A DNA stretch of 64,000 nt from Bradyrhizobium roseum (GTDB lineage: Bacteria > Pseudomonadota > Alphaproteobacteria > Rhizobiales > Xanthobacteraceae), in the NCBI RefSeq assembly GCF_030413175.1, contig NZ_CP129212.1, positions 7,091,001 through 7,155,000 of the forward strand, in the 5' to 3' direction. Below, in pieces: positions 1-64,000 of the stretch. Position 1 is the stretch's first letter. Each line of letters opens with the position of its first letter. The translations under genes and the position numbers were made by a program. The notes beneath the pieces are model-generated. The model had not been told where the DNA came from and searched no databases. It saw nothing but the letters and a program-made list of their open reading frames with translations.

Positions 1-2
1 AG

Positions 3-800
3 GCGCGCGATTTCTCGCGGCGCTTCGCCTGCTTCACGCTCGACGACGGCTATCGCGACAACCGCGACTTCGCGCTGCCGGTGATGCGCGAATTTGACGC
101 GCCCATAACCGTCTACGTCACGAGCGATTTCGCCGAAGGCACCGGCCGGTTGTGGTGGGTCGCGCTCGAGCGGGTGGTCGCGACGGCGTCAGCAATCGAG
201 GTCCCGATATCAGGCGTCAAGACCCGCCTCGACGCCGCGACGCCAGCGGCGAAGCAAGCCGCCTTCGATCGCGCCCACGACTGGCTGCGCGCGCTGCCGA
301 CCGAACACGACATGCAGCGTGAAATCTCCGCGCTATGCGCGCGACATGAGGTCGATGAGACGGCGATCGCCCGCGAGCTATGCTTGTCCTGGGAGGAATT
401 GAAGGCGTTCGCGGCCGATCCCCTGGTGACGATCGGCGCACACACGGTCACGCATTGCAATCTGGCGCGGCTGAGCGAGGAGACCGCCTCGTTCGAACTG
501 GCCACCAGCCGCGCGCGGATCGAAGCCGCGTTGCAGCGGCCGGTGCTTCATCTCGCCTATCCCTATGGCGACCGCGTCGCGGCGGGCCCGCGCGAATTCC
601 GCCTGGCGCAAACCGCCGGCTTCAAGACCGCGGTCACGACGCGGCCGGGCATGGTCTTTCCGGAAAGCGCCGGGCACATGGCTGCGCTGCAGCGGGTTTC
701 GCTCAACGGCAACTACCAGGACGCCCGCATCCTCCCGGTCCTGACTTCAGGCGCCGCCACCGCGATGTGGAACGGCTTTCGCCGCATCGACGCGGCGTAG
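3..800 (+). CDS. Polysaccharide deacetylase (NodB-like), 5' end missing
   Basis: The reading frame is open from the first bases of the window, so the true start lies upstream; 265 residues are visible. The NodB homology fold is recognisable: FTLDDGYRDN near the beginning carries the Asp-Asp pair (catalytic base and metal ligand), HTVTH supplies the two metal-binding histidines, and LAYPYGD is the later substrate-groove motif. The family removes N- or O-acetyl groups from polysaccharides such as chitooligosaccharides, peptidoglycan or exopolysaccharide. The substrate cannot be told from this sequence and the upstream neighbours are outside the window. Family assignment is firm, role is not. 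Confidence 0.85.
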   Translation, partial: ARDFSRRFACFTLDDGYRDNRDFALPVMREFDAPITVYVTSDFAEGTGRLWWVALERVVATASAIEVPISGVKTRLDAATPAAKQAAFDRAHDWLRALPTEHDMQREISALCARHEVDETAIARELCLSWEELKAFAADPLVTIGAHTVTHCNLARLSEETASFELATSRARIEAALQRPVLHLAYPYGDRVAAGPREFRLAQTAGFKTAVTTRPGMVFPESAGHMAALQRVSLNGNYQDARILPVLTSGAATAMWNGFRRIDAA

Positions 801-902
801 CTCTTAATTCCCTTTTTCATTGTGGTAGAAGGAATAGCAGCCCCTTCCTTGACTCGCCGCCCTGCCCCGCCCAAAACCTCCGGCAAGACAATGGAGGAAC
901 GC

Positions 903-1703
903 ATGTTCAAGGATCTGTTTTCGCTCAACGGCCGCGTCGCGCTGATCACGGGCGGCTCGCGCGGGATCGGCAAGATGATCGCGGCCGGCTTTCTCGCGCA
1001 GGGCGCGGCGAAGGTCTACATCACCGCGCGCAAGGCCGGTCCCTGCGAGGCGACCGCGAAGGAGTTGACCGCCGCCTATGACGGCGAATGCATCGCGCTG
1101 CCGATCGACATCTCGACCGTCGAAGGCTGCAACAAGCTCGCCGGCGAATTCATCAAGCTGGAGCCGAAGCTCGACATCCTCGTCAACAATGCCGGCGCGG
1201 CGTGGGGCGCCGAGTTCGATGAATTCCCGGAAAACGGCTGGGACAAGGTCATGGACCTCAACGTCAAGTCGCTGTTCTTCCTGACCAAGGCGCTGGCAAA
1301 ACCGCTGCGCGCCGCGGCCTCGCACGAGCGGCCCGCCAAGGTGATCAACATCGCCTCGATCGACGGCATCTTCGTCAACCCGGGCGAGACCTATTCCTAC
1401 GGTGCGAGCAAGGCGGCCGTGATCCATCTGACGCGGCGCATGGCGACAAAGCTGGTCAAGGACAATATCAACGTCACCGCGATCGCGCCGGGCGCGTTCG
1501 CGTCCGACATGAACCGCGCCGCGCGCGACCAGTCGGACGAACTCGCCAAGCGCATTCCCTCGCGGCGCATCGGAACCGTCGAGGACATGGCAGGCATTGC
1601 GATCTACCTCGCCTCGCGCGCCGGTGACTACGTCGTCGGCAACACCATCGCGGTCGATGGCGGCGTGGTGTACGCGAACGCCGGGCTGGAGATTTCGGGG
1701 TAA
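903..1703 (+). CDS. Short-chain dehydrogenase/reductase
   Basis: Encodes 266 residues of the classical SDR type. TGGSRGIGK near the N-terminus is the glycine-rich dinucleotide site, NNAG follows in the middle, and the catalytic Ser (NIASIDG) and YSYGASK (Tyr and Lys) complete the active site; a C-terminal VDGG is also typical. The start at 903 has GGAGG six bases upstream; an ATG at 891 in the same frame has no such site. Such enzymes oxidise or reduce alcohols, ketones or 3-oxoacyl groups with NAD(P)H. The gene stands alone and converges with boxB across a palindromic repeat, so the context does not reveal the substrate. Confidence 0.88.
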   Translation: MFKDLFSLNGRVALITGGSRGIGKMIAAGFLAQGAAKVYITARKAGPCEATAKELTAAYDGECIALPIDISTVEGCNKLAGEFIKLEPKLDILVNNAGAAWGAEFDEFPENGWDKVMDLNVKSLFFLTKALAKPLRAAASHERPAKVINIASIDGIFVNPGETYSYGASKAAVIHLTRRMATKLVKDNINVTAIAPGAFASDMNRAARDQSDELAKRIPSRRIGTVEDMAGIAIYLASRAGDYVVGNTIAVDGGVVYANAGLEISG

Positions 1704-1725
1704 TAGCTGCGGCGGGGCGCGGTGC

Positions 1726-1874
1726 GCTCCCTCGCCCCGTTCTTCACGGGGAGAGGGTTGGGGTGAGGGGGGCTCTCCGCGAGTGGTACCTTATCGATAG
1801 ACCTGTACCCTCTCACCCGGATTTCACGCTTCGCGTAAAATCCGACCTCTCCCCGCAAGCGGGGCGAGGTTAAG
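1726..1874. repeat. Intergenic palindromic repeat, family A, copy 1
   Basis: About 150 bases with complementary ends (CTCGCCCCGTTCTT... against ...CCCCGCAAGCGGGGCGAG) and an internal hairpin ending in ACGCTTCGCGT. Closely similar copies lie at 12149-12288 (inverted) and 56502-56647. This copy separates the convergent SDR and boxB genes and could act as a two-way transcription terminator. Confidence 0.85.
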
Positions 1875-1880
1875 AAACCA

Positions 1881-3326
1881 TCACGTCTCGATCTTCACGT
1901 ACTCGAAATCGCCGGGCTTGTTGTCGATGCCGACCTTCGGCGGCGAGATCCAGTTGGCGTAGGCACCCACTTCAGTGACCGGCTTCATCAGCGAGGCGAT
2001 GAAGTCGCCGTCGTTGCTTGACGGCAACCACTCGTTCTTGCGGGCATTCCAAGTGGCGTCGTCGATCAGGATGCCGTCGGGTGTCGCGTGGATATTCTTG
2101 AATTCGCCGATCTGGCGGTGGAATGCGACGTCCGGCAGCGCCAGCTTGAACTGATAGCCCGCGGTCGAGATCACCTTGTTCCAGCGCAGCAGGCCCTTGA
2201 CGCAATCCTGCGTGTAGTCGTCGCGCAGCCGCATGTTGAGCGCGGTCAGCGCCGGCTCGTCTACGCGCTTGATCACGCCGTCGACCAGCTTGAGCACCGG
2301 ATAGGTGGCGTTCTTGAGCTGGTGGTCGTCGTCGATCTGGGTTTCCTTGTAGCGCCCCTTGATGCCGGCATTGAAGGCGTTCGCGGCGTTGGTCGAGACC
2401 TCCGAGCCGAACAGATCGAGCGACAGCGAGTAATGCAGGTTCAGCTTCTTCTGGATGGTCGGCAGGTCGATGACGCCGAGCGCGCGCACTTTGGCGACAT
2501 CGGTGGGATCGGTGATGCCGGCTTCGCGCATCGCCTCGCAGGTACGCTGCACGACGCGGCTGATGCCGGTCTCGCCGACGAACATGTGATGCGCCTCTTC
2601 GGTCAGCATGAAGCGGCAGGTGCGCGACAGCGGATCGAAGCCGGACTGCGCCAGCGAATGCAGCTGCATCTTGCCGTCACGGTCCGTGAAGTAGGTGAAC
2701 ATGAAGAACGACAGCCAGTCCGGCGTCGCCTCGTTGAAGGCGCCGAGCATGCGTGGGCTGTCGGCGTCGCCGGAGCGGCGGCGCAACAAATCGTCCGCCT
2801 CCTCGCGGCCGTCGCGGCCGAAATACTTTTGCAGCAGGTAAACCATCGCCCAGAGATGGCGGCCTTCCTCGACATTGACCTGGAACAGGTTGCGCAGGTC
2901 GTAGAGCGAGGGCGCGGTCTTGCCGAGATGGCGCTGCTGTTCGACCGAAGCGGGCTCGGTGTCGCCCTGGATCACGATCAGGCGGCGCAGCGTGGCGCGG
3001 TGTTCGCCGGGGACTTCCTGCCAGGCCGGCTTGCCGTAATTCTCGCCAAAGGGAATCACGCGGTTCTCTTCCTGCGGCGCCAGCAGGATGCCCCAGCGAT
3101 ATTCCGGCATCTTCACATAGTCGAACTTGGCCCAGCCGCGCGGGTCGACCGAATAGGCGGTGCGCAAATAGACCAGCGACTGCTGAAAGCCTTCCGGCCC
3201 CATGTCGCCCCACCAGTCCATGTAACCGGGATGCCAGCCCTCGAGCGCCTTCAGCACCTGGCGGTCTTCGCTGAGATTGACGTTGTTGGGAATCTTGGTC
3301 GAGTAGTCGACGTTCATGAAGTTCAT
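1881..3326 (-). CDS. boxB: Benzoyl-CoA 2,3-epoxidase, oxygenase subunit BoxB
   Basis: A 481-residue protein with the features of BoxB, the di-iron oxygenase that epoxidises benzoyl-CoA in the aerobic CoA-dependent benzoate pathway. Iron ligands are visible in EEGRH (residues 153-157) and EEAHH (243-247), as in the family, and the length matches known BoxB proteins. The ATG at 3326 has an AAGGAG site just upstream, and the gene follows boxC by 10 bases, so the two are surely cotranscribed. BoxB needs the NADPH-dependent reductase BoxA, which is not found next to it or elsewhere in the window. The downstream end faces an SDR gene across a repeat. Confidence 0.96.
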   Translation of the reverse strand: MNFMNVDYSTKIPNNVNLSEDRQVLKALEGWHPGYMDWWGDMGPEGFQQSLVYLRTAYSVDPRGWAKFDYVKMPEYRWGILLAPQEENRVIPFGENYGKPAWQEVPGEHRATLRRLIVIQGDTEPASVEQQRHLGKTAPSLYDLRNLFQVNVEEGRHLWAMVYLLQKYFGRDGREEADDLLRRRSGDADSPRMLGAFNEATPDWLSFFMFTYFTDRDGKMQLHSLAQSGFDPLSRTCRFMLTEEAHHMFVGETGISRVVQRTCEAMREAGITDPTDVAKVRALGVIDLPTIQKKLNLHYSLSLDLFGSEVSTNAANAFNAGIKGRYKETQIDDDHQLKNATYPVLKLVDGVIKRVDEPALTALNMRLRDDYTQDCVKGLLRWNKVISTAGYQFKLALPDVAFHRQIGEFKNIHATPDGILIDDATWNARKNEWLPSSNDGDFIASLMKPVTEVGAYANWISPPKVGIDNKPGDFEYVKIET

Positions 3327-3336
3327 GGCGTGCTCC

Positions 3337-5025
3337 TTAAACCCGCGTCATATCGAACTGCGCCTTCTGGCCGGTGCCGTAGCGGCGCAGCGCGCCGTCT
3401 TCGCCGACCGCGTTGGGGCGCTGAAAGATCCAGTTCTGCCACGCCGTCAGGCGCGAGAAGATTTTCGATTCCATGGTCTCGGGACCGACGAAGCGCAGAT
3501 TGGCTTCCATGCCGGTGAGTCCGTCGGGCGAGAACGACGTGCGCTCCTCCAGGAACACCCGCACCTCGTCGTCCCAGTCGATGTCGTCGAGCGCGAAGGT
3601 AACGAGACCGAGTTCTTCGGCCTCTTCCGCATCGAGCGTCGTGCCGATGGTCGCCTCCGCGCGCTCCAGATCGGACGGATCGGCCTGAAAGCGCGACTGC
3701 AGCCGCGTCAGGCCATGGCTCATCGGATAGGGACCGAAATTCATCGCGGTCAACTGGATCGCGGGCGGCGCACGGTTGTCGCCCTGGCGCGACCCGATCA
3801 GCATGTAGGAGCGATCGGCGGCGAACACGAGTTCGGCGAGCGTGCCGGCAAAACACGAGCCGGGCTCGACCAGCGTCACCAGCGTGCGCGAGGTGACGTC
3901 GATGCGCTTCAGCACCCGCTTCCAGTAGTGCCTGATCTCGTTGACCAGCCAGTGCGCCTTGTTGGCTTCGAGGAAGGCGTCGCAGGCCACCACATTGGCG
4001 GCATCGCCATGGCTCTTGAACACCAGCATCGCGAGTTCGAGCTCGTTGATGCGCAGGTGCAGGATGGCGTCGTCGAGCTCGCGCGCCACCTGCAGCGGCC
4101 AGAACGACGCACCCTGCGCGATCAGGCCGTCGATATCGGCGGGCGGCGCGGCCTCCGGCGCCTTGATCGAGATGGTCGCGATCCGCGCAGCGCGATCGAT
4201 GTCGACATTGACAAGACCGTAGCGGATGCCGCTGTCGTCGATGGTGCGGTTGAGCGGCGAAAGCGTGATGCCCTTGCCATTGCCGTTGCGCTTCGAGGCG
4301 GCGGCAAACTCCCTGGCGCGATCGGCGACTTTGCCTTCCAGTTTGCTGTTCGGCACGATCTCGTCGACCAGCCGCCATGCGACGGCGCGTTTGCCCTTGA
4401 TGCCTTCCTCGATGGTGCAGAAGAAATCCGCATGATCGCGGCGCACCTTCCGCTTGTCGACGACGCGCGTCAGGCCGCCGGTGCCGGGCAGCACCGCCAG
4501 CAGCGGCACTTCCGGCAGCGACACCGCGGCGGCGCCGTCGTCAGCCATGATGATGTGATCGGTCGCCAGCGCCAATTCATAGCCGCCGCCGGCCGCGGTG
4601 CCGTTGACGACGGTGATGAAGCGCTGTCCGGAATTTTCGGAAGAGTCTTCCAGGCCGTTGCGGGTCTCGTTGGTGAACTTGCAGAAATTGACCTTGTGGG
4701 CGTGTGTGGCGCCCGCCAGCATGCGGATATTGGCGCCGGCGCAGAACACCCGGTTCTTGCCCGAACGCATCACCACCGCCTTCACCTCGGGATGCTCGAA
4801 GCGCAGCCGCTGCACGACGTCGGCCAGCTCGATGTCGACGCCGAGATCGTAGGAATTCAGCTTAAGCTGATAGCCCTCGAACAGGCCGCCATTCTCGTCA
4901 ACGTCCATGGTCAACGTCGCGACGTCGCCCTCGACCCCCAGCTTCCAGTGCCGGTAGCGCGACGGATCGGTCTGGAAATCGATGTATTTCGCGCCGCCCG
5001 CGAGGACGCGATCTTCGCCGGCCAT
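3337..5025 (-). CDS. boxC: 2,3-epoxybenzoyl-CoA dihydrolase BoxC
   Basis: A 562-residue crotonase-superfamily protein recognisable as BoxC, which hydrolyses the benzoyl-CoA epoxide and opens the ring to 3,4-dehydroadipyl-CoA semialdehyde and formate. Crotonase features appear as FCAGANIRM (CoA-ester oxyanion region) and NGTAAGGGYELALA in the N-terminal half; a second crotonase-like half follows. I chose the ATG at 5025 (MAGEDRV) because the 14 upstream codons run into an AT-rich region containing the probable operator and look non-coding. The lyase lies between a hydrolase gene and boxB on the same strand. The inverted repeat at 5063-5122 probably controls it separately from bcl. Confidence 0.95.
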   Translation of the reverse strand: MAGEDRVLAGGAKYIDFQTDPSRYRHWKLGVEGDVATLTMDVDENGGLFEGYQLKLNSYDLGVDIELADVVQRLRFEHPEVKAVVMRSGKNRVFCAGANIRMLAGATHAHKVNFCKFTNETRNGLEDSSENSGQRFITVVNGTAAGGGYELALATDHIIMADDGAAAVSLPEVPLLAVLPGTGGLTRVVDKRKVRRDHADFFCTIEEGIKGKRAVAWRLVDEIVPNSKLEGKVADRAREFAAASKRNGNGKGITLSPLNRTIDDSGIRYGLVNVDIDRAARIATISIKAPEAAPPADIDGLIAQGASFWPLQVARELDDAILHLRINELELAMLVFKSHGDAANVVACDAFLEANKAHWLVNEIRHYWKRVLKRIDVTSRTLVTLVEPGSCFAGTLAELVFAADRSYMLIGSRQGDNRAPPAIQLTAMNFGPYPMSHGLTRLQSRFQADPSDLERAEATIGTTLDAEEAEELGLVTFALDDIDWDDEVRVFLEERTSFSPDGLTGMEANLRFVGPETMESKIFSRLTAWQNWIFQRPNAVGEDGALRRYGTGQKAQFDMTRV

Positions 5026-5062
5026 GAGCCACCCTTGAGTGTTTATTGATCTTATCGATATG

Positions 5063-5122
5063 AACAATAATGCATGTTTTGGAATTCGTCCAGCTCACAT
5101 TGCCAAAATATGCATTTTCTTT
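5063..5122. promoter_or_regulatory. Inverted repeat with TGCA cores upstream of boxC (probable BoxR operator)
   Basis: TGCATGTTTTGG (5071-5082) and CCAAAATATGCA (5103-5114) form 12-base arms with one mismatch and a 20-base spacer; the similarity extends outward to about 16 of 20 positions. The TGCA cores are exactly 40 bases apart, about four helical turns. The stretch is much richer in A+T than its surroundings and ends 38 bases before the boxC start. From memory, BoxR/BzdR-type regulators use operators with TGCA cores; assignment to the BoxR here is inference. Confidence 0.6.
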
Positions 5123-5173
5123 CATCTTCTGGATCGGGCGACTGGCCAGCAACCTGGCGGTCCCGCTGGCACT

Positions 5174-5983
5174 TCAGGCCGCCGAGGCACCGTCCGCCCG
5201 GAGCGCCGCTGCCGCGAAATCGGCGATCACCGCCAGCGTCTCGCCCGCCGCCTCGCGGTGGGGGGAATGGCCAGCGCCGGCAAGGACAGTGACATCGACC
5301 GGGCAATAGCACTCCTGCTGCGCGATCTCGACCTGACGCATGGTGCCGTACTGATCCTTTTCGCCCTGGAGGATCGCTATCGGCACGCGGATATAGGCGA
5401 GGTATTCGGAGATATCCCACTCGCGGAATTTCGGATCGAGCCACGCGCCGTTCCAGCCATAGAAGGCGTTGTCGACATCCTTGTGCCAGCGCGACAGCTT
5501 CTCTTTGAGGTTGGTGGTCTCGTAAGCAGTCTTGATCTCTGCGATCGAGGCCACCGAAACATCCTCGACGATGAAATGCGGGGCGATCAGCGCCAGGCCC
5601 TGGATACGATGATCCTCGTTCGAGCCGGCATAGATCGCCGCAATCGAGGCGCCGTCGGAATGGCCGAGCAGCATGCCGCGGCGAAAGCCGATCTTGTCGA
5701 GCAGTTTTGGCAGCACGTCGAGCGCCTCGACATGCATATAGTCGAGCGGCCGCGGCAGCTTTGCCGGCGTCGAATGGCCGTAACCGACGCGCGAATAAGC
5801 GAATACGCCGGCGCCGGTCGCAGCCTGAAGCTTTTCCGGAAAGTCCCCCCATAGCCCGGCGGAGCCAAGGCCTTCATGCAGCATGACGATGGTCGGCCCA
5901 TGCTCTGGCGACGGGCCGATCATGCGGTATTCGAGATGGGCGGCGCCGATGGTGAGGAAGCCCGTGGGGGAAAGGGTGGTCAT
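5174..5983 (-). CDS. Alpha/beta-fold hydrolase of the box cluster
   Basis: About 269 residues of the alpha/beta-hydrolase fold: LHEGLGSAG gives the oxyanion-hole region, GHSDGAS is the nucleophile elbow (Ser within G-x-S-x-G) and GAGHSPH carries the catalytic His near the C-terminus. It lies directly downstream of the benzoate-CoA ligase gene (34 bases) and upstream of boxC, so it is probably cotranscribed with the ligase. Plausible roles are hydrolysis of an aromatic ester feeding benzoate into the pathway, removal of stalled CoA thioesters, or lactone hydrolysis; none can be chosen from sequence. An in-frame ATG at 6034 overlaps the end of the ligase gene and is an alternative start. Confidence 0.85.
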   Translation of the reverse strand: MTTLSPTGFLTIGAAHLEYRMIGPSPEHGPTIVMLHEGLGSAGLWGDFPEKLQAATGAGVFAYSRVGYGHSTPAKLPRPLDYMHVEALDVLPKLLDKIGFRRGMLLGHSDGASIAAIYAGSNEDHRIQGLALIAPHFIVEDVSVASIAEIKTAYETTNLKEKLSRWHKDVDNAFYGWNGAWLDPKFREWDISEYLAYIRVPIAILQGEKDQYGTMRQVEIAQQECYCPVDVTVLAGAGHSPHREAAGETLAVIADFAAAALRADGASAA

Positions 5984-6017
5984 GTCGTTGTATCCACTTG
6001 CTCCGTCATGGCCGGGC

Positions 6018-7568
6018 TTATTGGTTTGCACCATCGCGCAGCTTGAACCGTTGCACCTTCCCCGTCGCGGTCTTCGGCAATGAATCCACCACGTCGATCC
6101 AGCGCGGATATTTCCACGGGCCGATCTTCTGCTTGACGTGCTCCTTCAACGATTCATGCAGGCCGTCGGTTTGGCTGTCGGCGCGCAGCACGACGAAGGC
6201 CTTCGGCTTCAACAGTCCTTCCGGATCGGCCTCGGGCACGACGGCGGCTTCCAGCACGGCCGGGTGCGTGATCAGCGCGCTCTCGACCTCGAACGGCGAG
6301 ACCCAGATGCCGGAGACCTTGAACATGTCATCGCTGCGGCCGCAGAAGGTGTAGCGGCCCTCGGCGTCGCGCGTGTATTTGTCGCCGGTGTAGGTCCAGT
6401 GGCCCTGAAAAGTCTGGCGGCTCTTGCTGCGCTGGTTCCAGTAGCCTTCGGCAGCCGACGGCGCCTCGACCAGCAATTCGCCGACTTCGCCGTCGGGCAC
6501 CTCATTGCCGGCCTCATTGACCAGCCGCACCTTGTAGCCCGGCACCGGACGGCCGGACGAGCCGTATTTGATATCGCCGGGCGCGTTGGACAGGAAGATG
6601 TGCAACAGCTCGGTCGAGCCAACGCCGTCGAGAATGTCGGCGCCGAACCGCCCCTTCCAGGCATTGCCGACCGATTCCGGCAGCGCCTCGCCGGCCGAGG
6701 TGCAGATGCGCAGCCGCGTGCCGGCGCGCGCGTTCTTTTGCGCCTCATCGTTGAGCATCGAGGAGAACAGCGTCGGGACGCCGTAGAAGATGGTCGGATT
6801 ATATCTGTTCAGCAATTCGAACATCCGCGCCGGCGTCGGCCGGTCGGCGTTGAGAATGGTGCTGGCGCCGACCGACATCGGGAACGTCAGCGCGTTGCCG
6901 AGCCCATAGGCAAAGAACAATTTCGCCGCGGACAGGCAGACATCGCTTTCGCGGATGCCGAGCACCTGGGCCGCATAGGTATCCGCGGTCGCCTGCAGGC
7001 TGGAATGCAGATGCCGCACGCCCTTGGGCATGCCGGTCGATCCCGACGAATAGAGCCAGAAAGCAGGCTCCTCCGCATGCGTCGGCGCGGTGTCGAACGC
7101 GTCGCTTTCGTCCGCGAGTTCGTCGGCGAGTTTCTTGTGGCCGAGCGCATCGTTGCCGGAAACCACGACATGCTCGAGATCGGGCATGCGCCCGACGATG
7201 TCTTTCACGACCGGATAGAGCGCTTCGGACACGAACAGCACGCGCGCGCGGCAATCCGCCAACACATAGGCGTATTGATCCGACGTCAGCAGCGTGTTGA
7301 GCGGCACCGGCACGATGCCGGCGCGGATGGCGCCGAGAAACACGGCGGGAAAATCCACGGTGTCGAGCATGATCATCGCCACGCGCTCTTCGCGGCGGAC
7401 GCCGAGCCGGCGCAGCATGTTGGCGACGCGGCAGCTCTGCTTCTGCAGGTCGCCATAGCTGAGTTCAGAGACGGTATCGGTGAAGGCGAGCTTGGCGCCG
7501 CGGCCTTCCCTGACATTGCGATCGAGCAGCCAGGTTACCGCATTATACGAACCGGACATGCCGCCCAC
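6018..7568 (-). CDS. bclA: Benzoate-CoA ligase
   Basis: A 516-residue ANL-superfamily acyl-adenylating enzyme of the benzoate-CoA ligase group, which activates benzoate with ATP and CoA to give the substrate of BoxAB. Seen: P-loop YSSGSTGMPKGV, A5-type GVGSTELLH, hinge region YTGDKYTRDAEG with GRSDDMFKVSG, and the C-terminal catalytic Lys in PKTATGKVQ. The GTG at 7568 has GGAG seven bases upstream; an ATG three codons further in (7559) is too far from that site, although databases may prefer it. It is first in a minus-strand cluster running to boxB and is divergent from the BoxR-type regulator. Strict specificity for benzoate against hydroxybenzoates cannot be read by eye. Confidence 0.92.
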   Translation of the reverse strand: MGGMSGSYNAVTWLLDRNVREGRGAKLAFTDTVSELSYGDLQKQSCRVANMLRRLGVRREERVAMIMLDTVDFPAVFLGAIRAGIVPVPLNTLLTSDQYAYVLADCRARVLFVSEALYPVVKDIVGRMPDLEHVVVSGNDALGHKKLADELADESDAFDTAPTHAEEPAFWLYSSGSTGMPKGVRHLHSSLQATADTYAAQVLGIRESDVCLSAAKLFFAYGLGNALTFPMSVGASTILNADRPTPARMFELLNRYNPTIFYGVPTLFSSMLNDEAQKNARAGTRLRICTSAGEALPESVGNAWKGRFGADILDGVGSTELLHIFLSNAPGDIKYGSSGRPVPGYKVRLVNEAGNEVPDGEVGELLVEAPSAAEGYWNQRSKSRQTFQGHWTYTGDKYTRDAEGRYTFCGRSDDMFKVSGIWVSPFEVESALITHPAVLEAAVVPEADPEGLLKPKAFVVLRADSQTDGLHESLKEHVKQKIGPWKYPRWIDVVDSLPKTATGKVQRFKLRDGANQ

Positions 7569-7588
7569 GACGCTTCTCCCCGCTTTTA

Positions 7589-7682
7589 GAATTATAATTC
7601 ATACAAAGCCACCGGCTGCGCTTGCTGTCAATCCTCATCGGCATTATGTTTCCGGAATCCATTCATCCCCGCATGCAAAGCC
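7589..7682. promoter_or_regulatory. Divergent bclA/boxR control region
   Basis: Between the two divergent genes lies a perfect 12-base palindrome GAATTATAATTC (7589-7600), followed at once by CATACAAAGCC (7600-7610). An almost identical direct repeat, CATGCAAAGCC (7672-7682), lies 72 bases away just before the boxR start. The second copy contains TGCA, like the boxC operator candidate. Regulator binding is inferred. Confidence 0.45.
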
Positions 7683-7693
7683 GAACGAGGGCA

Positions 7694-8599
7694 ATGACCG
7701 AGGCAAGCGACCCCGAAGCCGGCTTTCTCGAGCAGCTCGGCCAGCGTGTGCGCACCATGCGGGCGCTGCGCGGCATGTCACGCAAGGTGCTGGCGAAAGT
7801 GTCGGGGATTTCCGAGCGCTATATCGCGCAGCTCGAAAGCGGCAAGGGCAATGTCTCGATCGTGCTGCTGCGGCGCGTGTCGAACGCGATGGGCGCGCAT
7901 CTGGAAGACCTGATTCCCTCCGCCGAACCGGCGCCGGACTGGGCCGTGATCCGCGACCTCCTGCGCAAGGCGACGCCGCCGCAGATCGCCAAGGCCAAGG
8001 ACGCGCTCTCTGGCGACAGCCTTTCGGCGCATCGGCGGATGTCGTTCTCCGGCATCGCCTTGATCGGCCTGCGCGGCGCGGGCAAATCCACGCTCGGCAA
8101 GATGCTGGCGAAGAAGATCGGCTGGCAATTCGTCGAGCTCAACAAGGAGATCGAGGCGCAGAACGGCTTGTCCGTCGCCGAGATCATCGCGCTCTACGGC
8201 CAGGAAGGCTTTCGCCGCATGGAGCAGACGGCGCTGACACAATTGCTGGCGCGGAAAGAGCTGATGGTGCTGGCGACCGGCGGCGGCATCGTCTCCGAGC
8301 CGCTCACCTTCGAGCTGATCCTGTCGTCGTTCTACACCATCTGGCTCAAGGCCGAGCCGGAGGAGCACATGGCCCGCGTCCGCGGCCAGGGCGATCTGCG
8401 CCCGATGGCCGACGACCGCTCGGCGATGGCCGAGCTGCGCAACATCCTGGTCAGCCGCGAACCGCTCTACGCCCGCGCCTCCGCCGTGGTCGACACCGCG
8501 GGGCTTTCGGTCGATGCCGCGGCGGCCCGGCTCAGCGATGCGGTGGCGCCGCTGCTGCACGACAAGCACGCGTTCGGGCTGCGCAGCGCGGCTTCCTGA
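7694..8599 (+). CDS. boxR: BoxR-type regulator: HTH plus shikimate-kinase-like domain
   Basis: A 301-residue protein with an N-terminal Cro/XRE-type helix-turn-helix (about residues 10-70, RGMSRKVLAKVSGISERY) joined to a C-terminal shikimate-kinase-like P-loop domain (GLRGAGKSTLGK; later LATGGGIV and SREPLY). This unusual fusion defines the BzdR/BoxR regulators, in which the kinase-like part senses benzoyl-CoA and relieves repression. The gene is transcribed away from bclA and the box genes, as expected of their own repressor. I chose the ATG at 7694, preceded by GAGG, over earlier in-frame starts that would overlap the control region. Candidate operators lie at 5063-5122 and 7589-7682. Confidence 0.92.
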   Translation: MTEASDPEAGFLEQLGQRVRTMRALRGMSRKVLAKVSGISERYIAQLESGKGNVSIVLLRRVSNAMGAHLEDLIPSAEPAPDWAVIRDLLRKATPPQIAKAKDALSGDSLSAHRRMSFSGIALIGLRGAGKSTLGKMLAKKIGWQFVELNKEIEAQNGLSVAEIIALYGQEGFRRMEQTALTQLLARKELMVLATGGGIVSEPLTFELILSSFYTIWLKAEPEEHMARVRGQGDLRPMADDRSAMAELRNILVSREPLYARASAVVDTAGLSVDAAAARLSDAVAPLLHDKHAFGLRSAAS

Positions 8600-8748
8600 A
8601 CGGCAATTCTTGCTGAATCTACTGCGCGAGGCGTCTCCCGCCTTGGTTGCACCGCACACGCATTAACCACCGTGCAAAACTCATGCGAGCACACGCTGCA
8701 TCACACCCTCTAATTGTGTTACCGAATCGTTAATCGATTGGAGGAACC

Positions 8749-9108
8749 ATGCTTGAGCGTCGTCAGCATCCGAGAAATCGCGTCTATTATGGCGGCGTGA
8801 TCGCATTCAACGCACGCCAATCGACACTCGATTGCATCGTGCGCAATTTCAGCCCGCACGGCGCGAAAATCGAGTTCGAGAATGCGGCGATCCTGCCGGA
8901 TCGCGTCGAGTTCGACGTCGTGCGCAAGGGGCTGTCCTGTGCGGCCCGCCTCGCCTGGCGCGACCAGAACAGCGCGGGCCTGACGTTCTGCGAGGAGCGC
9001 GAAAGGGGCACCGTCGTCACGCTGGATTGGGCGCGCAAGCTGCGCGACAGCGAACGCGCCAATCGCCGGCTGAAATCGCGGCTCGATCAGCTGCTGAACG
9101 AGTATTGA
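8749..9108 (+). CDS. PilZ-domain protein
   Basis: A 119-residue single-domain PilZ protein. The cyclic-di-GMP binding signature is present as an Arg-rich start (RRQHPRNR, residues 4-11) and DCIVRNFSPHG (residues 29-39), which fits the (D/N)xSxxG part of the family motif. GGAGG precedes the ATG by six bases. Such stand-alone PilZ proteins act as c-di-GMP receptors for motility, cellulose or other surface functions; the target here is unknown. A small membrane-protein gene follows 26 bases later. No link to the box or IclR clusters is evident. Confidence 0.85.
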   Translation: MLERRQHPRNRVYYGGVIAFNARQSTLDCIVRNFSPHGAKIEFENAAILPDRVEFDVVRKGLSCAARLAWRDQNSAGLTFCEERERGTVVTLDWARKLRDSERANRRLKSRLDQLLNEY

Positions 9109-9134
9109 GGGATGGCGGTGTCCGGTGCGAGCCC

Positions 9135-9362
9135 ATGAGCAGCGCTGAAAGCGACGACGCCTTCCTCGCCGCCACGAAGCCGCAAAAGGCAAGGCGACGG
9201 CCGCTGCGCAGGATATTGCTGGCGCTGCTGACCCAGTATGTGATCATCGCGACCATCGTCGGCCTGTCGGTCGCGGCAACGCTGCACTTCGTGGTGACGC
9301 CGAAGGTCGTAGCCCAGTTCGAGGCGATCGAAGCCGCGTTCAAGCGATTGCCGGGGCGATAG
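9135..9362 (+). CDS. Small single-span membrane protein
   Basis: A 75-residue open frame starting at ATG 9135. It has a basic N-terminal stretch (PQKARRRPLRR), one strong hydrophobic segment of about 22 residues (LLALLTQYVIIATIVG onward) and a short tail, suggesting one inner-membrane span with the N-terminus inside. The ribosome-binding site is weak. It follows the PilZ gene closely and may be cotranscribed. I do not recognise a family. The transmembrane pattern argues for a real gene, but this is not certain. Confidence 0.5.
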   Translation: MSSAESDDAFLAATKPQKARRRPLRRILLALLTQYVIIATIVGLSVAATLHFVVTPKVVAQFEAIEAAFKRLPGR

Positions 9363-9386
9363 CGCGTACGAAATACGGATGCCTCT

Positions 9387-9875
9387 CTATCCGAGCGTGC
9401 CGAAGGCGGGAGCATATTGAATGCTCCCTGTGAGCGCCGGCAGGTCGCTCCCTCCAATTGGGATGGCCATCAAATGCGGCCCTGCGAATGGCGACGAGAA
9501 GCCGCTCGCCTTTCCAACATTGAATCCAAAACGTCGATAGAACGCGGGATCGCCGAGAACAAAGATACCCCGCCACCCGGCGGCCTCGCTGTGCGCAATC
9601 CCTTCACGGATCAACTGGTCGGCGATGCCTGCCCGCCGATGTTCGGGCAATACCGCGACGGGGCCGAGCGCCAGCGCGGGAAATGGCGCGTTCATCCGCG
9701 AGAACATGGCATGACCGGCGATAATGCCGCCCTCCACGGCGACCAGCGAAAGCACGGCATCACCAGCCGCACGCAGATCCTCGACCAGCCGCGCTTCGTC
9801 GCGGCGGCCGAACGCAATTTCTTCGACGATACGGATCGCCGCAATGTCGGCGGGTGTTTCGAGCCGGACCATCAT
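9387..9875 (-). CDS. GNAT-family N-acetyltransferase
   Basis: A 162-residue acetyltransferase. The acetyl-CoA binding loop is seen in VLPEHRRAGIADQLI (the Q/RxxGxG/A type motif A), and the beta-strand before it (ALGPVAV) and the FYRRFGF motif are typical of the small GNAT subgroup often annotated as predicted N-acetyltransferases. The tandem ATGs at 9875/9872 begin one base after the stop of the IclR gene, so the two form an operon and are probably translationally coupled. The substrate could be a small amine or an antibiotic; its location beside a putative amine-oxidation locus is suggestive only. Confidence 0.85.
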   Translation of the reverse strand: MMVRLETPADIAAIRIVEEIAFGRRDEARLVEDLRAAGDAVLSLVAVEGGIIAGHAMFSRMNAPFPALALGPVAVLPEHRRAGIADQLIREGIAHSEAAGWRGIFVLGDPAFYRRFGFNVGKASGFSSPFAGPHLMAIPIGGSDLPALTGSIQYAPAFGTLG

Positions 9876-9876
9876 T

Positions 9877-10668
9877 TCACACCAGCATCGCCTTGACCGA
9901 GGCCGCCGCTTCGCGCAAGCGCGGCAAGAAGCGTTCGACCATCTCCTCCGACGACACGCGATCGACATGCGCGCCCATATTGATCGCGGCGACGATGACG
10001 CCGTCATAGCGGCGGACCGGCACCGAGATCGAGCGGAAACCCGGCTCGGCTTCACGGTCGACCAGCGAATAGCCTTTCGCGCGATCGGCGATGATCGCCT
10101 GTTGCAACTTCTTCCTGTCGGTGACGGTGAGCGGCGTCAATTGCACCAGATCCATCCTGTCCAGCGCCGCGGCCAGTTCGTCATCCGACAGGCGCGACAG
10201 CAGCACACGGCCGACGGACGTGCAGAACGCCGGCAAGCGGTAGCCGATATCGATACCTGAGGAAAATACCCGCGTCGGGCTGGCGCGCGCGATGAAGACG
10301 ACCTCGTTGCCGTCGAGGATCGCCATCGACGAAATCTCCTGCGCCTCGCCCGACAGTTTATCGAGCGCGGGCTGTAGCACCGAAACGACGTGATTGGACG
10401 CCAGATAACTCGACGCCAGCAGCAGCACGCGCGGCGTCAGGCGAAACAGCTTGCCGTCGGTCGCAACGAAGCCGGCGTGTTCGAGCGTGAAAAGAATCCG
10501 CCGCGCGGTAGCGCGCGCCAGACCGGCGGCCTTGGCGAGATCGCTCAACGTCATCGGCTGCTGGCCGGCGCCGAACACCTCCAGCACCCGCAGGCCGCGA
10601 TCGAGGCTTTCGACAAAATCCGTCGCGACGCGGTTGTTTGCGTCCTCGGTGCGCTTAAGCTTGGGCAT
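9877..10668 (-). CDS. IclR-family transcriptional regulator
   Basis: A 263-residue regulator: winged helix in the first 80 residues (FVESLDRGLRVLEVFG, then LSDLAKAAGLARATARR as the HTH) and a C-terminal effector domain (about residues 90-260) ending in VIVAAINMG, as in the PcaR/PobR/CatR branch. That branch mainly controls aromatic catabolism. The ATG at 10668 has GGAGG five bases upstream; an earlier in-frame TTG is less likely. It is divergent from a Rieske oxygenase gene, and an inverted repeat in the shared spacer (10725-10739) is a candidate binding site. The gene is followed by a GNAT gene in the same operon. Confidence 0.92.
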   Translation of the reverse strand: MPKLKRTEDANNRVATDFVESLDRGLRVLEVFGAGQQPMTLSDLAKAAGLARATARRILFTLEHAGFVATDGKLFRLTPRVLLLASSYLASNHVVSVLQPALDKLSGEAQEISSMAILDGNEVVFIARASPTRVFSSGIDIGYRLPAFCTSVGRVLLSRLSDDELAAALDRMDLVQLTPLTVTDRKKLQQAIIADRAKGYSLVDREAEPGFRSISVPVRRYDGVIVAAINMGAHVDRVSSEEMVERFLPRLREAAASVKAMLV

Positions 10669-10724
10669 CGCTGCCTCCAAAATCCGCTTGCCTCACAAAC
10701 AGCCTACGTTAAAATCGCACAGAA

Positions 10725-10739
10725 GTTCAATAGGCGAAC
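10725..10739. promoter_or_regulatory. Inverted repeat between iclR and Rieske genes
   Basis: GTTC-N7-GAAC lies in the 92-base divergent spacer, 22 bases before the oxygenase start and 57 bases before the iclR start. Position and size suit an IclR-type operator. Short arms make chance possible. Confidence 0.4.
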
Positions 10740-10760
10740 AAACTCACGGAGACCGTCGCC

Positions 10761-12119
10761 ATGATGAGCCAGGAAGCCAACGACCTGATCACCCGCACCG
10801 GGCGCAAGGACCCGTGCGGCAAGCTGATGCGGATGTACTGGCAACCGGCGGCGCTGGTCGACGAGTTGCAGGGGCCGCGGCCGGTACGCCCGGTCAGACT
10901 GCTGGGCGAGAACCTCGTTCTGTTCCGCGACGAGCAAGGCCGCTACGGCCTGATCGACCGCCACTGCGCGCATCGCGGCGCTGACCTCGCCTTCGGCCGG
11001 CTGGAGAACGGCGGGCTGCGCTGTTCCTTCCATGGCTGGCTGTTCGACGTGTCCGGCCAGTGCCTGGAAACGCCCGCGGAGCCGAAGGATTCGAACCTGT
11101 GCCAGGGCATCCGGCAGCGCTCCTATCCCGTAGTGGAGAAGGGCGGCATCCTCTGGGCCTATCTCGGCGAAGGCGAGCCGCCGGCGTTTCCGGAGATCGA
11201 CTGCTTTGTCGCGCCCGATAGCCACACGTTCGCATTCAAGGGCCACATGAACTGCAACTGGCTGCAGGCGCTGGAAGTCGGCATCGACCCGGCGCACGCC
11301 TCGTTCCTGCATCGCTTCTTCGAGGACGAGGATACGTCCACCGCTTACGGAAAACAGTTCCGCGGCGCGTCTGCCGGCAGCGACATGCCGATGACGAAGA
11401 TTTTGCGCGAATACGACAACCCGATCATCAATGTCGAGCACACCGAATACGGCCTGCGGCTGATCGCGCTGCGCGAGCTGGACGAAGAGCGGACGCATGT
11501 GCGCGTCACCAATCAATTATTCCCGCATGGCTTCGTGATTCCGATGAGCACGGAGATGACGATCACGCAGTGGCACGTGCCGGTCGATGACGAGAACTGC
11601 TACTGGTACGCGATCTTCACCAGCTATACGGCGCCGGTCGACAAGAAGAAGATGCGCGACCAGCGGCTCGAACTGTACGAGCTGCCGGACTACACATCGC
11701 GCAAGAACAAGAGCAACGATTACGGATTCGATCCGCACGAACAGGCGACCGCCACCTATACCGGCATGGGCGCCGACATCAACGTGCACGACCAGTGGGC
11801 GGTGGAATCGATGGGTGCGATCCAGGACCGCACCAACGAGCACCTCGGCACCTCGGACAAGGCGATCGTGCAATACCGCCGCCTGCTGCGGCAGGAGATC
11901 GAAAAGGCTTCCGGCGGCGAGAAGCCGATGCTGTTCCTGGATGCCGCACATGCGCGCAGCATTCAGGGCCCGGCGACCATGGACGGGATCGGCCCGACGC
12001 AGGGGTGGGAAATCTTCTGGATGGAAGTCGACGTCAAACGCCGCCGCGGCGCGCCTTGGGCCGCGCCGGTGCCGAGCGAGATCGCCGGCAAGATCCGGCA
12101 TCTGTCGGCGGCGGAGTGA
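10761..12119 (+). CDS. Rieske non-heme iron oxygenase, alpha subunit
   Basis: A 452-residue ring-hydroxylating oxygenase of the phthalate-oxygenase-like group. The Rieske 2Fe-2S ligands are Cys69/His71 and Cys88/His91. The mononuclear iron site is in GIDPAHASFLH, with Asp176, His179 and His184; the third iron ligand, an acidic residue further on, I did not place. No separate beta subunit, ferredoxin or reductase gene is near, as is common for this group, which borrows a generic reductase. It is divergent from an IclR regulator and is followed, across a repeat, by a glutamine-synthetase-like gene on the same strand. That pairing suggests a substrate first gamma-glutamylated on an amine. The substrate is unknown. 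Confidence 0.9.
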   Translation: MMSQEANDLITRTGRKDPCGKLMRMYWQPAALVDELQGPRPVRPVRLLGENLVLFRDEQGRYGLIDRHCAHRGADLAFGRLENGGLRCSFHGWLFDVSGQCLETPAEPKDSNLCQGIRQRSYPVVEKGGILWAYLGEGEPPAFPEIDCFVAPDSHTFAFKGHMNCNWLQALEVGIDPAHASFLHRFFEDEDTSTAYGKQFRGASAGSDMPMTKILREYDNPIINVEHTEYGLRLIALRELDEERTHVRVTNQLFPHGFVIPMSTEMTITQWHVPVDDENCYWYAIFTSYTAPVDKKKMRDQRLELYELPDYTSRKNKSNDYGFDPHEQATATYTGMGADINVHDQWAVESMGAIQDRTNEHLGTSDKAIVQYRRLLRQEIEKASGGEKPMLFLDAAHARSIQGPATMDGIGPTQGWEIFWMEVDVKRRRGAPWAAPVPSEIAGKIRHLSAAE

Positions 12120-12148
12120 TGTTCTTCTTCCGACCGACGGTGCGGGCT

Positions 12149-12288
12149 TTACCTCGCCCCGCTTGCGGGGAGAGGTCGGATCGCGCTTGCGATCCGGGTG
12201 AGGGGGTACAGGTCCATCGACTGGCATCAACCGCGCAGAGAGAGCCCCTCACCCCGCCCCTCTCCCCGCAAAGAACGGGGAGAGGGAG
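12149..12288. repeat. Intergenic palindromic repeat, family A, copy 2 (inverted)
   Basis: Same element as at 1726-1874 but in the opposite orientation: begins with ACCTCGCCCCGCTTGCGGGG and ends with CGGGGAGAGGGAG. The inner part differs from copies 1 and 3. It separates the Rieske gene from the ligase gene, which have the same orientation, and could weaken read-through between them. Confidence 0.8.
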
Positions 12289-12330
12289 TAACGCGCACCG
12301 CTTTCCTCACAACGGCGTGGGAGCAGCGCG

Positions 12331-13767
12331 TTGAGTTTCGTCGAACGTCACGGCCTGTGGTCGAAAGAACAGCAGGAAGCCGCCAGCCAGCTGCGCAAGA
12401 TCGTCGAAGAGAAAAACCTCGAAGTCATTCGCCTCTCCTTCCCCGACCAGCACGGCATCCTGCGCGGCAAGACACTGGTCGCCAGCGAAGCATTGGAGTC
12501 GCTGGAAAGCGGCTGCTCCATCACCACGACCATGCTGGCCAAGGATACCTCGCACAAGACGGTGTTCCCGGTGTTTACGGCCGGCGGCGGCTTCGGCATG
12601 AAGGAAATGGAGGGTGCCGCCGACGTGCTGATGGTCGCGGATCCCTCGACGTTTCGTGTACTGCCTTGGGCGCCGACCACCGGCTGGCTGCTGTGCGACC
12701 TGCATTTCAACGACGGCCGCCCGGTGCCGTTCGCCACGCGCAACCTCTATCGCAAAGTGATCGATCAACTCGGCAGCCGCGGCTACGATTTCGTTGCGGG
12801 GCTCGAGGTCGAATTCCACCTCTTCAAGCTCGATGACGCGCACATGGCGCCCGAAGATGCCGGCCAGCCCGGGCGGCCGCCTTCGGTCAGCCTGCTGTCG
12901 CACGGCTATCAATACCTGACCGAGCAGCGCTACGATCAGATGGAGCCGGCGCTTGAAATCATCCGCCGCGACGTGCTGGCGCTCGGCCTGCCGTTGCGAT
13001 CGGTCGAGGTCGAGTTTGGCCCGAGCCAGTGCGAATTCACCTTTGCGCCGACTAGGGGGCTGACGCCCGCCGACAACATGGTGCTGTTTCGGTCAGCCGT
13101 GAAGCAGATCGCGCGGCGCCACGGTTTTCACGCCACCTTCATGTGCCGGCCGAAACTGCCGAACGTGTTTGCTTCCGGCTGGCACCTGCACCAATCGATC
13201 GTCTCGCGCGCGGGCGGCGAGAACGCCTTCATGGCCAAGGATGGCGGCGAAGCGCTGAGCCCGTTTGGCCGTTTCTATCTCGCCGGACTGCTGGCGCACG
13301 CCCGCGCCTCCACCGTATTCACCACGCCGACCATCAACGGCTATAAGCGCTACCGCTCCTATTCGCTGGCGCCGGACCGCGCGATCTGGGGTCGCGACAA
13401 CCGCGGCGTCATGATCCGCGTCCTCGGCGGCCCTGGTGACCCCGCCACGCGGCTGGAAAACCGCATCGGCGAGCCGGCCGCCAACCCCTATCTCTACATG
13501 GCTTCGCAGATTCTCTCCGGACTCGACGGCGTCGACCGCAAGCTCGATCCCGGGCCGTCGGCGGACACGCCTTACGAGACCAAAGCGGCGCTGCTGCCGA
13601 AGAGCCTGCGCGAGGCGGTGTTCGCGCTGAACGACGATCCCTTCTTCCGGCAGGCATTGGGCGCGGAGTTCGTGGATTATTACGTCCACATCAAGAACGC
13701 GGAGATCGAGCGATTCCAGGCCGAGGTATCGGACTGGGAGCACCGCGAATATTTCGAGATGTTTTGA
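12331..13767 (+). CDS. Glutamine-synthetase-like ligase (possible gamma-glutamylamide synthetase)
   Basis: A 478-residue GS-family protein. Metal and nucleotide motifs are present as GLEVEFHLF, the Glu-rich EVEFGPSQCEF, SGWHLHQS (in place of the usual GSGMHxHxS), NGYKRY, and RLENRIGEPAANPYLY. Length and divergence fit the PuuA/GlnT-like ligases, which join glutamate to amines, more than housekeeping GlnA; no Tyr adenylylation-loop signature is obvious. No ATG lies near the N-terminus; the TTG at 12331 has GGAG seven bases upstream and gives a full-length protein. In aniline degradation a similar ligase makes gamma-glutamylanilide for a Rieske dioxygenase, so the neighbouring oxygenase is a tempting partner. 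That is inference. Confidence 0.85.
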   Translation: MSFVERHGLWSKEQQEAASQLRKIVEEKNLEVIRLSFPDQHGILRGKTLVASEALESLESGCSITTTMLAKDTSHKTVFPVFTAGGGFGMKEMEGAADVLMVADPSTFRVLPWAPTTGWLLCDLHFNDGRPVPFATRNLYRKVIDQLGSRGYDFVAGLEVEFHLFKLDDAHMAPEDAGQPGRPPSVSLLSHGYQYLTEQRYDQMEPALEIIRRDVLALGLPLRSVEVEFGPSQCEFTFAPTRGLTPADNMVLFRSAVKQIARRHGFHATFMCRPKLPNVFASGWHLHQSIVSRAGGENAFMAKDGGEALSPFGRFYLAGLLAHARASTVFTTPTINGYKRYRSYSLAPDRAIWGRDNRGVMIRVLGGPGDPATRLENRIGEPAANPYLYMASQILSGLDGVDRKLDPGPSADTPYETKAALLPKSLREAVFALNDDPFFRQALGAEFVDYYVHIKNAEIERFQAEVSDWEHREYFEMF

Positions 13768-13771
13768 GCGA

Positions 13772-15451
13772 TTAGCCCGCGCCGCCAGCGATCGCCGACG
13801 CCTCCGCGGCGGCCCGCTGCATGCTCGACGACATTTCAGAGGTAACGGTGCTCTGCTCCTCCACCGCTGCGGCCGTGGACGTGACATATTCGCAAACGTT
13901 CTGGATTTCCGTCCTTATTTCGTTCAGCGCGCTCACGACCTCGTCGGATATCGAATTCAAGCCGCCGATCTCCGTGCCGATCTTGTCGGTGGCCTGCTTG
14001 GCCTGATTGGCGAGGTTCTTGACTTCCGCCGCGACGACGGCAAAGCCCCTGCCGGCCTCGCCCGCCCGCGCCGATTCGATCGTCGCATTCAGCGCCAGCA
14101 GATTGATCTGACCGGTGATGTCGCCGATCATCTCGACGATGCCACTCATGGCCTGCGTGGCGTCACTGAGCCGCTTGGCCTGCGAATCGGCGGAAGCGAC
14201 CCGATCGGCTGCGCCTACCGCGGTCTCCTTCGACTTGACCATCGCCTCGGAAATCTCGCGTACCGAGGCGTTCAGCTCCTCTGCGCCTGCGGCGACCGAT
14301 TCCATCATGCCGCGAACGCGCTCATTGCCCATTCGAACCAGCACTTGCCGGGTGATGTCGCTGGCATATTTCACGACCTTGAACGGCTTGCCGTTGAGAT
14401 CGAGGATCGGATTGTAGGATGCCTGGATCCAGACCTCCTTGCCGCCCTTGCCGATCCGCTTGTATTCACCGGTCTGGAACTCGCCCCGGTTCAGCGCCGC
14501 CCAGAATTCGCGGTAAGTCGGGCTGTCCCGCTCGTCCGGCGCCACGAACATGCTGTGGTGCCGGCCCGCGATCTCGGCGAGCGAATAGCCGAGAGCCTGC
14601 TGAAAATTGCGATTGGCGGTGATGATCGAGCCATCGAGATTGAACTCGATGACGGCCTGCGATTTTCCGATCGCATCGATCTGGCCCGACAGGTCGGCAT
14701 TGCGTAATTTTTGCTCGGTGACGTCGATGGCGAACTTGACGACTTTGACCGGCTTGCCCTTGTCATCGAGGATCGGATTGTACGACGCCTGGATCCAGAC
14801 CTCCCTGCCGCCCTTGCCGATCCGCTTGTACTCGGCCGCCTGGTACTCGCCCCGGTTCAGCGCTGCCCAGAACTCCCGGTAGGCGGCACTGTCGCGCTCC
14901 TTTTGTTCGACGAACATGCTGTGATGCTTGCCCTGGATTTCGGCGAGCGAATAGCCGAGCGCTTTCAGGAAGTTTTCGTTGGCGTCGACGATGGTGCCGT
15001 CGAGCCTGAATTCGATCACCGCCTGCGACCGCTTGGCAGCGGCGACCTGACCGGCGAAGTCCGAGTTCTGCAGGCGAATACTGGCGTCGGCCCATTCGAC
15101 AACCGTGCCGGCACTGCTGCCATCCGCCTTCTTCAGCGGCGTCGCCATCAGATCGAAGCTCCATTTCCCGATCTTGATGGTCGCCCGATGCACCGAACTG
15201 AGCGACTTCAGCATCTGCCGCTGATGGCTCGGGTTCTTGTGGAAGACATCGATATTGGTCCCGATCAGGGTATCGACGTTGAATTTCGGCAAGTCCTTCT
15301 TCAGGTCGGCCTCGGCCTCCCGCAGCAGCTTCCTCACCGCGTCGTTCATGTAAACGATGTTGAGGTCGGTATCGGCGATCATGACATTCGCGCTGATCGC
15401 TTTGGTAGCGAGCAGAGCCAACGAATCGGAATCGGGCTTACGGCGAAACAT
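13772..15451 (-). CDS. Soluble PAS-PAS-PAS methyl-accepting chemotaxis protein
   Basis: A 559-residue chemoreceptor without transmembrane segments. One PAS domain occupies about residues 15-115; two almost identical PAS domains follow (about 140-245 and 260-370), each carrying ALGYSLAEI, REFWAALNRGE and KRIGKGG. The C-terminal signalling domain contains the conserved hairpin tip (ITGQINLLALNATIESARAG region). Such cytoplasmic receptors sense redox or metabolic ligands and signal to CheA. The ATG at 15451 is preferred to a TTG five codons earlier. The gene converges with the ligase gene with only four bases between the stops. No che genes are nearby. Confidence 0.92.
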   Translation of the reverse strand: MFRRKPDSDSLALLATKAISANVMIADTDLNIVYMNDAVRKLLREAEADLKKDLPKFNVDTLIGTNIDVFHKNPSHQRQMLKSLSSVHRATIKIGKWSFDLMATPLKKADGSSAGTVVEWADASIRLQNSDFAGQVAAAKRSQAVIEFRLDGTIVDANENFLKALGYSLAEIQGKHHSMFVEQKERDSAAYREFWAALNRGEYQAAEYKRIGKGGREVWIQASYNPILDDKGKPVKVVKFAIDVTEQKLRNADLSGQIDAIGKSQAVIEFNLDGSIITANRNFQQALGYSLAEIAGRHHSMFVAPDERDSPTYREFWAALNRGEFQTGEYKRIGKGGKEVWIQASYNPILDLNGKPFKVVKYASDITRQVLVRMGNERVRGMMESVAAGAEELNASVREISEAMVKSKETAVGAADRVASADSQAKRLSDATQAMSGIVEMIGDITGQINLLALNATIESARAGEAGRGFAVVAAEVKNLANQAKQATDKIGTEIGGLNSISDEVVSALNEIRTEIQNVCEYVTSTAAAVEEQSTVTSEMSSSMQRAAAEASAIAGGAG

Positions 15452-15639
15452 CGAGGTCCCCAGCAAAACGGCACCTCGTCACCCTGAGCATCGGCGCCTA
15501 AATCAACGTTAATTTCGTGTTCCGTACAATCACGGGATTGTCGGATGGACTCGCCCGATGCGGCGGCAACGGGCCGCGAACTTAACGCAGCCGCGCCACT
15601 CGCCTTTCGCCGCGAACCTCGACCACCAGCGGAATTTTC

Positions 15640-17105
<1,466 letters not shown>

Positions 17106-17113
<8 letters not shown>

Positions 17114-18053
17114 GGCCAAACCTCCCCAGCAAACCCATGATGCCGCCGCGCGCGAACAGCACGATCAGCAGCAACAATGGACCCATGATCAGCGCCCAGT
17201 ATTCCGTGAACTGCGACAACAGCTCTTCCAGCAGTAAGAACGCGATGGTTCCGATGACGGGACCGAACAGCGAACCCATGCCGCCGAACACCACCATCAC
17301 CATCAGCTCGCCGGAGCGGGTCCAGTACATGCCGGCCGGGCTGACAAAGTCGGTATTGTTGGCCAGCAACGCGCCGGCGAGGCCGCAGATGGTGCCCGAG
17401 ATGACGAAACAGACAAGGCGGTACCGGTTGGCATGATAGCCGATCGCCTGCATGCGCTGCTCGTTGGAACGGATGCCCTGCACCACCATGCCGAACCGCG
17501 AATTGATGATGCGCCAGATCAGATAGATACCGCCGAACAGGCAGCCGAGGCACAAATAGTAGAACTGCACGCGGTTCGACAGGTCGATCAGGCCGCCGAA
17601 ATTGCTGCGCTTGTAGATCGTCAGCCCGTCGTCGCCGCCATAGCGCGACATGCCCGAGGCGATGTAATAAGCCATCTGCGCAAAGGCGAGCGTGATCATG
17701 ATGAAATAGACGCCGCGGGTGCGGAGCGACAGCGCGCCGATCACCAGCGCGTACAGCGCCGATGCCAAAAGCGCGACCGGCCACTGGATGAAGCCGGAGC
17801 CGATGCCTTCGAACGCGAGGATTCCGACCGCATAGCCGCCGATGCCGAGATAGGCGGCATGGCCGAAACTCATCATGCCGCCATAACCCATGATGAGGTT
17901 GAGGCTCGCGGCGGCGAGCGCGAAGATGACGATGCGGGTGAACAGCGTCAGGATGAAGATGTTGCCTGACAGCGCTGAATAGACCGGCAGCAGCGTGAGG
18001 CCAAGCACGACGAGCGCCACGACGGCGTTGCTAACGTTGATGCGGGATTTCAT
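17106..18053 (-). CDS. livM: Branched-chain amino-acid-type ABC transporter permease LivM
   Basis: A 315-residue polytopic inner-membrane protein with about eight to ten hydrophobic segments. GYGGMMSFGHAAYLGIGGY near residue 60 is the LivM hallmark, and a cytoplasmic loop that may contact the ATPase follows the run around YAGIR-type residues (GIRSNEQRMQAIGY). The ATG overlaps the livH stop by four bases. It pairs with LivH to form the transmembrane channel. Confidence 0.93.
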
Positions 18054-18967
18054 CGCTTGGCGGCCGGAAACAGCCCCTCCGGCCGCACGACAAGCACGAT
18101 CGCCATCAGCAGATAGATCAGCATCGAGGACAATGCGGGGGCGGCGGTGGAGGCGGCGGAAGAACTCAGCGCCATGCGCAAGAGATCCGGCAGGAAGGCG
18201 CGGCCGAGCGTATCGATCATGCCGACGAAGATCGCGGCCAGGAACGCGCCGCGGATCGAGCCGATACCGCCGATCACGATGATGACGAAGGCGAGAATCA
18301 GGATGTTCTCTCCCATACCGATCTGCACCGTGAGGATCGGCGCCTGCATCAGCCCGGCGAGGCCGGCGAGTGCGGCGCCGAGCCCGAATACCAGCGTGAA
18401 CAAGAGCTTGATGTTGATGCCGAGCGCGCCGATCATTTCGCGGTTGGAGGCACCGGCGCGGATCAGCATGCCGACGCGGGTGCGCATGACGACGAGATAA
18501 AGCAATGCAGCGACCGCGAGCGCGACCGCGATGATCGACAACCGATAGGCCGGATAGGACACGCCGGGGACGATCTGCACCGGTACCGTCAGCCAGGCCG
18601 GCAGCGGCAGCGACAAGCCGGCCGGCCCCCAGATCAGCCGCACCGCATCGTTGAAGAACAGGATCAGCCCGAAGGTCGCCAGCACCTGGTCAAGATGGTC
18701 GCGGCCGTAGAGATGCCGGAGCGCGATGAATTCGAGCGCAATGCCCAACAACAATGTGGCGCCGAGCGCCAGCAGGATGCCGAGCACGAAACTGTTGGTC
18801 CAGGCCACGAACGTCGCGGCGAAATAGGCGCCCATCATGTAGAGCGAGCCGTGCGCCAGATTGACGAAATCCATGATGCCGAACACCAGCGTCAGCCCGG
18901 CGGCCAGCAAAAACAGCAACAGTCCGAACTGGAGGCCGTTCAGCGATTGTTCTACGAGGACGAGCAT
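18050..18967 (-). CDS. livH: Branched-chain amino-acid-type ABC transporter permease LivH
   Basis: A 305-residue permease with the LivH pattern: N-terminal QSLNGLQFGLLLFLLAAGLT, NLAHGSLYMMGAYFA, and IVIGGIGSIRGAFLAA near the C-terminus. About eight membrane segments are apparent. It is separated from the binding-protein gene upstream by 169 bases, so livK may be expressed both with and apart from the membrane components. Function is as half of the transport channel. Confidence 0.93.
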   Translation of the reverse strand: MLVLVEQSLNGLQFGLLLFLLAAGLTLVFGIMDFVNLAHGSLYMMGAYFAATFVAWTNSFVLGILLALGATLLLGIALEFIALRHLYGRDHLDQVLATFGLILFFNDAVRLIWGPAGLSLPLPAWLTVPVQIVPGVSYPAYRLSIIAVALAVAALLYLVVMRTRVGMLIRAGASNREMIGALGINIKLLFTLVFGLGAALAGLAGLMQAPILTVQIGMGENILILAFVIIVIGGIGSIRGAFLAAIFVGMIDTLGRAFLPDLLRMALSSSAASTAAPALSSMLIYLLMAIVLVVRPEGLFPAAKR

Positions 18968-19096
18968 GAATCTAAAACTCTGGACCTAACAAAACAGCGG
19001 CAGCACATCTGCGCCGCCGCCATTTTTGCTGTTGGGCGGATGATCTGCCGCAAACTGCCTCCGGGTCAAGCCCGAGGGCGCGTTCGCGACATCATG

Positions 19097-19140
19097 CACC
19101 GGCCGTGCCAACCATCAGCACCGGCCATGCCAACCATCAC
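19097..19140. repeat. 22-base tandem duplication at the livK 3' end
   Basis: Units 19097-19118 and 19119-19140 differ at two positions (CACCGGCCGTGCC against CACCGGCCATGCC, and the last base). The second unit includes the stop codon of the binding-protein gene, so the duplication copied the end of the gene into the spacer. It has no obvious function. Confidence 0.7.
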
Positions 19141-20309
19141 TTCATCGGGCACTTGTCGGCGAAGCGGTCCTGGTCGTCCTTGACGATGGTCGCGACCGTC
19201 TTCAGCGAGAGCTGGCCGTCGGCGTCCTTGACGACGTCCTGCAGGTAGAAATTCTGGATCGGAATGTGGTTCTTGCCGTATCTGAACGCCCCGCGCACCG
19301 ACTTGAAGTTGGCCTTTTCCATCTCGGCCTTCATCTCGTCCTTCTTCGCCGTGTCGCCCTTCACGGCAACCACTGCGCTGTTGATGAGTTGCGCGGCGTC
19401 ATAGGACTGCGCACCGTAATAGGTCGGACGCAGGCCGGGATATTTCTTGCGGTAGTCCTCGACGAACTTCTTGTTCTCAGCGTTTGGCAGGTCGTTGACC
19501 CATTGCTGCGCGCCGGGAATCCCGATCGCGTTTTCCTTCTGCAGCGGCAGCGACAATTCGTCGACGGTGAACGCCGTATAGAGCGGCATCTGCGCCTTGA
19601 GGCCGGCCTGGGCATACTGGTTGAGGAACTGGACGCCGGCCGCGCCCGGATAGAACACGAAGATCGACTCGGCCTTGGAGTTCTTGGCCTTGGTGAGTTC
19701 GGCGGAGAAGTCGAGCTGGCTCGGCCACACCGTGTATTCCTCGCCCACGACCTGGCCCTTGAACGTGCTCTTGAGGCCCGCCAGCATGTCCTTGCCGGCC
19801 GCGTAGTTCGGGCCGATCAGGAACACCGACTTGACGCCCTTCTGGTTCATGTACTGGCCCATCGCCTGCGGCGTCTGGTCGTTCTGCCAGGAGGTCGAAA
19901 ACACGTAGGGCGAGCAGAGTTCGCCGGCCAACTGCGACGGCCCGGCATTGGCCGAGATCAGGAAGGTCTTGGAATCGACGGCGGTCTTCAGCGAAGCCAG
20001 CAGCACGTTCGACCAGATATAGCCGGCGATGAAATCGACCTTGTCGGACTGGATCAGCTTTTCGGTCTTCTGCTTGCCCACGTCAGGCTTCTGGCCATCG
20101 TCCTCATAGATCACCTCGACCGGCTTGCCGCCCATCTTGCGGCCCATATGGTCGAGCGCCAGCTCGAACGAGTTGCGCATGTCGTTGCCGATCACGGCCG
20201 TCGGGCCGCTGAAGGTCGAGACAAAGCCGATCTTGATGGTGTCGCCGGCGGATGCGGGCTGCGCCAGCGCCAGAACTGCCGCGCCTGCCAGCCAGAATGC
20301 CTTTTTCAT
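19137..20309 (-). CDS. livK: Liv-type periplasmic substrate-binding protein
   Basis: A 390-residue periplasmic binding protein of type I fold (Leu/Ile/Val-binding family). A signal peptide is clear (MKKAFWLAGAAVLALAQ, cleavage likely after ASA), followed by IKIGFVSTFSGP, typical of the first strand. The ATG at 20309 has a strong GGAGGGGAG upstream. It precedes livH by 169 bases and is the likely partner of the HMGF membrane complex. Ligand may be an aromatic acid rather than an amino acid, judging from the catabolic genes nearby; this is inference. Confidence 0.9.
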   Translation of the reverse strand: MKKAFWLAGAAVLALAQPASAGDTIKIGFVSTFSGPTAVIGNDMRNSFELALDHMGRKMGGKPVEVIYEDDGQKPDVGKQKTEKLIQSDKVDFIAGYIWSNVLLASLKTAVDSKTFLISANAGPSQLAGELCSPYVFSTSWQNDQTPQAMGQYMNQKGVKSVFLIGPNYAAGKDMLAGLKSTFKGQVVGEEYTVWPSQLDFSAELTKAKNSKAESIFVFYPGAAGVQFLNQYAQAGLKAQMPLYTAFTVDELSLPLQKENAIGIPGAQQWVNDLPNAENKKFVEDYRKKYPGLRPTYYGAQSYDAAQLINSAVVAVKGDTAKKDEMKAEMEKANFKSVRGAFRYGKNHIPIQNFYLQDVVKDADGQLSLKTVATIVKDDQDRFADKCPMK

Positions 20310-20508
20310 AATCACTCCCCTCCTCGTTATCGAACCAGACCCGGTCAACCGGGCGACCGCGCGTATCCCGCGCGCCTCATTATCAGGTGAGGTATTTTGT
20401 GCGCGAAATGCCCGGTCAGCGGCAAGCATGAACCAACGGTCCTGGGTTGGACCTTCGGCTCATGCCCAGCGGTCTGCACCATATTTCGTAGATGGCGGGG
20501 ATGGCAAG

Positions 20509-20535
20509 AACTATAGTTCCGGTTGCTTGGGCAAC
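20509..20535. promoter_or_regulatory. Adjacent palindromes upstream of the Liv-type operon
   Basis: A perfect 10-base palindrome AACTATAGTT (20509-20518) is followed three bases later by GTTGC-TTGG-GCAAC (20522-20535). The second is identical at 13 of 14 positions to one at 26208-26221. The pair lies about 200 bases before livK and between it and the truncated sigma gene. A shared regulator, perhaps the MarR protein at 25528, is possible but untested. Confidence 0.4.
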
Positions 20536-20556
20536 TATTGTCGCAGTGGGGCAGGT

Positions 20557-21072
20557 TCAAACCGCGTATTCCGCGCCGTCGATCGCATACGCCGCATGGC
20601 GGAAATCGCGGATGGTCGCGACCCGGCTGGCAACCCAGCCCAGCAGGACGAAGTCTTTCGGTCCTGCGTCACGCCCGCTCGGATCGAACACCAGGATGGC
20701 GGGACGCCCCTCCATCACGCCCGGCACCAGATGCCAGTCGGTCACCTTGGCGTAGTTGCCGAAAGAGCTGTGAAGTTCGGCCTTGCCGCGCATCTGGGTT
20801 TTGTTGACGAGATCGAGCCGCACGTCGTCCGAAATCATGGCGCGGCGCAGGAAATCCAGCGCTGCATTGTGCGCGATGCGGAACAGCCAGCCTTCGGGAT
20901 TGCCGATATGGCCGGCGGTAGAATGCGCCTCGATCGCCTTGGCGAGCGCATCCTGCAGCACGTCCTCGCCGTCGATGACCGAGCCGACCATGCGCACGCA
21001 ATAGCGATGCAGCTTTGGCCGCATCGCTACCAGCAGGCGTTCGATGTCACAGCCCGCGTTCGGCTCAGGCAC
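20557..21072 (-). CDS. ECF sigma factor lacking region 4, joined to a SnoaL-like tail
   Basis: The 171-residue protein begins like a normal SigJ-type ECF sigma factor, with region 2 intact (LLVAMRPKLHRYCVRMVG to GWLFRIAHNAALDFLRR). The sequence then jumps straight to the C-terminal SnoaL-like domain usually found after region 4 (DDVRLDLVNKTQMRG ... FRHAAYAIDGAEY). Region 4, the part that binds the -35 element, is missing, about 100 residues, with the frame kept. The boundary is near 20830-20845. The GTG at 21072 has GGAGG eight bases upstream. It is probably a non-functional remnant, or possibly an anti- or co-factor. The small gene upstream belongs to the same operon. Confidence 0.75.
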   Translation of the reverse strand: MPEPNAGCDIERLLVAMRPKLHRYCVRMVGSVIDGEDVLQDALAKAIEAHSTAGHIGNPEGWLFRIAHNAALDFLRRAMISDDVRLDLVNKTQMRGKAELHSSFGNYAKVTDWHLVPGVMEGRPAILVFDPSGRDAGPKDFVLLGWVASRVATIRDFRHAAYAIDGAEYAV

Positions 21073-21096
21073 TCGATCCACCTCCGGCAAGCGGGT

Positions 21097-21405
21097 TCAA
21101 TTCTCGCCCAGCATGCGATAGGTGCCGACGACGGTGGCGCCTTTGGGCACCGGAGGTTCGACGCAGCGCTCGCGAATGCCGCTCTGAAACGCGGCGAACG
21201 CCTTCAGCTTCGGCAACGGGCTGGCGCCGTCCTCAGTCGTGGTCTCGACGACATGGATAAAAGTATCGTCCTCCAGCCGCAGCGACATGTAGCGGAGGTC
21301 TTCCGGCTGCGCGGCGTTCAGCTCTGCAAACACCGCCGCGACCAGTTCGGCATTCCTGTCGGCCATGTCAGGCCTGATCCTGTATCGTATCACGGTCCGC
21401 TTCAT
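21097..21405 (-). CDS. Small ferredoxin-like-fold protein (ABM/Dabb-like), function unknown
   Basis: A 102-residue cytoplasmic protein. RYRIRPDMADRNAELVAAVF and a later TFIHVVET strand pattern resemble the alpha+beta barrel of antibiotic-biosynthesis-monooxygenase and stress-responsive Dabb proteins. The ATG at 21405 follows GAGGAGAG closely. It ends 24 bases before the start of the truncated sigma-factor gene, so they form an operon; such pairs occur with SigJ-type sigma factors. No catalytic residues can be assigned and the name is only a fold guess. Confidence 0.65.
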   Translation of the reverse strand: MKRTVIRYRIRPDMADRNAELVAAVFAELNAAQPEDLRYMSLRLEDDTFIHVVETTTEDGASPLPKLKAFAAFQSGIRERCVEPPVPKGATVVGTYRMLGEN

Positions 21406-21631
21406 TGCGCTCTCCTCGTTGGCACTGCAAAGGCAGCACATTTCGATCCCAAGGACGTCCGGGATCGGCCAAAGGATGCGGGATGGCGAAAAAATATTTC
21501 GTTCCGGCAAGACGGGACGGCGGGTGATACGCTTTCGCTATCGACCGATTGACAAACGCGCCTTGGACCAGGGGGCGCAAATGACTACATAGTCCATTGA
21601 GTTGAATGATCCAGAACCGGGATTGCATGCC

Positions 21632-22906
21632 ATGTCGGCAGCGCCGAAACAGCCCCATCATGTGGTCATCGTCGGCGCCGGTTTCGGCGGGCTGGAAGCG
21701 GCCTTCGGGCTGGCCGGCGCGCCGGTCAGGATCACGCTGATCGACCGCCGCAACCATCATCTGTTCCAGCCGCTGCTCTACCAGGTCGCGACTGCGTCGC
21801 TGGCGACGTCGGAAATCGCCTGGCCGATCCGCTACCTGCTGCGCGGACGCGAGGAGGTGACGACGCTGTTCGCCAATGTCAGCGGCCTCGATGCCACGGG
21901 CAAGCGCGTGCTGCTCGATGACGGCGACGCGATCGCCTATGACACGCTGGTGCTCGCCACCGGCGCACGCCACGCCTATTTCGGCCACGACGAATGGGAG
22001 CCGTTCGCACCCGGCCTCAAGACGCTGGAAGACGCCACCACACTGCGGCGGCGCATCCTGGTCGCGTTCGAGCGCGCCGAGCGCGAGACCGATCCCGCGA
22101 AGCGCGCGGCACTGCTGACGTTCGTCATCATCGGAGCGGGGCCGACGGGCGTCGAGATGGCCGGCACCATCGCCGACCTCGCCAAGGACACGCTGCCGCC
22201 GGACTTTCGCAACATCGACACCCAGAACACCCGTGTCGTGCTGGTCGAAGCCGGTCCGCGCGTACTGGCCGGTTTTCCCGAGGACCTTTCGGCCTACGCG
22301 CAGCGCGCGCTGGAGGAAATCGGCGTCGAGGTGGTGCTGGGAAAACCCGTCACCGAGTGCTCCGCCGATGGTGTCGTCTATGGCGGGAACAAGCTCGAGG
22401 CCCGAACCATCGTCTGGGCCGCCGGCGTGCGCGCCTCACGCGCGGCGGAATGGCTGAACGCGCCCGCCGACCGCGCCTATCGTTTGAAGGTCGAGCCTGA
22501 TCTCACCGTGCCCGGCCACGCCGACATCTTTGCGATTGGCGACACCGTGACCATCGCCGGCCCCGATGGCCATCCGGTGCCGGGCATCGCGCCGGCCGCC
22601 AAGCAGCAGGGACGCTACGTGGCGGCGCTGATCAAGGCGCGCCTGGAGGGCGGCACGCTGCCGCCGTTCCGCTACAAGCACGCCGGCAGTCTCGCGCAGA
22701 TCGGCAAGCAGAAGGCGGTGATCGATTTCGGCTGGATGAAGCTGCGCGGCAATCTCGCCTGGTGGATCTGGGGCCTTGCCCACATCTACTTCCTGATCGG
22801 CCTGCGCAACCGCCTCAGCGTCGCCCTGAGCTGGCTGTGGATCCACGCCCGCAACCAGCGCGCCGCGCGACTGATCACGCAGGGTTCGAGCAAGGTGACG
22901 GGATAG
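21632..22906 (+). CDS. NDH-2-like NAD(P)H/FAD oxidoreductase
   Basis: A 424-residue pyridine-nucleotide-disulphide-type flavoprotein. VVIVGAGFGGLEAA near the N-terminus binds FAD, VIIGAGPTGVEMAG near residue 165 binds NAD(P)H, and DIFAIGDT is the second FAD contact; PLLYQVATASL is a type II NADH dehydrogenase signature. A hydrophobic C-terminal stretch (WWIWGLAHIYFLIGL) fits the amphipathic membrane anchor of NDH-2. It probably passes electrons from NADH to quinone without pumping protons. The ATG at 21632 is chosen over a TTG at 21602. It lies alone on the plus strand between minus-strand genes. Confidence 0.88.
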   Translation: MSAAPKQPHHVVIVGAGFGGLEAAFGLAGAPVRITLIDRRNHHLFQPLLYQVATASLATSEIAWPIRYLLRGREEVTTLFANVSGLDATGKRVLLDDGDAIAYDTLVLATGARHAYFGHDEWEPFAPGLKTLEDATTLRRRILVAFERAERETDPAKRAALLTFVIIGAGPTGVEMAGTIADLAKDTLPPDFRNIDTQNTRVVLVEAGPRVLAGFPEDLSAYAQRALEEIGVEVVLGKPVTECSADGVVYGGNKLEARTIVWAAGVRASRAAEWLNAPADRAYRLKVEPDLTVPGHADIFAIGDTVTIAGPDGHPVPGIAPAAKQQGRYVAALIKARLEGGTLPPFRYKHAGSLAQIGKQKAVIDFGWMKLRGNLAWWIWGLAHIYFLIGLRNRLSVALSWLWIHARNQRAARLITQGSSKVTG

Positions 22907-22945
22907 CGGCTCGCCTCCGCGAGCCGGGGAGAAGCCGGCCGCGCG

Positions 22946-24172
22946 TTACTTCACCAGCGAACAACCACCATCCGCGATCGGGCGGAACGCCCGATCGGCC
23001 GGAATGGTCGAGATCAGCTTGTAGTAGTCGTACGGATATTTCGACTCGTCCGGCTTCTTCACCTCGAACAGATACATCGGGTGAATGACGCGGCCGTCCT
23101 GGCGGATGGCGACGTCGCCGAACAGCTTGTCCTTGCCTTTGAACTTCTTCATCTGCGGCACAGCGTCTTTCGCATGGTCGCTGCCGGTGGCCGCCACGGC
23201 GTTGAGATAGGCCAGCGTCGACGCATAGACGCCGGCCTGGTTGCCGCTCGGCATCTTGCCGTTCATGCCCGGCCGCGACGCGAAGCGCTTGGCGAAGGCG
23301 CGGGTGTCGTCGTCCATGTCCCAATAGAAGGCTTCGAGCAATTGCAGGCCTTGGGCTACCTTCAGCCCCATGCCATGGACGTCGTTGACGAACAGCAGGA
23401 ACGCCACCATGGTCTGGCCGCTTTGCTGGATACCGAACTCGTTGGCCTGCTTGACCGCGTTGATGGTATCACCGCCGGCATTGGCCAACCCGATCACCTT
23501 GGCCTTCGAGTTCTGCGCCTGCAGCAGGAACGAAGCGAAATCCGAGGTGCCGAGCGGATGCTTGCTCGAGCCCAGAATCTTGCCGCCATTCTTCTCGATG
23601 TAGTTTGTGGCTTCAGCCTCGATCCCCTTGCCGAGCGCGTAATCCACCGTGACGAAGTACCAGTCCTTGCCACCGCGCGCCATCATCGCCGCCGCCGTCG
23701 TGTTGCCCGTCGCCCAGGCGTCGTTGACCCACTGGATCGTGTTGGGCGAACAGGCTTTTCCGGTGAGATCGGAACTGGCGGTGGACGACGCCAGGAACGT
23801 CATCCGCGAATCCCGCAGCAGCGCATTGATGGAAAGACCGACGGCCGAATTCGGCACGTCGACGATGGCATCGACGCCTTCGACATCGAGCCATTTGCGC
23901 GCGATCGCCTGCCCGACGTCGGCCTTGTTCTGGTGATCGGCGTAGACGATCTCGACCGTGATGCCCTTGCCGCCGCCGTTGAAATCCTCCGCCGCCATGC
24001 GGGCGGCTTCCACCGACCCCATGCCGTTGGTGTCCTGAAATATGCCGGAGATGTCGTTGAGCACGCCGACGCGGACGACGTTGTCGGAAATTTCCGCGCG
24101 CGCTGTGTTGGCGCCGGCGAGCGACAAGGCGCCTGACAAGGCCAGCGCGAGATGACGGCCAAAACTCTTCAT
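22946..24172 (-). CDS. Liv-type periplasmic substrate-binding protein, second copy
   Basis: A 408-residue type I periplasmic binding protein with a signal peptide (MKSFGRHLALALSGALSLAG, cleavage likely after ARA). VVRVGVLNDISGIFQD and the later SNTIQ-like and GLANAGGDT segments fit the aromatic-acid or amide-binding Liv-like group. The ATG at 24172 has GAGGGGAG before it. The gene is 54 bases downstream of the P450 gene on the same strand, so they may be cotranscribed. No permease genes lie beside it; it probably shares the livHMGF system. Ligand unknown, an aromatic acid is plausible. Confidence 0.88.
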   Translation of the reverse strand: MKSFGRHLALALSGALSLAGANTARAEISDNVVRVGVLNDISGIFQDTNGMGSVEAARMAAEDFNGGGKGITVEIVYADHQNKADVGQAIARKWLDVEGVDAIVDVPNSAVGLSINALLRDSRMTFLASSTASSDLTGKACSPNTIQWVNDAWATGNTTAAAMMARGGKDWYFVTVDYALGKGIEAEATNYIEKNGGKILGSSKHPLGTSDFASFLLQAQNSKAKVIGLANAGGDTINAVKQANEFGIQQSGQTMVAFLLFVNDVHGMGLKVAQGLQLLEAFYWDMDDDTRAFAKRFASRPGMNGKMPSGNQAGVYASTLAYLNAVAATGSDHAKDAVPQMKKFKGKDKLFGDVAIRQDGRVIHPMYLFEVKKPDESKYPYDYYKLISTIPADRAFRPIADGGCSLVK

Positions 24173-24226
24173 ACCATTTCTCCCCTCGAACTTTTTCATT
24201 ATTAAGAATATAGCTCGCCGCGCCTG

Positions 24227-25444
24227 TCAGGCCGCCGAGATGGTCACGGGAAGGCTCTCAAGCCCGCGCAGCGTGTTGTTGTAGCGGCGCTTCACCGGTC
24301 CAGCGATCTCGATGCTCCCGACCTTGCGCGCCAGCGCCGCCAGCATGGTCTCGCCTTCGAGGCGGGCGACGAGCTGGCCGACGCACATGTGGATGCCGGA
24401 GCCATAGCCGACATGGCCGCTGGTCCGCCGCGTGATGTCATAGCTGTCAGCGTTATCCCAGCGCCGTGGATCACGGTTGGCGGCGCCGAGGAACATCAGA
24501 ACCTTCTCGCCCTCGCCGACCCGATGGCCGCCGATCTCGACCTCTCGCGTCGTGGTGCGGAAGAACGTCTGGACCGGGCTTTCGAACCTTACCGCCTCCT
24601 CGAATGCGTTGCGCGCCAGCGACAAATCCTGCCGCAGTCGCGCCAATTGTTCGGGATAGCGCGCCAGGCAGTAGACCGCCGCACCGATGCCGTTGACGGT
24701 CGTATCGAGCCCGGCAGACAGCAGCGAGCGCACCAAAAGCGGCGCCTCGGCCGCAGTGATATCGCCAGCATCGACGCGCGCATGGATACAGGCGCCGAAA
24801 CCGCTGGGCGCGAGGTTCTCGCGCTGACATTGTTCGGCGACATAGGCCTGATGCGGCGCGGAGCGCTCGATCGCGTCCTGCCGCAGCTGGTTCGGCGGCC
24901 CGAACGCATTGAACACGACGCCCGCATAGGGCAGCAGATGCTCGCGCCCTTCCTGCTTCAGCCCGAGCGCATCGGGAAAGATCGCCAGCGGATAGGCTTC
25001 AGCCAGATCGGCGATGGCATCAAAGCTTTGTCGCTCCAGCAATTCGTCGACCTTGGCGGCGGCGGCGGCGGCGAAACGGTCGCGGACCTGCTTCAGCGCG
25101 GTCGGCGACAGCACCTGGCTCAGCACCGCGCGGGTGCGCGTGTGCTCCGGCGGATCGGCCTCGAGAATGAGGCTGGGCGGACGCCACGGTTTCTCCTTGG
25201 CAAAATCGCTCAGGCCGACGCCGCGACTCGAACAGAACGTGGCGGGATCGTTCAGCACCGCATGCACCTCGGCATAACGCGCGACACCGTAGACCTTCCA
25301 TGTGTTGAGATAGACCAGCGGCCCGGCCTCGCGCAGCCGCTCCTGGCTGGGATGCAGATCGTCAAAGTATTCGATCGAAAACGGATCGAGCGACAGATGC
25401 GGCACAGCCGCGACGTGGTCGGCACCGGCGTCCATAGAAGTCAT
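24227..25444 (-). CDS. Cytochrome P450 of the CYP199A type (para-substituted benzoate oxidation)
   Basis: A 405-residue P450 whose sequence closely matches what I recall of CYP199A enzymes of Rhodopseudomonas, which O-demethylate 4-methoxybenzoate and hydroxylate related acids. The heme ligand is Cys354 in GYGSGIHMCVGQ; the oxygen-activating pair is Asp247/Thr248. Residues that clamp the substrate carboxylate in CYP199A4 are conserved: Arg88 and Ser91 (WRPPS) and Arg239/Ser240 (LVRSLL). GGAGG precedes the ATG by five bases. It needs a ferredoxin and reductase, neither of which is in the window. It is divergent from a MarR regulator with a palindrome in the shared spacer. Confidence 0.92.
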   Translation of the reverse strand: MTSMDAGADHVAAVPHLSLDPFSIEYFDDLHPSQERLREAGPLVYLNTWKVYGVARYAEVHAVLNDPATFCSSRGVGLSDFAKEKPWRPPSLILEADPPEHTRTRAVLSQVLSPTALKQVRDRFAAAAAAKVDELLERQSFDAIADLAEAYPLAIFPDALGLKQEGREHLLPYAGVVFNAFGPPNQLRQDAIERSAPHQAYVAEQCQRENLAPSGFGACIHARVDAGDITAAEAPLLVRSLLSAGLDTTVNGIGAAVYCLARYPEQLARLRQDLSLARNAFEEAVRFESPVQTFFRTTTREVEIGGHRVGEGEKVLMFLGAANRDPRRWDNADSYDITRRTSGHVGYGSGIHMCVGQLVARLEGETMLAALARKVGSIEIAGPVKRRYNNTLRGLESLPVTISAA

Positions 25445-25491
25445 CGAGACCTCCCGAAGTTTGCCCTTGTAAAGTCCTGCCCCAAGTCCCT

Positions 25492-25507
25492 ATTGCTCGC
25501 GCGCAAT
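25492..25507. promoter_or_regulatory. Palindrome in the P450/marR spacer (probable MarR operator)
   Basis: ATTGCTCGCGCGCAAT is a 16-base near-perfect palindrome (one mismatched pair) in the 83-base divergent spacer, 48 bases before the P450 start and 21 before marR. Size and place suit a MarR dimer repressing both genes. Binding is inferred. Confidence 0.55.
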
Positions 25508-25527
25508 TCCGCAGCGATGATCGAGAC

Positions 25528-26052
25528 ATGAGCCAGAATCCCGTTAGCCGGAAACCGCGTCGGCCGCCTCCGGCGGAGCCCGCCCCCGCCGACGACGGCC
25601 CGTTGCTCGATCTCGAACGCTACGTTCCGGCATTCATCACCTTCATTGCCAACAAGCTGTCGAACAGCGCGACGGTGTTTTATCAGCGCAATTTCGGCGT
25701 CAACGTCACGGAATGGCGGATCATGTCGCTGCTGGCGATCGAGCCCGGCATTCCCGCCTCGCGGATCTGCAGCGTGATCGGCTTCGACAAGGGACCGGTC
25801 AGCCGCAATCTTTCCGTGCTGCAAAAGCGCGGCCTGGTCGCGATCCGCACCGCACCTGACGACGGCCGTACCCACGCGATCTCGCTGACCCCGCGCGGGC
25901 GCGCGATCCACGACAAGGTGATCATCGCCGCGCTCGAACGCGAGCGGAGGCTGCTGTCCTGCCTGAAGAAAGACGAGCGGGAGGTTCTGATCGACCTGCT
26001 GCGGCGGCTGCACGAAAATCTCGGCGCCGTGACCGGCCAAGGCAGCACCTGA
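25528..26052 (+). CDS. MarR-family transcriptional regulator
   Basis: A 174-residue winged-helix repressor. The N-terminal 25 residues are Pro-rich and probably disordered; the body has the MarR helix pattern, with recognition helix SRICSVIGFDKGPVSRNLSVL and wing RTAPDDGRTHAISLT (DxRxx basic wing). Members of this group near feruloyl/coumaroyl-CoA genes (CouR, FerR type) bind hydroxycinnamoyl-CoA thioesters and release DNA. Its divergence from the CYP199A-like gene and closeness to the acyl-CoA synthetase fit such a role. A second palindrome of similar form lies 156 bases after its stop. Confidence 0.9.
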   Translation: MSQNPVSRKPRRPPPAEPAPADDGPLLDLERYVPAFITFIANKLSNSATVFYQRNFGVNVTEWRIMSLLAIEPGIPASRICSVIGFDKGPVSRNLSVLQKRGLVAIRTAPDDGRTHAISLTPRGRAIHDKVIIAALERERRLLSCLKKDEREVLIDLLRRLHENLGAVTGQGST

Positions 26053-26207
26053 TCGCGCAACGCCGACGCTCTGTCCGGCCGGGTACGCGCCGGCATTCGG
26101 CTCCAATGAGCCGCTCCTCTCAAGCATCCGTTTTCTCCCGGCACGGCGAGGCAGTTCGACTGCTCTATGGGGAGGCCGTGCGATGACACAGAAGCTTCCA
26201 CAAGTTA

Positions 26208-26221
26208 GTTGCTTTGGCAAC
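26208..26221. promoter_or_regulatory. GTTGC-N4-GCAAC palindrome
   Basis: GTTGC-TTTG-GCAAC is a perfect inverted repeat, extended by TT/AA outside one mismatched pair. It lies between the end of marR and the end of the synthetase gene, which is an odd place for an operator. A near-identical copy is at 20522-20535. The 282-base spacer around it otherwise holds a hairpin at 26286-26322. Confidence 0.4.
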
Positions 26222-26285
26222 AAATTTGTCGGCGCGGGCTATTATCGAGTTCGATCAGCCGGTTGGTGCGTAAATCTTCTTGCTT

Positions 26286-26322
26286 CGGACGCAGCGCAGC
26301 ACGACGTGACACGCTGCGTCCG
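26286..26322 (-). terminator. Hairpin after the feruloyl-CoA-synthetase-like gene
   Basis: CGGACGCAGCG and CGCTGCGTCCG are perfect 11-base arms with a 15-base loop, starting 13 bases after the minus-strand stop. No run of T follows, so termination would have to be Rho-dependent or weak. Confidence 0.4.
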
Positions 26323-26334
26323 GAGCACGAAATG

Positions 26335-28194
26335 CTAGCAGGCGATCCACTCGGCTGACGCATCATTATCGAGCGTTGCTACCGCCTGCGCCCGCCGCGT
26401 CAGCACCGCGCGCTGGTTGATGTAACCCTTGTCGGTGATCTCGCCGCCATCAACGGAAGCCGGCTCGGCCAGCAGCAACGCCCGCGTCGCGTGCCCGGAC
26501 GAGTTACCGCTTTGCGCCTTCAGTTTCGCAAGACCCTGCGCGATCGCGCTTCGAACCGCGTCATGGCCGATCACATCTTTCACGTCTGCGCTCTCGGGCA
26601 GGCCCGCAAGCGCCCGGCACGCCGCGATGTTCGGAAACACCAGGAAGCGCACTTCGTCACCGCCATGGCCTGTGACCACGATGTCCTGCGCCAGCGGCGC
26701 CAGCGCGGCGATGCCGGCCACACGCAAGGTGCCGACGTTGACCCAGGTGCCGGAGTTGAGCTTGAAGTCTTCTGCGACGCGACCGTCGAAGAACAAGCCA
26801 AGTTCGGGACGCGCCGGATCGGCGAAGGTCACGGCATCGCCGATCAGATAAAAGCCTTCGCTGTCGAACGCCTGCGCGGTCAATTCCGGCGCCTTCCAGT
26901 AGCCGGGCGTCACGTTGGGACCGCGCACGCGCACCTCCAGCTTGTCGCCCGACGGGATCAGCTTCAATTCGGTGCCCGGAATCGGCACCCCGATATTGCC
27001 GGAGCGCTGCGCCTGAAAATGGCAATCGGTCGCCAGCGGCGAGGTTTCGGTCGAGCCCCAGGCCGACACCATCGGCAGCGCGCGGCCAACGGTCTTGACC
27101 GAGAGTTCTTCCAGCGCATCCCAGAGATTTTGCGGCAGCGCTGCGCCGGCATAAAAGGCGAATTTCACTTCGCCGAAGAATTTATGCCGCAACTCCTCCT
27201 CGCCCCGCAGCGCTGTGATCAGCATGTCAAAGCCGCGCGGCACGTTGAAATAGACCGTTGGTCTCACGCTGCGCAGGTTAGCGAGCGACGTCGCGAACAG
27301 CCCCGGCGCCGGCTTGCCCCCGTCGACATGGAGCGTGCCGCCATTGCGCAGCACCAGGTTGAAATTGTGGTTGGCGCCGAATGTGTGGCTCCACGGCAGC
27401 CAGTCGAGAATCACAAGATCGTCGCCGATGTCGTCGAGGAAGGTCCAGGTCTGCGCCTTGGCCTGCTGGCTTGACGTCAGCATGCGCTGGGTGTTGATCA
27501 CGGCTTTCGGCGTACCAGTCGAGCCCGAGGTGAACAGGAATTTTGCGATCGTATCCGGCGTGATCGCGGCAAAGGCCTTTGCGACGTCAGCCGTCTCCGG
27601 GGTGGTCGCGATGCTGCGAAACGAAACGGCCTCGGCATCGCCAGCACCGCCGCTGACGATCGCCGCCGAATGCAGCGGCTGGATCGCCGCCAGCGCCGCC
27701 GCGAAAGGTTTTGTGCCGGAAACATAGATCGCGCCCGGCTGCAACAGCGCGACCATGCTCTTGAGCTTGTCGAAGTCCTTCGACATCAGCGAATAGGCCG
27801 GCGAGATCGCGGCCGACGGCACGCCGACATGCTGGGCCGCAAGCGCAAACAGCGCGTGTTCGACGCTGTTGTCGGACAGGATCACCAGCGGGCGCGCCGC
27901 GCTCAGGCCTTGCGCGAGAATCCACGCGGCAGCCGAACGCACCTGCTTCAGGGCGGCCTTGTACGTCACCGTCGACCACGGCGCATCGGCACTAACGCGG
28001 TCGGCGAGGAAGATGCGGTCGGGCGCCTGTCGCGCCCATTGCTCCAGCCAGTCGCCGATGCAACGCGCACTCTCGCGCAGCGGCGTCGTTGATTTCAGGA
28101 CGATGCTGCCGTCGGCCCGGCGGTCAGCCATGATCGCAGGCGTCGCGAACAGCGTTTCGGATCGGTCGCGGCCCGGGGCAGCGGCTGGCGTCAT
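26335..28194 (-). CDS. Feruloyl-CoA-synthetase-like acyl-CoA synthetase
   Basis: A 619-residue ANL-family ligase. Motifs: P-loop LFTSGSTGTPKAV, A5 SAWGSTETSPLAT, and the later DGRVAEDFKLNSGTWVNVG, a pattern typical of the long feruloyl-CoA synthetase group (longer than benzoate ligases and with a distinctive C-terminus). It would activate ferulate, p-coumarate or a similar hydroxycinnamate with ATP and CoA. The ATG at 28194 has GGAGG six bases upstream. No enoyl-CoA hydratase/aldolase or vanillin dehydrogenase is nearby, so the rest of the side-chain pathway must lie elsewhere. Substrate is inferred from family resemblance. Confidence 0.8.
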   Translation of the reverse strand: MTPAAAPGRDRSETLFATPAIMADRRADGSIVLKSTTPLRESARCIGDWLEQWARQAPDRIFLADRVSADAPWSTVTYKAALKQVRSAAAWILAQGLSAARPLVILSDNSVEHALFALAAQHVGVPSAAISPAYSLMSKDFDKLKSMVALLQPGAIYVSGTKPFAAALAAIQPLHSAAIVSGGAGDAEAVSFRSIATTPETADVAKAFAAITPDTIAKFLFTSGSTGTPKAVINTQRMLTSSQQAKAQTWTFLDDIGDDLVILDWLPWSHTFGANHNFNLVLRNGGTLHVDGGKPAPGLFATSLANLRSVRPTVYFNVPRGFDMLITALRGEEELRHKFFGEVKFAFYAGAALPQNLWDALEELSVKTVGRALPMVSAWGSTETSPLATDCHFQAQRSGNIGVPIPGTELKLIPSGDKLEVRVRGPNVTPGYWKAPELTAQAFDSEGFYLIGDAVTFADPARPELGLFFDGRVAEDFKLNSGTWVNVGTLRVAGIAALAPLAQDIVVTGHGGDEVRFLVFPNIAACRALAGLPESADVKDVIGHDAVRSAIAQGLAKLKAQSGNSSGHATRALLLAEPASVDGGEITDKGYINQRAVLTRRAQAVATLDNDASAEWIAC

Positions 28195-28423
28195 CGGTTT
28201 CCTCCGCTGCCTCTTGTCATCTTTGTCGGGCAGACAGTTTGCTCTACGCGAGATCGGCTCAACCCGGCAACGCGCGCCGGCCAAAACGACCTGCCTAATT
28301 AATATGCAATCCAGATCCGACAGGACCGGCTAGCTTGGCTAGGCGCCTTGGCAACAGTGAAGCTAAGCGCTTGAAATCGTATAGGGACTGTTTCGCTTCC
28401 CTTCCCGCGACTGATGTACACAA

Positions 28424-28439
28424 TGGCACATCGCTTGCT
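28424..28439 (+). promoter_or_regulatory. Sigma-54 (-24/-12) promoter of the allophanate hydrolase gene
   Basis: TGGCACATCGCTTGCT matches the sigma-54 consensus TGGCAC-R-N4-TTGC-W at every fixed position. Transcription would start near 28450, leaving about 30 bases before the ATG at 28481. Sigma-54 promoters need an activator such as NtrC; no clear NtrC sites were seen upstream. A matching promoter precedes the linked transporter operon at 38612-38627. Confidence 0.7.
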
Positions 28440-28480
28440 ACGTTCCAGGTACCATCCTGCTCGCTGGAGTTTTGCTCGCC

Positions 28481-30283
28481 ATGGGGTCTGACGCGCCCGA
28501 AACCGTTGCCGCCATCGTCGCCGCGCACCGCGCCGGCACCATGACCCCGGCGCAAACCATCGCCCGCTCCTATCAGCGCATTCGCGACCACAGCGATCCC
28601 GCCGTGTTCATCAGCCTGCGCGACGAGAAGGCGGCAATGGCGGAGGCCGAAGCGCTGACGCCGAAGGATGCGGCGGCGCTTCCGTTGTATGGTGTGCCGG
28701 TCGCGGTGAAGGACAATATCGATGCGCAGGGAATGCCGACCACGGCGGCCTGCCCGGCATTCTCCTATTCGCCCACGCAGGATTCGACCGCCGTCGCAAA
28801 ACTACGCGCGGCCGGCGCCATCATCATCGGCAAGACCAATCTCGACCAGTTCGCGACCGGCCTGGTCGGTGTGCGCTCGCCCTACGGCATTCCCGTCAAT
28901 CCGGTCCGCGCCGATCTCGTTCCGGGCGGATCGAGTTCGGGATCGGCAGTCGCGGTTTCGGCAGGTCTGGTGCCGCTCGCGCTCGGCACCGACACGGCGG
29001 GCTCGGGTCGCGTGCCGGCGATGCTCAACAACATCGTCGGGCTGAAGCCGAGCCTCGGATTGATCTCCAACGCCGGGCTGGTGCCGGCGTGCCGAACGCT
29101 GGATTGCATCTCCGTGTTCTCGCTCACCGTGGACGACGCGATGACCGCGCTGGCGGCGCTGGCGGGCCCCGACGGCGCCGATCCATATTCGCGCGACCGG
29201 CCGCTGGGTGCCATGTCGGCGCCCCCCGAACAACTCCGGCTCGGCGTGCCACGCGACGGCCAATTGATCTTCTTCGGCGACCGCGCCGCGGAGAAAGCCT
29301 ATGGCGAGGCACTCGAGCGCTGGACATCGCTCGGCGCCACCTTGGTGGAATTCGATCTGGAGCCGTTTTACGAGACCGCGCGGCTGCTCTATGAGGGGCC
29401 ATGGGTCGCCGAGCGCTACCTCGTCATCCGCGACCTGCTCGCCTCGTCGCCGGATTCGATCCATCCCGTGACGCGCGAGATCACCGCACCCGGCGCACGG
29501 CTGACGGCGGCCGACACCTTTGCTTCGCTCTATCGGCTGCAGGCGCTGCGGCGTACAGCCGAGCGCGTTTTCACTCATTTCGATGCCATGGTGCTACCGA
29601 CCGCGCCAACCGCCTACTCCACGGCGCAGGTTCTCGCCAATCCGATCGAGCTCAACTCCAGGCTCGGCACCTACACCAATTTTGTGAACCTGCTCGATCT
29701 CTGCGGTCTGGCGCTGCCGGCCGCGATGCGCGCCGACGGCATTCCGTTCGGCATCACGCTGCTGGCGCCGGCGGGCCGGGACGCGGCGCTCGCCAGCATC
29801 GGCCGCGTGTTTCATGCCGATACCAAATTGAAGATGGGAGCCAAAGGGCTCGCGCAGCCCGCGCTCGCGCCGTTGCCGGCAACGGTGGGCGGCGATGAAA
29901 TCACCCTCGCCGTGGTCGGCGCGCATCTTTCCGGCATGGCGCTCAACGGCGAACTGCAGGCGCTCGGCGCACGCCTGCTCGAAGCGACCATGACCGCGCC
30001 GGACTACAAACTTTATGCGCTCGACACGGTGCCGCCGAAGCCCGGCATGCTGCGTCTCGACACCGGCAAGGGGAATTCGATCAAGCTGGAATTGTGGGCG
30101 CTGTCGGCGGCAGCGTTCGGAAAGTTCGTCGCCGCGATCCCGCCACCGCTCGGGATCGGCACGGTGAAGCTGGCGGATGGAAGAGCGGTGAAGGGATTCG
30201 TGGTCGAGCCGGTGGCGATCGAAGGCGCGCGCGACATTTCGGCGTATGGCGGCTGGCGGGCGTTTGTGGCCGAAAAGGTTTAG
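28481..30283 (+). CDS. atzF: Allophanate hydrolase (AtzF-type)
   Basis: A 600-residue amidase-signature enzyme of the AtzF type, which hydrolyses allophanate (urea-1-carboxylate) to ammonia and CO2. The Ser-cisSer-Lys triad is visible in VAVKDNID (Lys), GGSSSGSA (cis-Ser) and TDTAGSGRVPA (nucleophilic Ser). The extra C-terminal domain of about 150 residues (from LAVVGAHLSGMALNG) is that of AtzF and urea amidolyase. ATG 28481 is chosen over a TTG nine bases earlier. A consensus sigma-54 promoter sits upstream, so nitrogen limitation should induce it. The AtzE/G/H-like genes on the other strand complete the pathway. It faces the gntR gene across a palindromic repeat. Confidence 0.93.
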   Translation: MGSDAPETVAAIVAAHRAGTMTPAQTIARSYQRIRDHSDPAVFISLRDEKAAMAEAEALTPKDAAALPLYGVPVAVKDNIDAQGMPTTAACPAFSYSPTQDSTAVAKLRAAGAIIIGKTNLDQFATGLVGVRSPYGIPVNPVRADLVPGGSSSGSAVAVSAGLVPLALGTDTAGSGRVPAMLNNIVGLKPSLGLISNAGLVPACRTLDCISVFSLTVDDAMTALAALAGPDGADPYSRDRPLGAMSAPPEQLRLGVPRDGQLIFFGDRAAEKAYGEALERWTSLGATLVEFDLEPFYETARLLYEGPWVAERYLVIRDLLASSPDSIHPVTREITAPGARLTAADTFASLYRLQALRRTAERVFTHFDAMVLPTAPTAYSTAQVLANPIELNSRLGTYTNFVNLLDLCGLALPAAMRADGIPFGITLLAPAGRDAALASIGRVFHADTKLKMGAKGLAQPALAPLPATVGGDEITLAVVGAHLSGMALNGELQALGARLLEATMTAPDYKLYALDTVPPKPGMLRLDTGKGNSIKLELWALSAAAFGKFVAAIPPPLGIGTVKLADGRAVKGFVVEPVAIEGARDISAYGGWRAFVAEKV

Positions 30284-30286
30284 GCC

Positions 30287-30416
30287 GTCATTCCGGGGCG
30301 CGCGAAGCGCGAGCCCGGAATCCAAGTCACCGCAAAGCCGGTATTGATTTTATAATGAGCGCCTTCCGCGTGGAGAGTTGGATTCCGGGTTCGCGCTTCG
30401 CGCGCCCCGGAATGAC
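30287..30416. repeat. Long palindromic repeat between atzF and gntR
   Basis: Arms of 39 bases (30287-30325 and 30378-30416) pair with one mismatch; they begin GTCATTCCGGGGCGCGCGAA. The loop of 52 bases is unrelated to neighbours. Related elements lie at 52970-53097 and 57194-57233. Between two convergent genes it may end both transcripts. Confidence 0.85.
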
Positions 30417-30442
30417 GGGGACAACTCCCCGACGGCCCACTC

Positions 30443-31147
30443 CTACACCGACACCGCGTAAATCTCGTATTCCCCGCGCACCAGTTCGATATGCGCGCGC
30501 ATTGCCGCCGCAGCCCCGTTCTTGTCGCCGCGCATGATCGCGACCACGACGAGGTCGTGTTCGGCGTGCGATTTCGCCAGCCGTCCCAGATTGCGGAACT
30601 GGGCGCGGCGGAACGGCTGCACGCGCACCCGCGTCGCCAACGTCATCTCGGCGATGTAGCCGTTCTGAGATCCGGCATAGATCGCGTTGTGAAAGCGTTC
30701 GTTGACCTCGTGAAAGCGCTCGGGGTTGCCGGCGTGGCTCAGCACGCGCAACTCCTCGTGGATCGCCTCGAGCTTCTGGCGATCGGCCGGCGGCATCCGC
30801 TCGGCGGCAAACCACGCGCACAGCGCTTCGAGTTCGGCCATCGCCTCGAACATTTCCTTCAGCCGGTCGGGCGAAGGCTGCGCCACGACGGCGCCGCGAT
30901 GGGCGCGAGACTCGACCAGGCCGCTCGCCACGAGCTGGCGCAGCGCTTCGCGGACCGGGGTGCGCGACACAGAGAAACGCCGCGCGATGTCGGTCTCGTC
31001 GAGCGCCGATCCCGGCGGCAGTACGCCGCGCACGATCTCGTCGGCGAGTTGAAGCCGCAATTCTTCCGCGCGCGTAACCTTGTCGCGCAGCGGTGACGGC
31101 CGGTCGACGCGGCGAACAACGGTTTGCGGTAGATCCTCCAGACTCAT
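30443..31147 (-). CDS. GntR-family (FCD) transcriptional regulator
   Basis: A 234-residue FadR-type regulator. The N-terminal winged helix ([39 protein letters not shown] region) is unmistakable, and the C-terminal all-helical FCD domain has the metal-binding [12 protein letters not shown] pattern. The ATG overlaps the AtzH-like stop by four bases, so it is the last gene of the operon with the transporter and AtzG/E/H genes, and probably regulates it in response to a pathway intermediate. A perfect palindrome AAGGTTTG-TGC-CAAACCTT overlaps the operon promoter at 38615-38633 and could be its operator. Confidence 0.93.
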
Positions 31148-31536
31148 GCCGTTGGCTCGTCGATCATGCTGACATGGGCTGCAACAATCCTCCACCCTTC
31201 AGGAAATCGCACCCAGGTCTGCATCTGCCGCCCGACCCTGCCCGGCGCGTTGTCGCGATAGAACAGCGTCGAGGCGACGGCGGTCTCGCGGCCGTAGCTC
31301 GTGATCACGGTCTTGTCGGTCCGGCGCATCAGCCCGGCCGGCGAGCGCGCGGCGCGAAAGCCCTGAATCGCCTCATAGCCATAGAGATTCTCGCCGATGC
31401 CATAGCGCAGCGTGCGGGAATCATTGCGGAACAGTTCGCCCAGCACCGCGACGTCGTTCGACACCAGCGCCTTTTCGTAACGCGCGAATTGCGCGGTCAC
31501 CTCGGCCAGCACGTCCGGCAGATCGATCTCCATCAT
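31144..31536 (-). CDS. atzH: AtzH-like protein (DUF3225, SnoaL fold)
   Basis: A 130-residue protein of the SnoaL/NTF2-like fold. [36 protein letters not shown] and [17 protein letters not shown] are the family's conserved blocks. AtzH, a member of the DUF3225 family, hydrolyses 1,3-dicarboxyurea to allophanate and so prevents a dead end when AtzE acts. Start ATG 31536 shares its A with the atzE stop (TGATG) and follows GAGG. Placement between atzE and gntR matches gene orders known for such clusters. Function is by family and context. Confidence 0.82.
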
Positions 31537-32933
31537 CACACTCCTCTCGGGGCCGGTGCGGCGGCAGCGCCCATTTTTTCCAGCGCATGCGCCACGCGCA
31601 GCGCGATATCCTCCCGCCACGGTGCGGCGATGATCTGCACGCCGATCGGCATCGGCTGCAGCGGCACGGGGACTGCGACCACGGGCAGGCCGATGAACGA
31701 AATCGGCTGGGTGTGGATGCCGATATTGGCGCGCACCGGCAGTTCGACGCCGTCCAGTACGAACGTCGCCTGTCCGAGTTTTGGCGCGATGCAGGGCGTG
31801 GCCGGCGCGATGATCACGTCGACCGACTTGAACAGCTCCAGCACTTTGGCGCGATACCAGCGGCGGAATTTCTGCGCGCGGTCGACCAAAGGCGCCGGGA
31901 CCATGGCGCCGGCGATCAAGCGATCACGCACCGCCGGATCGAAATCGTTCGCCCGGGTGCGGAGGCGATCGAGATGCAGCGAAGCGCCCTCCGTGGTGGA
32001 GATGACATAAGCCGCGGCGCGAGCGCGAGCAGCCTCGGGGATTTCGATCGTTTGCGTGGCATCGAGCGCCTTCGCGATGCGCGAAACGGCTTCGACCGCT
32101 TCGGGGAAGACGTTCTTCTGAAAATATCCGCCGGCGATCGCAATCCGCAAACCTGCAAGGCCCTGCGCCAGCAGCGGCGTGACCGGTTCGACCGGGCGCG
32201 AGGTGCAGGCCGCATCGTCGGCATCCGGTCCCTGCATCGCATCGTAGGCCAGCGCAAGATCGCCGACATTGCGCGCGAACGGGCCGAGGTGATCGAAACT
32301 GGCGACGAAAGGAAACGAGCGCGCGCGCGACAGCCGGCCGTAGGTGGGCTTCAAACCAAAGATGCCGCAGAACGACGACGGCACCCGGATCGACCCGTTG
32401 GTGTCGGACCCCAGTGCGATCGGCACCAGCGCGCCGCCGACCGCGCTGCCCGATCCGCCGGAGGAGCCGCCGGTCATCCGGGTCGGATCATGCGGATTGC
32501 GCGACGGGCCGTCATGCACGTTCTCGCCCGTAAAGTCGTAGGCGTATTCGCCCATGTTGAGCGCGCCGACCAGCACGGCGCCGGCCGCTTCCATCCGCTC
32601 GATCAACGTGGCGTCGCGCGACGATGGCGCGAGGTCGCGGTTGATCTTCGAGCCGGCGCGGGTGGAGAGGCCCTTGACGTCGAACAGGTTCTTGACCGCG
32701 AACGGCACGCCGGCCAGCGGCCCGACTTTCTCGCCGGCCGCGATCTTCGCGTCGACCGCCTTGGCCGTGGTGCGGGCGCGATCAGCGGTGACGTCGGTGA
32801 AGGAATTCAGCACGCCGTCATGGGCAGCGATCCGCGCCAGCGCGGCTTCGGTCGCATCGAGCGCGGAGAATTGGCGGTCGGTTATCGCCTGCGCGATTTG
32901 CTGGGCCGACATCCCATCAGTGTTTACGGTCAT
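31536..32933 (-). CDS. atzE: AtzE-type amidase (1-carboxybiuret hydrolase subunit)
   Basis: A 465-residue amidase-signature protein. The catalytic triad is in [11 protein letters not shown] (Lys), [10 protein letters not shown] (cis-Ser) and [13 protein letters not shown] (nucleophilic Ser). The AtzE subgroup, related to GatA, deaminates 1-carboxybiuret, a product of cyanuric-acid ring opening, with the small subunit AtzG. AtzG lies just upstream (5-base gap) and AtzH just downstream. Cyanuric acid hydrolase (AtzD) is not in the window, so the natural source of carboxylated urea here is open; a different N-carboxy-urea substrate is possible. Confidence 0.9.
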
Positions 32934-32938
32934 GACGA

Positions 32939-33121
32939 TCAGGCCGAATAGATGGTGGCGGGCTCGGTTTCATCCGGCAGCGGGAATTCATCGACCAGCC
33001 TTGCCAGCCTCAGCGACACTTCGAGGTTTGCCCGCACGGCGGGGCGCCAGGCTTCCTCGACCGGCAGCGCCAGCGCCAGCGCAACAGCGTCGATGTAACT
33101 ATCAAGGGGTTCGGCAGCCAT
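32939..33121 (-). CDS. atzG: AtzG-like small subunit (DUF4089)
   Basis: A 60-residue helical protein: YIDAVALALALPVEEAWRP and ANLEVSLRLARLVDEFPLPD match the DUF4089/AtzG pattern, a GatC-like subunit that stabilises AtzE. It lies 5 bases before atzE and 18 bases after the ABC ATPase gene in one operon. GGAG precedes the ATG at 33121; a TTG five codons earlier is the alternative. Short length is normal for this family. Confidence 0.85.
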   Translation of the reverse strand: MAAEPLDSYIDAVALALALPVEEAWRPAVRANLEVSLRLARLVDEFPLPDETEPATIYSA

Positions 33122-33139
33122 TTCACTCCCACTCAAGCT

Positions 33140-34906
33140 CTAGTGAACCGGCAACGGCGGATGCGGGATCGCCGTCAACAATTCCTTGGTATAGGCGTCT
33201 TGGGGATCGCCGAGCACCTGTTCGGATGAACCCTGTTCGACGATGCGCCCCGACCGCATCACGATGACACGATCGCACAACAAACGTACCACATTCAGAT
33301 CGTGCGACACGAACAAATAGCTCATGCCCATCGACGCCTTGAGGTCCTGCAGCAGATTGAGCACGACCGCCTGCACCGAGACGTCGAGCGCTGCGGTCGG
33401 CTCGTCGAGGATCACCAGTTTTGGATGCAGCGCGATGGCGCGCGCGATGCCGACGCGGGCCTTCTGGCCGCCGGATAGCTGGTGCGGGAAACGATCGAGC
33501 AAATTGACGGGGAGGCCGACAAGGCCGGCGAGTTCCTCGCAGCGCGCGCGCAGCGCGTCACGTCCCCTGATGTCGCCGAGTTGCATGATCGGATCGGCGA
33601 TGGCGCGCGCGGCGGTGAAGCGCGGGTTGAGGCTGTCGGTCGGATCCTGGAACACCATCTGGATGCTTTTGCGCAGCGGCAGCCGGGCAAAGGCATTCGG
33701 CAGGATGGCGCCGATCTCGTCGCCGTCGAACACGATGCGGCCGGAAGTCTGGTCCAGGAGCCGCATCACCATCATCGAGGTCGTCGACTTGCCGCAGCCG
33801 GACTCGCCGACCAGGCCGACGCTCTCGCCGTGGCCGACGGTGAAGCTGATGCCGTCGACCGCGCGGAAGATTTCGGCTTCCACCGGCGGCTTGCGGGAGA
33901 ACAGTTTTGACAGCACGGCCGTGGCGCCCTGACGGGGATATTCCTTGACCAGCTTTTCGACGGTGAGGAGGGGTTTTGCACTATCGTCACCCCCGGGCTT
34001 GACCCGGGGGTCCATCGCTGGAGAAGAATCTGGCGAAGAGGGATGGATGGCCGGGTCAGGCTCGGCCATGACGGAAGTGCCCTCCTCTTCCGGCAGCAAG
34101 TCCCGCAACGACACACCGAGCCGCGGCGTCGCGCGCATCAGCTTCTTGGTATAGGCGTGTTCGGGCCTGGCGAAGATATCCGCCGACTTCGCCGTCTCGA
34201 CGACGCGGCCTTTCTCCATCACCACCACGCGGTCGCAATAGGCGGCGGCCAGTCCCAGGTCGTGCGTGATCAGGATGGTCGACATGTTCCGGCGTTTGGT
34301 CAGTTCGACGACCAGGTCCATCACCGCCTTCTGCGTGGTGACGTCGAGGCCGGTGGTCGGCTCATCGGCGATCAGGAGCTGCGGATTGCAGGCGAGCGCC
34401 AGCGCGATGACCACGCGCTGGCACATGCCGCCGGACAGTTCGAACGGATAGGCGTGATATCGCTCACGCGGGCGGGCAATCTTGACCTGCTCCAGCGCTT
34501 CGATGGCTTTCTCGCCGCGGTCATTGGAGGACGTCTGCACGTGCTGGCGCAGCACGTCCTCGATCTGGTCGCCCACCTTGCGGATCGGATTGAGCGCCGC
34601 GCGCGGGTTCTGAAAAATCATCGAGATTTCGCGGCCGCGCAGGTCGCGCATCTGGTTCTCGCTGGCGGCCTTGACGTCGATGCCGGAGAACATCACCGAA
34701 CCGTCGGCGATCCGCCCCGCCCGGTCGAGGATGCGCATCACCGCATAGGACGTCACCGACTTGCCGGAGCCGGACTCGCCGACGATGCCGAGCGTCTCGC
34801 CCTTGGCAACGGAGATGTTGACGTGCTGCACGGCCTTGACGATGCCGCGTCGGGTGGAGAACTCGACGGTGAGGTCGTGGACGTCGAGCAGGGGCTGCGC
34901 GGTCAT
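33140..34906 (-). CDS. Dual-domain oligopeptide/dipeptide-type ABC ATPase
   Basis: A 588-residue protein with two complete ABC ATPase domains, as in DppD-DppF fusions (GsiA/YejF-type). Domain 1 has Walker A GESGSGKS and signature LSGGMCQRV; domain 2 has GESGCGKS and LSGGQKARVGIARAI, each with a Walker B (LLIADEPTTGLD, LVILDEPTAALD). The linker between them contains a translated palindromic repeat (see 33985-34075). GGGAGG lies close before the ATG. Works with the two permeases and the binding protein upstream; the operon then continues into AtzG/E/H, so the imported substrate is probably a nitrogen-rich urea or biuret-like compound or a short peptide. Confidence 0.92.
   Translation of the reverse strand: MTAQPLLDVHDLTVEFSTRRGIVKAVQHVNISVAKGETLGIVGESGSGKSVTSYAVMRILDRAGRIADGSVMFSGIDVKAASENQMRDLRGREISMIFQNPRAALNPIRKVGDQIEDVLRQHVQTSSNDRGEKAIEALEQVKIARPRERYHAYPFELSGGMCQRVVIALALACNPQLLIADEPTTGLDVTTQKAVMDLVVELTKRRNMSTILITHDLGLAAAYCDRVVVMEKGRVVETAKSADIFARPEHAYTKKLMRATPRLGVSLRDLLPEEEGTSVMAEPDPAIHPSSPDSSPAMDPRVKPGGDDSAKPLLTVEKLVKEYPRQGATAVLSKLFSRKPPVEAEIFRAVDGISFTVGHGESVGLVGESGCGKSTTSMMVMRLLDQTSGRIVFDGDEIGAILPNAFARLPLRKSIQMVFQDPTDSLNPRFTAARAIADPIMQLGDIRGRDALRARCEELAGLVGLPVNLLDRFPHQLSGGQKARVGIARAIALHPKLVILDEPTAALDVSVQAVVLNLLQDLKASMGMSYLFVSHDLNVVRLLCDRVIVMRSGRIVEQGSSEQVLGDPQDAYTKELLTAIPHPPLPVH
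33985..34075. repeat. Palindromic repeat inside the ABC ATPase gene
   Basis: Two palindromes of the kind usually found between genes sit in frame in the linker: CCCCCGGG-CTTGA-CCCGGGGG at 33990-34010 and a GGATGGCCGGGTCAGGCTCGGCCATG block near 34044-34071. They encode about 30 residues including MDPRVKPGGDD, a translated-repeat peptide. The reading frame and both ATPase domains are intact. Confidence 0.75.
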
Positions 34907-35015
34907 GACCGCCTCCCTAACAAAAACATCGAAAACAACCCCATGCACAGTAGGGATGTCACTGATTTTGTTGCGGTTTCAAATTCACCGGAACGGGCCA
35001 CACCAAAAGCCGCCA

Positions 35016-35915
35016 TCACGTCCTCCGCTGCGGGTCGACGATGTCGCGCAGGCCGTCGCCGAGCAGGTTGAAGCAGAACACCGCGATCATCAGCGCCAGC
35101 CCCGGAAACAGCGCGATCCACCATTCGCCCGACACCATGAAGCCCGCCCCCTCGGCAACCATGATGCCCCACTCCGCCGTCGGCGGCCGCACGCCGAGCC
35201 CGATAAAGGACAATCCTGCGGCGTTGAGGATCGCGTAGCCCATGGTCAGCGACATCTGCACGATCATGATCGGCATGATGTTGGGCAGGATGTGCACCAG
35301 CAGGATCCGCATCTCGCCATTGCCCGAGAGACGCGCGGCCTGCACGAAGCCGGCGTTGCGTCGGACATTGGCTTCCGCGCGGGCCACGCGCGCATAAAGC
35401 GGAAAATTCACGATCGCGGTCGCGATGATGATGTTCTGCACGGTGTTGCCGAGCGCGGCGACGATGCCCATCGCCAGCACGAACAGCGGAAACGCCATGA
35501 TAGTGTCGGCGACGCGCCCGACGATGCGGTCGGTCCAGCCGCCAAAGTAGCCGGCGGCGATGCCGGCGAGCCCGCCCATCAGGAATACAAGCGCGACAGA
35601 GGCGACAGCGATGAACGTATCGAGACGCGTCGCGACCACGACGCGGCTGAAGATGTCGCGGCCCAGCTGATCGGTGCCGAACCAGTGCGCCGCCGACGGC
35701 GGCTTCAAGGCCGAGGCGGTATCGCTGGCGAGCGGATCGTAGGGCACGATGTAAGGGCCGAAGATCGCGGCAAACAGGATCACGACCAGCAGGCCAAAGG
35801 CGAAAGCGGTGACGCGGTTCTCGCCAAGCACATAGCGGGTGTGTTCGAAGATCGCGGCCAGTCCCGAGGTCCGCGCGGGTCCGGCAGGTTCAACGGCAGG
35901 CAACACAGCACTCAT
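35016..35915 (-). CDS. Peptide/nickel-type ABC transporter permease (DppC-like)
   Basis: A 299-residue inner-membrane permease. HWFGTDQLGRDIFSRVV is the DppC/OppC hallmark, and RRNAGFVQAARLSGNG plus GLSFIGLGVRPP give the ATPase-contact loop and the C-terminal motif. Around six membrane spans are visible. It starts 9 bases after the DppB-like stop; the gap to the ATPase gene of 109 bases is larger but has no sign of a separate promoter. Confidence 0.92.
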   Translation of the reverse strand: MSAVLPAVEPAGPARTSGLAAIFEHTRYVLGENRVTAFAFGLLVVILFAAIFGPYIVPYDPLASDTASALKPPSAAHWFGTDQLGRDIFSRVVVATRLDTFIAVASVALVFLMGGLAGIAAGYFGGWTDRIVGRVADTIMAFPLFVLAMGIVAALGNTVQNIIIATAIVNFPLYARVARAEANVRRNAGFVQAARLSGNGEMRILLVHILPNIMPIMIVQMSLTMGYAILNAAGLSFIGLGVRPPTAEWGIMVAEGAGFMVSGEWWIALFPGLALMIAVFCFNLLGDGLRDIVDPQRRT

Positions 35916-35924
35916 GTTTCAACC

Positions 35925-36938
35925 TCACCCTTCCAGCCGCACGCGCGGATCGATGACACCGTAGAGAATGTCGATGACCAGATTGAGCAGCACGTACATG
36001 ACCGCCATGGTCAGCACAAAACCCTGCACCGGCGCGAAATCCGAGGAGATCAGCGCCTCGACGGCGTAGGAGCCGATGCCGGGCCAGGCGAACACTTTTT
36101 CGACCAGCACGTTGGCGCCGAGCAGGAACGAGAACACCATGCTGAGCGTGGTGATGACCGGCAGCATGGCGTTGCGGAAAGCATAGGTGACGATCACGGT
36201 GGAAGGCGAAAGCCCTGAGGCGCGGGCGGTTCGGACGAACTCGGACGCCAGCACCGCCAGCATCGAGGCCCGGGTCATGCGCGCGATCGGCGCCAGCGAG
36301 AAGATCGCCAGCGTCGCCGCCGGCAGGATCAGCTGGCTGAGCGCCGAACGAAAGGCCTCGAAATCGCGCGCGATCAGCGTGTCGATCAGATAGAAGCCCG
36401 TGATCGTCGGCGGCGCGCTGTAGAACACATCGAGCCGGCCGAGCGGCGCCGGCGACCAGCCGAGCCTGAAATAGAACACGTAGACCAGCACCAGCCCGGT
36501 AAAGAACACCGGCAATGAAACACCCGCGGTCGTCGTGATACGGCAGAGATGATCGATCCATGACCCCGGCCGCGTGGCGGCCAACACGCCCAGCGGGATG
36601 GCGATGATAACCGACACAAAGAGGCCCAGCAGCGTCAGCTCGGCCGATGCCGGCAGGCGGTTGCGGATCTCGGCGGCGACCGGCTGGCCCGTGGTCAGCG
36701 AATTGCCGAAATCGCCATGCACGAGGTCGCTGGTGTAGCGGAAGAACTGCTCGATCAGCGGCTTGTCGAGCCCGAGTTTCTTGCGGATCTGCTCGACCGC
36801 CTCCTTGGTCGCGGCAGGCCCTGCGAAGTACGCAGCCGGATCGCCCGGCAGCGCGCGCGTCAGCAGAAAGGTGACGATCACGACTCCGATCAGCGACGGG
36901 ATCGCAAACAGCAGCCGTTTGCCGATCATGGTCAGCAT
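35925..36938 (-). CDS. Peptide/nickel-type ABC transporter permease (DppB-like)
   Basis: A 337-residue permease with the DppB/OppB pattern: an N-terminal span (LLFAIPSLIGVVIVTFLLTRALPGDPA) continuing into a periplasmic stretch, the ATPase-contact loop EFVRTARASGLSPSTV, and a C-terminal NLVIDILYGVIDPRVR. The gene starts 6 bases after the binding-protein stop. It forms the channel with the DppC-like protein. Confidence 0.92.
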   Translation of the reverse strand: MLTMIGKRLLFAIPSLIGVVIVTFLLTRALPGDPAAYFAGPAATKEAVEQIRKKLGLDKPLIEQFFRYTSDLVHGDFGNSLTTGQPVAAEIRNRLPASAELTLLGLFVSVIIAIPLGVLAATRPGSWIDHLCRITTTAGVSLPVFFTGLVLVYVFYFRLGWSPAPLGRLDVFYSAPPTITGFYLIDTLIARDFEAFRSALSQLILPAATLAIFSLAPIARMTRASMLAVLASEFVRTARASGLSPSTVIVTYAFRNAMLPVITTLSMVFSFLLGANVLVEKVFAWPGIGSYAVEALISSDFAPVQGFVLTMAVMYVLLNLVIDILYGVIDPRVRLEG

Positions 36939-36944
36939 GGCGGA

Positions 36945-38564
36945 TTACGCCTTCACCAGCGCGCGATAGTCGAGCCGGCGGTGGAACCAGTACTGATAGC
37001 CCGAGATGTTCTTCTGCATCGCGACGTTGACGAAGGGCTGGTACAGCGGGATGCGCGGGATGTCGGTGAAGGCGAGATCGACAAAACCTTTGACGCTTTT
37101 GTCGTAAGTCGCGGTGTCGCCGGTCGAGGCGGCCGTACGCGCGCCGTCGATCAGTTTGTCCATCTCGGGCGACTTGTAGCTCATGGTGTTGAAGACGGAA
37201 TTGTTGCCGTGATAGCACCAGTAGAAGAAGTATTCGGGGTAATCGAGCCAGCCCGAGAACACATTGGTGTAGAGCGGCATTTCCTTCTTGTTCAGCTCGG
37301 TGCGCCAGTTGGCGCCGGGCACCTTGTTGATCGTGGTCTTGATGCCGATCTGGGCGAGCGACTCCTGCACCAGCACGCAGAGCGGCTCGTTGACGCCGGC
37401 GAAATTCAGGTCGAATGAAATCGTGGTCTCGAAGCCTTGGGCGTAGCCGGCTTCGGCCAGCAGCGCCTTGGCCTTGGCCATGTCGGTGGAATATTTGGTC
37501 GGCTGCGGCCACGCGACCTCGGTGGCCTTGTCAGCCGCGGCGCCGAACATCGGATTGGCGAGGCCGAACAGCACCGCGTCCATGATCTTCTGATACGGCA
37601 ACGCGTAGGCGACCGCCTGACGCACCTTGGGATTATCGAATGGCGGCTTGGTGACGTTCATGCCGATATACTGGATGCCGTTGGAGAACGGCAGCGACAC
37701 CACGTTGAGCTTGCCGTTGGCCTTCATCTCCTGGAAATCCTTGAACGGCAGTTCGTAGGAGATATCGGCGTCGCCACGCTCCAGCAGCGCGCGACGGTTG
37801 CCGGCTTGCGGCACCATGCGCCAGATCACGCGCTTGATCTTCGGCAAGGGGCCGCCGACCCACTCGTCGTTGCGCTCCATGATCACTTCGGTGCCGGCGG
37901 TCCATTTTGTCAACTTGTAGGCACCGGAGCCCGCGGTCTGCTGCTTGGTGTATTCGAGACCCCAGGGATCCTTCTCGCTGGCGTTCTTCTTCACCAGTTC
38001 GGAGTTGACGATGCAGGGCACGATGACCGCGAGATCGGGAATCGTCAGGCGGTCCTTCTTGGCAAAGTCCACCCGCACGGTGTTGTCGTCAACGACGACG
38101 AACTGCTCGGTCTTGGTCAGCGAGCCCGCACTCATCTGGAAGGTCGGGAAACCACCCACGGAGACCGCGCGGTCGAGCGACCATTTGACGTCCTTGGCCG
38201 TGACCGGCGCGCCGTCGTGGAATTTGGCGTTCTTCTTCAGCTTGAAGGTCACCGACATGTCGTCGATCTTCATGTCGTCGGCGAGTTCGCCCTTGAACTT
38301 GTCGCGGTCGTAATACGGCACGCCGCCGGGACCGCTCTTCATCTCGTGCGTGATCAGGCGGTCGTAGCAATTCCACGACACCTCATAGCCGGGCACGTTG
38401 GTGCCGACGCCATGGATGTCTAAGTTGTTCGGACCGCCCTCCGAAACGATCAGCAGGGTCTCGGACCGTGACTGCGCCTGGGCCGCAGACCAGATCGCCG
38501 GCGCGGGCACCATCGCGCCCGCCGCAGCTCCAGTGACGGATTTGAGGAAATCGCGACGCTTCAT
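36945..38564 (-). CDS. Peptide-type ABC transporter substrate-binding protein
   Basis: A 539-residue periplasmic binding protein of the type II SBP_bac_5 family. The N-terminus MKRRDFLKSVTGAAAGAMV is a twin-arginine-like export signal. Body motifs include FKLKKNAKFHDGAPVTAKDV, the family's signature, and RQAVAYALPYQKIMD. GGAG lies seven bases before the ATG. It is the first gene of an eight-gene operon ending in gntR, driven by a likely sigma-54 promoter at 38612-38627. Ligand unknown; a nitrogen-rich compound is inferred from the amidases downstream. Confidence 0.92.
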   Translation of the reverse strand: MKRRDFLKSVTGAAAGAMVPAPAIWSAAQAQSRSETLLIVSEGGPNNLDIHGVGTNVPGYEVSWNCYDRLITHEMKSGPGGVPYYDRDKFKGELADDMKIDDMSVTFKLKKNAKFHDGAPVTAKDVKWSLDRAVSVGGFPTFQMSAGSLTKTEQFVVVDDNTVRVDFAKKDRLTIPDLAVIVPCIVNSELVKKNASEKDPWGLEYTKQQTAGSGAYKLTKWTAGTEVIMERNDEWVGGPLPKIKRVIWRMVPQAGNRRALLERGDADISYELPFKDFQEMKANGKLNVVSLPFSNGIQYIGMNVTKPPFDNPKVRQAVAYALPYQKIMDAVLFGLANPMFGAAADKATEVAWPQPTKYSTDMAKAKALLAEAGYAQGFETTISFDLNFAGVNEPLCVLVQESLAQIGIKTTINKVPGANWRTELNKKEMPLYTNVFSGWLDYPEYFFYWCYHGNNSVFNTMSYKSPEMDKLIDGARTAASTGDTATYDKSVKGFVDLAFTDIPRIPLYQPFVNVAMQKNISGYQYWFHRRLDYRALVKA

Positions 38565-38611
38565 GGGGATGCTCCAAATGCCTTCAGGGAAAATGGCTTT
38601 GGAACGGGGAT

Positions 38612-38627
38612 CGCAAGGTTTGTGCCA
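38612..38627 (-). promoter_or_regulatory. Sigma-54 (-24/-12) promoter of the transporter-atzGEH-gntR operon
   Basis: On the minus strand TGGCACAAACCTTGCG matches TGGCAC-R-N4-TTGC with only the final W position off. The start of transcription would be near 38601, some 37 bases before the first ATG. A perfect palindrome AAGGTTTG-TGC-CAAACCTT (38615-38633) overlaps it and could be a repressor site. The rest of the 546-base spacer to 39110 contains AT-rich sequence and no convincing gene. Confidence 0.65.
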
Positions 38628-39110
38628 AACCTTAAGGAGGCGTTTATTTCGCCTTATCCTGTTGAGTTATCTTGATATTTTTAGACCGCTAGGACAGTGC
38701 GCCGCGCGCAACACCCCAGCGAATTGCATACAAAGACGCATATTTGCTTATTAATTAATCAAAAATTCTTTGCGCTCCATTGTTGGGCGACGATCAAAAT
38801 CGGCCACAGGAGGTCCTTCAACTCGTGGAGGGCGGCCTTTTCCAACCCAGCAAAAAACTACGGTGGCGATCCTGCCCAAAGCATTGGCGGACAAAAAGAA
38901 GCGGCTTGAGTGCGCATTTCTCCGAAATCAAACGGAACCGCGCGCCCGCGAATTTTTCTGAACTTGCGCGGAAACAAGTGTTTTTCGTTTTCTTACAAAA
39001 AGTGGACGAAACCACGCGTCGAGGGCGGTCCGTCAAACGTCATGACGCTTGCCTTTGAGGCTTGATGTGAGACCGTTTATGGCGCGTCACATTCCTGAAA
39101 GGAGAGCCAG

Positions 39111-39293
39111 ATGGCGGATATTGCATCAGACTTGAACCATCTTCAGAGCCTGCTGAGTCAGATCTCAATAATGGCTTCGTTGCCCCAGACTAAAGGCGAC
39201 GATCTTGGCGCGAAGATTGCGGATTGTTTTGCGCCGCTCGTCCGCATTCACGAGGCGGTCAGGAAATCACCGCACAGCGGGCGCCGTTTCTAG
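39111..39293 (+). CDS. Small protein of unknown function
   Basis: A 60-residue open frame with a strong GGAG site before its ATG. The sequence begins with a helix-like MADIASDLNHLQSLLSQISI and lacks signal or membrane segments. I do not recognise a family. It lies alone between an AT-rich spacer and a block of palindromic repeats, with no operon partner. The good ribosome-binding site is the main evidence that it is translated. Confidence 0.5.
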   Translation: MADIASDLNHLQSLLSQISIMASLPQTKGDDLGAKIADCFAPLVRIHEAVRKSPHSGRRF

Positions 39294-39343
39294 ATTGGCG
39301 TTATCGGCGGCTTCGTAGCCGATAGATCTCCACTCTCTCCCCC

Positions 39344-39419
39344 GTCATTGCGAGCGCAGCGAAGCAATTCAGGTCTCAGCACGGGGATAGATGGATTGCT
39401 TCGCTGCGCTCGCAATGAC
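39344..39419. repeat. Perfect long hairpin repeat, family B, copy 1
   Basis: Arms 39344-39368 and 39395-39419 are perfect 25-base complements (GTCATTGCGAGCGCAGCGAA...). The 26-base loop includes GGGGATAGATGG, repeated in the copy at 39558-39617. Confidence 0.85.
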
Positions 39420-39470
39420 GAGGAGAGACCTTCACCAAGGCTTCAGCGGACAAGCCGCTGTGCAGAAATT

Positions 39471-39549
39471 GTAGCCCGCATGAGCGCTTGCGACATGCGG
39501 GATGCCGCGGGCGCCGGTCCCGCATATCGCAAGTGCTCATGCGGGCTAC
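39471..39549. repeat. Palindromic repeat, family C
   Basis: Arms of 32 bases starting GTAGCCCGCATGAGC pair at 30 of 32 positions. It lies between the two family B copies. Confidence 0.8.
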
Positions 39550-39557
39550 AGAGGCGA

Positions 39558-39617
39558 CGAAGCAATCCACGCCTCAGCGCGGGGATAGATGGATTGCTTC
39601 GCTGCGCTCGCAATGAC
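39558..39617. repeat. Family B repeat, copy 2 with truncated left arm
   Basis: The left arm is reduced to CGAAGCAAT while the right arm (39593-39617) is identical to copy 1. The loop is nearly the same as in copy 1. Together 39294-39632 has no gene; these repeats fill it. Confidence 0.75.
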
Positions 39618-39632
39618 GGCGGAGAGAGCGCG

Positions 39633-40955
39633 CTATCTATCCGGATTCGCCCGCTCGAACTGCCTGAGCAGGCGGTTGCCGCGCTCGACGGCGGCGTCCA
39701 GCGCGGCCTGCGCGGACTGCTTGCCGCTGAACACGTGCTCGAGTTCTTCGTCGATCACGCCGCGGATCAGCACAAAGGAGCCGAGCCGGATTCCCTTCGA
39801 ATTCTCGGTCGGCGGCTTCAGGGTCAGCTGCTCGATCCCGATCGCGGCCCCCGGATTGCGATCGTAGAAACCCTGTGCGCGGGTGAGGTCGAAGGCGGCG
39901 CGGGTGATCGGCAGATAGCCCGTGTTCTGGTGCCAGGCGGCCTGCACTTCCGGCTTCGAAAGATAGGCGAAGAACTTTGCAACGCCCGCATATTCGGCGC
40001 GCGGCCGGTCGCGCAGCACCCATAGCGTGGCGCCGCCGATGATGGAATTTTGCGGGGCGCCGGTGATTTCGCTCCGGTACGGGATCATGCCGTAGCCGAC
40101 TTCAAATTTCGAGTTGGCCTTGATGTCGGCGCGCGTGCCTGACGAGCCGACGAAGATGGCGCATTCGCCCTTCTGGAAGCGCGGCTCGGCGGTTTGCCCC
40201 TTGCCGCTGTAGTCGAACACTTTGGTCGCCTGCCATTCCGCGAGTTGCGCGACGTGGCGCACCACGTCCGGATTGTTGAAGGACAGTTCGGTATCGAGCC
40301 CGCCAAAGCCATTGGCCCGGGTGGCCAGCGGCAGATTGTGGAAAGCGGAAAAATTCTCGACATGAACCCAGGACGGCCACGAGGTGGTGAAACCGCAGGG
40401 CGAGCCGGCCGCGCGCAGGCGTTTTGCAGCCGCGCCGATGTCGGCCCAGGTCTTCGGCGGCGCTTCCGGATCGAGACCGGCGGCGCGGAACAGATCCTTG
40501 TTGTAATAGAGGATCGGCGTCGAGACGTTGAACGGGAATGACAGCATGTTGCCGGCGACATCGGCATAATAGCCGGTCACGGCCGGCAGATAGGCCTCCG
40601 GCGAGAACGGCTCCGACTGGTCGCGCATCAGTTCGAACACCGGATAGATCGCGCCCTTGGCCGCCATCATGGTGGCGGTGGCGATCTCGTTGACCTGGAC
40701 GATGGCGGGCTGGCTGCGCGATCGGAAGGCGAAGATCGCCGCCGTCACCGTTTCGGTGTAGTTGCCCTTGTAGGTCGGTGCGATCCGGTAATCGGATTGC
40801 GATGCATTGAAATCGGCCGCCAGCTTTTCAAGCTGCTTGCCGAGTTCGCCCGACATCGCATGCCACCACATGATCTCGGTGGCGGCTCGCGCCGGAGAGG
40901 CAAGGAACGCCACGGCAAGCGCCGCAAATCGCAAGAACAAAAAAACCAATTTCAC
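39633..40955 (-). CDS. UgpB-like extracellular solute-binding protein
   Basis: About 440 residues of the family 1 binding-protein fold. A signal peptide is clear (KLVFLFLRFAALAVAFLAS, cleavage likely after ARA), followed by EIMWWHAMSGELG, typical of the UgpB (glycerol-3-phosphate) group, and FPFNVSTPILYYNKD. No ugpA, ugpE or ugpC genes adjoin; the protein is therefore an orphan, and the two-component genes divergent from it suggest a sensory role. No ATG exists near the N-terminus; GTG 40955 gives the best signal peptide, TTG 40985 is the alternative. Ligand unknown. Confidence 0.85.
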   Translation of the reverse strand: MKLVFLFLRFAALAVAFLASPARAATEIMWWHAMSGELGKQLEKLAADFNASQSDYRIAPTYKGNYTETVTAAIFAFRSRSQPAIVQVNEIATATMMAAKGAIYPVFELMRDQSEPFSPEAYLPAVTGYYADVAGNMLSFPFNVSTPILYYNKDLFRAAGLDPEAPPKTWADIGAAAKRLRAAGSPCGFTTSWPSWVHVENFSAFHNLPLATRANGFGGLDTELSFNNPDVVRHVAQLAEWQATKVFDYSGKGQTAEPRFQKGECAIFVGSSGTRADIKANSKFEVGYGMIPYRSEITGAPQNSIIGGATLWVLRDRPRAEYAGVAKFFAYLSKPEVQAAWHQNTGYLPITRAAFDLTRAQGFYDRNPGAAIGIEQLTLKPPTENSKGIRLGSFVLIRGVIDEELEHVFSGKQSAQAALDAAVERGNRLLRQFERANPDR

Positions 40956-41211
40956 TGGCGACAATCCCGATCTACCGCCGGACAATATGATTTGCCTGGC
41001 TCAGCCTCATAAAATGCCGCAGCCAAGGTTTCAATCCGCCCCGCCGCACTGCAACGCACAATTGCAGATTGCAGCGAAATTAAAGCGATTACTAAGACAG
41101 GCTGGCCCGCGAACCCAGTCATCGATAGCCAAGCATCGGTAAATTCTGCTAAAAACGCTTTGAACCTTTTTGCCCCGCCTTAGACTCCATCTCTAAGGGG
41201 ATTTGTCGCTC

Positions 41212-41367
41212 GTGTATCGCCGCGCCGACCTTTGGCGGACCTTCGTGCCTGTTGTTGTGCTGTTGCTTGCGGCGGTCTCAACGGGCGCTTTCGCGCGCGA
41301 ATTTCGTGGTCACGATCCCCGATGCGCAAGGCATCCGGGCGGCCTGCGCGGAGTGGAGCGAACGTGA
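41212..41367 (+). CDS. Short exported leader ORF coupled to the histidine kinase
   Basis: A 51-residue frame from GTG 41212, with AAGGGG 11 bases upstream. The first part is a signal peptide (TFVPVVVLLLAAVSTGAF) and the remaining 24 or so residues are basic and of low similarity to anything known. Its TGA overlaps the kinase start (GTGA), so translation may be coupled. In the next frame the downstream bases read ANFVVTIPDAQGIRAACAEW, so it may instead be a frameshifted remnant of a periplasmic protein. Confidence 0.35.
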   Translation: MYRRADLWRTFVPVVVLLLAAVSTGAFAREFRGHDPRCARHPGGLRGVERT

Positions 41368-43475
41368 CCGGCGCACCGCACCCGCACAATGGAACCGAAC
41401 GGCGGACGGGCTTCGCGGCGCGCGGCCGTTTTCGCGTCGTGCAATGGCTGCGCGCGGTGCCGATCCGCTGGCGCATCCTGTCGATCGCGGCCCTGAATTC
41501 CGCCGTCGTCGTGGTGCTCGCGGTGCTGATCTGGAACGGCGCCAAGGTGCTGGGTTCGGCCTGGGACGACGTCCGGCAGGTGCGGGAGTCCGACAAGATC
41601 CTAGCGCTGCTGGAAAGCGAAACCAGCCGGCTGCAGAACCTGATCCATCGCTACATCAACCAGCCGAGCCCCGATTTGTTCGCCGAGATCCTGCTGCTGC
41701 GGGAAGCCGTGCTCGGCACCCTGACCACGCGGGCCGCCAGCGATCCGATGCTGTCGGGCTCGGTCGAGCGGCTCGAGCACGTCACCGATCGTTTCCTGAA
41801 CGGGTTCGGCGAATTGCGCGCCGTGCAGGCCACCATCACCAGGACCTACGAGCAGCAGGTGCTGGGCCCGGCGCGGGAAATGGCCGGGCTGTACTCGATC
41901 ATCGAGGGCGCCACCGGACACCGCGACGCGCAGATCTGGCCCTCGCTCGGCAAATCCCGCGAGGCGTTCACGGCCATGCTGGTCGCCACCAACGCCTATT
42001 ATCTGTCGCGCAGCGACGCCTCCGCCGAGGACGCCCGCAAGAATACCGAGACGATCGAGAACACCATTCCCGCGATGAGCGGCCTTGCCGACAATGACCT
42101 GCAGCGCATGGCGCTGCAGCGGCTCGCGGCGCGGACGGTGGCGCTGCGCGAGGGAATGGCCAAGCTGACGGAGCAGCTCGCGATCCGGACCGAATTGCTG
42201 CGCAACACCATCGATGCCAGCCAGGCCGAGGCGATCGGCGTCATCGACGAATTGTCGGTCAAGATGCGCCAGCGCGAACAGAAGGCGCAGGAGACGTTCG
42301 ACAGGACGCTGTCGGCGATCTCGCGCCGGGTGCTGTCGATCGCGGTGATGTTCCTCGGCATCATCCTGTCCGCCGGCGTGCTGATCGCGCTGTCGATCCG
42401 CCTGCCGCTGCAGCAGATCCTCCGCTCGATGCACGCGATCACGTCGGGCAATCTGGATCGCAGGGTTCAAGGCACCACCGCCAGAGACGAGGTCGGCGCC
42501 ATGGCGCGCGCCGTGGACGTGTTTCGCGAGAACGCCATCGCCAAGCGCAAGACGGAAGCCGAATTGCGCGCCGCCAAGGAGAAGGCCGAGGCCGCGCTCA
42601 TCGAACTCAACACCGCGCAGCAGAACCTGATCGACGCCGAGCGGCTGGCAGCCCTCGGCGGCCTGGTGGCCGGCGTCGCCCATGAGGTGAACAACCCGAT
42701 CGGCATCAGCCTGACGGTGGCGTCGAGCTTTGCGCGCCGGGCCGAAACCTTCGAGCAGGAATTGCGCACCGGGCCGCTGCGCCGCTCCAAGCTCGACGCG
42801 TTCGTCAACAGCTCGCGCGACGCGGCCGGCCAGCTGGTGGCGAACCTGCACCGCGCCGGCGAACTGATCCAGTCGTTCAAGCAGGTGGCGGTGGACCGCT
42901 CGCACGCCGAGCGCCGGCAGTTCAATCTCAGCGAGGCCACCGACCAGATCATCGCGAGCCTGCGGCCCGCGCTGAAGAAGGCCGCGATCACGCTGTCGGT
43001 GGAGGTGCCCGAAGGGCTCGTGATCGACGGCTATCCCGGCTCCTACGGCCAGATATTGACCAACCTGTTCCTGAACGCCGCCAACCACGCCTTTGCCGAC
43101 GGCCGGTCCGGGGCGATCACGATCTCGGCGCGGGCGCGCGGCAGCGACGACGTCGAGATCATCTTTGCCGACAACGGGGCCGGCATGACCCCGGACGTGC
43201 AGCGCCAGGCGTTCGACCCGTTCTTTACGACGCGCCGCAACGAGGGCGGCACCGGGCTGGGCTTGCATATCGTCTATAATCTTGTCACTCAACAGCTCGG
43301 CGGTCGGATGATGCTGGAGTCGAGGCTGGGACAAGGCACCACCTTCCGCATTATCATGCCCAAGGTCGCCAAGGGTGGGTCGACAGGTGGATCGACCGAC
43401 GAACCGACGATGACAGACCAGGCAGCAGCCGACGGAACTTCGCAATGGCCGAACAGGACGATGTCCTCCACCTGA
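41364..43475 (+). CDS. Membrane sensor histidine kinase
   Basis: A 703-residue HPK. One membrane span (ILSIAALNSAVVVVLAVLIW), a long periplasmic sensor region of about 270 residues, a second span (IAVMFLGIILSAGVLIALSI), then HAMP (about residues 350-400) and a coiled coil. The phospho-accepting His is in AGVAHEVNNPIG; the ATPase has DNGAGMT and GGTGLGLHIV. GTG 41364 has GGAG five bases upstream. It overlaps the short leader ORF by four bases and the next kinase gene by 31 bases, forming an operon with a second kinase and an OmpR-type regulator. The UgpB-like binding protein is divergent and may deliver the signal. Confidence 0.9.
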   Translation: MTGAPHPHNGTERRTGFAARGRFRVVQWLRAVPIRWRILSIAALNSAVVVVLAVLIWNGAKVLGSAWDDVRQVRESDKILALLESETSRLQNLIHRYINQPSPDLFAEILLLREAVLGTLTTRAASDPMLSGSVERLEHVTDRFLNGFGELRAVQATITRTYEQQVLGPAREMAGLYSIIEGATGHRDAQIWPSLGKSREAFTAMLVATNAYYLSRSDASAEDARKNTETIENTIPAMSGLADNDLQRMALQRLAARTVALREGMAKLTEQLAIRTELLRNTIDASQAEAIGVIDELSVKMRQREQKAQETFDRTLSAISRRVLSIAVMFLGIILSAGVLIALSIRLPLQQILRSMHAITSGNLDRRVQGTTARDEVGAMARAVDVFRENAIAKRKTEAELRAAKEKAEAALIELNTAQQNLIDAERLAALGGLVAGVAHEVNNPIGISLTVASSFARRAETFEQELRTGPLRRSKLDAFVNSSRDAAGQLVANLHRAGELIQSFKQVAVDRSHAERRQFNLSEATDQIIASLRPALKKAAITLSVEVPEGLVIDGYPGSYGQILTNLFLNAANHAFADGRSGAITISARARGSDDVEIIFADNGAGMTPDVQRQAFDPFFTTRRNEGGTGLGLHIVYNLVTQQLGGRMMLESRLGQGTTFRIIMPKVAKGGSTGGSTDEPTMTDQAAADGTSQWPNRTMSST

Positions 43476-45190
43476 TCGACGATACCGGGACCGTTCCGGA
43501 GGACTCGTCCGCGCGCAAATGGAAGATCGCCGTCATCGACGACGATGCCGCGGTGCACGAGGGCACCCGCTTCGCGCTGAGCGACTACAATCTGCACGGC
43601 GCCACGCTGGAAATCCTCTCGGCCTATTCCGCGGCCGAAGGCCGCACCTTGATGCGCGACAATCCGGATGTCGCGGCCGTGCTGCTCGACGTCATCATGG
43701 AAACCGACGTCGCCGGCCTCGAGCTGGTCGAGTACATCCGCAACGAGCTCAAGAACGAAACCGTCCGCATCATTTTGCGCACCGGCCAGCCGGGCCAGGC
43801 GCCCGAGCGCCGCGTCATCGTCCAGTACGACATCAACGACTACAAGGCCAAGACCGAGCTGACCGCCGACAAGCTGTTCACCTCGCTGACGGCGGCGCTG
43901 CGCAGCTACCAGCAGCTCGAGCGCATGGTGCAGACCCGCCGCGGGCTCGAGATCATCATCGACGCCGCCTCGACGCTGTACGACTTCAAGTCGATGCAGC
44001 GGCTGGCCGAGGGCGTGCTGACCCAGCTCGCCTCCCTGCTCAATGTGGACTGCGCCGGGATTTTGGTGTTGCGCGACGACGGCGCGCCCGGCAGCGAGTT
44101 TTCGGTGCTGGCGGGCTCGGGCTGCTACAGCCGCTTCATCGGCTCGACCAGCTCCAAGTCGCTCGATCCGGATTTGCGCGAGATGGTGGAAGCCGCCTTC
44201 CTGCGCCGCAAGAACGAATTCGCCGACCACCGCAGCGTGCTTTATTTGCGCACCGGAAGCGGCCGCGAGGTGGTGGTGCTGCTGCAGGCCGAGCGGCAGC
44301 TTTCCGATACCGACCGCGCGCTGGTCGAGATCTTCTCCAGCCGGCTGTCGATCGCGTTCGACAACGTCATCCTGTACCGGCAACTGCACGAGGCCAATAC
44401 CCAGCTCGAGGACCGCGTCGCGCAGCGCACCCGCGCGCTGATGCAGGCCAATCGCCGCCTGTCGGCGCAGTGGCTGCGGCTGCAGCGCGCCAACGGCTTC
44501 AAGAACGAGATCCTCGGCACCGTCGCGCACGATCTGAAGAACCCGCTCGGCGTGATCCTCGGCCGCACCGAAATGCTGACCGAACTGATCGGCGCCGGCT
44601 CGCCCAAGGAGAACGTCACCGCCCAGGTCGAGCATATCCGCGACGCCACCAAGCGACTGACCTCGATGGTCGATCACCTGATTTCGGACGCGATGGCGGA
44701 CGCCTTCGACATCACCATCCGCCGCGAGCCGGTCGATGTCGCCGCCCTCGTGGCTGAAGTCGCCGACTCGAACCTGCCGTCGGCCATCAACAAGCAGCAG
44801 GCCATCACGGTGTCGGCGCCGCCGAATATCGTCACCATGTGCGATACCGACCGGATCCGCGAAGCGATCGACAACCTCGTCAGCAACGCCATCAAATACT
44901 CGCCGATCGGCGGCAAGATAACCGTAACCGTCACCCATGAGGGCAACGACACGGTGATCCGCATTTCCGACCAGGGCGCCGGGCTGTCGCCGGAGGATCT
45001 CGGCCGGCTGTTCGGCCGGTTTCAGCGGCTCTCGGCCAAGCCGACCGCCGGGGAGAGTTCGACGGGGCTCGGGCTGTCGATCGTCAAACGTATCATCGAC
45101 ATGCATGGCGGCCATGTGACCGCAGAGAGCGGCGGTCCCGGACAGGGCTCGACGTTTACCGTTAAACTGCCGGCGACAGAGACGACATGA
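43445..45190 (+). CDS. Response-receiver and GAF-like sensor histidine kinase (DUF3369-type)
   Basis: A 581-residue soluble protein. An N-terminal receiver domain (about residues 25-150) has IAVIDDD and the phospho-acceptor Asp in VLLDVIMETD. The central region (about 160-320) resembles DUF3369 or GAF. The C-terminal kinase has the phospho-accepting His in GTVAHDLKNPLG and the ATPase motifs DQGAGLSPED and STGLGLSIVK. It starts within the end of the preceding kinase gene and its end overlaps the response-regulator start by four bases. Together they suggest a multi-step phosphorelay. Confidence 0.9.
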   Translation: MAEQDDVLHLIDDTGTVPEDSSARKWKIAVIDDDAAVHEGTRFALSDYNLHGATLEILSAYSAAEGRTLMRDNPDVAAVLLDVIMETDVAGLELVEYIRNELKNETVRIILRTGQPGQAPERRVIVQYDINDYKAKTELTADKLFTSLTAALRSYQQLERMVQTRRGLEIIIDAASTLYDFKSMQRLAEGVLTQLASLLNVDCAGILVLRDDGAPGSEFSVLAGSGCYSRFIGSTSSKSLDPDLREMVEAAFLRRKNEFADHRSVLYLRTGSGREVVVLLQAERQLSDTDRALVEIFSSRLSIAFDNVILYRQLHEANTQLEDRVAQRTRALMQANRRLSAQWLRLQRANGFKNEILGTVAHDLKNPLGVILGRTEMLTELIGAGSPKENVTAQVEHIRDATKRLTSMVDHLISDAMADAFDITIRREPVDVAALVAEVADSNLPSAINKQQAITVSAPPNIVTMCDTDRIREAIDNLVSNAIKYSPIGGKITVTVTHEGNDTVIRISDQGAGLSPEDLGRLFGRFQRLSAKPTAGESSTGLGLSIVKRIIDMHGGHVTAESGGPGQGSTFTVKLPATETT

Positions 45191-45927
45191 CCCAGAACCC
45201 GCATATCTTCATCGTCGACGACGAGGCGCCGGCCCGCGAGATGGTCGGCGATTACCTCAAGATGCACGGTTTCGGCGTCACGCTGTGCGACGGCGGCAAG
45301 AGCCTGCGCAAGGAGATCGAGAGCAACGTGCCCGACCTCGTCGTGCTCGACCTCAACATGCCCGAGGAAGACGGGCTTTCGATCATTCGCGACCTCAAGA
45401 GCAAGATCAACGTCCCCGTCATCATGCTGACGGCGACCGCGAGCCCGATCGATCGCGTCGTCGGCCTCGAACTCGGCGCCGACGACTACATCGCAAAACC
45501 CTGCGAGCTGCGCGAGCTGATGGCGCGCATCCGCTCGGTGCTGCGCCGGAGCACCCCTGCCAGGGCGGCGGCCGCGCCGGAACCCGCGGCGGCCAAGGCC
45601 GAGAAGGAGCAGCTGGTACGGTTCGGCACCAAATGGCTCGACCTCGAAGCTCAGGCGCTGCGCGACGACGAAGGCAACGAGCATCCGCTGACGGCCTCCG
45701 AATTCGGGCTGCTGAAGGTGTTCGCGGCGAATCCGAAGCGGGTGCTGTCGCGCGAGCGGCTGCTGGAATTGGCCAATGCGCGCGACGCCGAGGCCTTCGA
45801 CCGCGCGGTCGACCTGCGCATCATGCGCATCCGACGCAAGATCGAGATCGACCCGACCAAGCCCGCAGTGATCCGCACCATCCGGGGCGGCGGGTATCTG
45901 TTCTCGCCGGCGGGCGAGAAGGGATAG
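45187..45927 (+). CDS. OmpR-family response regulator
   Basis: A 246-residue regulator: receiver domain with IFIVDDEAPA, phospho-acceptor Asp in VVLDLNMPEEDG, conserved Thr in MLTATAS and Lys in YIAKPCE; then a linker rich in Ala/Pro and a winged helix of OmpR type with SEFGLLKVF and IRTIRGGGYLF. It is the last gene of the kinase operon and the likely DNA-binding output. Target genes are unknown. A hairpin 36 bases downstream may end the transcript. Confidence 0.94.
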   Translation: MTQNPHIFIVDDEAPAREMVGDYLKMHGFGVTLCDGGKSLRKEIESNVPDLVVLDLNMPEEDGLSIIRDLKSKINVPVIMLTATASPIDRVVGLELGADDYIAKPCELRELMARIRSVLRRSTPARAAAAPEPAAAKAEKEQLVRFGTKWLDLEAQALRDDEGNEHPLTASEFGLLKVFAANPKRVLSRERLLELANARDAEAFDRAVDLRIMRIRRKIEIDPTKPAVIRTIRGGGYLFSPAGEKG

Positions 45928-45963
45928 CGGCCCCGGTCGTCCCCGCGAACGCAGCAACGATCG

Positions 45964-45980
45964 AGCGGAACTATTCCGCT
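45964..45980 (+). terminator. Hairpin after the two-component operon
   Basis: AGCGGAA-CTA-TTCCGCT is a perfect 7-base stem with a 3-base loop, 36 bases after the response-regulator stop. The following bases are moderately T-rich (TCTGAAATCTTCC), so a weak terminator is plausible. Confidence 0.4.
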
Positions 45981-46035
45981 TCTGAAATCTTCCAATTTTC
46001 CGCCCATTGAAATTACTGGCCTTTTCCGGCCGAAT

Positions 46036-46062
46036 GTTTCGTCGCGGGCGCCGCGATGAAAC
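46036..46062. promoter_or_regulatory. Near-perfect hairpin upstream of the ECF sigma gene
   Basis: GTTTCGTCGCGG and CCGCGATGAAAC pair at 11 of 12 positions around a GCG loop, 114 bases before the sigma-factor start. The right arm leads into ATGAAACAATTC (46056-46067), which recurs at 46875-46886 after the gene. It could be a regulatory site or attenuator. Confidence 0.4.
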
Positions 46063-46175
46063 AATTCTCTGCGGCACGAAACCATTTTCCCTCTTTCGTG
46101 CAGACGTCCCGAAACCGAGCCTAACTAACAATCTTCCCAACGAACGCCGCTGGGCGTCGGAATTGGGAGCCTGTC

Positions 46176-46787
46176 ATGTCGAACGTCGTCGCCATCAATG
46201 CCGCAGCCAACAAATCGATCGCCGCCGCCCGCGCGACGTCAGACGAAATGCTGTTGCAGAGTATTGCCAAGGGCGACCGCACGTCGATGCATGTGCTTTA
46301 TTCGCGCCACAATGTCCGCGTGTACCGTTTCGTGCTGCGCATGGTGCGCGACTCCACGATGGCGGAAGACCTCGTCAGCCAGGTGTTCCTCGACGTGTGG
46401 CGGACCGCCAGCCAGTTCGAAGGCCGTTCGCAGGTCTCCACCTGGCTGCTGTCGATCGCCCGCTTCAAGGCGCTGACCGCCCTGCGCCAGCGCAAGCATG
46501 AGGACATCGAGCAGGAAGACGTGCTCGAAATCGTCGATGAGGCCGATACCCCGGAGGCGTCGCTCGACCGCAACAACACCAAGGCCATCCTGCGCGCCTG
46601 CGTCGCAAAACTGTCACCTGCCCATCGCGAGATCATCAATCTGGTCTACTACCATGAGAAGTCGGTGGAAGAGGCTGGCGCCATCATCGGCATTCCCCAG
46701 AGCACGGTGAAGACGCGGATGTTCTACGCCCGCAAACAATTGGCCGAATTGCTTAAGGGTGCCGGCGTGGACAGTATCGCGGCTTAA
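46176..46787 (+). CDS. ECF-type RNA polymerase sigma factor
   Basis: A 203-residue sigma-70-family protein with both needed regions: region 2 (NVRVYRFVLRMVRDSTMAEDLVSQVFLDVWR) and region 4 (HREIINLVYYHEKSVEEAGAIIGIPQSTVKTRMFYAR). No anti-sigma factor or PhyR gene is adjacent, so control is unclear. The N-terminal 20 residues are an Ala/Asn-rich extension. The gene lies after a two-component operon, but separated by more than 240 bases with hairpins, so it is probably a separate transcript. Two copies of a 12-base direct repeat flank it. Confidence 0.93.
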   Translation: MSNVVAINAAANKSIAAARATSDEMLLQSIAKGDRTSMHVLYSRHNVRVYRFVLRMVRDSTMAEDLVSQVFLDVWRTASQFEGRSQVSTWLLSIARFKALTALRQRKHEDIEQEDVLEIVDEADTPEASLDRNNTKAILRACVAKLSPAHREIINLVYYHEKSVEEAGAIIGIPQSTVKTRMFYARKQLAELLKGAGVDSIAA

Positions 46788-47009
46788 ATTCGTTTATTAT
46801 CAAAGGGTTACATCGGAATAGCGACGAGAAAACGGGTCGGTTTCGGCGGACGAAGATTACCAGCGACGAAACAAATGAAACAATTCGCGACATTACCCGG
46901 AAAAACTCGCCCGCTATAACTCTTCTCGACAACGCAAGACAGCGAGACCCCCGCTGACTTTCCAGCCTACCGAGACCTCCCCAGGTTTCAGACCCCAAGC
47001 GACCTCCAA

Positions 47010-47040
47010 CGACCCGGCAGGGATGCCCCCCGCCGGGTCG
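47010..47040 (+). terminator. Hairpin downstream of the ECF sigma gene
   Basis: CGACCCGGC and GCCGGGTCG are perfect 9-base arms around a GC-rich loop, followed by CTCTGCTTT. Lying about 220 bases after the sigma-factor stop, it would end a long 3' leader. The 374-base spacer 46788-47162 otherwise holds only the repeat at 46875-46886. Confidence 0.5.
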
Positions 47041-47162
47041 CTCTGCTTTGAGACCAGGTTTCATGCGCGGGACGGCACGAGCTCGCACGACGCAATCGTG
47101 ATTTGCGTGCATGCGGTGGTCGCTTGACGCGGTGCGGCCGGACGTGATGTCTGCCGCCGGCG

Positions 47163-48131
47163 ATGGATGCGGCGGCACACGAGAATGAGGTCAGGTTACG
47201 CAGGGGCACGACGCTCAACGAGCGGCTGGTTCTCGCCGGCATCGCCGTCGTGGTGTGCCTGATCGCCCTGCCCGGCCTCGCCCATCTGGCAAACGACCAA
47301 TGGCTCGGCATCGCCGCGCTGTTCGCGCTGTTGTTCGGCTGCCTGCTGCTGGCCGCCGCGCTGTTCGACCGCAATGTGGTGTGGATCGTGACGCCGGGCG
47401 AGATCCTGATCGGCGAGCAGCGTCCGTTCGGCAAGTTGCACCGGCGATCGATCCGGGATGATGAGCTTTCGGAGATGCGGCTGCGCCGAAGCCTCGGCAA
47501 ATCGGTCGAGTTCACCCTCATCTTCGAGACCGATTCGGGAGATACGCTGACCTCGCCGCCGCTGCCTGACATCACCCAGGTGAAGCGAACCACCGTGCAG
47601 ATCGCGCGGCTGCTGCAACTGCCCGCGCCCGAACTGGCCGAGAACCCGCTCGACGCCGCGAACGCGGCGATAAGGCTGGGCAAGCCGGTCAGTGCCAGAC
47701 GCTTATGGGCGTTCCGGGCGCTCACCGGGGTGCTGGTTTGCTCGGTGGTTCTGCCACCCGCGTTCGCGCTGTGGAGCGGCAAATTGTCCGGGCTCGGCGT
47801 AGCGATCTGGTCATTCGGCGCGATCGTGGCCTTCCTGCTGACCAGGTATCTCTACCGGGCGAGCGGATGCTGGGTCGTGCGCGATGGTGCGATCCGGATG
47901 GAGCGGCTGTCGTTGACGGGCGCGATCGACATCATCGTGGCCGACGGCAACGAAATCGCGCACATTGATGTTGAAAGCGGCGGCCGGCGAGGTTCCCATT
48001 ACGCGCTTGCGGCCCGCCTGCACTCCGGCAGAAAGGTGCGCAGCCCGGTGCTGGTCGGCAAGGAACAAACCCGCGCCGTGCAGGCCGAGATCACGAGGCG
48101 GTTACGGCTCGCCCGACCGGCTGCGAGATAG
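47163..48131 (+). CDS. Membrane protein with two hydrophobic pairs, function unknown
   Basis: A 322-residue protein with an apparent duplicated plan: two spans near residues 22-67 (LVLAGIAVVVCLIALPGLAH, LLFGCLLLAAALF), a soluble beta-rich segment, a second pair near residues 185-230 and another soluble segment (WVVRDGAIRMERL ... IDVESGGRRGS) that resembles a PH-like membrane-protein domain. No ribosome-binding site is obvious at the ATG. It precedes cydA by some 120 bases on the same strand but need not be cotranscribed. I do not recognise a family. Confidence 0.65.
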   Translation: MDAAAHENEVRLRRGTTLNERLVLAGIAVVVCLIALPGLAHLANDQWLGIAALFALLFGCLLLAAALFDRNVVWIVTPGEILIGEQRPFGKLHRRSIRDDELSEMRLRRSLGKSVEFTLIFETDSGDTLTSPPLPDITQVKRTTVQIARLLQLPAPELAENPLDAANAAIRLGKPVSARRLWAFRALTGVLVCSVVLPPAFALWSGKLSGLGVAIWSFGAIVAFLLTRYLYRASGCWVVRDGAIRMERLSLTGAIDIIVADGNEIAHIDVESGGRRGSHYALAARLHSGRKVRSPVLVGKEQTRAVQAEITRRLRLARPAAR

Positions 48132-48254
48132 CGCCGCACGCCTGTTCCGCGTAGCGCGCAGATACATTCCGCATCCGGCGTGATAATGTGAAGATCTGGT
48201 TCGGACGCAATTCGAAAGCGATTGCGCCCGGTGAAAGTGCGACGGGTGGTGCCG

Positions 48255-49664
48255 ATGTTCGAAGGCTGGGATGCTGTAGTACTCGCCCGGGCGCAGTTTG
48301 CTTTCACGATGTCGTTCCACATCATTTTCCCGGCGTTCTCGATCGGGCTGGCGAGCTATCTCGCCGTGCTCGAGGCGCTGTGGCTGTGGACCGGGCGCGA
48401 GGTCTTCATCAACCTGTTCAACTACTGGCTCAAGATCTTTGCCGTCGCGTTCGGCATGGGCGTGGTATCGGGCATCGTGATGTCCTACCAGTTCGGTACC
48501 AACTGGTCGGCATTCTCGGACAAGGTCGGCCCGGTGATCGGCCCGCTGATGGCCTACGAGGTGTTGACCGCGTTCTTCCTCGAGGCGGGTTTCCTCGGCG
48601 TCATGCTGTTCGGCCTGCAGCGCGTCGGGCCGAAACTGCATTTCCTGGCGACGCTGATGGTCGCGATCGGCACGCTGATTTCGGCGTTCTGGATCCTGTC
48701 GGCCAATTCCTGGATGCAGACGCCGACCGGCCACGCAATCAACGCCGACGGGCAGTTCATAGCCGTTGACTGGCTGAAGGTGATCTTCAATCCATCCTTC
48801 CCCTACCGCCTCGTGCACATGGTGCTGGCGGCCTACCTGACCACCGCGCTCGTGGTCGGCGCGGTCGGCGCGTACCACCTGCTGCGCGACCGCCACCTCG
48901 CCGGTCCACGCGTGATGTTCTCGATGGCGATGTGGATGGCCACCGTGGTGGCGCCGCTCCAGATCCTGGCCGGCGACCAGCACGGGCTCAACACGCTGGA
49001 ACACCAGCCGGTGAAGATCATGGCGATGGAAGGCCACTTCACCAGCCACAAGGACGGCGCGCCGCTGATTCTGTTCGGCTGGCCCAACCAGAGCGCCGGC
49101 CGGATGGATTATGCGATCGAGGTGCCGAAGCTGGGCTCCATGATCCTCAAACATTCGCCCGACGCGCCGATGGCCGGGCTCGACACCGTTCCGCGCGAAA
49201 ACTGGCCGCCGGTGGCGATCACGTTCTGGTCGTTCCGCATCATGGTCGGGATGGGATTGCTGATGCTGGCGCTCGGCGCATTCAGCCTGCTGATGCGCAT
49301 CCAGGGCAAGCTGTACGATTCCCGCCTACTGTACCTGTTCGCGGTCGCGATGGCGCCCTCCGGTTTCATCGCCGTCCTCGCTGGCTGGATCACCACCGAG
49401 ACCGGGCGCCAGCCGTTCACGGTGTATGGATTGTTGCGCACGGTTGATTCCGCCTCGCCGCTGGCGGCGCCTGCGGTGGCTTCCTCACTGATCGCCTTCA
49501 TCATCGTCTATTTCCTGGTGTTCACGGCCGGCGTGATCTACCTGCTGCGGCTGATGGCGGCGCCGCCGCATCCGGGCGAAGAGGGCCCGCGCAGCGACAT
49601 TCCCGCCCGTGCCGCCGGCATCACGCCCGCCGCCGGTGCGGTCGCCGAGGGAGCCGCGCGATGA
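48255..49664 (+). CDS. cydA: Cytochrome bd-type (CioA-like) ubiquinol oxidase subunit I
   Basis: A 469-residue subunit I of the bd-type quinol oxidase. FAFTMSFHIIFPAFSIGLA with heme-ligating His and the GDQHG-type segment (LAGDQHGLNTLEHQPVKI) are typical. The Q loop is short, as in cyanide-insensitive CIO-type enzymes (cioA), rather than the long loop of E. coli CydA. The enzyme reduces oxygen to water with quinol and has high affinity, allowing growth at low oxygen. The ATG at 48255 follows GGGTGG by five bases; an earlier TTG is possible. Overlaps cydB by four bases. Confidence 0.94.
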   Translation: MFEGWDAVVLARAQFAFTMSFHIIFPAFSIGLASYLAVLEALWLWTGREVFINLFNYWLKIFAVAFGMGVVSGIVMSYQFGTNWSAFSDKVGPVIGPLMAYEVLTAFFLEAGFLGVMLFGLQRVGPKLHFLATLMVAIGTLISAFWILSANSWMQTPTGHAINADGQFIAVDWLKVIFNPSFPYRLVHMVLAAYLTTALVVGAVGAYHLLRDRHLAGPRVMFSMAMWMATVVAPLQILAGDQHGLNTLEHQPVKIMAMEGHFTSHKDGAPLILFGWPNQSAGRMDYAIEVPKLGSMILKHSPDAPMAGLDTVPRENWPPVAITFWSFRIMVGMGLLMLALGAFSLLMRIQGKLYDSRLLYLFAVAMAPSGFIAVLAGWITTETGRQPFTVYGLLRTVDSASPLAAPAVASSLIAFIIVYFLVFTAGVIYLLRLMAAPPHPGEEGPRSDIPARAAGITPAAGAVAEGAAR

Positions 49665-50668
49665 TCGGTATCGATCTTCCGGTCATCTGGGCCTTCATCA
49701 TCGCCTTTGCCGTGTTCGTCTACGTGGTGATGGACGGTTTTGATCTCGGCCTCGGCATCCTGTTTCCGCTGTTTCCGGAAAAGCGCGACCGCGACGTCAT
49801 CATGAATTCGGTCGCGCCGGTGTGGGACGGCAACGAAACCTGGCTAGTGCTCGGCGGCGGCGGCCTGATGGCGGCGTTCCCGCTGGCCTATGCGATCCTG
49901 ATGCCGGCGCTCTACACGCCCATGATCGTGATGCTGCTGGGCCTCGTGTTCCGCGGCGTCGCCTTTGAATTCCGCTGGCGCACCACGAAAGAGCGGAACA
50001 AGTGGGACATCGCCTTTGCCGGCGGATCGCTGCTGGCGACATTGGCGCAGGGCATTGCGCTCGGCGCCATTCTGCAGGGCATCCATGTCTCGGGCCGCGC
50101 CTATGCCGGCGGCTGGTGGGACTGGCTAACGCCGTTCAGCATTCTCACCGGCGTGGCGCTGGTGATCGGCTACGCGCTATTGGGCGCGACGTGGCTTGTC
50201 ATGAAGACGGAAGGCGAATTGCGTGATCGCGCCTATCGCCTGAGCTGGACGCTTCTGATGGCGATGCTCGGCGCCATCGGCGCGGTCAGCGCCGCGACGC
50301 CGTTCCTCAGCCTGCAGTATACGCAGCGCTGGTTCACCTTTCCGAACATCGTGCTGACCGCGCCGGTGCCGGTCGCGGTCGCTGCCGTCACGGCGCTTCT
50401 GTTGCGCAGCCTCGCCAACAAATACGACTACCAGCCGTTCTTCCTGACGCTGGCGCTGTTCGCGCTGTCCTATGCGGGGCTCGGCATCAGCATGTATCCC
50501 TATATCGTGCCGCAGAGCGTCACGATCTGGCAGGCGGCCGCGCCGGAGAACAGCCAGGTCTTCATGCTGTTCGGCGTCGCCGTCCTGATCCCGCTGATCC
50601 TAGGCTATACCGCCTGGGCCTATTGGGTGTTTCGCGGCAAAGTCGATCCCGAGAGCGGATATCACTGA
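49661..50668 (+). CDS. cydB: Cytochrome bd-type (CioB-like) ubiquinol oxidase subunit II
   Basis: A 335-residue polytopic subunit II: FVYVVMDGFDLGLGILFPL at the N-terminus and WDGNETWLVLGGGGLMAAFP are family signatures. Nine or so membrane spans. The start overlaps the cydA stop by four bases, and its own stop overlaps the start of a tiny third-subunit gene by one base (TGATG). Forms the heterodimeric oxidase with CydA. Confidence 0.95.
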   Translation: MIGIDLPVIWAFIIAFAVFVYVVMDGFDLGLGILFPLFPEKRDRDVIMNSVAPVWDGNETWLVLGGGGLMAAFPLAYAILMPALYTPMIVMLLGLVFRGVAFEFRWRTTKERNKWDIAFAGGSLLATLAQGIALGAILQGIHVSGRAYAGGWWDWLTPFSILTGVALVIGYALLGATWLVMKTEGELRDRAYRLSWTLLMAMLGAIGAVSAATPFLSLQYTQRWFTFPNIVLTAPVPVAVAAVTALLLRSLANKYDYQPFFLTLALFALSYAGLGISMYPYIVPQSVTIWQAAAPENSQVFMLFGVAVLIPLILGYTAWAYWVFRGKVDPESGYH

Positions 50669-50796
50669 TGCCGGCGGAGCCGAAACTTCGCCCGCTGCCG
50701 CAGCGGCTGTTGTGGTTCGCCGCGCTCTGGCTCGGCGGCCTCGGCACTGTGACGTTGATCTCATTTGTGCTGCGGCTATGGATCGCGCCGAAATAA
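50668..50796 (+). CDS. Small bd-oxidase-associated membrane protein (DUF2474/CydX-like)
   Basis: A 42-residue frame starting in TGATG with the cydB stop. One hydrophobic span (LLWFAALWLGGLGTVTLISF) follows a short basic head, and it ends in LRLWIAPK. Position, size and single span match the small third subunits of bd-type oxidases (DUF2474 in CIO-type operons, CydX in E. coli), which support heme binding. Too short to be called by length alone but well supported by context. Confidence 0.8.
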   Translation: MPAEPKLRPLPQRLLWFAALWLGGLGTVTLISFVLRLWIAPK

Positions 50797-50914
50797 GGCG
50801 GCCGGGACATCCCATGAATTGGGCAGAAGACAGATATTGAAGATATTTCAGTTACCTATTGGCCTCATTCGCCCTAAACTTGCCATCAAGCCGGCCCTGA
50901 GATTTGATGGTTCC

Positions 50915-50963
50915 AGAGCGCGATCAGCAAGGTGGGAGCCGGTTTTGCGTCCGATCGCGCTCT
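50915..50963. repeat. Palindromic repeat with 11-base arms
   Basis: AGAGCGCGATC (50915-50925) and GATCGCGCTCT (50953-50963) are perfect complements around a 27-base loop. A companion repeat follows at 50977-51024. Confidence 0.75.
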
Positions 50964-50976
50964 GACTTAAAAAGCG

Positions 50977-51024
50977 GCGCATGATCTTGTCGCCAAACCG
51001 CTCACACTTTGGCGGATCATGCGC
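50977..51024. repeat. Palindromic repeat just upstream of the L,D-transpeptidase
   Basis: GCGCATGATC and GATCATGCGC form outer arms, and CGCCAAA/TTTGGCG an inner stem. It ends 20 bases before the start codon of the next gene, so its folding could affect initiation. Confidence 0.75.
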
Positions 51025-51044
51025 ATTTGCCAGGAGAATTTTCG

Positions 51045-51644
51045 ATGACGAAATTTCGGTACCTGATCTGGATGATGATCGCAGCAAGTGGTCTGGCCCT
51101 TTCGGCCCCGCAGGGCCAGGCACAGACACGGCAGCCCGACGTCGGCGACCAGCCGGGGCTGATCGCGGACGACTCCGTCGAACTCGAGCCGCAGTTCAGG
51201 AAGACCGCGGTGTTCTATCGCACCAACGAAGCGCCGGGCACCATCATCGTGGTGACGGCCGAGCGCCATCTTTATCTGATCCAGGGCAATGGCCGCGCAT
51301 TGCGCTACGGCATTGGCGTCGGCCGTGAAGGATTCACCTGGCAGGGGCTGGTGAACATCACGCGCAAGGCGGAGTGGCCGGACTGGACCCCGCCGCCGGA
51401 GATGATCCAGCGCCAGCCCTATCTGCCGCGCTTCATGGCGGGCGGCCCCGGCAACCCGCTCGGCGCGCGTGCGATGTATCTCGGCACCACGGTCTACCGC
51501 ATCCACGGCACCAATCGGCCCGACACCATCGGCACCGCCGTTTCTTCCGGCTGCTTCCGCCTGGTCAACGCCGACGTCGCCGACCTCTACGAGCGCGTGC
51601 CCGTTGGCACCAAGGTGATTATCCGGCAGAAACCGGAACTCTGA
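51045..51644 (+). CDS. L,D-transpeptidase (YkuD family)
   Basis: A 199-residue exported protein. A signal peptide is clear (FRYLIWMMIAASGLALSA). The YkuD active site has HGTN for the His and SSGCFRL for the nucleophilic Cys, spaced as in the family. The enzyme makes 3-3 peptidoglycan cross-links or attaches proteins to the wall, acting in the periplasm. ATG 51045 has AGGAG eight bases upstream. It may be cotranscribed with the binding-protein gene 53 bases later. Confidence 0.92.
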   Translation: MTKFRYLIWMMIAASGLALSAPQGQAQTRQPDVGDQPGLIADDSVELEPQFRKTAVFYRTNEAPGTIIVVTAERHLYLIQGNGRALRYGIGVGREGFTWQGLVNITRKAEWPDWTPPPEMIQRQPYLPRFMAGGPGNPLGARAMYLGTTVYRIHGTNRPDTIGTAVSSGCFRLVNADVADLYERVPVGTKVIIRQKPEL

Positions 51645-51697
51645 TTGCGACCCGGCCGCTCCAAGCCGATCCATTCCCTGAACGTGTGAGTTTAAAA

Positions 51698-52738
51698 ATG
51701 TTGCGGACATTCCGAGGCGGCCTCCTGATAGGGCTGGCGGTCGCAGCCGCCGTTGCGGCTGCTGCCATCACCTATGAGCGCTACGACACCAAGACGCTGA
51801 AGCGCACCATCCGCCGCGGCGATGTGCTGTGCGGCGTCAACAAGGGCCTGCCCGGCTTCTCAATTCCCGACGAAAAGGGCGACTGGACCGGTTTCGACGT
51901 CGATTTCTGCCGCGCGGTGGCCTCGGCGATCTTCGACGATCCCAAGAAGGCGAAGTTCGTCCCCCTCGACGCCAACGAGCGCTTCAAGGAGCTGCAGAAC
52001 CGCACCGTCGACATCCTGGCCCGCAACACCACCTGGAGCATGTCGCGCGAGAGCAATTACGCGCTCTACTTCCCGGCGGTCGCCTATTATGACGGCCAAG
52101 GTTTCATGCTGCCGCGGTCGCGCAACATCGATTCCGCGCTCGACCTCAACAACAGCAAGGTTTGCGTGCAGGAGGGGACGACCAACCTGCTCAATGTCGC
52201 CGACCACTTCCGCGCCAACAACATGAAATACACGGAAGTAAAGCTCCCCAAGCTGGAGGATGTGCTCAAGGCCTATGAAGGCGGCAAGTGCGACACGTTC
52301 TCCGCTGACGTCTCCCAGCTCTACGCGCTGCGGCTGAACCTGATCCAGCCGAGCGACCATGTCATCCTTCCCGACGTCATTTCCAAGGAGCCGCTGGCAC
52401 CCGTGGTGCGCCAGCGCGACGACGACTGGATGATGATCGTGAAGTGGACGCTGTATGCGATGATCAACGCCGAGGAGCTCGGCATCACCTCCAAGAACAT
52501 CGACGAGGCGCTGAAGTCGAAGAAGCCCGACGTGATGCGGCTGGTCGGCACCGAGGGCGCCTACGGCGAGGATCTCGGCCTGCCCAAGGACTGGGCCGCC
52601 CGGATCATCCGCCATGTCGGCAATTACGGCGAGGTCTACGACCGCAATGTCGGCGAGGGCTCGAAACTGAAGATTCCGCGCGGGCTGAATTCGCTGTGGA
52701 GCAACGGCGGGATCCAGTACGCGCCGCCGATCAGGTAG
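51698..52738 (+). CDS. Amino-acid-type periplasmic binding protein, orphan
   Basis: A 346-residue protein of SBP family 3 (AapJ-like general amino-acid binding). An N-terminal hydrophobic segment (LLIGLAVAAAVAAAAIT) serves as a signal or anchor, followed by RRGDVLCGVNKGLPGFSI, the typical AapJ start. FDVDFCRAVASAIFDD and TWSMSRES are conserved. No permease or ATPase gene follows, so it is an orphan in this window; AapQMP-like partners are probably elsewhere. A string of repeats follows. Confidence 0.88.
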   Translation: MLRTFRGGLLIGLAVAAAVAAAAITYERYDTKTLKRTIRRGDVLCGVNKGLPGFSIPDEKGDWTGFDVDFCRAVASAIFDDPKKAKFVPLDANERFKELQNRTVDILARNTTWSMSRESNYALYFPAVAYYDGQGFMLPRSRNIDSALDLNNSKVCVQEGTTNLLNVADHFRANNMKYTEVKLPKLEDVLKAYEGGKCDTFSADVSQLYALRLNLIQPSDHVILPDVISKEPLAPVVRQRDDDWMMIVKWTLYAMINAEELGITSKNIDEALKSKKPDVMRLVGTEGAYGEDLGLPKDWAARIIRHVGNYGEVYDRNVGEGSKLKIPRGLNSLWSNGGIQYAPPIR

Positions 52739-52746
52739 TTTTTTTA

Positions 52747-52961
52747 CCCGCCCCTTGAGGGGGCGGGTCGGCTCACTTGGCGCGCAGCGCCATGGGAGAC
52801 GGGGCGGGGTGACAGACTATCCACGCATGCTCTGTTGGACGTGGAGAGTGGATAGCTCATCTCGGGCACTGTTGAACGTGGAGAGACCTTCACCCCACCT
52901 CGGTTCGCATTGCATGCGAACCGATCCTCCCCCTCCAGGGGAGGATAAGAATCACCCGCAT
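52747..52961. repeat. Repeat block with GC-rich hairpins
   Basis: Begins with CCCGCCCC-TTGA-GGGGGCGGG and contains two further palindromic parts, including GGTTCGCATTGCATGCGAACC near 52901. The long spacer 52739-53269 has no gene; this and the next two elements fill it. Confidence 0.65.
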
Positions 52962-52969
52962 CAACCGCC

Positions 52970-53097
52970 GTCATTCCGGGATGCGCTCGCTTGGGCGCAG
53001 ACCCGGAATCCATCGGGCAGCAAGCACAGCGGAGAGTTGGATTCTCAGATGTGCAATTGCACATCATAGTTCGCGCTGCGCGCGCCCCGGAATGACC
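52970..53097. repeat. Palindromic repeat related to the atzF/gntR element
   Basis: Begins GTCATTCCGGG and ends CCCCGGAATGAC, like the repeat at 30287-30416, but with imperfect arms. It contains the perfect 18-base palindrome GATGTGCAATTGCACATC at 53049-53066, a possible later insertion. Confidence 0.7.
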
Positions 53098-53117
53098 GTA
53101 GAGAATCACGCTCCGGT

Positions 53118-53217
53118 GTCATCGCCCGCGCAGGCGGACGATCCAGTATTCCAGAGACGTCTGTGAATCGACGAGAAGCCGCGGCGTACTGGATCACCCG
53201 CCTGCGCGGGTGATGAC
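53118..53217. repeat. Palindromic repeat, family D
   Basis: Arms beginning GTCATC and including CGCGCAGGCGG and CGATCCAGTA pair with their partner ending GGTGATGAC, over about 30 bases with few mismatches. Loop about 40 bases. Confidence 0.7.
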
Positions 53218-53269
53218 GGCGATGGGTGGGACGACGTTTTGCGCGCGCCGAAATGACGGCGCAACGACT

Positions 53270-54409
53270 TCAATAGCTCTTCATCCGCGCCAGTTGATCG
53301 GCGTGGTAATTGCTGTCGCCGAACAATTCCTGGCACACCCGGGCGCGCTTCATGAAGAAGCCGATGTCGAATTGGTCGGTCATGCCCATGCCGCCGTGCA
53401 TCTGCACGCCTTCCTGCACTGCCCGCGTGGCCGTGGTCCCCGCGCGAGCTTTGGCGACCGCGACGGCGGCGCCGGCGGAATCGAAGTCGCCGTCGAGCGT
53501 CTGCAGCGCCTTCAACACCGCCGCGCGGGTGATCTCGATGTCGATGTAGAGCTCGGCGGCGCGGTGCTGCAGCGCCTGGAATTCGCCGATCAGTTTGCCG
53601 AACTGCTTGCGTTCCTTGAGGTAGGTGACGGTGCGGCCGAACACCTCTTCGCTCAGGCCGACCATTTCGGAAGCGACCGCGCCGCGGCCGATGTTGAGCA
53701 CGCCGTCCAGCAGCGCGCCGCCCTGATCGACTTCGCCGAGCACGTGATCGGCGTCGACCTCGACATCGGAAAATTCGATTCGCGCGGCGTTGTGGGCATC
53801 GACCATCACGGTGCGTTCGATTGCGACGCCCTTGGCCTTGGGATCGACCAGGAACAGCGTCAACCCGTGGCGCTCGCCGGCGGCGCCGCCGCTACGGGCG
53901 GCGACGATCAGCAAATCGGCGGTGTGGCCGTCCACCACCAGCGCCTTGGCGCCGCTGAGCTTGAAACCGTTGCCGGAGCGAACCGCCTGCAAATTGATCT
54001 GCAGCGGCCGATGTTTGGTACCTTCATCGACCGCGAACGCGGCCAGCAGCGAGCCATCTGCGATCTTCGGCAGATGCGCCGACTTCTGTGCCTCACTGCC
54101 GCCGCGCGACAATGCGGAGGCCGCCAGTACCGCGGTCGACAGGAAAGGCGACGGCATCAGCGTGCGGCCGATTTCCTCCATCACCACGCCGGCCTCGACA
54201 TAGCCTAACCCGCTGCCGCCGAAATTTTCCGGCACCAGCAGGCCGGTAAATCCCATGTCGGCGAAGGCTTTCCAGAGATCGCGCGAAAAGCCGGTGGCAT
54301 CCTTACTGTCGCGCAAGGTCCGCAGATGCGCCACCGGCGCCTTGTCGCTGATGAGGCCGCGCGCGCTGTCGCGCAGCATGGATTGTTCTTCGGTGAGGAC
54401 GAGGGGCAT
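53270..54409 (-). CDS. Acyl-CoA dehydrogenase-like subunit lacking the usual catalytic Glu
   Basis: A 379-residue acyl-CoA dehydrogenase-fold protein. HGGMGMTDQFDIG near the C-terminus matches the FAD/substrate region, but where most members have the catalytic Glu in (I/Y)EGT, this protein reads LFGDSNYH with no Glu. In heteromeric alpha2beta2 enzymes of steroid and bile-acid breakdown one subunit lacks the base and the partner has it; the adjacent gene has EGGTSE. Probably a two-subunit dehydrogenase. Substrate unknown. Confidence 0.85.
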   Translation of the reverse strand: MPLVLTEEQSMLRDSARGLISDKAPVAHLRTLRDSKDATGFSRDLWKAFADMGFTGLLVPENFGGSGLGYVEAGVVMEEIGRTLMPSPFLSTAVLAASALSRGGSEAQKSAHLPKIADGSLLAAFAVDEGTKHRPLQINLQAVRSGNGFKLSGAKALVVDGHTADLLIVAARSGGAAGERHGLTLFLVDPKAKGVAIERTVMVDAHNAARIEFSDVEVDADHVLGEVDQGGALLDGVLNIGRGAVASEMVGLSEEVFGRTVTYLKERKQFGKLIGEFQALQHRAAELYIDIEITRAAVLKALQTLDGDFDSAGAAVAVAKARAGTTATRAVQEGVQMHGGMGMTDQFDIGFFMKRARVCQELFGDSNYHADQLARMKSY

Positions 54410-54467
54410 TGATGAGTTCCGGTTCAGAAGAGACTAAATTTGTTTCGTCGTCCCTGCCTTGCGCTCA

Positions 54468-54485
54468 GATGCGCAATTGCGCATC
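54468..54485. repeat. Perfect 18-base palindrome in the two-subunit ACAD operon
   Basis: GATGCGCAATTGCGCATC lies in the 192-base spacer between the two acyl-CoA dehydrogenase genes. The palindrome at 53049-53066 differs by one base in each arm. Probably part of a mobile repeat. Confidence 0.6.
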
Positions 54486-54601
54486 GGGGGACCCATACGC
54501 CGCGGCCTATCGAGGTAGGGATGGAGCTAGCGACACAATCAAACCTCAGGCAGCGGTGGTTATGGGTACCGGCGCAAGGCCGGGACGACGTGAGAGTTGG
54601 G

Positions 54602-55786
54602 CTACGCCCCCGGCAGGTCGAGGATGCGCTTGGCGACGATGCCGAGCATCACCTCTGACGTGCCGCCTTCGATCGAATTGGCCTTGGTGCGGAGCCAGGC
54701 GCGCGGGCGGGCGCCGCCCCTGGAGCGCTCGCTTTCCCATTCCAGCGCATCGATGCCGCCGGCCGACATCAGGATTTCGTGGCGGCGCTTGTTGAGTTCG
54801 GTGCCGTAATATTTCATCGCCGAGGAAAACGCCGGATGCGACTGCCCGGCTTTCGCCAGATCGACCGCGCGTTCGGCGGCCGCGGACAGCGCCGCCTCGT
54901 CGATCTCGAAAGTCGAAATCTGGCTGCGCAGCATCGCATCATCGAGCCGGCCCTGCGGATCCGCGCCGATGGAATCGGCGGCGACCTGGCCAAGCGGCCG
55001 GCCGACGCCGCGCTCGCCCATGCCCGAGATCATCGCGCGCTCATGCTGCAGCAGATACTTTGCGACATCCCAGCCGCGGTTGACGGTGCCGACCACATGC
55101 GATTTCGGCACGCGGACATTGTCGAAGAAGGTTTCGCAGAACGGCGAATAGCCCGAGATCAGCAAAATGGGTTTGGTCGACACGCCCGTTGAGGCCATGT
55201 CGAACAGGATGAAGCTGATGCCGTCGTGCTTCTTGGCCGCCGGATCGGTGCGGACCAGACAGAAAATCCAGTCGGCGTAGTTGGCATAGGAGGTCCAGAT
55301 CTTCTGGCCGTTGATGACGTAATCGTCGCCGTCGCTCTCGGCGCGGGTCTGCAGCGAGGCGAGGTCGGAACCGGCATTCGGTTCGGAATAGCCCTGGCAC
55401 CAGCGGATCAGGCCCGCGGCGATCTTCGGCAGGTGTTCCTTCTTCTGCGCATCGTTGCCGTACTTCAAGAGAGCCGGCCCGAGCATCCAGATGCCGAAAC
55501 TCGACAGCGGCGGGCGCGCTCCCATCGCGGCCATCTCCTCGCGCAGCACCTTGTGCTCGGCGCGATCGAGACCGCCACCGCCATATTCCTTCGGCCAGTC
55601 CGGCACGGTCCAGCCCTTGTCGCGCATCCGCTCGAACCAGAGGCGCTGCGGCTCGGACGAGAACTTTGCGTTACGCCCGCCCCAATAGGTGTCGTTCTCC
55701 GAGGTCGTCGGACGCCGCATCTCCGGCGGGCAATTGGCCTCCAGCCAGGCGCGGGTTTCACGACGGAATGCTTCAAGATCGGACAT
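54602..55786 (-). CDS. Acyl-CoA dehydrogenase, catalytic partner
   Basis: A 394-residue acyl-CoA dehydrogenase: CQGYSEPNAGSDLASLQ in the middle is the FAD-loop signature, and SIEGGTSEVML near the C-terminus carries the catalytic Glu in its usual place. ATG 55786 is chosen over a start ten codons upstream. It precedes the Glu-less paralogue by 192 bases on the same strand and probably forms a heteromer with it, oxidising the alpha-beta bond of an acyl-CoA whose chain is attached to a ring. Substrate unknown. Confidence 0.88.
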   Translation of the reverse strand: MSDLEAFRRETRAWLEANCPPEMRRPTTSENDTYWGGRNAKFSSEPQRLWFERMRDKGWTVPDWPKEYGGGGLDRAEHKVLREEMAAMGARPPLSSFGIWMLGPALLKYGNDAQKKEHLPKIAAGLIRWCQGYSEPNAGSDLASLQTRAESDGDDYVINGQKIWTSYANYADWIFCLVRTDPAAKKHDGISFILFDMASTGVSTKPILLISGYSPFCETFFDNVRVPKSHVVGTVNRGWDVAKYLLQHERAMISGMGERGVGRPLGQVAADSIGADPQGRLDDAMLRSQISTFEIDEAALSAAAERAVDLAKAGQSHPAFSSAMKYYGTELNKRRHEILMSAGGIDALEWESERSRGGARPRAWLRTKANSIEGGTSEVMLGIVAKRILDLPGA

Positions 55787-55946
55787 GATGGCGTTTCCAC
55801 GTTGTATATTTGCCATCGACCTTAGCGGTCAGATGGCGGAATTCAACCTGTGTCTGGCATCGGCCCATGCCGCCGGTACGGTGGTCATGGCGCGCAATCG
55901 GGTGTATGCGCAAAGCGTAACGATTGAAAAACAAGAGGAAACGCGC

Positions 55947-56492
55947 ATGCGGCTGAAACTGCTTTCGCCTGGCGAAATGAGCCCCGAGCAAAAAGAAACC
56001 TATGACGAGGCGATATCCGGCAAGCGCGGCGCCCCGCCGGCGCCGATGATGGCCTGGCTCAACAGCCCGGACATGGCGCGGCATGCCACGCGGCTCGGCG
56101 AACAGCTGCGGTTCAATACGATGTTTCCGGCAAAACTGTCCGAGATCGCGATCCTCGTTACAGCGCGGCACTGGACCTCGCACTACGAATGGTTCGCGCA
56201 CAAGCGCCTGGCGCTGAAGGGCGGTATGGACCCCAAGATCATCGAAGACATCCGGGATCGCCGCACGCCTGTCTTCGACGATCCGAAGGGCCAGATGATC
56301 TACGACCTCGCCAAGTCGCTGCACGAGGGCAAGGGCGTCTCGAAGGCGCTGTACGACGAGGCGGTGAAGGTGCTGACCGAGCGCGGAATCGTGGAAGTGA
56401 TCGGGCTGTGCGGGTACTACACGATGGTGTCGATGACGCTGAATACGTTCGAGTTCGGACTGCCGGAGGGGGAAGTGTCGGATTTGGCGTGA
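55947..56492 (+). CDS. Carboxymuconolactone-decarboxylase-family protein
   Basis: A 181-residue AhpD/CMD-like helical protein. FNTMFPAKLSEIAILVTARHWTSHYEWFAHK contains the EWxxH-type pattern of the family (Glu and His), and GLCGYYTMVSMTLNTF follows. Only single Cys and no CxxC is visible, so alkyl-hydroperoxidase activity is unlikely; the lactone decarboxylase type or an unknown enzyme is more likely. ATG 55947 has GAGG eight bases upstream. Divergent from the acyl-CoA dehydrogenase pair. Confidence 0.82.
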   Translation: MRLKLLSPGEMSPEQKETYDEAISGKRGAPPAPMMAWLNSPDMARHATRLGEQLRFNTMFPAKLSEIAILVTARHWTSHYEWFAHKRLALKGGMDPKIIEDIRDRRTPVFDDPKGQMIYDLAKSLHEGKGVSKALYDEAVKVLTERGIVEVIGLCGYYTMVSMTLNTFEFGLPEGEVSDLA

Positions 56493-56501
56493 TCTGTAGA
56501 C

Positions 56502-56647
56502 TCCCTCGCCCCGCTCTTGCGGGGAGAGGGTTGGGGTGAGGGGCTGCCTCCGCGAGTTGTGAACTCTCGATAGACCTGTACCCCCTCACCCGAATTTTAC
56601 GCTTCGCGTAAAATCCGACCTCTCCCCGCAAGCGGGGCGAGGTTAAG
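56502..56647. repeat. Intergenic palindromic repeat, family A, copy 3
   Basis: Nearly identical to the copy at 1726-1874 in order and orientation. It sits between two plus-strand genes (CMD-like and VOC-like). Confidence 0.85.
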
Positions 56648-56673
56648 AAAGCAGCCAGCGCGGAGAGAACCAC

Positions 56674-57168
56674 ATGCCCCAGAACCCACCCGTCATATCC
56701 GGCACCCGGATCGGCCACGTCCATCTCAAGGTCGCCGATCTTGATCGCGCGCTCGGCTTCTATTGCGGCGTGCTCGGCTTTGAGATTATGCAGCGGATCG
56801 GCGATGCTGCCGCGTTCATTTCGGCCGGCGGCTATCATCACCACATTGGCCTGAACACCTGGGAGAGCAAAGGCGGCCATCCGCCGCCGCCCGGCACCAC
56901 CGGGCTGTTTCATACCGCCATTGTATATCCGACCCGCGCGGCGCTGGCGGATGCGCTGTATCGCGTGATGCAAGCCCACATCGAGCTCGACGGCGCCAGC
57001 GACCACGGCGTCAGCGAGGCGCTTTACTTGCGTGATCCCGACCAGAACGGCGTCGAGCTCTACCGCGACCGACCCGAGGCCGAGTGGCCGCGCGCGGGGG
57101 ATGGATCGCTGGCGATGTTCACAAAAAGGCTGGATCTGGCGGATCTGATGCGGGCGCGGGAGGCGTAA
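56674..57168 (+). CDS. VOC-family protein (glyoxalase/extradiol dioxygenase-like)
   Basis: A 164-residue vicinal-oxygen-chelate fold protein. IGHVHLKVADLDRALGFYCG has the N-terminal metal His, GGYHHHIGLNTW in the middle, GLFHTAIVYPTR begins the second half, and LRDPDQNGVELYRD carries the metal Glu. It may be a ring-cleavage dioxygenase of the one-domain-like kind or a lyase or isomerase; sequence alone does not decide. A GGAG site precedes the ATG. Close to the CMD-family gene. Confidence 0.85.
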   Translation: MPQNPPVISGTRIGHVHLKVADLDRALGFYCGVLGFEIMQRIGDAAAFISAGGYHHHIGLNTWESKGGHPPPPGTTGLFHTAIVYPTRAALADALYRVMQAHIELDGASDHGVSEALYLRDPDQNGVELYRDRPEAEWPRAGDGSLAMFTKRLDLADLMRAREA

Positions 57169-57193
57169 ACTCTTCACCCGCTCCTCGACGACC

Positions 57194-57233
57194 GTCATTC
57201 CGGGGCGCCGCAACGCGGCGAACCCGGAATGAC
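57194..57233. repeat. Short palindromic repeat
   Basis: GTCATTCCGGGGCGCCGC and GCGGCGAACCCGGAATGAC pair with a few mismatches around AAC. It shares its ends with the elements at 30287-30416 and 52970-53097, between two convergent genes. Confidence 0.75.
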
Positions 57234-57288
57234 GGCTCAGGCTTTTTGGCCGTGAAGGCGCGCGCCAGCGGCGAGCCGACGCGCCCCC

Positions 57289-58530
57289 TCAAGGGGCTGG
57301 CGAAGAGACCGAACGCCCCCGCACCATGATCAGCACCGCGGCCGTCAATTCCAACGCGATGCAGCCGTAGAACGGCAGCGTGTAGCTGCCCGACAGATCC
57401 CGCAGCAGGCCGATCACGCCGGGGCCGAAGGCGTAGGTGATCTGGTTGATCGCCGTGATCAGGCTGACCAGCACGCCGAACGAACGCGGGTCAAACTCGC
57501 GCTGCACGATCAGCGCCGGCAGCGTGATCAGATTTCCGACCGAGAAGCCGAACAGCGCGCAGGCGGCGATCAGCGCGTAATCGCGATGCACATTGATGAC
57601 GACCAGCAGCGCGACCGCCTGGCTGACGAAGGAAAGCGCGGACGCCAGCCGCTGGTTCATCCGGTCGATGACAAATGAAACCAACACGCGGCCGACCACT
57701 GCCATCGCGGTCAACACCGCCACGGCAATCGCCGCCTGCTGCCGCCCGATCACCGAATCGAGAAACGAGATCAGGTGGACGATGAAGCCGACCTGCGCGA
57801 ACAGCACCAGCGCGAACGCCGCGGACACCGAGAGGAAGCCGATATCCCGAAATGCGCGCGCGCGAACCTGCGTCGGCGACGGTGCGTCCGCGGCCGCAGC
57901 GGAGCCAGCGCCGGCGCCGGCATGAACCGGCGGCCGGCCGACGAAGATCAGGATCACGGGAATCATCACCACGACCATCACGGCGGCCGCAGCGGTCATC
58001 CCGCCGGAAAAGCCAAAATGGCCGATCGCAGCCACCAGCAGCGGCACGCCGATGATGCCGCCAAAGCTCGCGCCGTTCAGCGCCAGGCTGATCGCCATGC
58101 CGCGCTTCCTGTCGAACCACAGGCTCAAGGTGTTGGTGATCATGCCGAGGCTGGTGCCGGCCCAGCCGAAGGCGAGCACCGCGTTGGCGAGATAAAGCTG
58201 CCAGGGCTCGCGCACCTGGCCGATGGCGACGGCGGCAACCGCCATGGTGCAGATGCCCGCGACCATGCAATTTCGAGGACCGAAGCCCCTGATCGCCTCG
58301 GAGACAAAGGCGACCAGCGCCGCGCCGGATAGATAGAAGAACGTCGTGCTTGAGGAAATCAGCGAGGCCGGCCAGCCGTGCGACCTCTGCAACTCGGCGA
58401 CATAGACGCTCTGGCCATAGAAGCCGAACGCCCAGCCGAACGTCGCCAGCAGGAAACAGACGGCGACGATGCGCCAGCCGTCGTAGCTGATCGAGGTTTC
58501 GTCAGTGAGCGAGTAGTTGCGGGCGTCCAC
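57289..58530 (-). CDS. MFS transporter
   Basis: About 413 residues with roughly twelve membrane spans. WFDRKRGMAISLALNGASFG is the MFS motif between spans 4 and 5, as in monocarboxylate- or oxalate/formate-type carriers; RGFGPRN is motif A-like. No ATG near the true start has a site: the ATG at 58563 lies within a palindromic repeat, whereas GTG 58530 has AGAAG nearby; I use the GTG. Substrate unknown. Confidence 0.88.
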   Translation of the reverse strand: MDARNYSLTDETSISYDGWRIVAVCFLLATFGWAFGFYGQSVYVAELQRSHGWPASLISSSTTFFYLSGAALVAFVSEAIRGFGPRNCMVAGICTMAVAAVAIGQVREPWQLYLANAVLAFGWAGTSLGMITNTLSLWFDRKRGMAISLALNGASFGGIIGVPLLVAAIGHFGFSGGMTAAAAVMVVVMIPVILIFVGRPPVHAGAGAGSAAAADAPSPTQVRARAFRDIGFLSVSAAFALVLFAQVGFIVHLISFLDSVIGRQQAAIAVAVLTAMAVVGRVLVSFVIDRMNQRLASALSFVSQAVALLVVINVHRDYALIAACALFGFSVGNLITLPALIVQREFDPRSFGVLVSLITAINQITYAFGPGVIGLLRDLSGSYTLPFYGCIALELTAAVLIMVRGRSVSSPAP

Positions 58531-58638
58531 AATCGTTCTTCTTGTGTTGTCTCTCTCCGTCATGGCCGGGCTTGACGACAACTACTAGCAGAACCACAAG
58601 GGCCATCAATTCGATGGACAGCGAACTGTCAGCAGATG

Positions 58639-59001
58639 TCAGCTGGCCGGCTTCGACGGATCGTAGAAGAACCGCTCGCGAAACACCTTGTCGCCGCGCC
58701 ATTCCTGCAGCGCGACTTCGTCGAACCGGCTGGTCTTGCCGGACTTGTAGACAAAGTCGAACACCCAATGGATCGCGACGCGATCGCCCTCGACGATCGA
58801 GGTGACGCAGGTCGACGTCACGCGCTCGACCCGTTCCAGCACCGCGCGCTCATGCGCCACCAGCAGATCGCGCCCGACCCGCGGCGGCGCGGCGTTCTCC
58901 TGCATGCTGGCGTCCTCGGTGTAGAAGCGCTCGATCGCGCCGGCATGGTCGCCGGAGACGACGGCGGCAATGAACTCATCGAGGCGGGCGCGCGTCGGCA
59001 T
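58639..59001 (-). CDS. SnoaL/NTF2-like protein
   Basis: A 120-residue NTF2-fold protein: IAAVVSGDHAGAIERFYTEDASMQEN is the typical start, and RFDEVALQEWRGDKVFRERFFYDP the typical end. Such proteins are isomerases, hydratases, cyclases or of unknown use. GGAGG precedes the ATG. Lies between two MFS genes in the same orientation and may belong with the downstream one. Confidence 0.82.
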   Translation of the reverse strand: MPTRARLDEFIAAVVSGDHAGAIERFYTEDASMQENAAPPRVGRDLLVAHERAVLERVERVTSTCVTSIVEGDRVAIHWVFDFVYKSGKTSRFDEVALQEWRGDKVFRERFFYDPSKPAS

Positions 59002-59061
59002 GGGACCTCCAGCGGATGATGTGACCGATCAATACCAGAACTAGACGCCCGGATCGGGAAT

Positions 59062-60285
59062 TCAATCGACCGCGTGCCATTTCGCCCGCCGTTTTGCGAA
59101 CGACGCAAACGACAGCACAGCAAGGCCGAGCAGCACCGGCGGGAACACCACCATGTTGACCATCGACCAGCCGTAATGCGCCAGCAACTGGCCTGACGAG
59201 AACGAGCCCGCCGCCATCATCCCGAACACCAGAAAGTCGTTGAACGCCTGCACCTTGTTGCGTTCCTGCGGCCGGTGCGTCTCCAGCACCAGCGCGGAGG
59301 CGCCGATGAAGGCGAAATTCCAGCCGATCCCGAGCACGACCAGCGTCGCCCAGAAGTGCATCACAGTGATGCCGGCAAGGCCGATGCCCGCCGCGGCCGC
59401 TTCCAGGAGCAGGCCGAGCGCGACGATCCTGGGCGCGCCGAAGCGCGCGATCAGCGAGCCCGTGAAGAAGCTCGGCCCATACATCGCCACGATGTGCCAC
59501 TGAATGCCGAAATTGGAATCGCTGACGGTGAGCCCGCACATCTTCATCGCGAGCGGCGCCGAGGTCATCACCAGGTTCATCATGGGGTACGCAACCACGC
59601 CGCATAGCGCCGCCGCGATGAAGCGCGGCTGCCGCGCGATTTCGAACAGCGGCCGGCCGCCATGCATGTCCGACGGCGCGGGCTTCGGCGCATCGACGCC
59701 CCACAGCACCGCCATCGCCACCAGCGCGACGACGGCCTGCACCAAAAAGCTGAACGCGAACAAATAAGGCGGCCAGATATCCATGGTCCACTGCACGAGC
59801 TGCGGACCGAGCACGCCGGCGAAGACGCCGCCCGCCATCACCCATGACACGGCCTTTGGCCGGAACGCGGCGCTGGCGCCGTCGGCGGCGGCAAAGCGAT
59901 AGGACTGCGCCACCGCGCCATAGAGGCCGCCGAGAAACGTCGCGCAGCAAAACAGCCCGAACGACGCATAGAGAACGGCGATTGCGGCGAGCAGGCCGGT
60001 CAGCATGCCGCAAAACGTGCCGATGATGAAGGCTGCGCGGCGGCCGTAGGCACGCGAGATCGCGCCGGTCGGCAGCGTGCCGGCGGCGAGCCCCAGCACG
60101 TACATCGACAGCGGCACGGTGGCGAGCGAGATATCGGGCGCCAGCGTTGCGCCGACGATCGAACCGGTGGCGAAGATGACGGCCGAGTTGGCCCCCGTCA
60201 GCGCCTGCGCCGCGGCCAGCCGCAGCACATTGCCGCGCGCCCGCGCGTCATTGGTTACCTCCAGGGTGGCTGTCGTATCCAGCAT
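59062..60285 (-). CDS. MFS transporter
   Basis: A 407-residue twelve-span carrier. AISRAYGRRAAFIIGT matches MFS motif A (GxxxDRxGRR), and RFGAPRIVALGLL the homologous site in the second half. It precedes the SnoaL-like gene by 60 bases on the same strand. The YfcJ/YbfB-like set of small-molecule exporters is a possible home, but this is a guess. Substrate unknown. Confidence 0.88.
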   Translation of the reverse strand: MLDTTATLEVTNDARARGNVLRLAAAQALTGANSAVIFATGSIVGATLAPDISLATVPLSMYVLGLAAGTLPTGAISRAYGRRAAFIIGTFCGMLTGLLAAIAVLYASFGLFCCATFLGGLYGAVAQSYRFAAADGASAAFRPKAVSWVMAGGVFAGVLGPQLVQWTMDIWPPYLFAFSFLVQAVVALVAMAVLWGVDAPKPAPSDMHGGRPLFEIARQPRFIAAALCGVVAYPMMNLVMTSAPLAMKMCGLTVSDSNFGIQWHIVAMYGPSFFTGSLIARFGAPRIVALGLLLEAAAAGIGLAGITVMHFWATLVVLGIGWNFAFIGASALVLETHRPQERNKVQAFNDFLVFGMMAAGSFSSGQLLAHYGWSMVNMVVFPPVLLGLAVLSFASFAKRRAKWHAVD

Positions 60286-60427
60286 CGGCCTTTTTGCCCA
60301 GCAGGCCCCGGCGGGAGCCTCTTCGATTCATGGCCGGCACTATGAAGATGTGACGAAACCCGATCAACCGGCGCAAACGGGCGTGCGCCATGCGCACATA
60401 TCACGTTCGGCAGAGCTTCCGGACTAT

Positions 60428-61102
60428 CTACGACCGCCCGAACACCAGAATCATGTTGTTGGCGGGCATCGGCACGGCTTCGGTCAATGTCAGACCTGCG
60501 CCGATCGCAAGCTTCTCGATGTCGGCGATGTCGCGCACGCCCCATTCGGCGTCCTGCTGGCGCAGGCTGGTGTCGAACACCGCGTTGCTCATGGCGGTGT
60601 GCCTGCCCTCGCGCTTGAACGGGCCATAGAGGAACAAGCGCCCGTCAGCGCGCAGATAGCGGCCGGCGCCGGCGAACAGGCCTTCGGCGACGCGCCAGGG
60701 CGCGATGTGGATCACGTTGGCACAGAACACCGCGAGCAATTCGGCCGGACCGCTGCCGTCCTGCATCGCCGGACACCAGGCGGGATCGGTGAGATCGATC
60801 CGCAACGGCGGACGAATGTTCGCGAGCGCTGAATGGGCGCGCCACGCCTCGATGCTCTTCAAATGGTTCGCGTTGAGATCGCTCGGCCACCACATGATAC
60901 CGGGGGTATGTCTTGCAAAATGCACGACGTGCTGGCCGGTGCCGCTGCCGGCCTCCACCGCGTCGCCGGACTTGCCGTCGAGGAATTTCCGCAGTGCCGC
61001 CCAGATCGGTTCATGGTTGCGGTGGAACGCCGCCGCGTCGAGCCGCCCGTCGGGCTCGACCGGCCGGCCATCCTTGCCGAATTCCACCACATAATCGGCC
61101 AT
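60428..61102 (-). CDS. DUF938-type SAM-dependent methyltransferase-like protein
   Basis: A 224-residue class I methyltransferase-fold protein of the DUF938 family. DAVEAGSGTGQHVVHFA binds S-adenosylmethionine, WWPSDLNANHL ends strand 2, and FCANVIHIAPW is the family signature. Its role is unknown. It starts 46 bases after the stop of the ArsR regulator gene on the same strand and is probably cotranscribed. Confidence 0.9.
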   Translation of the reverse strand: MADYVVEFGKDGRPVEPDGRLDAAAFHRNHEPIWAALRKFLDGKSGDAVEAGSGTGQHVVHFARHTPGIMWWPSDLNANHLKSIEAWRAHSALANIRPPLRIDLTDPAWCPAMQDGSGPAELLAVFCANVIHIAPWRVAEGLFAGAGRYLRADGRLFLYGPFKREGRHTAMSNAVFDTSLRQQDAEWGVRDIADIEKLAIGAGLTLTEAVPMPANNMILVFGRS

Positions 61103-61148
61103 TGCTGCCTCGCCTGAAAATCGCTGTAGATCTGAAACGCCGGCGGCG

Positions 61149-61505
61149 TCACTTCAGGTCGCCACAATAGATCTCTTTCAGCACCTGCAGCAGACGCAAT
61201 GCGCGCGGGTCGGCAACGCGATAATGCAGCGTCTGCGACGCCCGCCGGAAATCGACCAGTCCATCGGCGCGCAGTTTCGCGAGGTGCTGCGACAAGGCGG
61301 ACTGGCTCAGCTTGGCGACGCCGACCAGTTCCCCGACTGTCATCTCGCCGCGCACGGCCAGGAAGCACAGGATCAACAGCCGCGTTTCGTTGGCGAGCAA
61401 TTTCAGCAGCTGGGCGGCATCACCCGCCTGCTTCGCCAGTCTTCTCAGCGCCGCCGCATCGGCGGCGGGGGCGAGTGGCATCTCTTTGGCTGCCGCTGCT
61501 CTCAT
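61149..61505 (-). CDS. ArsR-family regulator, BigR/SqrR-like
   Basis: A 118-residue winged-helix regulator. LLKLLANETRLLILCFLAVRGEMTVGELV is typical of ArsR, and SQSALSQHLAKLRADGLV the recognition helix. Two Cys, in ILCFL and in IYCGD at the end, are at the places used by BigR/SqrR for a persulfide-dependent disulfide. The gene is divergent from the soxB region. Together these suggest sensing of sulfide or sulfane sulfur, controlling the sox genes. The ATG at 61505 is preferred to an upstream TTG. Confidence 0.85.
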   Translation of the reverse strand: MRAAAAKEMPLAPAADAAALRRLAKQAGDAAQLLKLLANETRLLILCFLAVRGEMTVGELVGVAKLSQSALSQHLAKLRADGLVDFRRASQTLHYRVADPRALRLLQVLKEIYCGDLK

Positions 61506-61573
61506 AACGTCCAATCCGGGATGGTTTTCCGTGCCTGCGAACCCCACGCAGCACACTAGCGCCAAGATACTTC

Positions 61574-61589
61574 TTTAGCATTGGCTAAA
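61574..61589. promoter_or_regulatory. Palindrome upstream of ArsR and the sox region (probable operator)
   Basis: TTTAGC-ATTG-GCTAAA is a perfect inverted repeat, overlapping a second CTAAATTAG. It lies between the ArsR start (61505) and the start of the plus-strand genes. AT-rich dyads of TTTAG-N6-CTAAA form suit ArsR-type dimers. Binding is inferred. Confidence 0.5.
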
Positions 61590-61603
61590 TTAGAGGATAA
61601 CGG

Positions 61604-61945
61604 TTGGAAAAGGCAACAAACGGTGCGGCCGTGCGGACGCAAGCACAGGAAAACCTGCGGCATAGTCTATACTTTGAGGACAATTGCGTCCGCGTTGCGC
61701 TACGCCGCGGAACCTTCGGCGAGACGGGAGGCCGCTTCCGGGACGGCGTCGGATCGCTCAAGGATAGCGTTAACCGCGCCAGCCCGACGTCCACGCCGCA
61801 CACGTTGTCAGCGGATGACGTTTATGCTTTGACCGCCTATACTCAGAACCTGAACGATCTCGTTGCCTTGCCTTCGCGACAAGCCGTTTGCGCCGAGATC
61901 ATGCGAACAATCAAGAGTCCGTACGACGCGCGGAGACCCGCATGA
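61604..61945 (+). pseudogene. Remnant of a SoxD-like c-type cytochrome gene
   Basis: A 113-codon frame beginning with TTG and lacking any CxxCH heme site. Its C-terminal third reads LSADDVYALTAYTQNLNDLV, the ending of SoxD-like cytochromes, followed by a diverged tail; the first two-thirds have no resemblance. Its stop overlaps the soxB start by four bases, the coupling expected of a sox operon. It looks like a decayed cytochrome gene that kept its operon place. It may instead be a short unknown protein. Confidence 0.45.
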
Positions 61946-63696
61946 CCATCCGCCGCCGCGATTTCCTGAAGCTTGCGGGCGCCGCCACCCTGTCCGGCAG
62001 CCTGCCGCAGCTACAAGCGCATGCCGCCGATGGCAATGCGGGCGTTTACGATCTGGAACGCTTCGGCAATGCGCGCATCCTGCACATCACCGATACCCAT
62101 GCGCAACTTCGGCCGGTGTTCTTCCGCGAGCCGAGCGTCAATCTGGGCATCGGCCCGATGCGGGGCAACCCGCCGCATATCGTCGGCCGCGCCTTCCTCG
62201 ACCGCTTCGGCATCCGGCCCGACAGCGCCGACGCCTATGCGTTTACCTCCATCGAGTTCGAGAAGGCCGCCGCGAGATTCGGCAAGCTCGGCGGCTTTGC
62301 GCATCTGAAGACACTGGCCGACCGGATGCGCAGCGAGGCCGGCTCAGGGCGCGCGTTGCTGCTCGACGGCGGCGATCTCTGGCAGGGCACCGGCCTTGCC
62401 AACACGCTGCGGGGCGCCGACATGGTGGACGCGGCGAACCTGCTCGGCATCGAGGCGATGACCGGCCATTGGGAATTCACGTTCGGCGAAAAGGCACTGC
62501 GTGCCAACCTCGAACGCTTCAAGGGCGAGTTTCTGGCCCAGAACGTCTTCCTTACCGAGGAAGCCGCCTTCAACGACGCCAAGGCGTTCGATCCGGCGGC
62601 GGGGCGCGTGTTCAAGCCGTCCGTCATCAAGGAAATCGGCGGATATCGCATCGCCGTGATCGGGCAGGCGTTCCCCTATGTGCCGATCGCGCACCCGAAG
62701 CGTTTTACGCCGGACTGGAAATTCGGTATTCGCGAGGAGGAGCTGCAAAAGCTCGTCGACAGCCACCGCAGCGCCGACAAGGTCGATGCCGTGATCCTGC
62801 TTTCGCACAACGGCATGGACGTCGACCTCAAGCTCGCCAGCCGCGTCACCGGCATCGACGTCATCCTTGGCGGCCATACCCATGACGCGGTGCCGCAGCC
62901 GATTGCCGTGACCAATCCGGGCGGTGTCACGCTGGTGACGAATGCCGGCTCGAACGGCAAGTTCCTGGCGGTGCTCGACCTCGAACTCGGCAGAGGCAAG
63001 GTCAAGGACGTGCGCTACCGGTTGCTGCCGGTGTTTGCAGAATTGCTGAAACCCGATCCGGCCATGCAAGCGCTGATCGACAAGCTGCGCGAGCCCCAGG
63101 TCGCGGCACTGAGCGAAAAGGTCGGCGTCGCCGACCGCCTGCTCTATCGACGCGGCAATTTCAGCGGCCCGATGGACCAGTTGATCTGCGACGCGCTGCT
63201 CGGCGAACTCGACGCCGAGATCGCGCTGTCGCCGGGTTTTCGCTGGGGCACCACTGCGCTGGCGGGACAGCCGCTGACGATCGAGGACGTGATGGCGCAG
63301 ACCGCGGTCAGCTATCCCGAGACCTATTTGCAAAGCATGACCGGTGGCCAGATCAAGGACGTGCTGGAAGACGTCTGCGACAACCTCTTCAACACCGATC
63401 CCTATTACCAGCAGGGCGGCGACATGGTCCGCGTCGGCGGCCTCGCCTACACCTGCGACCCGAACGAAACCATAGGCAAGCGGATTTCCGGGCTCAAGCT
63501 CGACAACGGCCACGCGTTGCAGGCCGGCAAGCACTACAAGGTGGCCGGATGGGCCTCCGTCAACGAGCAGAGCGGCGCGCCGGTCTGGGACGTGGTCGTC
63601 AAACATCTGCGATCGGGCAAGCCGCCGAACCGGGCGGCGCCGGGCGTCACGCTGAAAGGCGTCGACGACAATCCGGGCATTTTGGGACAGGGATGA
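61942..63696 (+). CDS. soxB: Thiosulfohydrolase SoxB
   Basis: A 584-residue periplasmic enzyme of the Sox thiosulfate-oxidising system. MTIRRRDFLKLAGAATL is a twin-arginine signal. The dimanganese site and its surroundings show as ITDTHAQLRP, LLLDGGDLWQG, TGHWEFTFG, LLSHNGMD and LGGHTHDAVP, and the C-terminal 5'-nucleotidase-like domain follows. It hydrolyses sulfate off the SoxYZ-bound cysteine S-thiosulfonate. GGAG lies six bases before the ATG. It is followed in an overlapping fashion by a DsrE-like gene. Other sox genes (soxYZAX) lie outside the window. Confidence 0.95.
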   Translation: MTIRRRDFLKLAGAATLSGSLPQLQAHAADGNAGVYDLERFGNARILHITDTHAQLRPVFFREPSVNLGIGPMRGNPPHIVGRAFLDRFGIRPDSADAYAFTSIEFEKAAARFGKLGGFAHLKTLADRMRSEAGSGRALLLDGGDLWQGTGLANTLRGADMVDAANLLGIEAMTGHWEFTFGEKALRANLERFKGEFLAQNVFLTEEAAFNDAKAFDPAAGRVFKPSVIKEIGGYRIAVIGQAFPYVPIAHPKRFTPDWKFGIREEELQKLVDSHRSADKVDAVILLSHNGMDVDLKLASRVTGIDVILGGHTHDAVPQPIAVTNPGGVTLVTNAGSNGKFLAVLDLELGRGKVKDVRYRLLPVFAELLKPDPAMQALIDKLREPQVAALSEKVGVADRLLYRRGNFSGPMDQLICDALLGELDAEIALSPGFRWGTTALAGQPLTIEDVMAQTAVSYPETYLQSMTGGQIKDVLEDVCDNLFNTDPYYQQGGDMVRVGGLAYTCDPNETIGKRISGLKLDNGHALQAGKHYKVAGWASVNEQSGAPVWDVVVKHLRSGKPPNRAAPGVTLKGVDDNPGILGQG

Positions 63697-64000
63697 ACGG
63701 CTTTTCGAAAACACTTTGCACGGCGGTCGCAACGCTGCTGATCTCAGCGCCACTCATCGTAACCGCAGGGCCTGCCGCCCGCGCCCAGCAGGCGCCGCTG
63801 CAGGACAAGCCGTTCGCCGAGCACAAGATCGTGCTGCAGCTCTCCGACGACGACCCGCGCAAGCAGGGCCTCGTGCTCAGCGTGGCCAGCAATTTGATGA
63901 AGCATTACGATCCCGACAAGGTCGCGATCGAGATCGTGGCGTTCGGCCCCGGCATCGCGCTGCTGCGCCCGGAAAACCCCAACCGCAAGATGGTCGAGAG
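63693..64000 (+). CDS. Periplasmic DsrE-like protein, 3' end missing
   Basis: The first 102 codons are visible. A signal peptide (LCTAVATLLISAPLIVTAG, cleavage likely after ARA) precedes IVLQLSDDDPRKQGLVLSVASNL, the start of the DsrE/DsrF-like fold, with KVAIEIVAFGPGIALL. Such exported DsrE-like proteins occur beside sox genes and may carry or bind sulfane sulfur. Start overlaps the soxB stop by four bases. The active Cys, if present, lies beyond the window end. Confidence 0.85.
   Translation, partial: MNGFSKTLCTAVATLLISAPLIVTAGPAARAQQAPLQDKPFAEHKIVLQLSDDDPRKQGLVLSVASNLMKHYDPDKVAIEIVAFGPGIALLRPENPNRKMVE

What the first reader, a model, noticed from the sequence alone, without database searches (positions are those of the whole stretch)
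28424..38627. Two sigma-54 promoters bracket an allophanate/biuret-like nitrogen regulon
TGGCACATCGCTTGCT before atzF (28424-28439, plus strand) and TGGCACAAACCTTGCG before the transporter-atzGEH-gntR operon (38612-38627, minus strand) fit the -24/-12 consensus at all or nearly all fixed positions. I noticed no other TGGCAC-N5-TTGC in the window. Both lie 30-40 bases before start codons with good ribosome-binding sites. The two units, about 10 kb apart and convergent, would thus respond together to nitrogen status.
Basis: partly seen in the sequence, partly recalled or inferred. Interest (0 to 1): 0.8.

Follow-up and report, generated by a model that had tools for sequence, protein, structure and literature searches.

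The report
Nitrogen-starvation switch for a scavenging cluster
A soil bacterium of the Bradyrhizobium group carries two facing gene units for taking up and breaking down an unidentified nitrogen-rich compound, and both have conserved switches of the kind that turns genes on when nitrogen runs short.

Summary
TGGCACN5TTGC occurs exactly twice in the window, 28424-28438 (+) before atzF and 38613-38627 (-) before the transporter-atzGEH-gntR operon (0.20 expected). Genome-wide the motif alone is not enriched (26 versus 25 for the reversed pattern). The evidence is conservation: exact at 61 of 63 operon promoters and 67 of 72 atzF promoters, window included. I added the missing activator site: a 17-bp dyad, TGCYYAN5TRRGCA, 132 and 134 bases upstream of the two -24 elements. 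A matrix built from glnK2 and glnBA promoters of the genus ranks these two sites first and second in the window. One ntrC and one rpoN are in the genome. Both promoters also share TGYAYRCAAT, perhaps the operator of the operon's own GntR. In Bradyrhizobium DOA9, published rpoN mutants have lower atzF, atzE and dpp expression, and what appears to be the operon's -24/-12 site is already listed there (PMC13207237). The allophanate step is well grounded; the 'biuret-like' substrate is open. An ordinary but well-documented Ntr regulon member; the imported compound is the real unknown.

The parts
28424..28438 (+). sigma-54 -24/-12 promoter of atzF (TGGCACATCGCTTGC)
   Evidence: exact match; exact in 67 of 72 atzF upstreams incl. 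the window, 9/10 in 3, 7/10 in 2
38613..38627 (-). sigma-54 -24/-12 promoter of the transporter-atzGEH-gntR operon (TGGCACAAACCTTGC)
   Evidence: exact match; exact in 61 of 63 upstreams incl. the window, 9/10 in 2
28292..28308 (+). NtrC-type enhancer dyad of atzF (TGCCTAATTAATATGCA), 132 bases upstream of the -24 T
   Evidence: 11 of 12 consensus positions; rank 2 of all 17-mers of the window with a glnK2/glnBA matrix, 15.6 bits
38745..38761 (-). NtrC-type enhancer dyad of the operon (TGATTAATTAATAAGCA), 134 bases upstream of the -24 T
   Evidence: 11 of 12 positions; rank 1 in the window, 16.1 bits
38773..38789 (-). weak possible second enhancer dyad of the operon (CGCCCAACAATGGAGCG), 162 bases upstream of the -24 T
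   Evidence: 9.4 bits; second-best site 28-29 bases upstream of the main one in 31 of 63 loci, but only 10 of 63 second sites pass the 95% null
28415..28424 (+). TGTACACAAT, shared motif abutting the -24 element; possible GntR operator
   Evidence: 10/10 to TGYAYRCAAT in 67 of 70 atzF promoters; best hit at -9 in 68 of 70
38723..38732 (-). TGTATGCAAT, the same motif, between enhancer and promoter of the operon; possible GntR operator
   Evidence: 10/10 in 54 of 63 operon upstreams, 9/10 in 7, 8/10 in 2
28364..28376 (+). IHF-like site between enhancer and promoter of atzF (weak; 8 of 9 positions by my count; consensus recalled)
   Evidence: 8 of 9 positions in 22 of 70 loci versus about 1.4% of shuffles
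38571..38605 (-). inverted repeat GTTCCAAA/TTTGGAGC in the operon leader, 3' arm over the ribosome-binding site; meaning open
   Evidence: own arms pair better than in all 200 partner swaps
28481..30283 (+). atzF, allophanate hydrolase
   Evidence: TIGR02713 807 bits, cut-off 511; only AH_C-domain match in the genome
30443..31150 (-). gntR, FCD-type GntR regulator
   Evidence: PF00392 + PF07729
31144..31539 (-). atzH/hpxZ-like
   Evidence: NF033625 HpxZ 202 bits, cut-off 135; PF11533 AtzH-like
31536..32933 (-). atzE-family amidohydrolase
   Evidence: TIGR02715 737 bits, cut-off 426; best PDB match 6c62, there named biuret hydrolase, 502 bits
32939..33121 (-). atzG-like small subunit
   Evidence: PF13318 62 bits; no NCBIfam match
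33140..34906 (-). fused Dpp/Opp-type ABC ATPase
   Evidence: two ABC_tran stretches
35016..35915 (-). ABC permease (DppC-like)
35925..36938 (-). ABC permease (DppB-like)
36945..38564 (-). family-5 solute-binding protein, first gene of the operon
   Evidence: PF00496 277 bits

Best explanation
atzF and the transporter-atzG-atzE-atzH-gntR operon form one nitrogen-scavenging regulon. When nitrogen is short, phosphorylated NtrC binds the dyads at -132 and -134 and, through DNA looping (possibly helped by IHF), opens sigma-54 RNA polymerase at both -24/-12 promoters. Inferred second layer: the operon's own GntR/FCD protein binds TGYAYRCAAT. At atzF this would block sigma-54 polymerase directly; at the operon it would act next to the enhancer. 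The block would be lifted by the imported substrate or a breakdown product. Metabolically, an imported ureido or amide compound would be deaminated by AtzGE, decarboxylated by AtzH to allophanate, and split by AtzF to ammonia and carbon dioxide. Shown: sequence, conservation, shared enhancer. Shown by others in a relative: lower expression in rpoN mutants. Inferred: NtrC as the binder, the GntR role, the pathway order and the substrate.
For: Exact promoters in 61 of 63 and 67 of 72 loci. Dyad scoring 11-12 of 12 in 62 of 70 atzF and 39 of 63 operon upstreams versus about 0.5% and 0.9% of shuffles; distances fall mainly in classes about one helical turn apart. The dyad was read off these same upstreams, so the gln test matters: the same dyad near -160, -121 and -100 of glnK2 (86 of 90 sites score 10 or more, shifts of up to 2 bases allowed; 30 of 31 genomes searched) and near -103 (20 of 20 score 10-11) and -123 (8-10) of glnBA (20 of the 31 genomes). 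A matrix from those sites ranks the two atz sites 1 and 2 of the window, 16.1 and 15.6 bits, next 11.5. ntrC over its cut-off once; one rpoN. Published rpoN mutants of Bradyrhizobium DOA9 have lower atzF, atzE, dppB, dppD, dppF; its Table 1 lists TGGCACGAACCTTGC at -43 before a peptide-type solute-binding protein, the sequence and position of locus L039. Only one AH_C gene and no urea carboxylase over cut-off.
Against: No expression or binding data for this organism, and I saw no ntrC-mutant data for the cluster. The DOA9 mutants are Fix- and were compared under nitrogen-fixing conditions, so part of the effect may be indirect, and the atzF promoter sequence is not in the paper's main text. 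glnII has only weak dyads (9 of 12 at -98 and -144); for urtA I read only 9 of 12, by eye, at about -134 (one search lists none at 10 or more). Two further exact sigma-54 sites, before an amidase-like (L007) and a hydrolase-like (L005) frame, have no dyad of 9 or more. The motif is not enriched genome-wide. GntR binding is inference, and gntR and the motif do not always go together: L099 has gntR but no exact copy, and the promoters of L085 (operon), L084 and L093 (atzF) lack it.
Confidence: 0.87

Rival explanations
1. The promoters are sigma-54 dependent, but a pathway-specific activator or NifA rather than NtrC drives them, so they answer to a substrate or to nitrogen fixation and not to general nitrogen status.
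For: Below the NtrC cut-off the genome has five further matches of 316-411 bits to the NtrC model, i.e. other activators of this type; the DOA9 data come from nitrogen-fixing conditions; two other exact sigma-54 sites of possible nitrogen genes lack the dyad.
Against: The dyad is the one at glnK2 and glnBA and is absent (none at 9 or more of 12) upstream of the sites I read as nifH and nifV. None of the nine cluster proteins is a sigma-54 activator.
Confidence: 0.09
2. The exact motif matches are chance and the genes are read from ordinary sigma-70 promoters.
For: Genome-wide count equals the reversed-pattern control; of the 24 exact copies I looked at (two of 26 were not fetched) about ten look like promoters by context (my reading).
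Against: Near-complete conservation of the sites while many neighbouring columns of the operon alignment are only 30-60% conserved; a conserved enhancer at fixed distances; rpoN-mutant data in DOA9.
Confidence: 0.03
3. The cluster degrades oxalurate or another purine-derived ureide (HpxXYZ-like) rather than a 1-carboxybiuret-type compound, and atzF is a neighbour with its own substrate. This concerns the substrate and is compatible with the regulation above.
For: The AtzH-like protein passes the HpxZ cut-off; the catalytic and pocket residues named for AtzH are the same here, in AtzH and in the uncharacterised 2rcd (my reading, numbering offset 3), so they do not decide.
Against: atzF is convergent behind the operon in 71 of 80 loci and co-directional right behind gntR in L098; it is convergent in two outgroup families (L169, L173) and shares both regulatory elements. 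Among the proteins examined between 26 and 39 kb none is an hpxW/ggt type.
Confidence: 0.35

Closest known systems
atzR-atzDGEHF of Pseudomonas sp. ADP (cyanuric acid operon; sigma-54/NtrC control of atzR is recalled, not read here)
   Same: AtzG, AtzE, AtzH, AtzF homologues; link to nitrogen limitation
   Different: no AtzD found (search without a ringing control), no LysR gene in the cluster; atzF is a separate convergent unit; sigma-54 and NtrC-type sites lie directly on the structural genes; own ABC importer and GntR
atzG-atzE-atzH clusters of Proteobacteria described in PMC6219798 (section 14 read; passages)
   Same: conserved atzG-atzE-atzH order, ABC transporter, sometimes allophanate hydrolase
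   Different: there atzF lies upstream on the same strand; here it is convergent downstream; that section gives no regulatory sites
Bradyrhizobium sp. DOA9 RpoN regulon, PMC13207237 (sections 10 and 15 and passages incl. much of Table 1 read)
   Same: orthologous locus (L039); lower atzF, atzE, dpp in rpoN mutants; what appears to be the operon -24/-12 site listed
   Different: in the sections and passages read: no pairing of the two promoters as one regulon, no enhancer or GntR site for them; atzF promoter sequence absent from the main text
hpxWXYZ oxalurate genes of enterobacteria (name from NCBIfam NF033625; rest recalled)
   Same: HpxZ-like protein with AtzE/AtzG-type partners
   Different: no hpxW among the proteins examined; allophanate hydrolase present; GntR and sigma-54 sites

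Membership tests
NtrC/sigma-54 (Ntr) regulon | -24/-12 promoter with invariant GG and GC | tested here: met
NtrC/sigma-54 (Ntr) regulon | NtrC-type enhancer dyad about 80-160 bp upstream, as at known Ntr promoters of the genus | tested here: met
NtrC/sigma-54 (Ntr) regulon | ntrC and rpoN present in the genome | tested here: met
NtrC/sigma-54 (Ntr) regulon | expression falls in rpoN or ntrC mutants | not testable with these tools
   rpoN effect reported for DOA9; no ntrC-mutant data in what I read
Cyanuric acid catabolic operon atzDGEHF | AtzG, AtzE, AtzH and AtzF homologues present | tested here: met
Cyanuric acid catabolic operon atzDGEHF | cyanuric acid hydrolase (AtzD/TrzD) | tested here: inconclusive
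   no PF09663 match in the genome, but the controls were silent too
Cyanuric acid catabolic operon atzDGEHF | one operon, all genes on one strand | tested here: not met
   atzF convergent
Urea amidolyase pathway (urea carboxylase + allophanate hydrolase) | urea carboxylase | tested here: not met
   16 partial matches, none over cut-off, in the genome; one of 14 control genomes over cut-off
hpxWXYZ oxalurate pathway | HpxZ-type protein | tested here: met
   NF033625 202 bits, cut-off 135
hpxWXYZ oxalurate pathway | HpxW/ggt gene in the cluster | tested here: not met
   none among the ten proteins examined between 26 and 39 kb
GntR/FCD operator | binding of the operon's GntR to TGYAYRCAAT | not testable with these tools
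   motif near-invariant at both promoters; no exact copy in the two loci without gntR, L043 and L046, but none either in L084, L085 and L099, which have gntR

The most novel reading that the evidence does not exclude
This is the native pathway from which the cyanuric acid genes were recruited: an NtrC-activated, GntR-repressed uptake and degradation system for a natural carboxylated urea-type compound that feeds allophanate to the genome's only AtzF without cyanuric acid hydrolase or urea carboxylase. Its dual promoter, with a repressor site abutting the -24 element, would integrate nitrogen hunger with substrate presence.
Probability: 0.3. Interest if true: 0.62.

Novelty: new member of a known kind. 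Interest (0 to 1): 0.38.

Why it matters
PMC6219798 states that the genetic contexts of atzH-like genes gave little further evidence of the specific function of AtzH. A conserved NtrC/sigma-54 regulon joining a dedicated importer, AtzGEH, AtzF and a GntR sensor supplies a context: the natural role is probably nitrogen scavenging, the route probably runs through allophanate, and the GntR ligand and the solute-binding protein are two handles for finding the compound. The dyad TGCYYAN5TRRGCA is also a usable enhancer model for Bradyrhizobium.

Tried and rejected
Motif counts alone: not enriched at two mismatches in the window nor exactly in the genome; the case rests on conservation.

Classical TGCACYN5RGTGCA form of the NtrC site (recalled): none at 10 or more of 12 within 250 bases upstream of the glnK2, glnBA or glnII promoters; the copies found in those loci were L105:3184 (downstream) and L112:2978 and 3564 (more than 300 bases upstream). 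The genus form differs in the inner half-site.

The exact dyad pattern has four places in the genome against one for the reversed pattern; one is the glnK2 enhancer, the other three (L107-L109) were scanned for motifs but their genes were not identified. The two window dyads, one mismatch each, are not among the four.

Leader hairpins: in the operon leader the arms of each locus pair better than in all 200 partner swaps (17.9 versus at most 17.1, 63 loci), but relatedness was not corrected for; in the atzF leader 192 of 200 swaps were as good or better (59 loci). The start site expected from sigma-54 spacing (recalled) falls within the 5' arm, so an RNA hairpin may not be complete. No Rfam family matched 28000-39200. 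Left unexplained.

AtzD absence: the family search gave nothing, but its controls were silent too, so it is not used as proof. AtzH pocket residues do not decide the substrate.

IHF-like sites: above chance in part of the loci (operon 34 of 63 with 8 or more of 9 positions versus about 3.4% of shuffles, atzF 22 of 70 versus 1.4%); weak in the window at the operon. Second enhancer in the operon near -162: weak.

A genus-wide urtA comparison did not complete.

Rows dropped before counts: of 80 relatives, 18 lacked a usable operon start with 400 bases upstream and 9 a usable atzF start; the dyad and motif counts also drop the two atzF loci below 9/10 (L094, L098). Of 26 exact sigma-54 sites in the genome two were not fetched. 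Of 31 genomes with glnK2, 30 loci were read, and glnBA in 20. Of 75 genomes with AtzE over the threshold among 297, 20 were fetched.
Full report
What was claimed and what is there. The two 16-base sites are present at the stated coordinates and strands. TGGCACN5TTGC without mismatch occurs twice in the window, against 0.20 expected; 1 of 100 shuffles reached two. With two mismatches allowed the count is at chance (71 versus 75.8). In the 7.32-Mb genome 26 exact copies stand against 25 of the reversed pattern, so the motif by itself proves nothing. I looked at 24 of the 26 (22, two in the window; two were not fetched); about ten look like promoters by context, among them those I read as nifH and nifV from the open frames.

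Genes. Profile searches give: atzF allophanate hydrolase (28481-30283, +); then on the minus strand solute-binding protein (36945-38564), two permeases, a fused ATPase, AtzG-like, AtzE-family, AtzH/HpxZ-like and an FCD-type GntR regulator (ends 30443). The AtzE-family protein's best PDB match is 6c62 (502 bits; named biuret hydrolase there), as I recall the AtzE of Pseudomonas ADP. The AtzH-like protein matches AtzH 6bjt (156 bits) and the uncharacterised 2rcd (157 bits) equally. AtzF is the only AH_C-domain match in the genome, and no urea carboxylase reaches its cut-off (16 partial matches; one of 14 control genomes passes), so urea carboxylase is an unlikely source of its allophanate. No AtzD-type hydrolase was found, but that search had no ringing control.

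Promoter conservation. A scan of GTDB species contigs gave 80 loci with related AtzE; 72 of the 80 titles say Bradyrhizobium. The complete order solute-binding protein to gntR is present in 64 of 80, convergent atzF in 71 of 80, both in 58 (some contigs are cut short). Among those with a usable start and 400 bases upstream, window included, the exact pattern stands at 61 of 63 operon starts (9 of 10 positions in the other two) and 67 of 72 atzF starts (9 of 10 in three, 7 of 10 in two: L094 and L098). In L098 atzF lies right behind gntR on the same strand. In L094 TGTACACAAT with an exact -24/-12 lies about 2.5 kb above atzF. In L087 and L094, where no transporter gene was found, an exact sigma-54 site lies 115 and 90 bases before the atzG match instead; in L099 a 9-of-10 site lies 365 bases before it.

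Enhancer. The alignments show conserved islands in otherwise more variable intergenic DNA. One is a 17-bp dyad, TGCYYAN5TRRGCA. It scores 11 or 12 of 12 in 62 of 70 atzF and 39 of 63 operon upstreams, against about 0.5% and 0.9% of dinucleotide shuffles. Among upstreams scoring 10 or more, its start falls at -129 to -134 (46 loci) or -119 to -123 (21) from the -24 T at atzF, with one elsewhere, and at -132 to -136 (41), -122 to -125 (8) or -109 to -111 (3) at the operon, with 8 elsewhere; the classes are about one helical turn apart. Because the pattern was read off these same sequences, a second test was needed. The pattern has four sites in the whole genome (one for the reversed pattern), one of them just upstream of a glnK gene. 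Of 31 genomes of the genus searched, 30 glnK2 loci were read, this genome included: the promoter is TGGCACGGCATTTGAT in 30 of 30, with dyads near -160, -121 and -100 (86 of 90 sites score 10 or more, allowing shifts of two bases). In 20 of those genomes, this one not among them, the glnBA promoter carries a dyad near -103 (10-11 of 12 in 20 of 20) and a weaker one near -123 (8-10); in this genome glnBA scores 10 at -103. nifH and nifV, expected NifA targets, have none scoring 9 or more. A matrix built only from the gln sites (112 different ones) ranks the two atz dyads first and second among all 17-mers of the window, 16.1 and 15.6 bits against 11.5 for the third; with it the best site passes the 99% null of base shuffles in 53 of 63 operon and 68 of 70 atzF upstreams. 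The choice of gln positions was guided by the earlier pattern, so this is strong but not fully blind. Against a universal rule: glnII shows only weak sites, and the sigma-54 sites before the amidase-like L007 and hydrolase-like L005 frames show none. A single match passes the NtrC equivalog cut-off (742.7 bits) and a single sigma-54 is present. Caulobacter NtrC ChIP binding at glnBA and glnK, with a motif distinguishable from that of E. coli, is reported in PMC10274813 (passages read).

Second regulator. TGYAYRCAAT is near-invariant at both promoters: it abuts the -24 element at atzF (10 of 10 positions in 67 of 70, best hit at -9 in 68 of 70) and lies between enhancer and promoter at the operon (10 of 10 in 54 of 63, 9 in seven, 8 in two). 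The only regulator gene in the cluster is the FCD-type GntR, whose family binds short inverted repeats of this kind (recalled). The two loci without gntR, L043 and L046, contain no exact copy, but neither do L084, L085 and L099, which have gntR, so co-occurrence does not prove the link. I infer a repressor lifted by a pathway compound.

Beyond the genus. Of 297 genomes of the order, 75 have an AtzE at E 1e-130 or better; I fetched 20. Two from other families keep the importer series upstream of atzE with convergent atzF: L169 complete with atzG and gntR, L173 without a detected atzG or gntR. They have TGGCACN5TTGC 55 and 112 bases before the solute-binding protein match, with dyads of 10 and 12 of 12 at -110 and -141. 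L181 has convergent atzF and gntR, no importer of this type detected, and a 12-of-12 dyad 109 bases above an exact sigma-54 site about 7.6 kb upstream of atzE. In the other 16 the importer series was not found in this arrangement; nine of them have some TGGCA[CT]N5TTGC site, with best dyads of 8 to 11, at various places, and seven have none.

What is already known. PMC13207237 (2026) reports that rpoN mutants of Bradyrhizobium sp. DOA9 under microaerobic nitrogen-fixing conditions have strongly lower atzF and lower atzE, dppB, dppD and dppF (section 10 read), and its Table 1 lists TGGCACGAACCTTGC at -43 before a peptide/nickel solute-binding protein (passages). DOA9 is locus L039, whose operon promoter has that sequence and distance, so I take them to be the same site. 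The atzF site is not in the paper's main text. I did not see the enhancer, the GntR-type site or the pairing of the two units in the listings of the seven paper searches made or in the passages read; most subscription papers are outside that library.

Verdict. The finding is right in observation and, on balance, in interpretation. It is a well-supported member of the NtrC/sigma-54 regulon rather than a new kind of system. What remains interesting is the substrate and the second layer of control.

Noticed in passing
window 30285-30418: A 47-nt inverted repeat (94% complementary, 40 nt between arms) fills the gap between convergent atzF and gntR; a 21-base piece of it recurs in the same gap in three of the 80 relatives (L024, L063, L066). 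Looks like a palindromic repeat element that may serve as a two-way terminator.
   Followed up: partly
window 12736-13752: A glutamine-synthetase-family gene (Gln-synt_C 282 bits) lies inside the window, outside the finding.
   Followed up: no
L011 (G000:C1:6782513-6782633): Two exact sigma-54 sites stand back to back between divergent open frames that read like ABC solute-binding proteins; one has a 10-of-12 enhancer dyad at -130. Possibly a further Ntr-controlled uptake pair.
   Followed up: partly
L002 (G000:C1:7228980): The identical 16-mer TGGCACATCGCTTGCT precedes an open frame that reads like a peroxiredoxin, and again a short open frame in L001.
   Followed up: no
L085:2405-4201: In a Tardiphaga MAG an AtzF only 54% identical lies divergent to the solute-binding protein gene, as if another copy had replaced the usual one.
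   Followed up: no
window 38571-38605: Inverted repeat in the operon leader whose 3' arm covers the ribosome-binding site and whose arms match locus by locus better than partner swaps; unexplained, because the expected start lies within the 5' arm.
   Followed up: partly
L118-L147 upstream of glnK2: The glnK2 promoter reads TTGAT where the consensus has TTGCT at the -12 element, in 30 of 30 loci read, with three enhancer dyads.
   Followed up: partly
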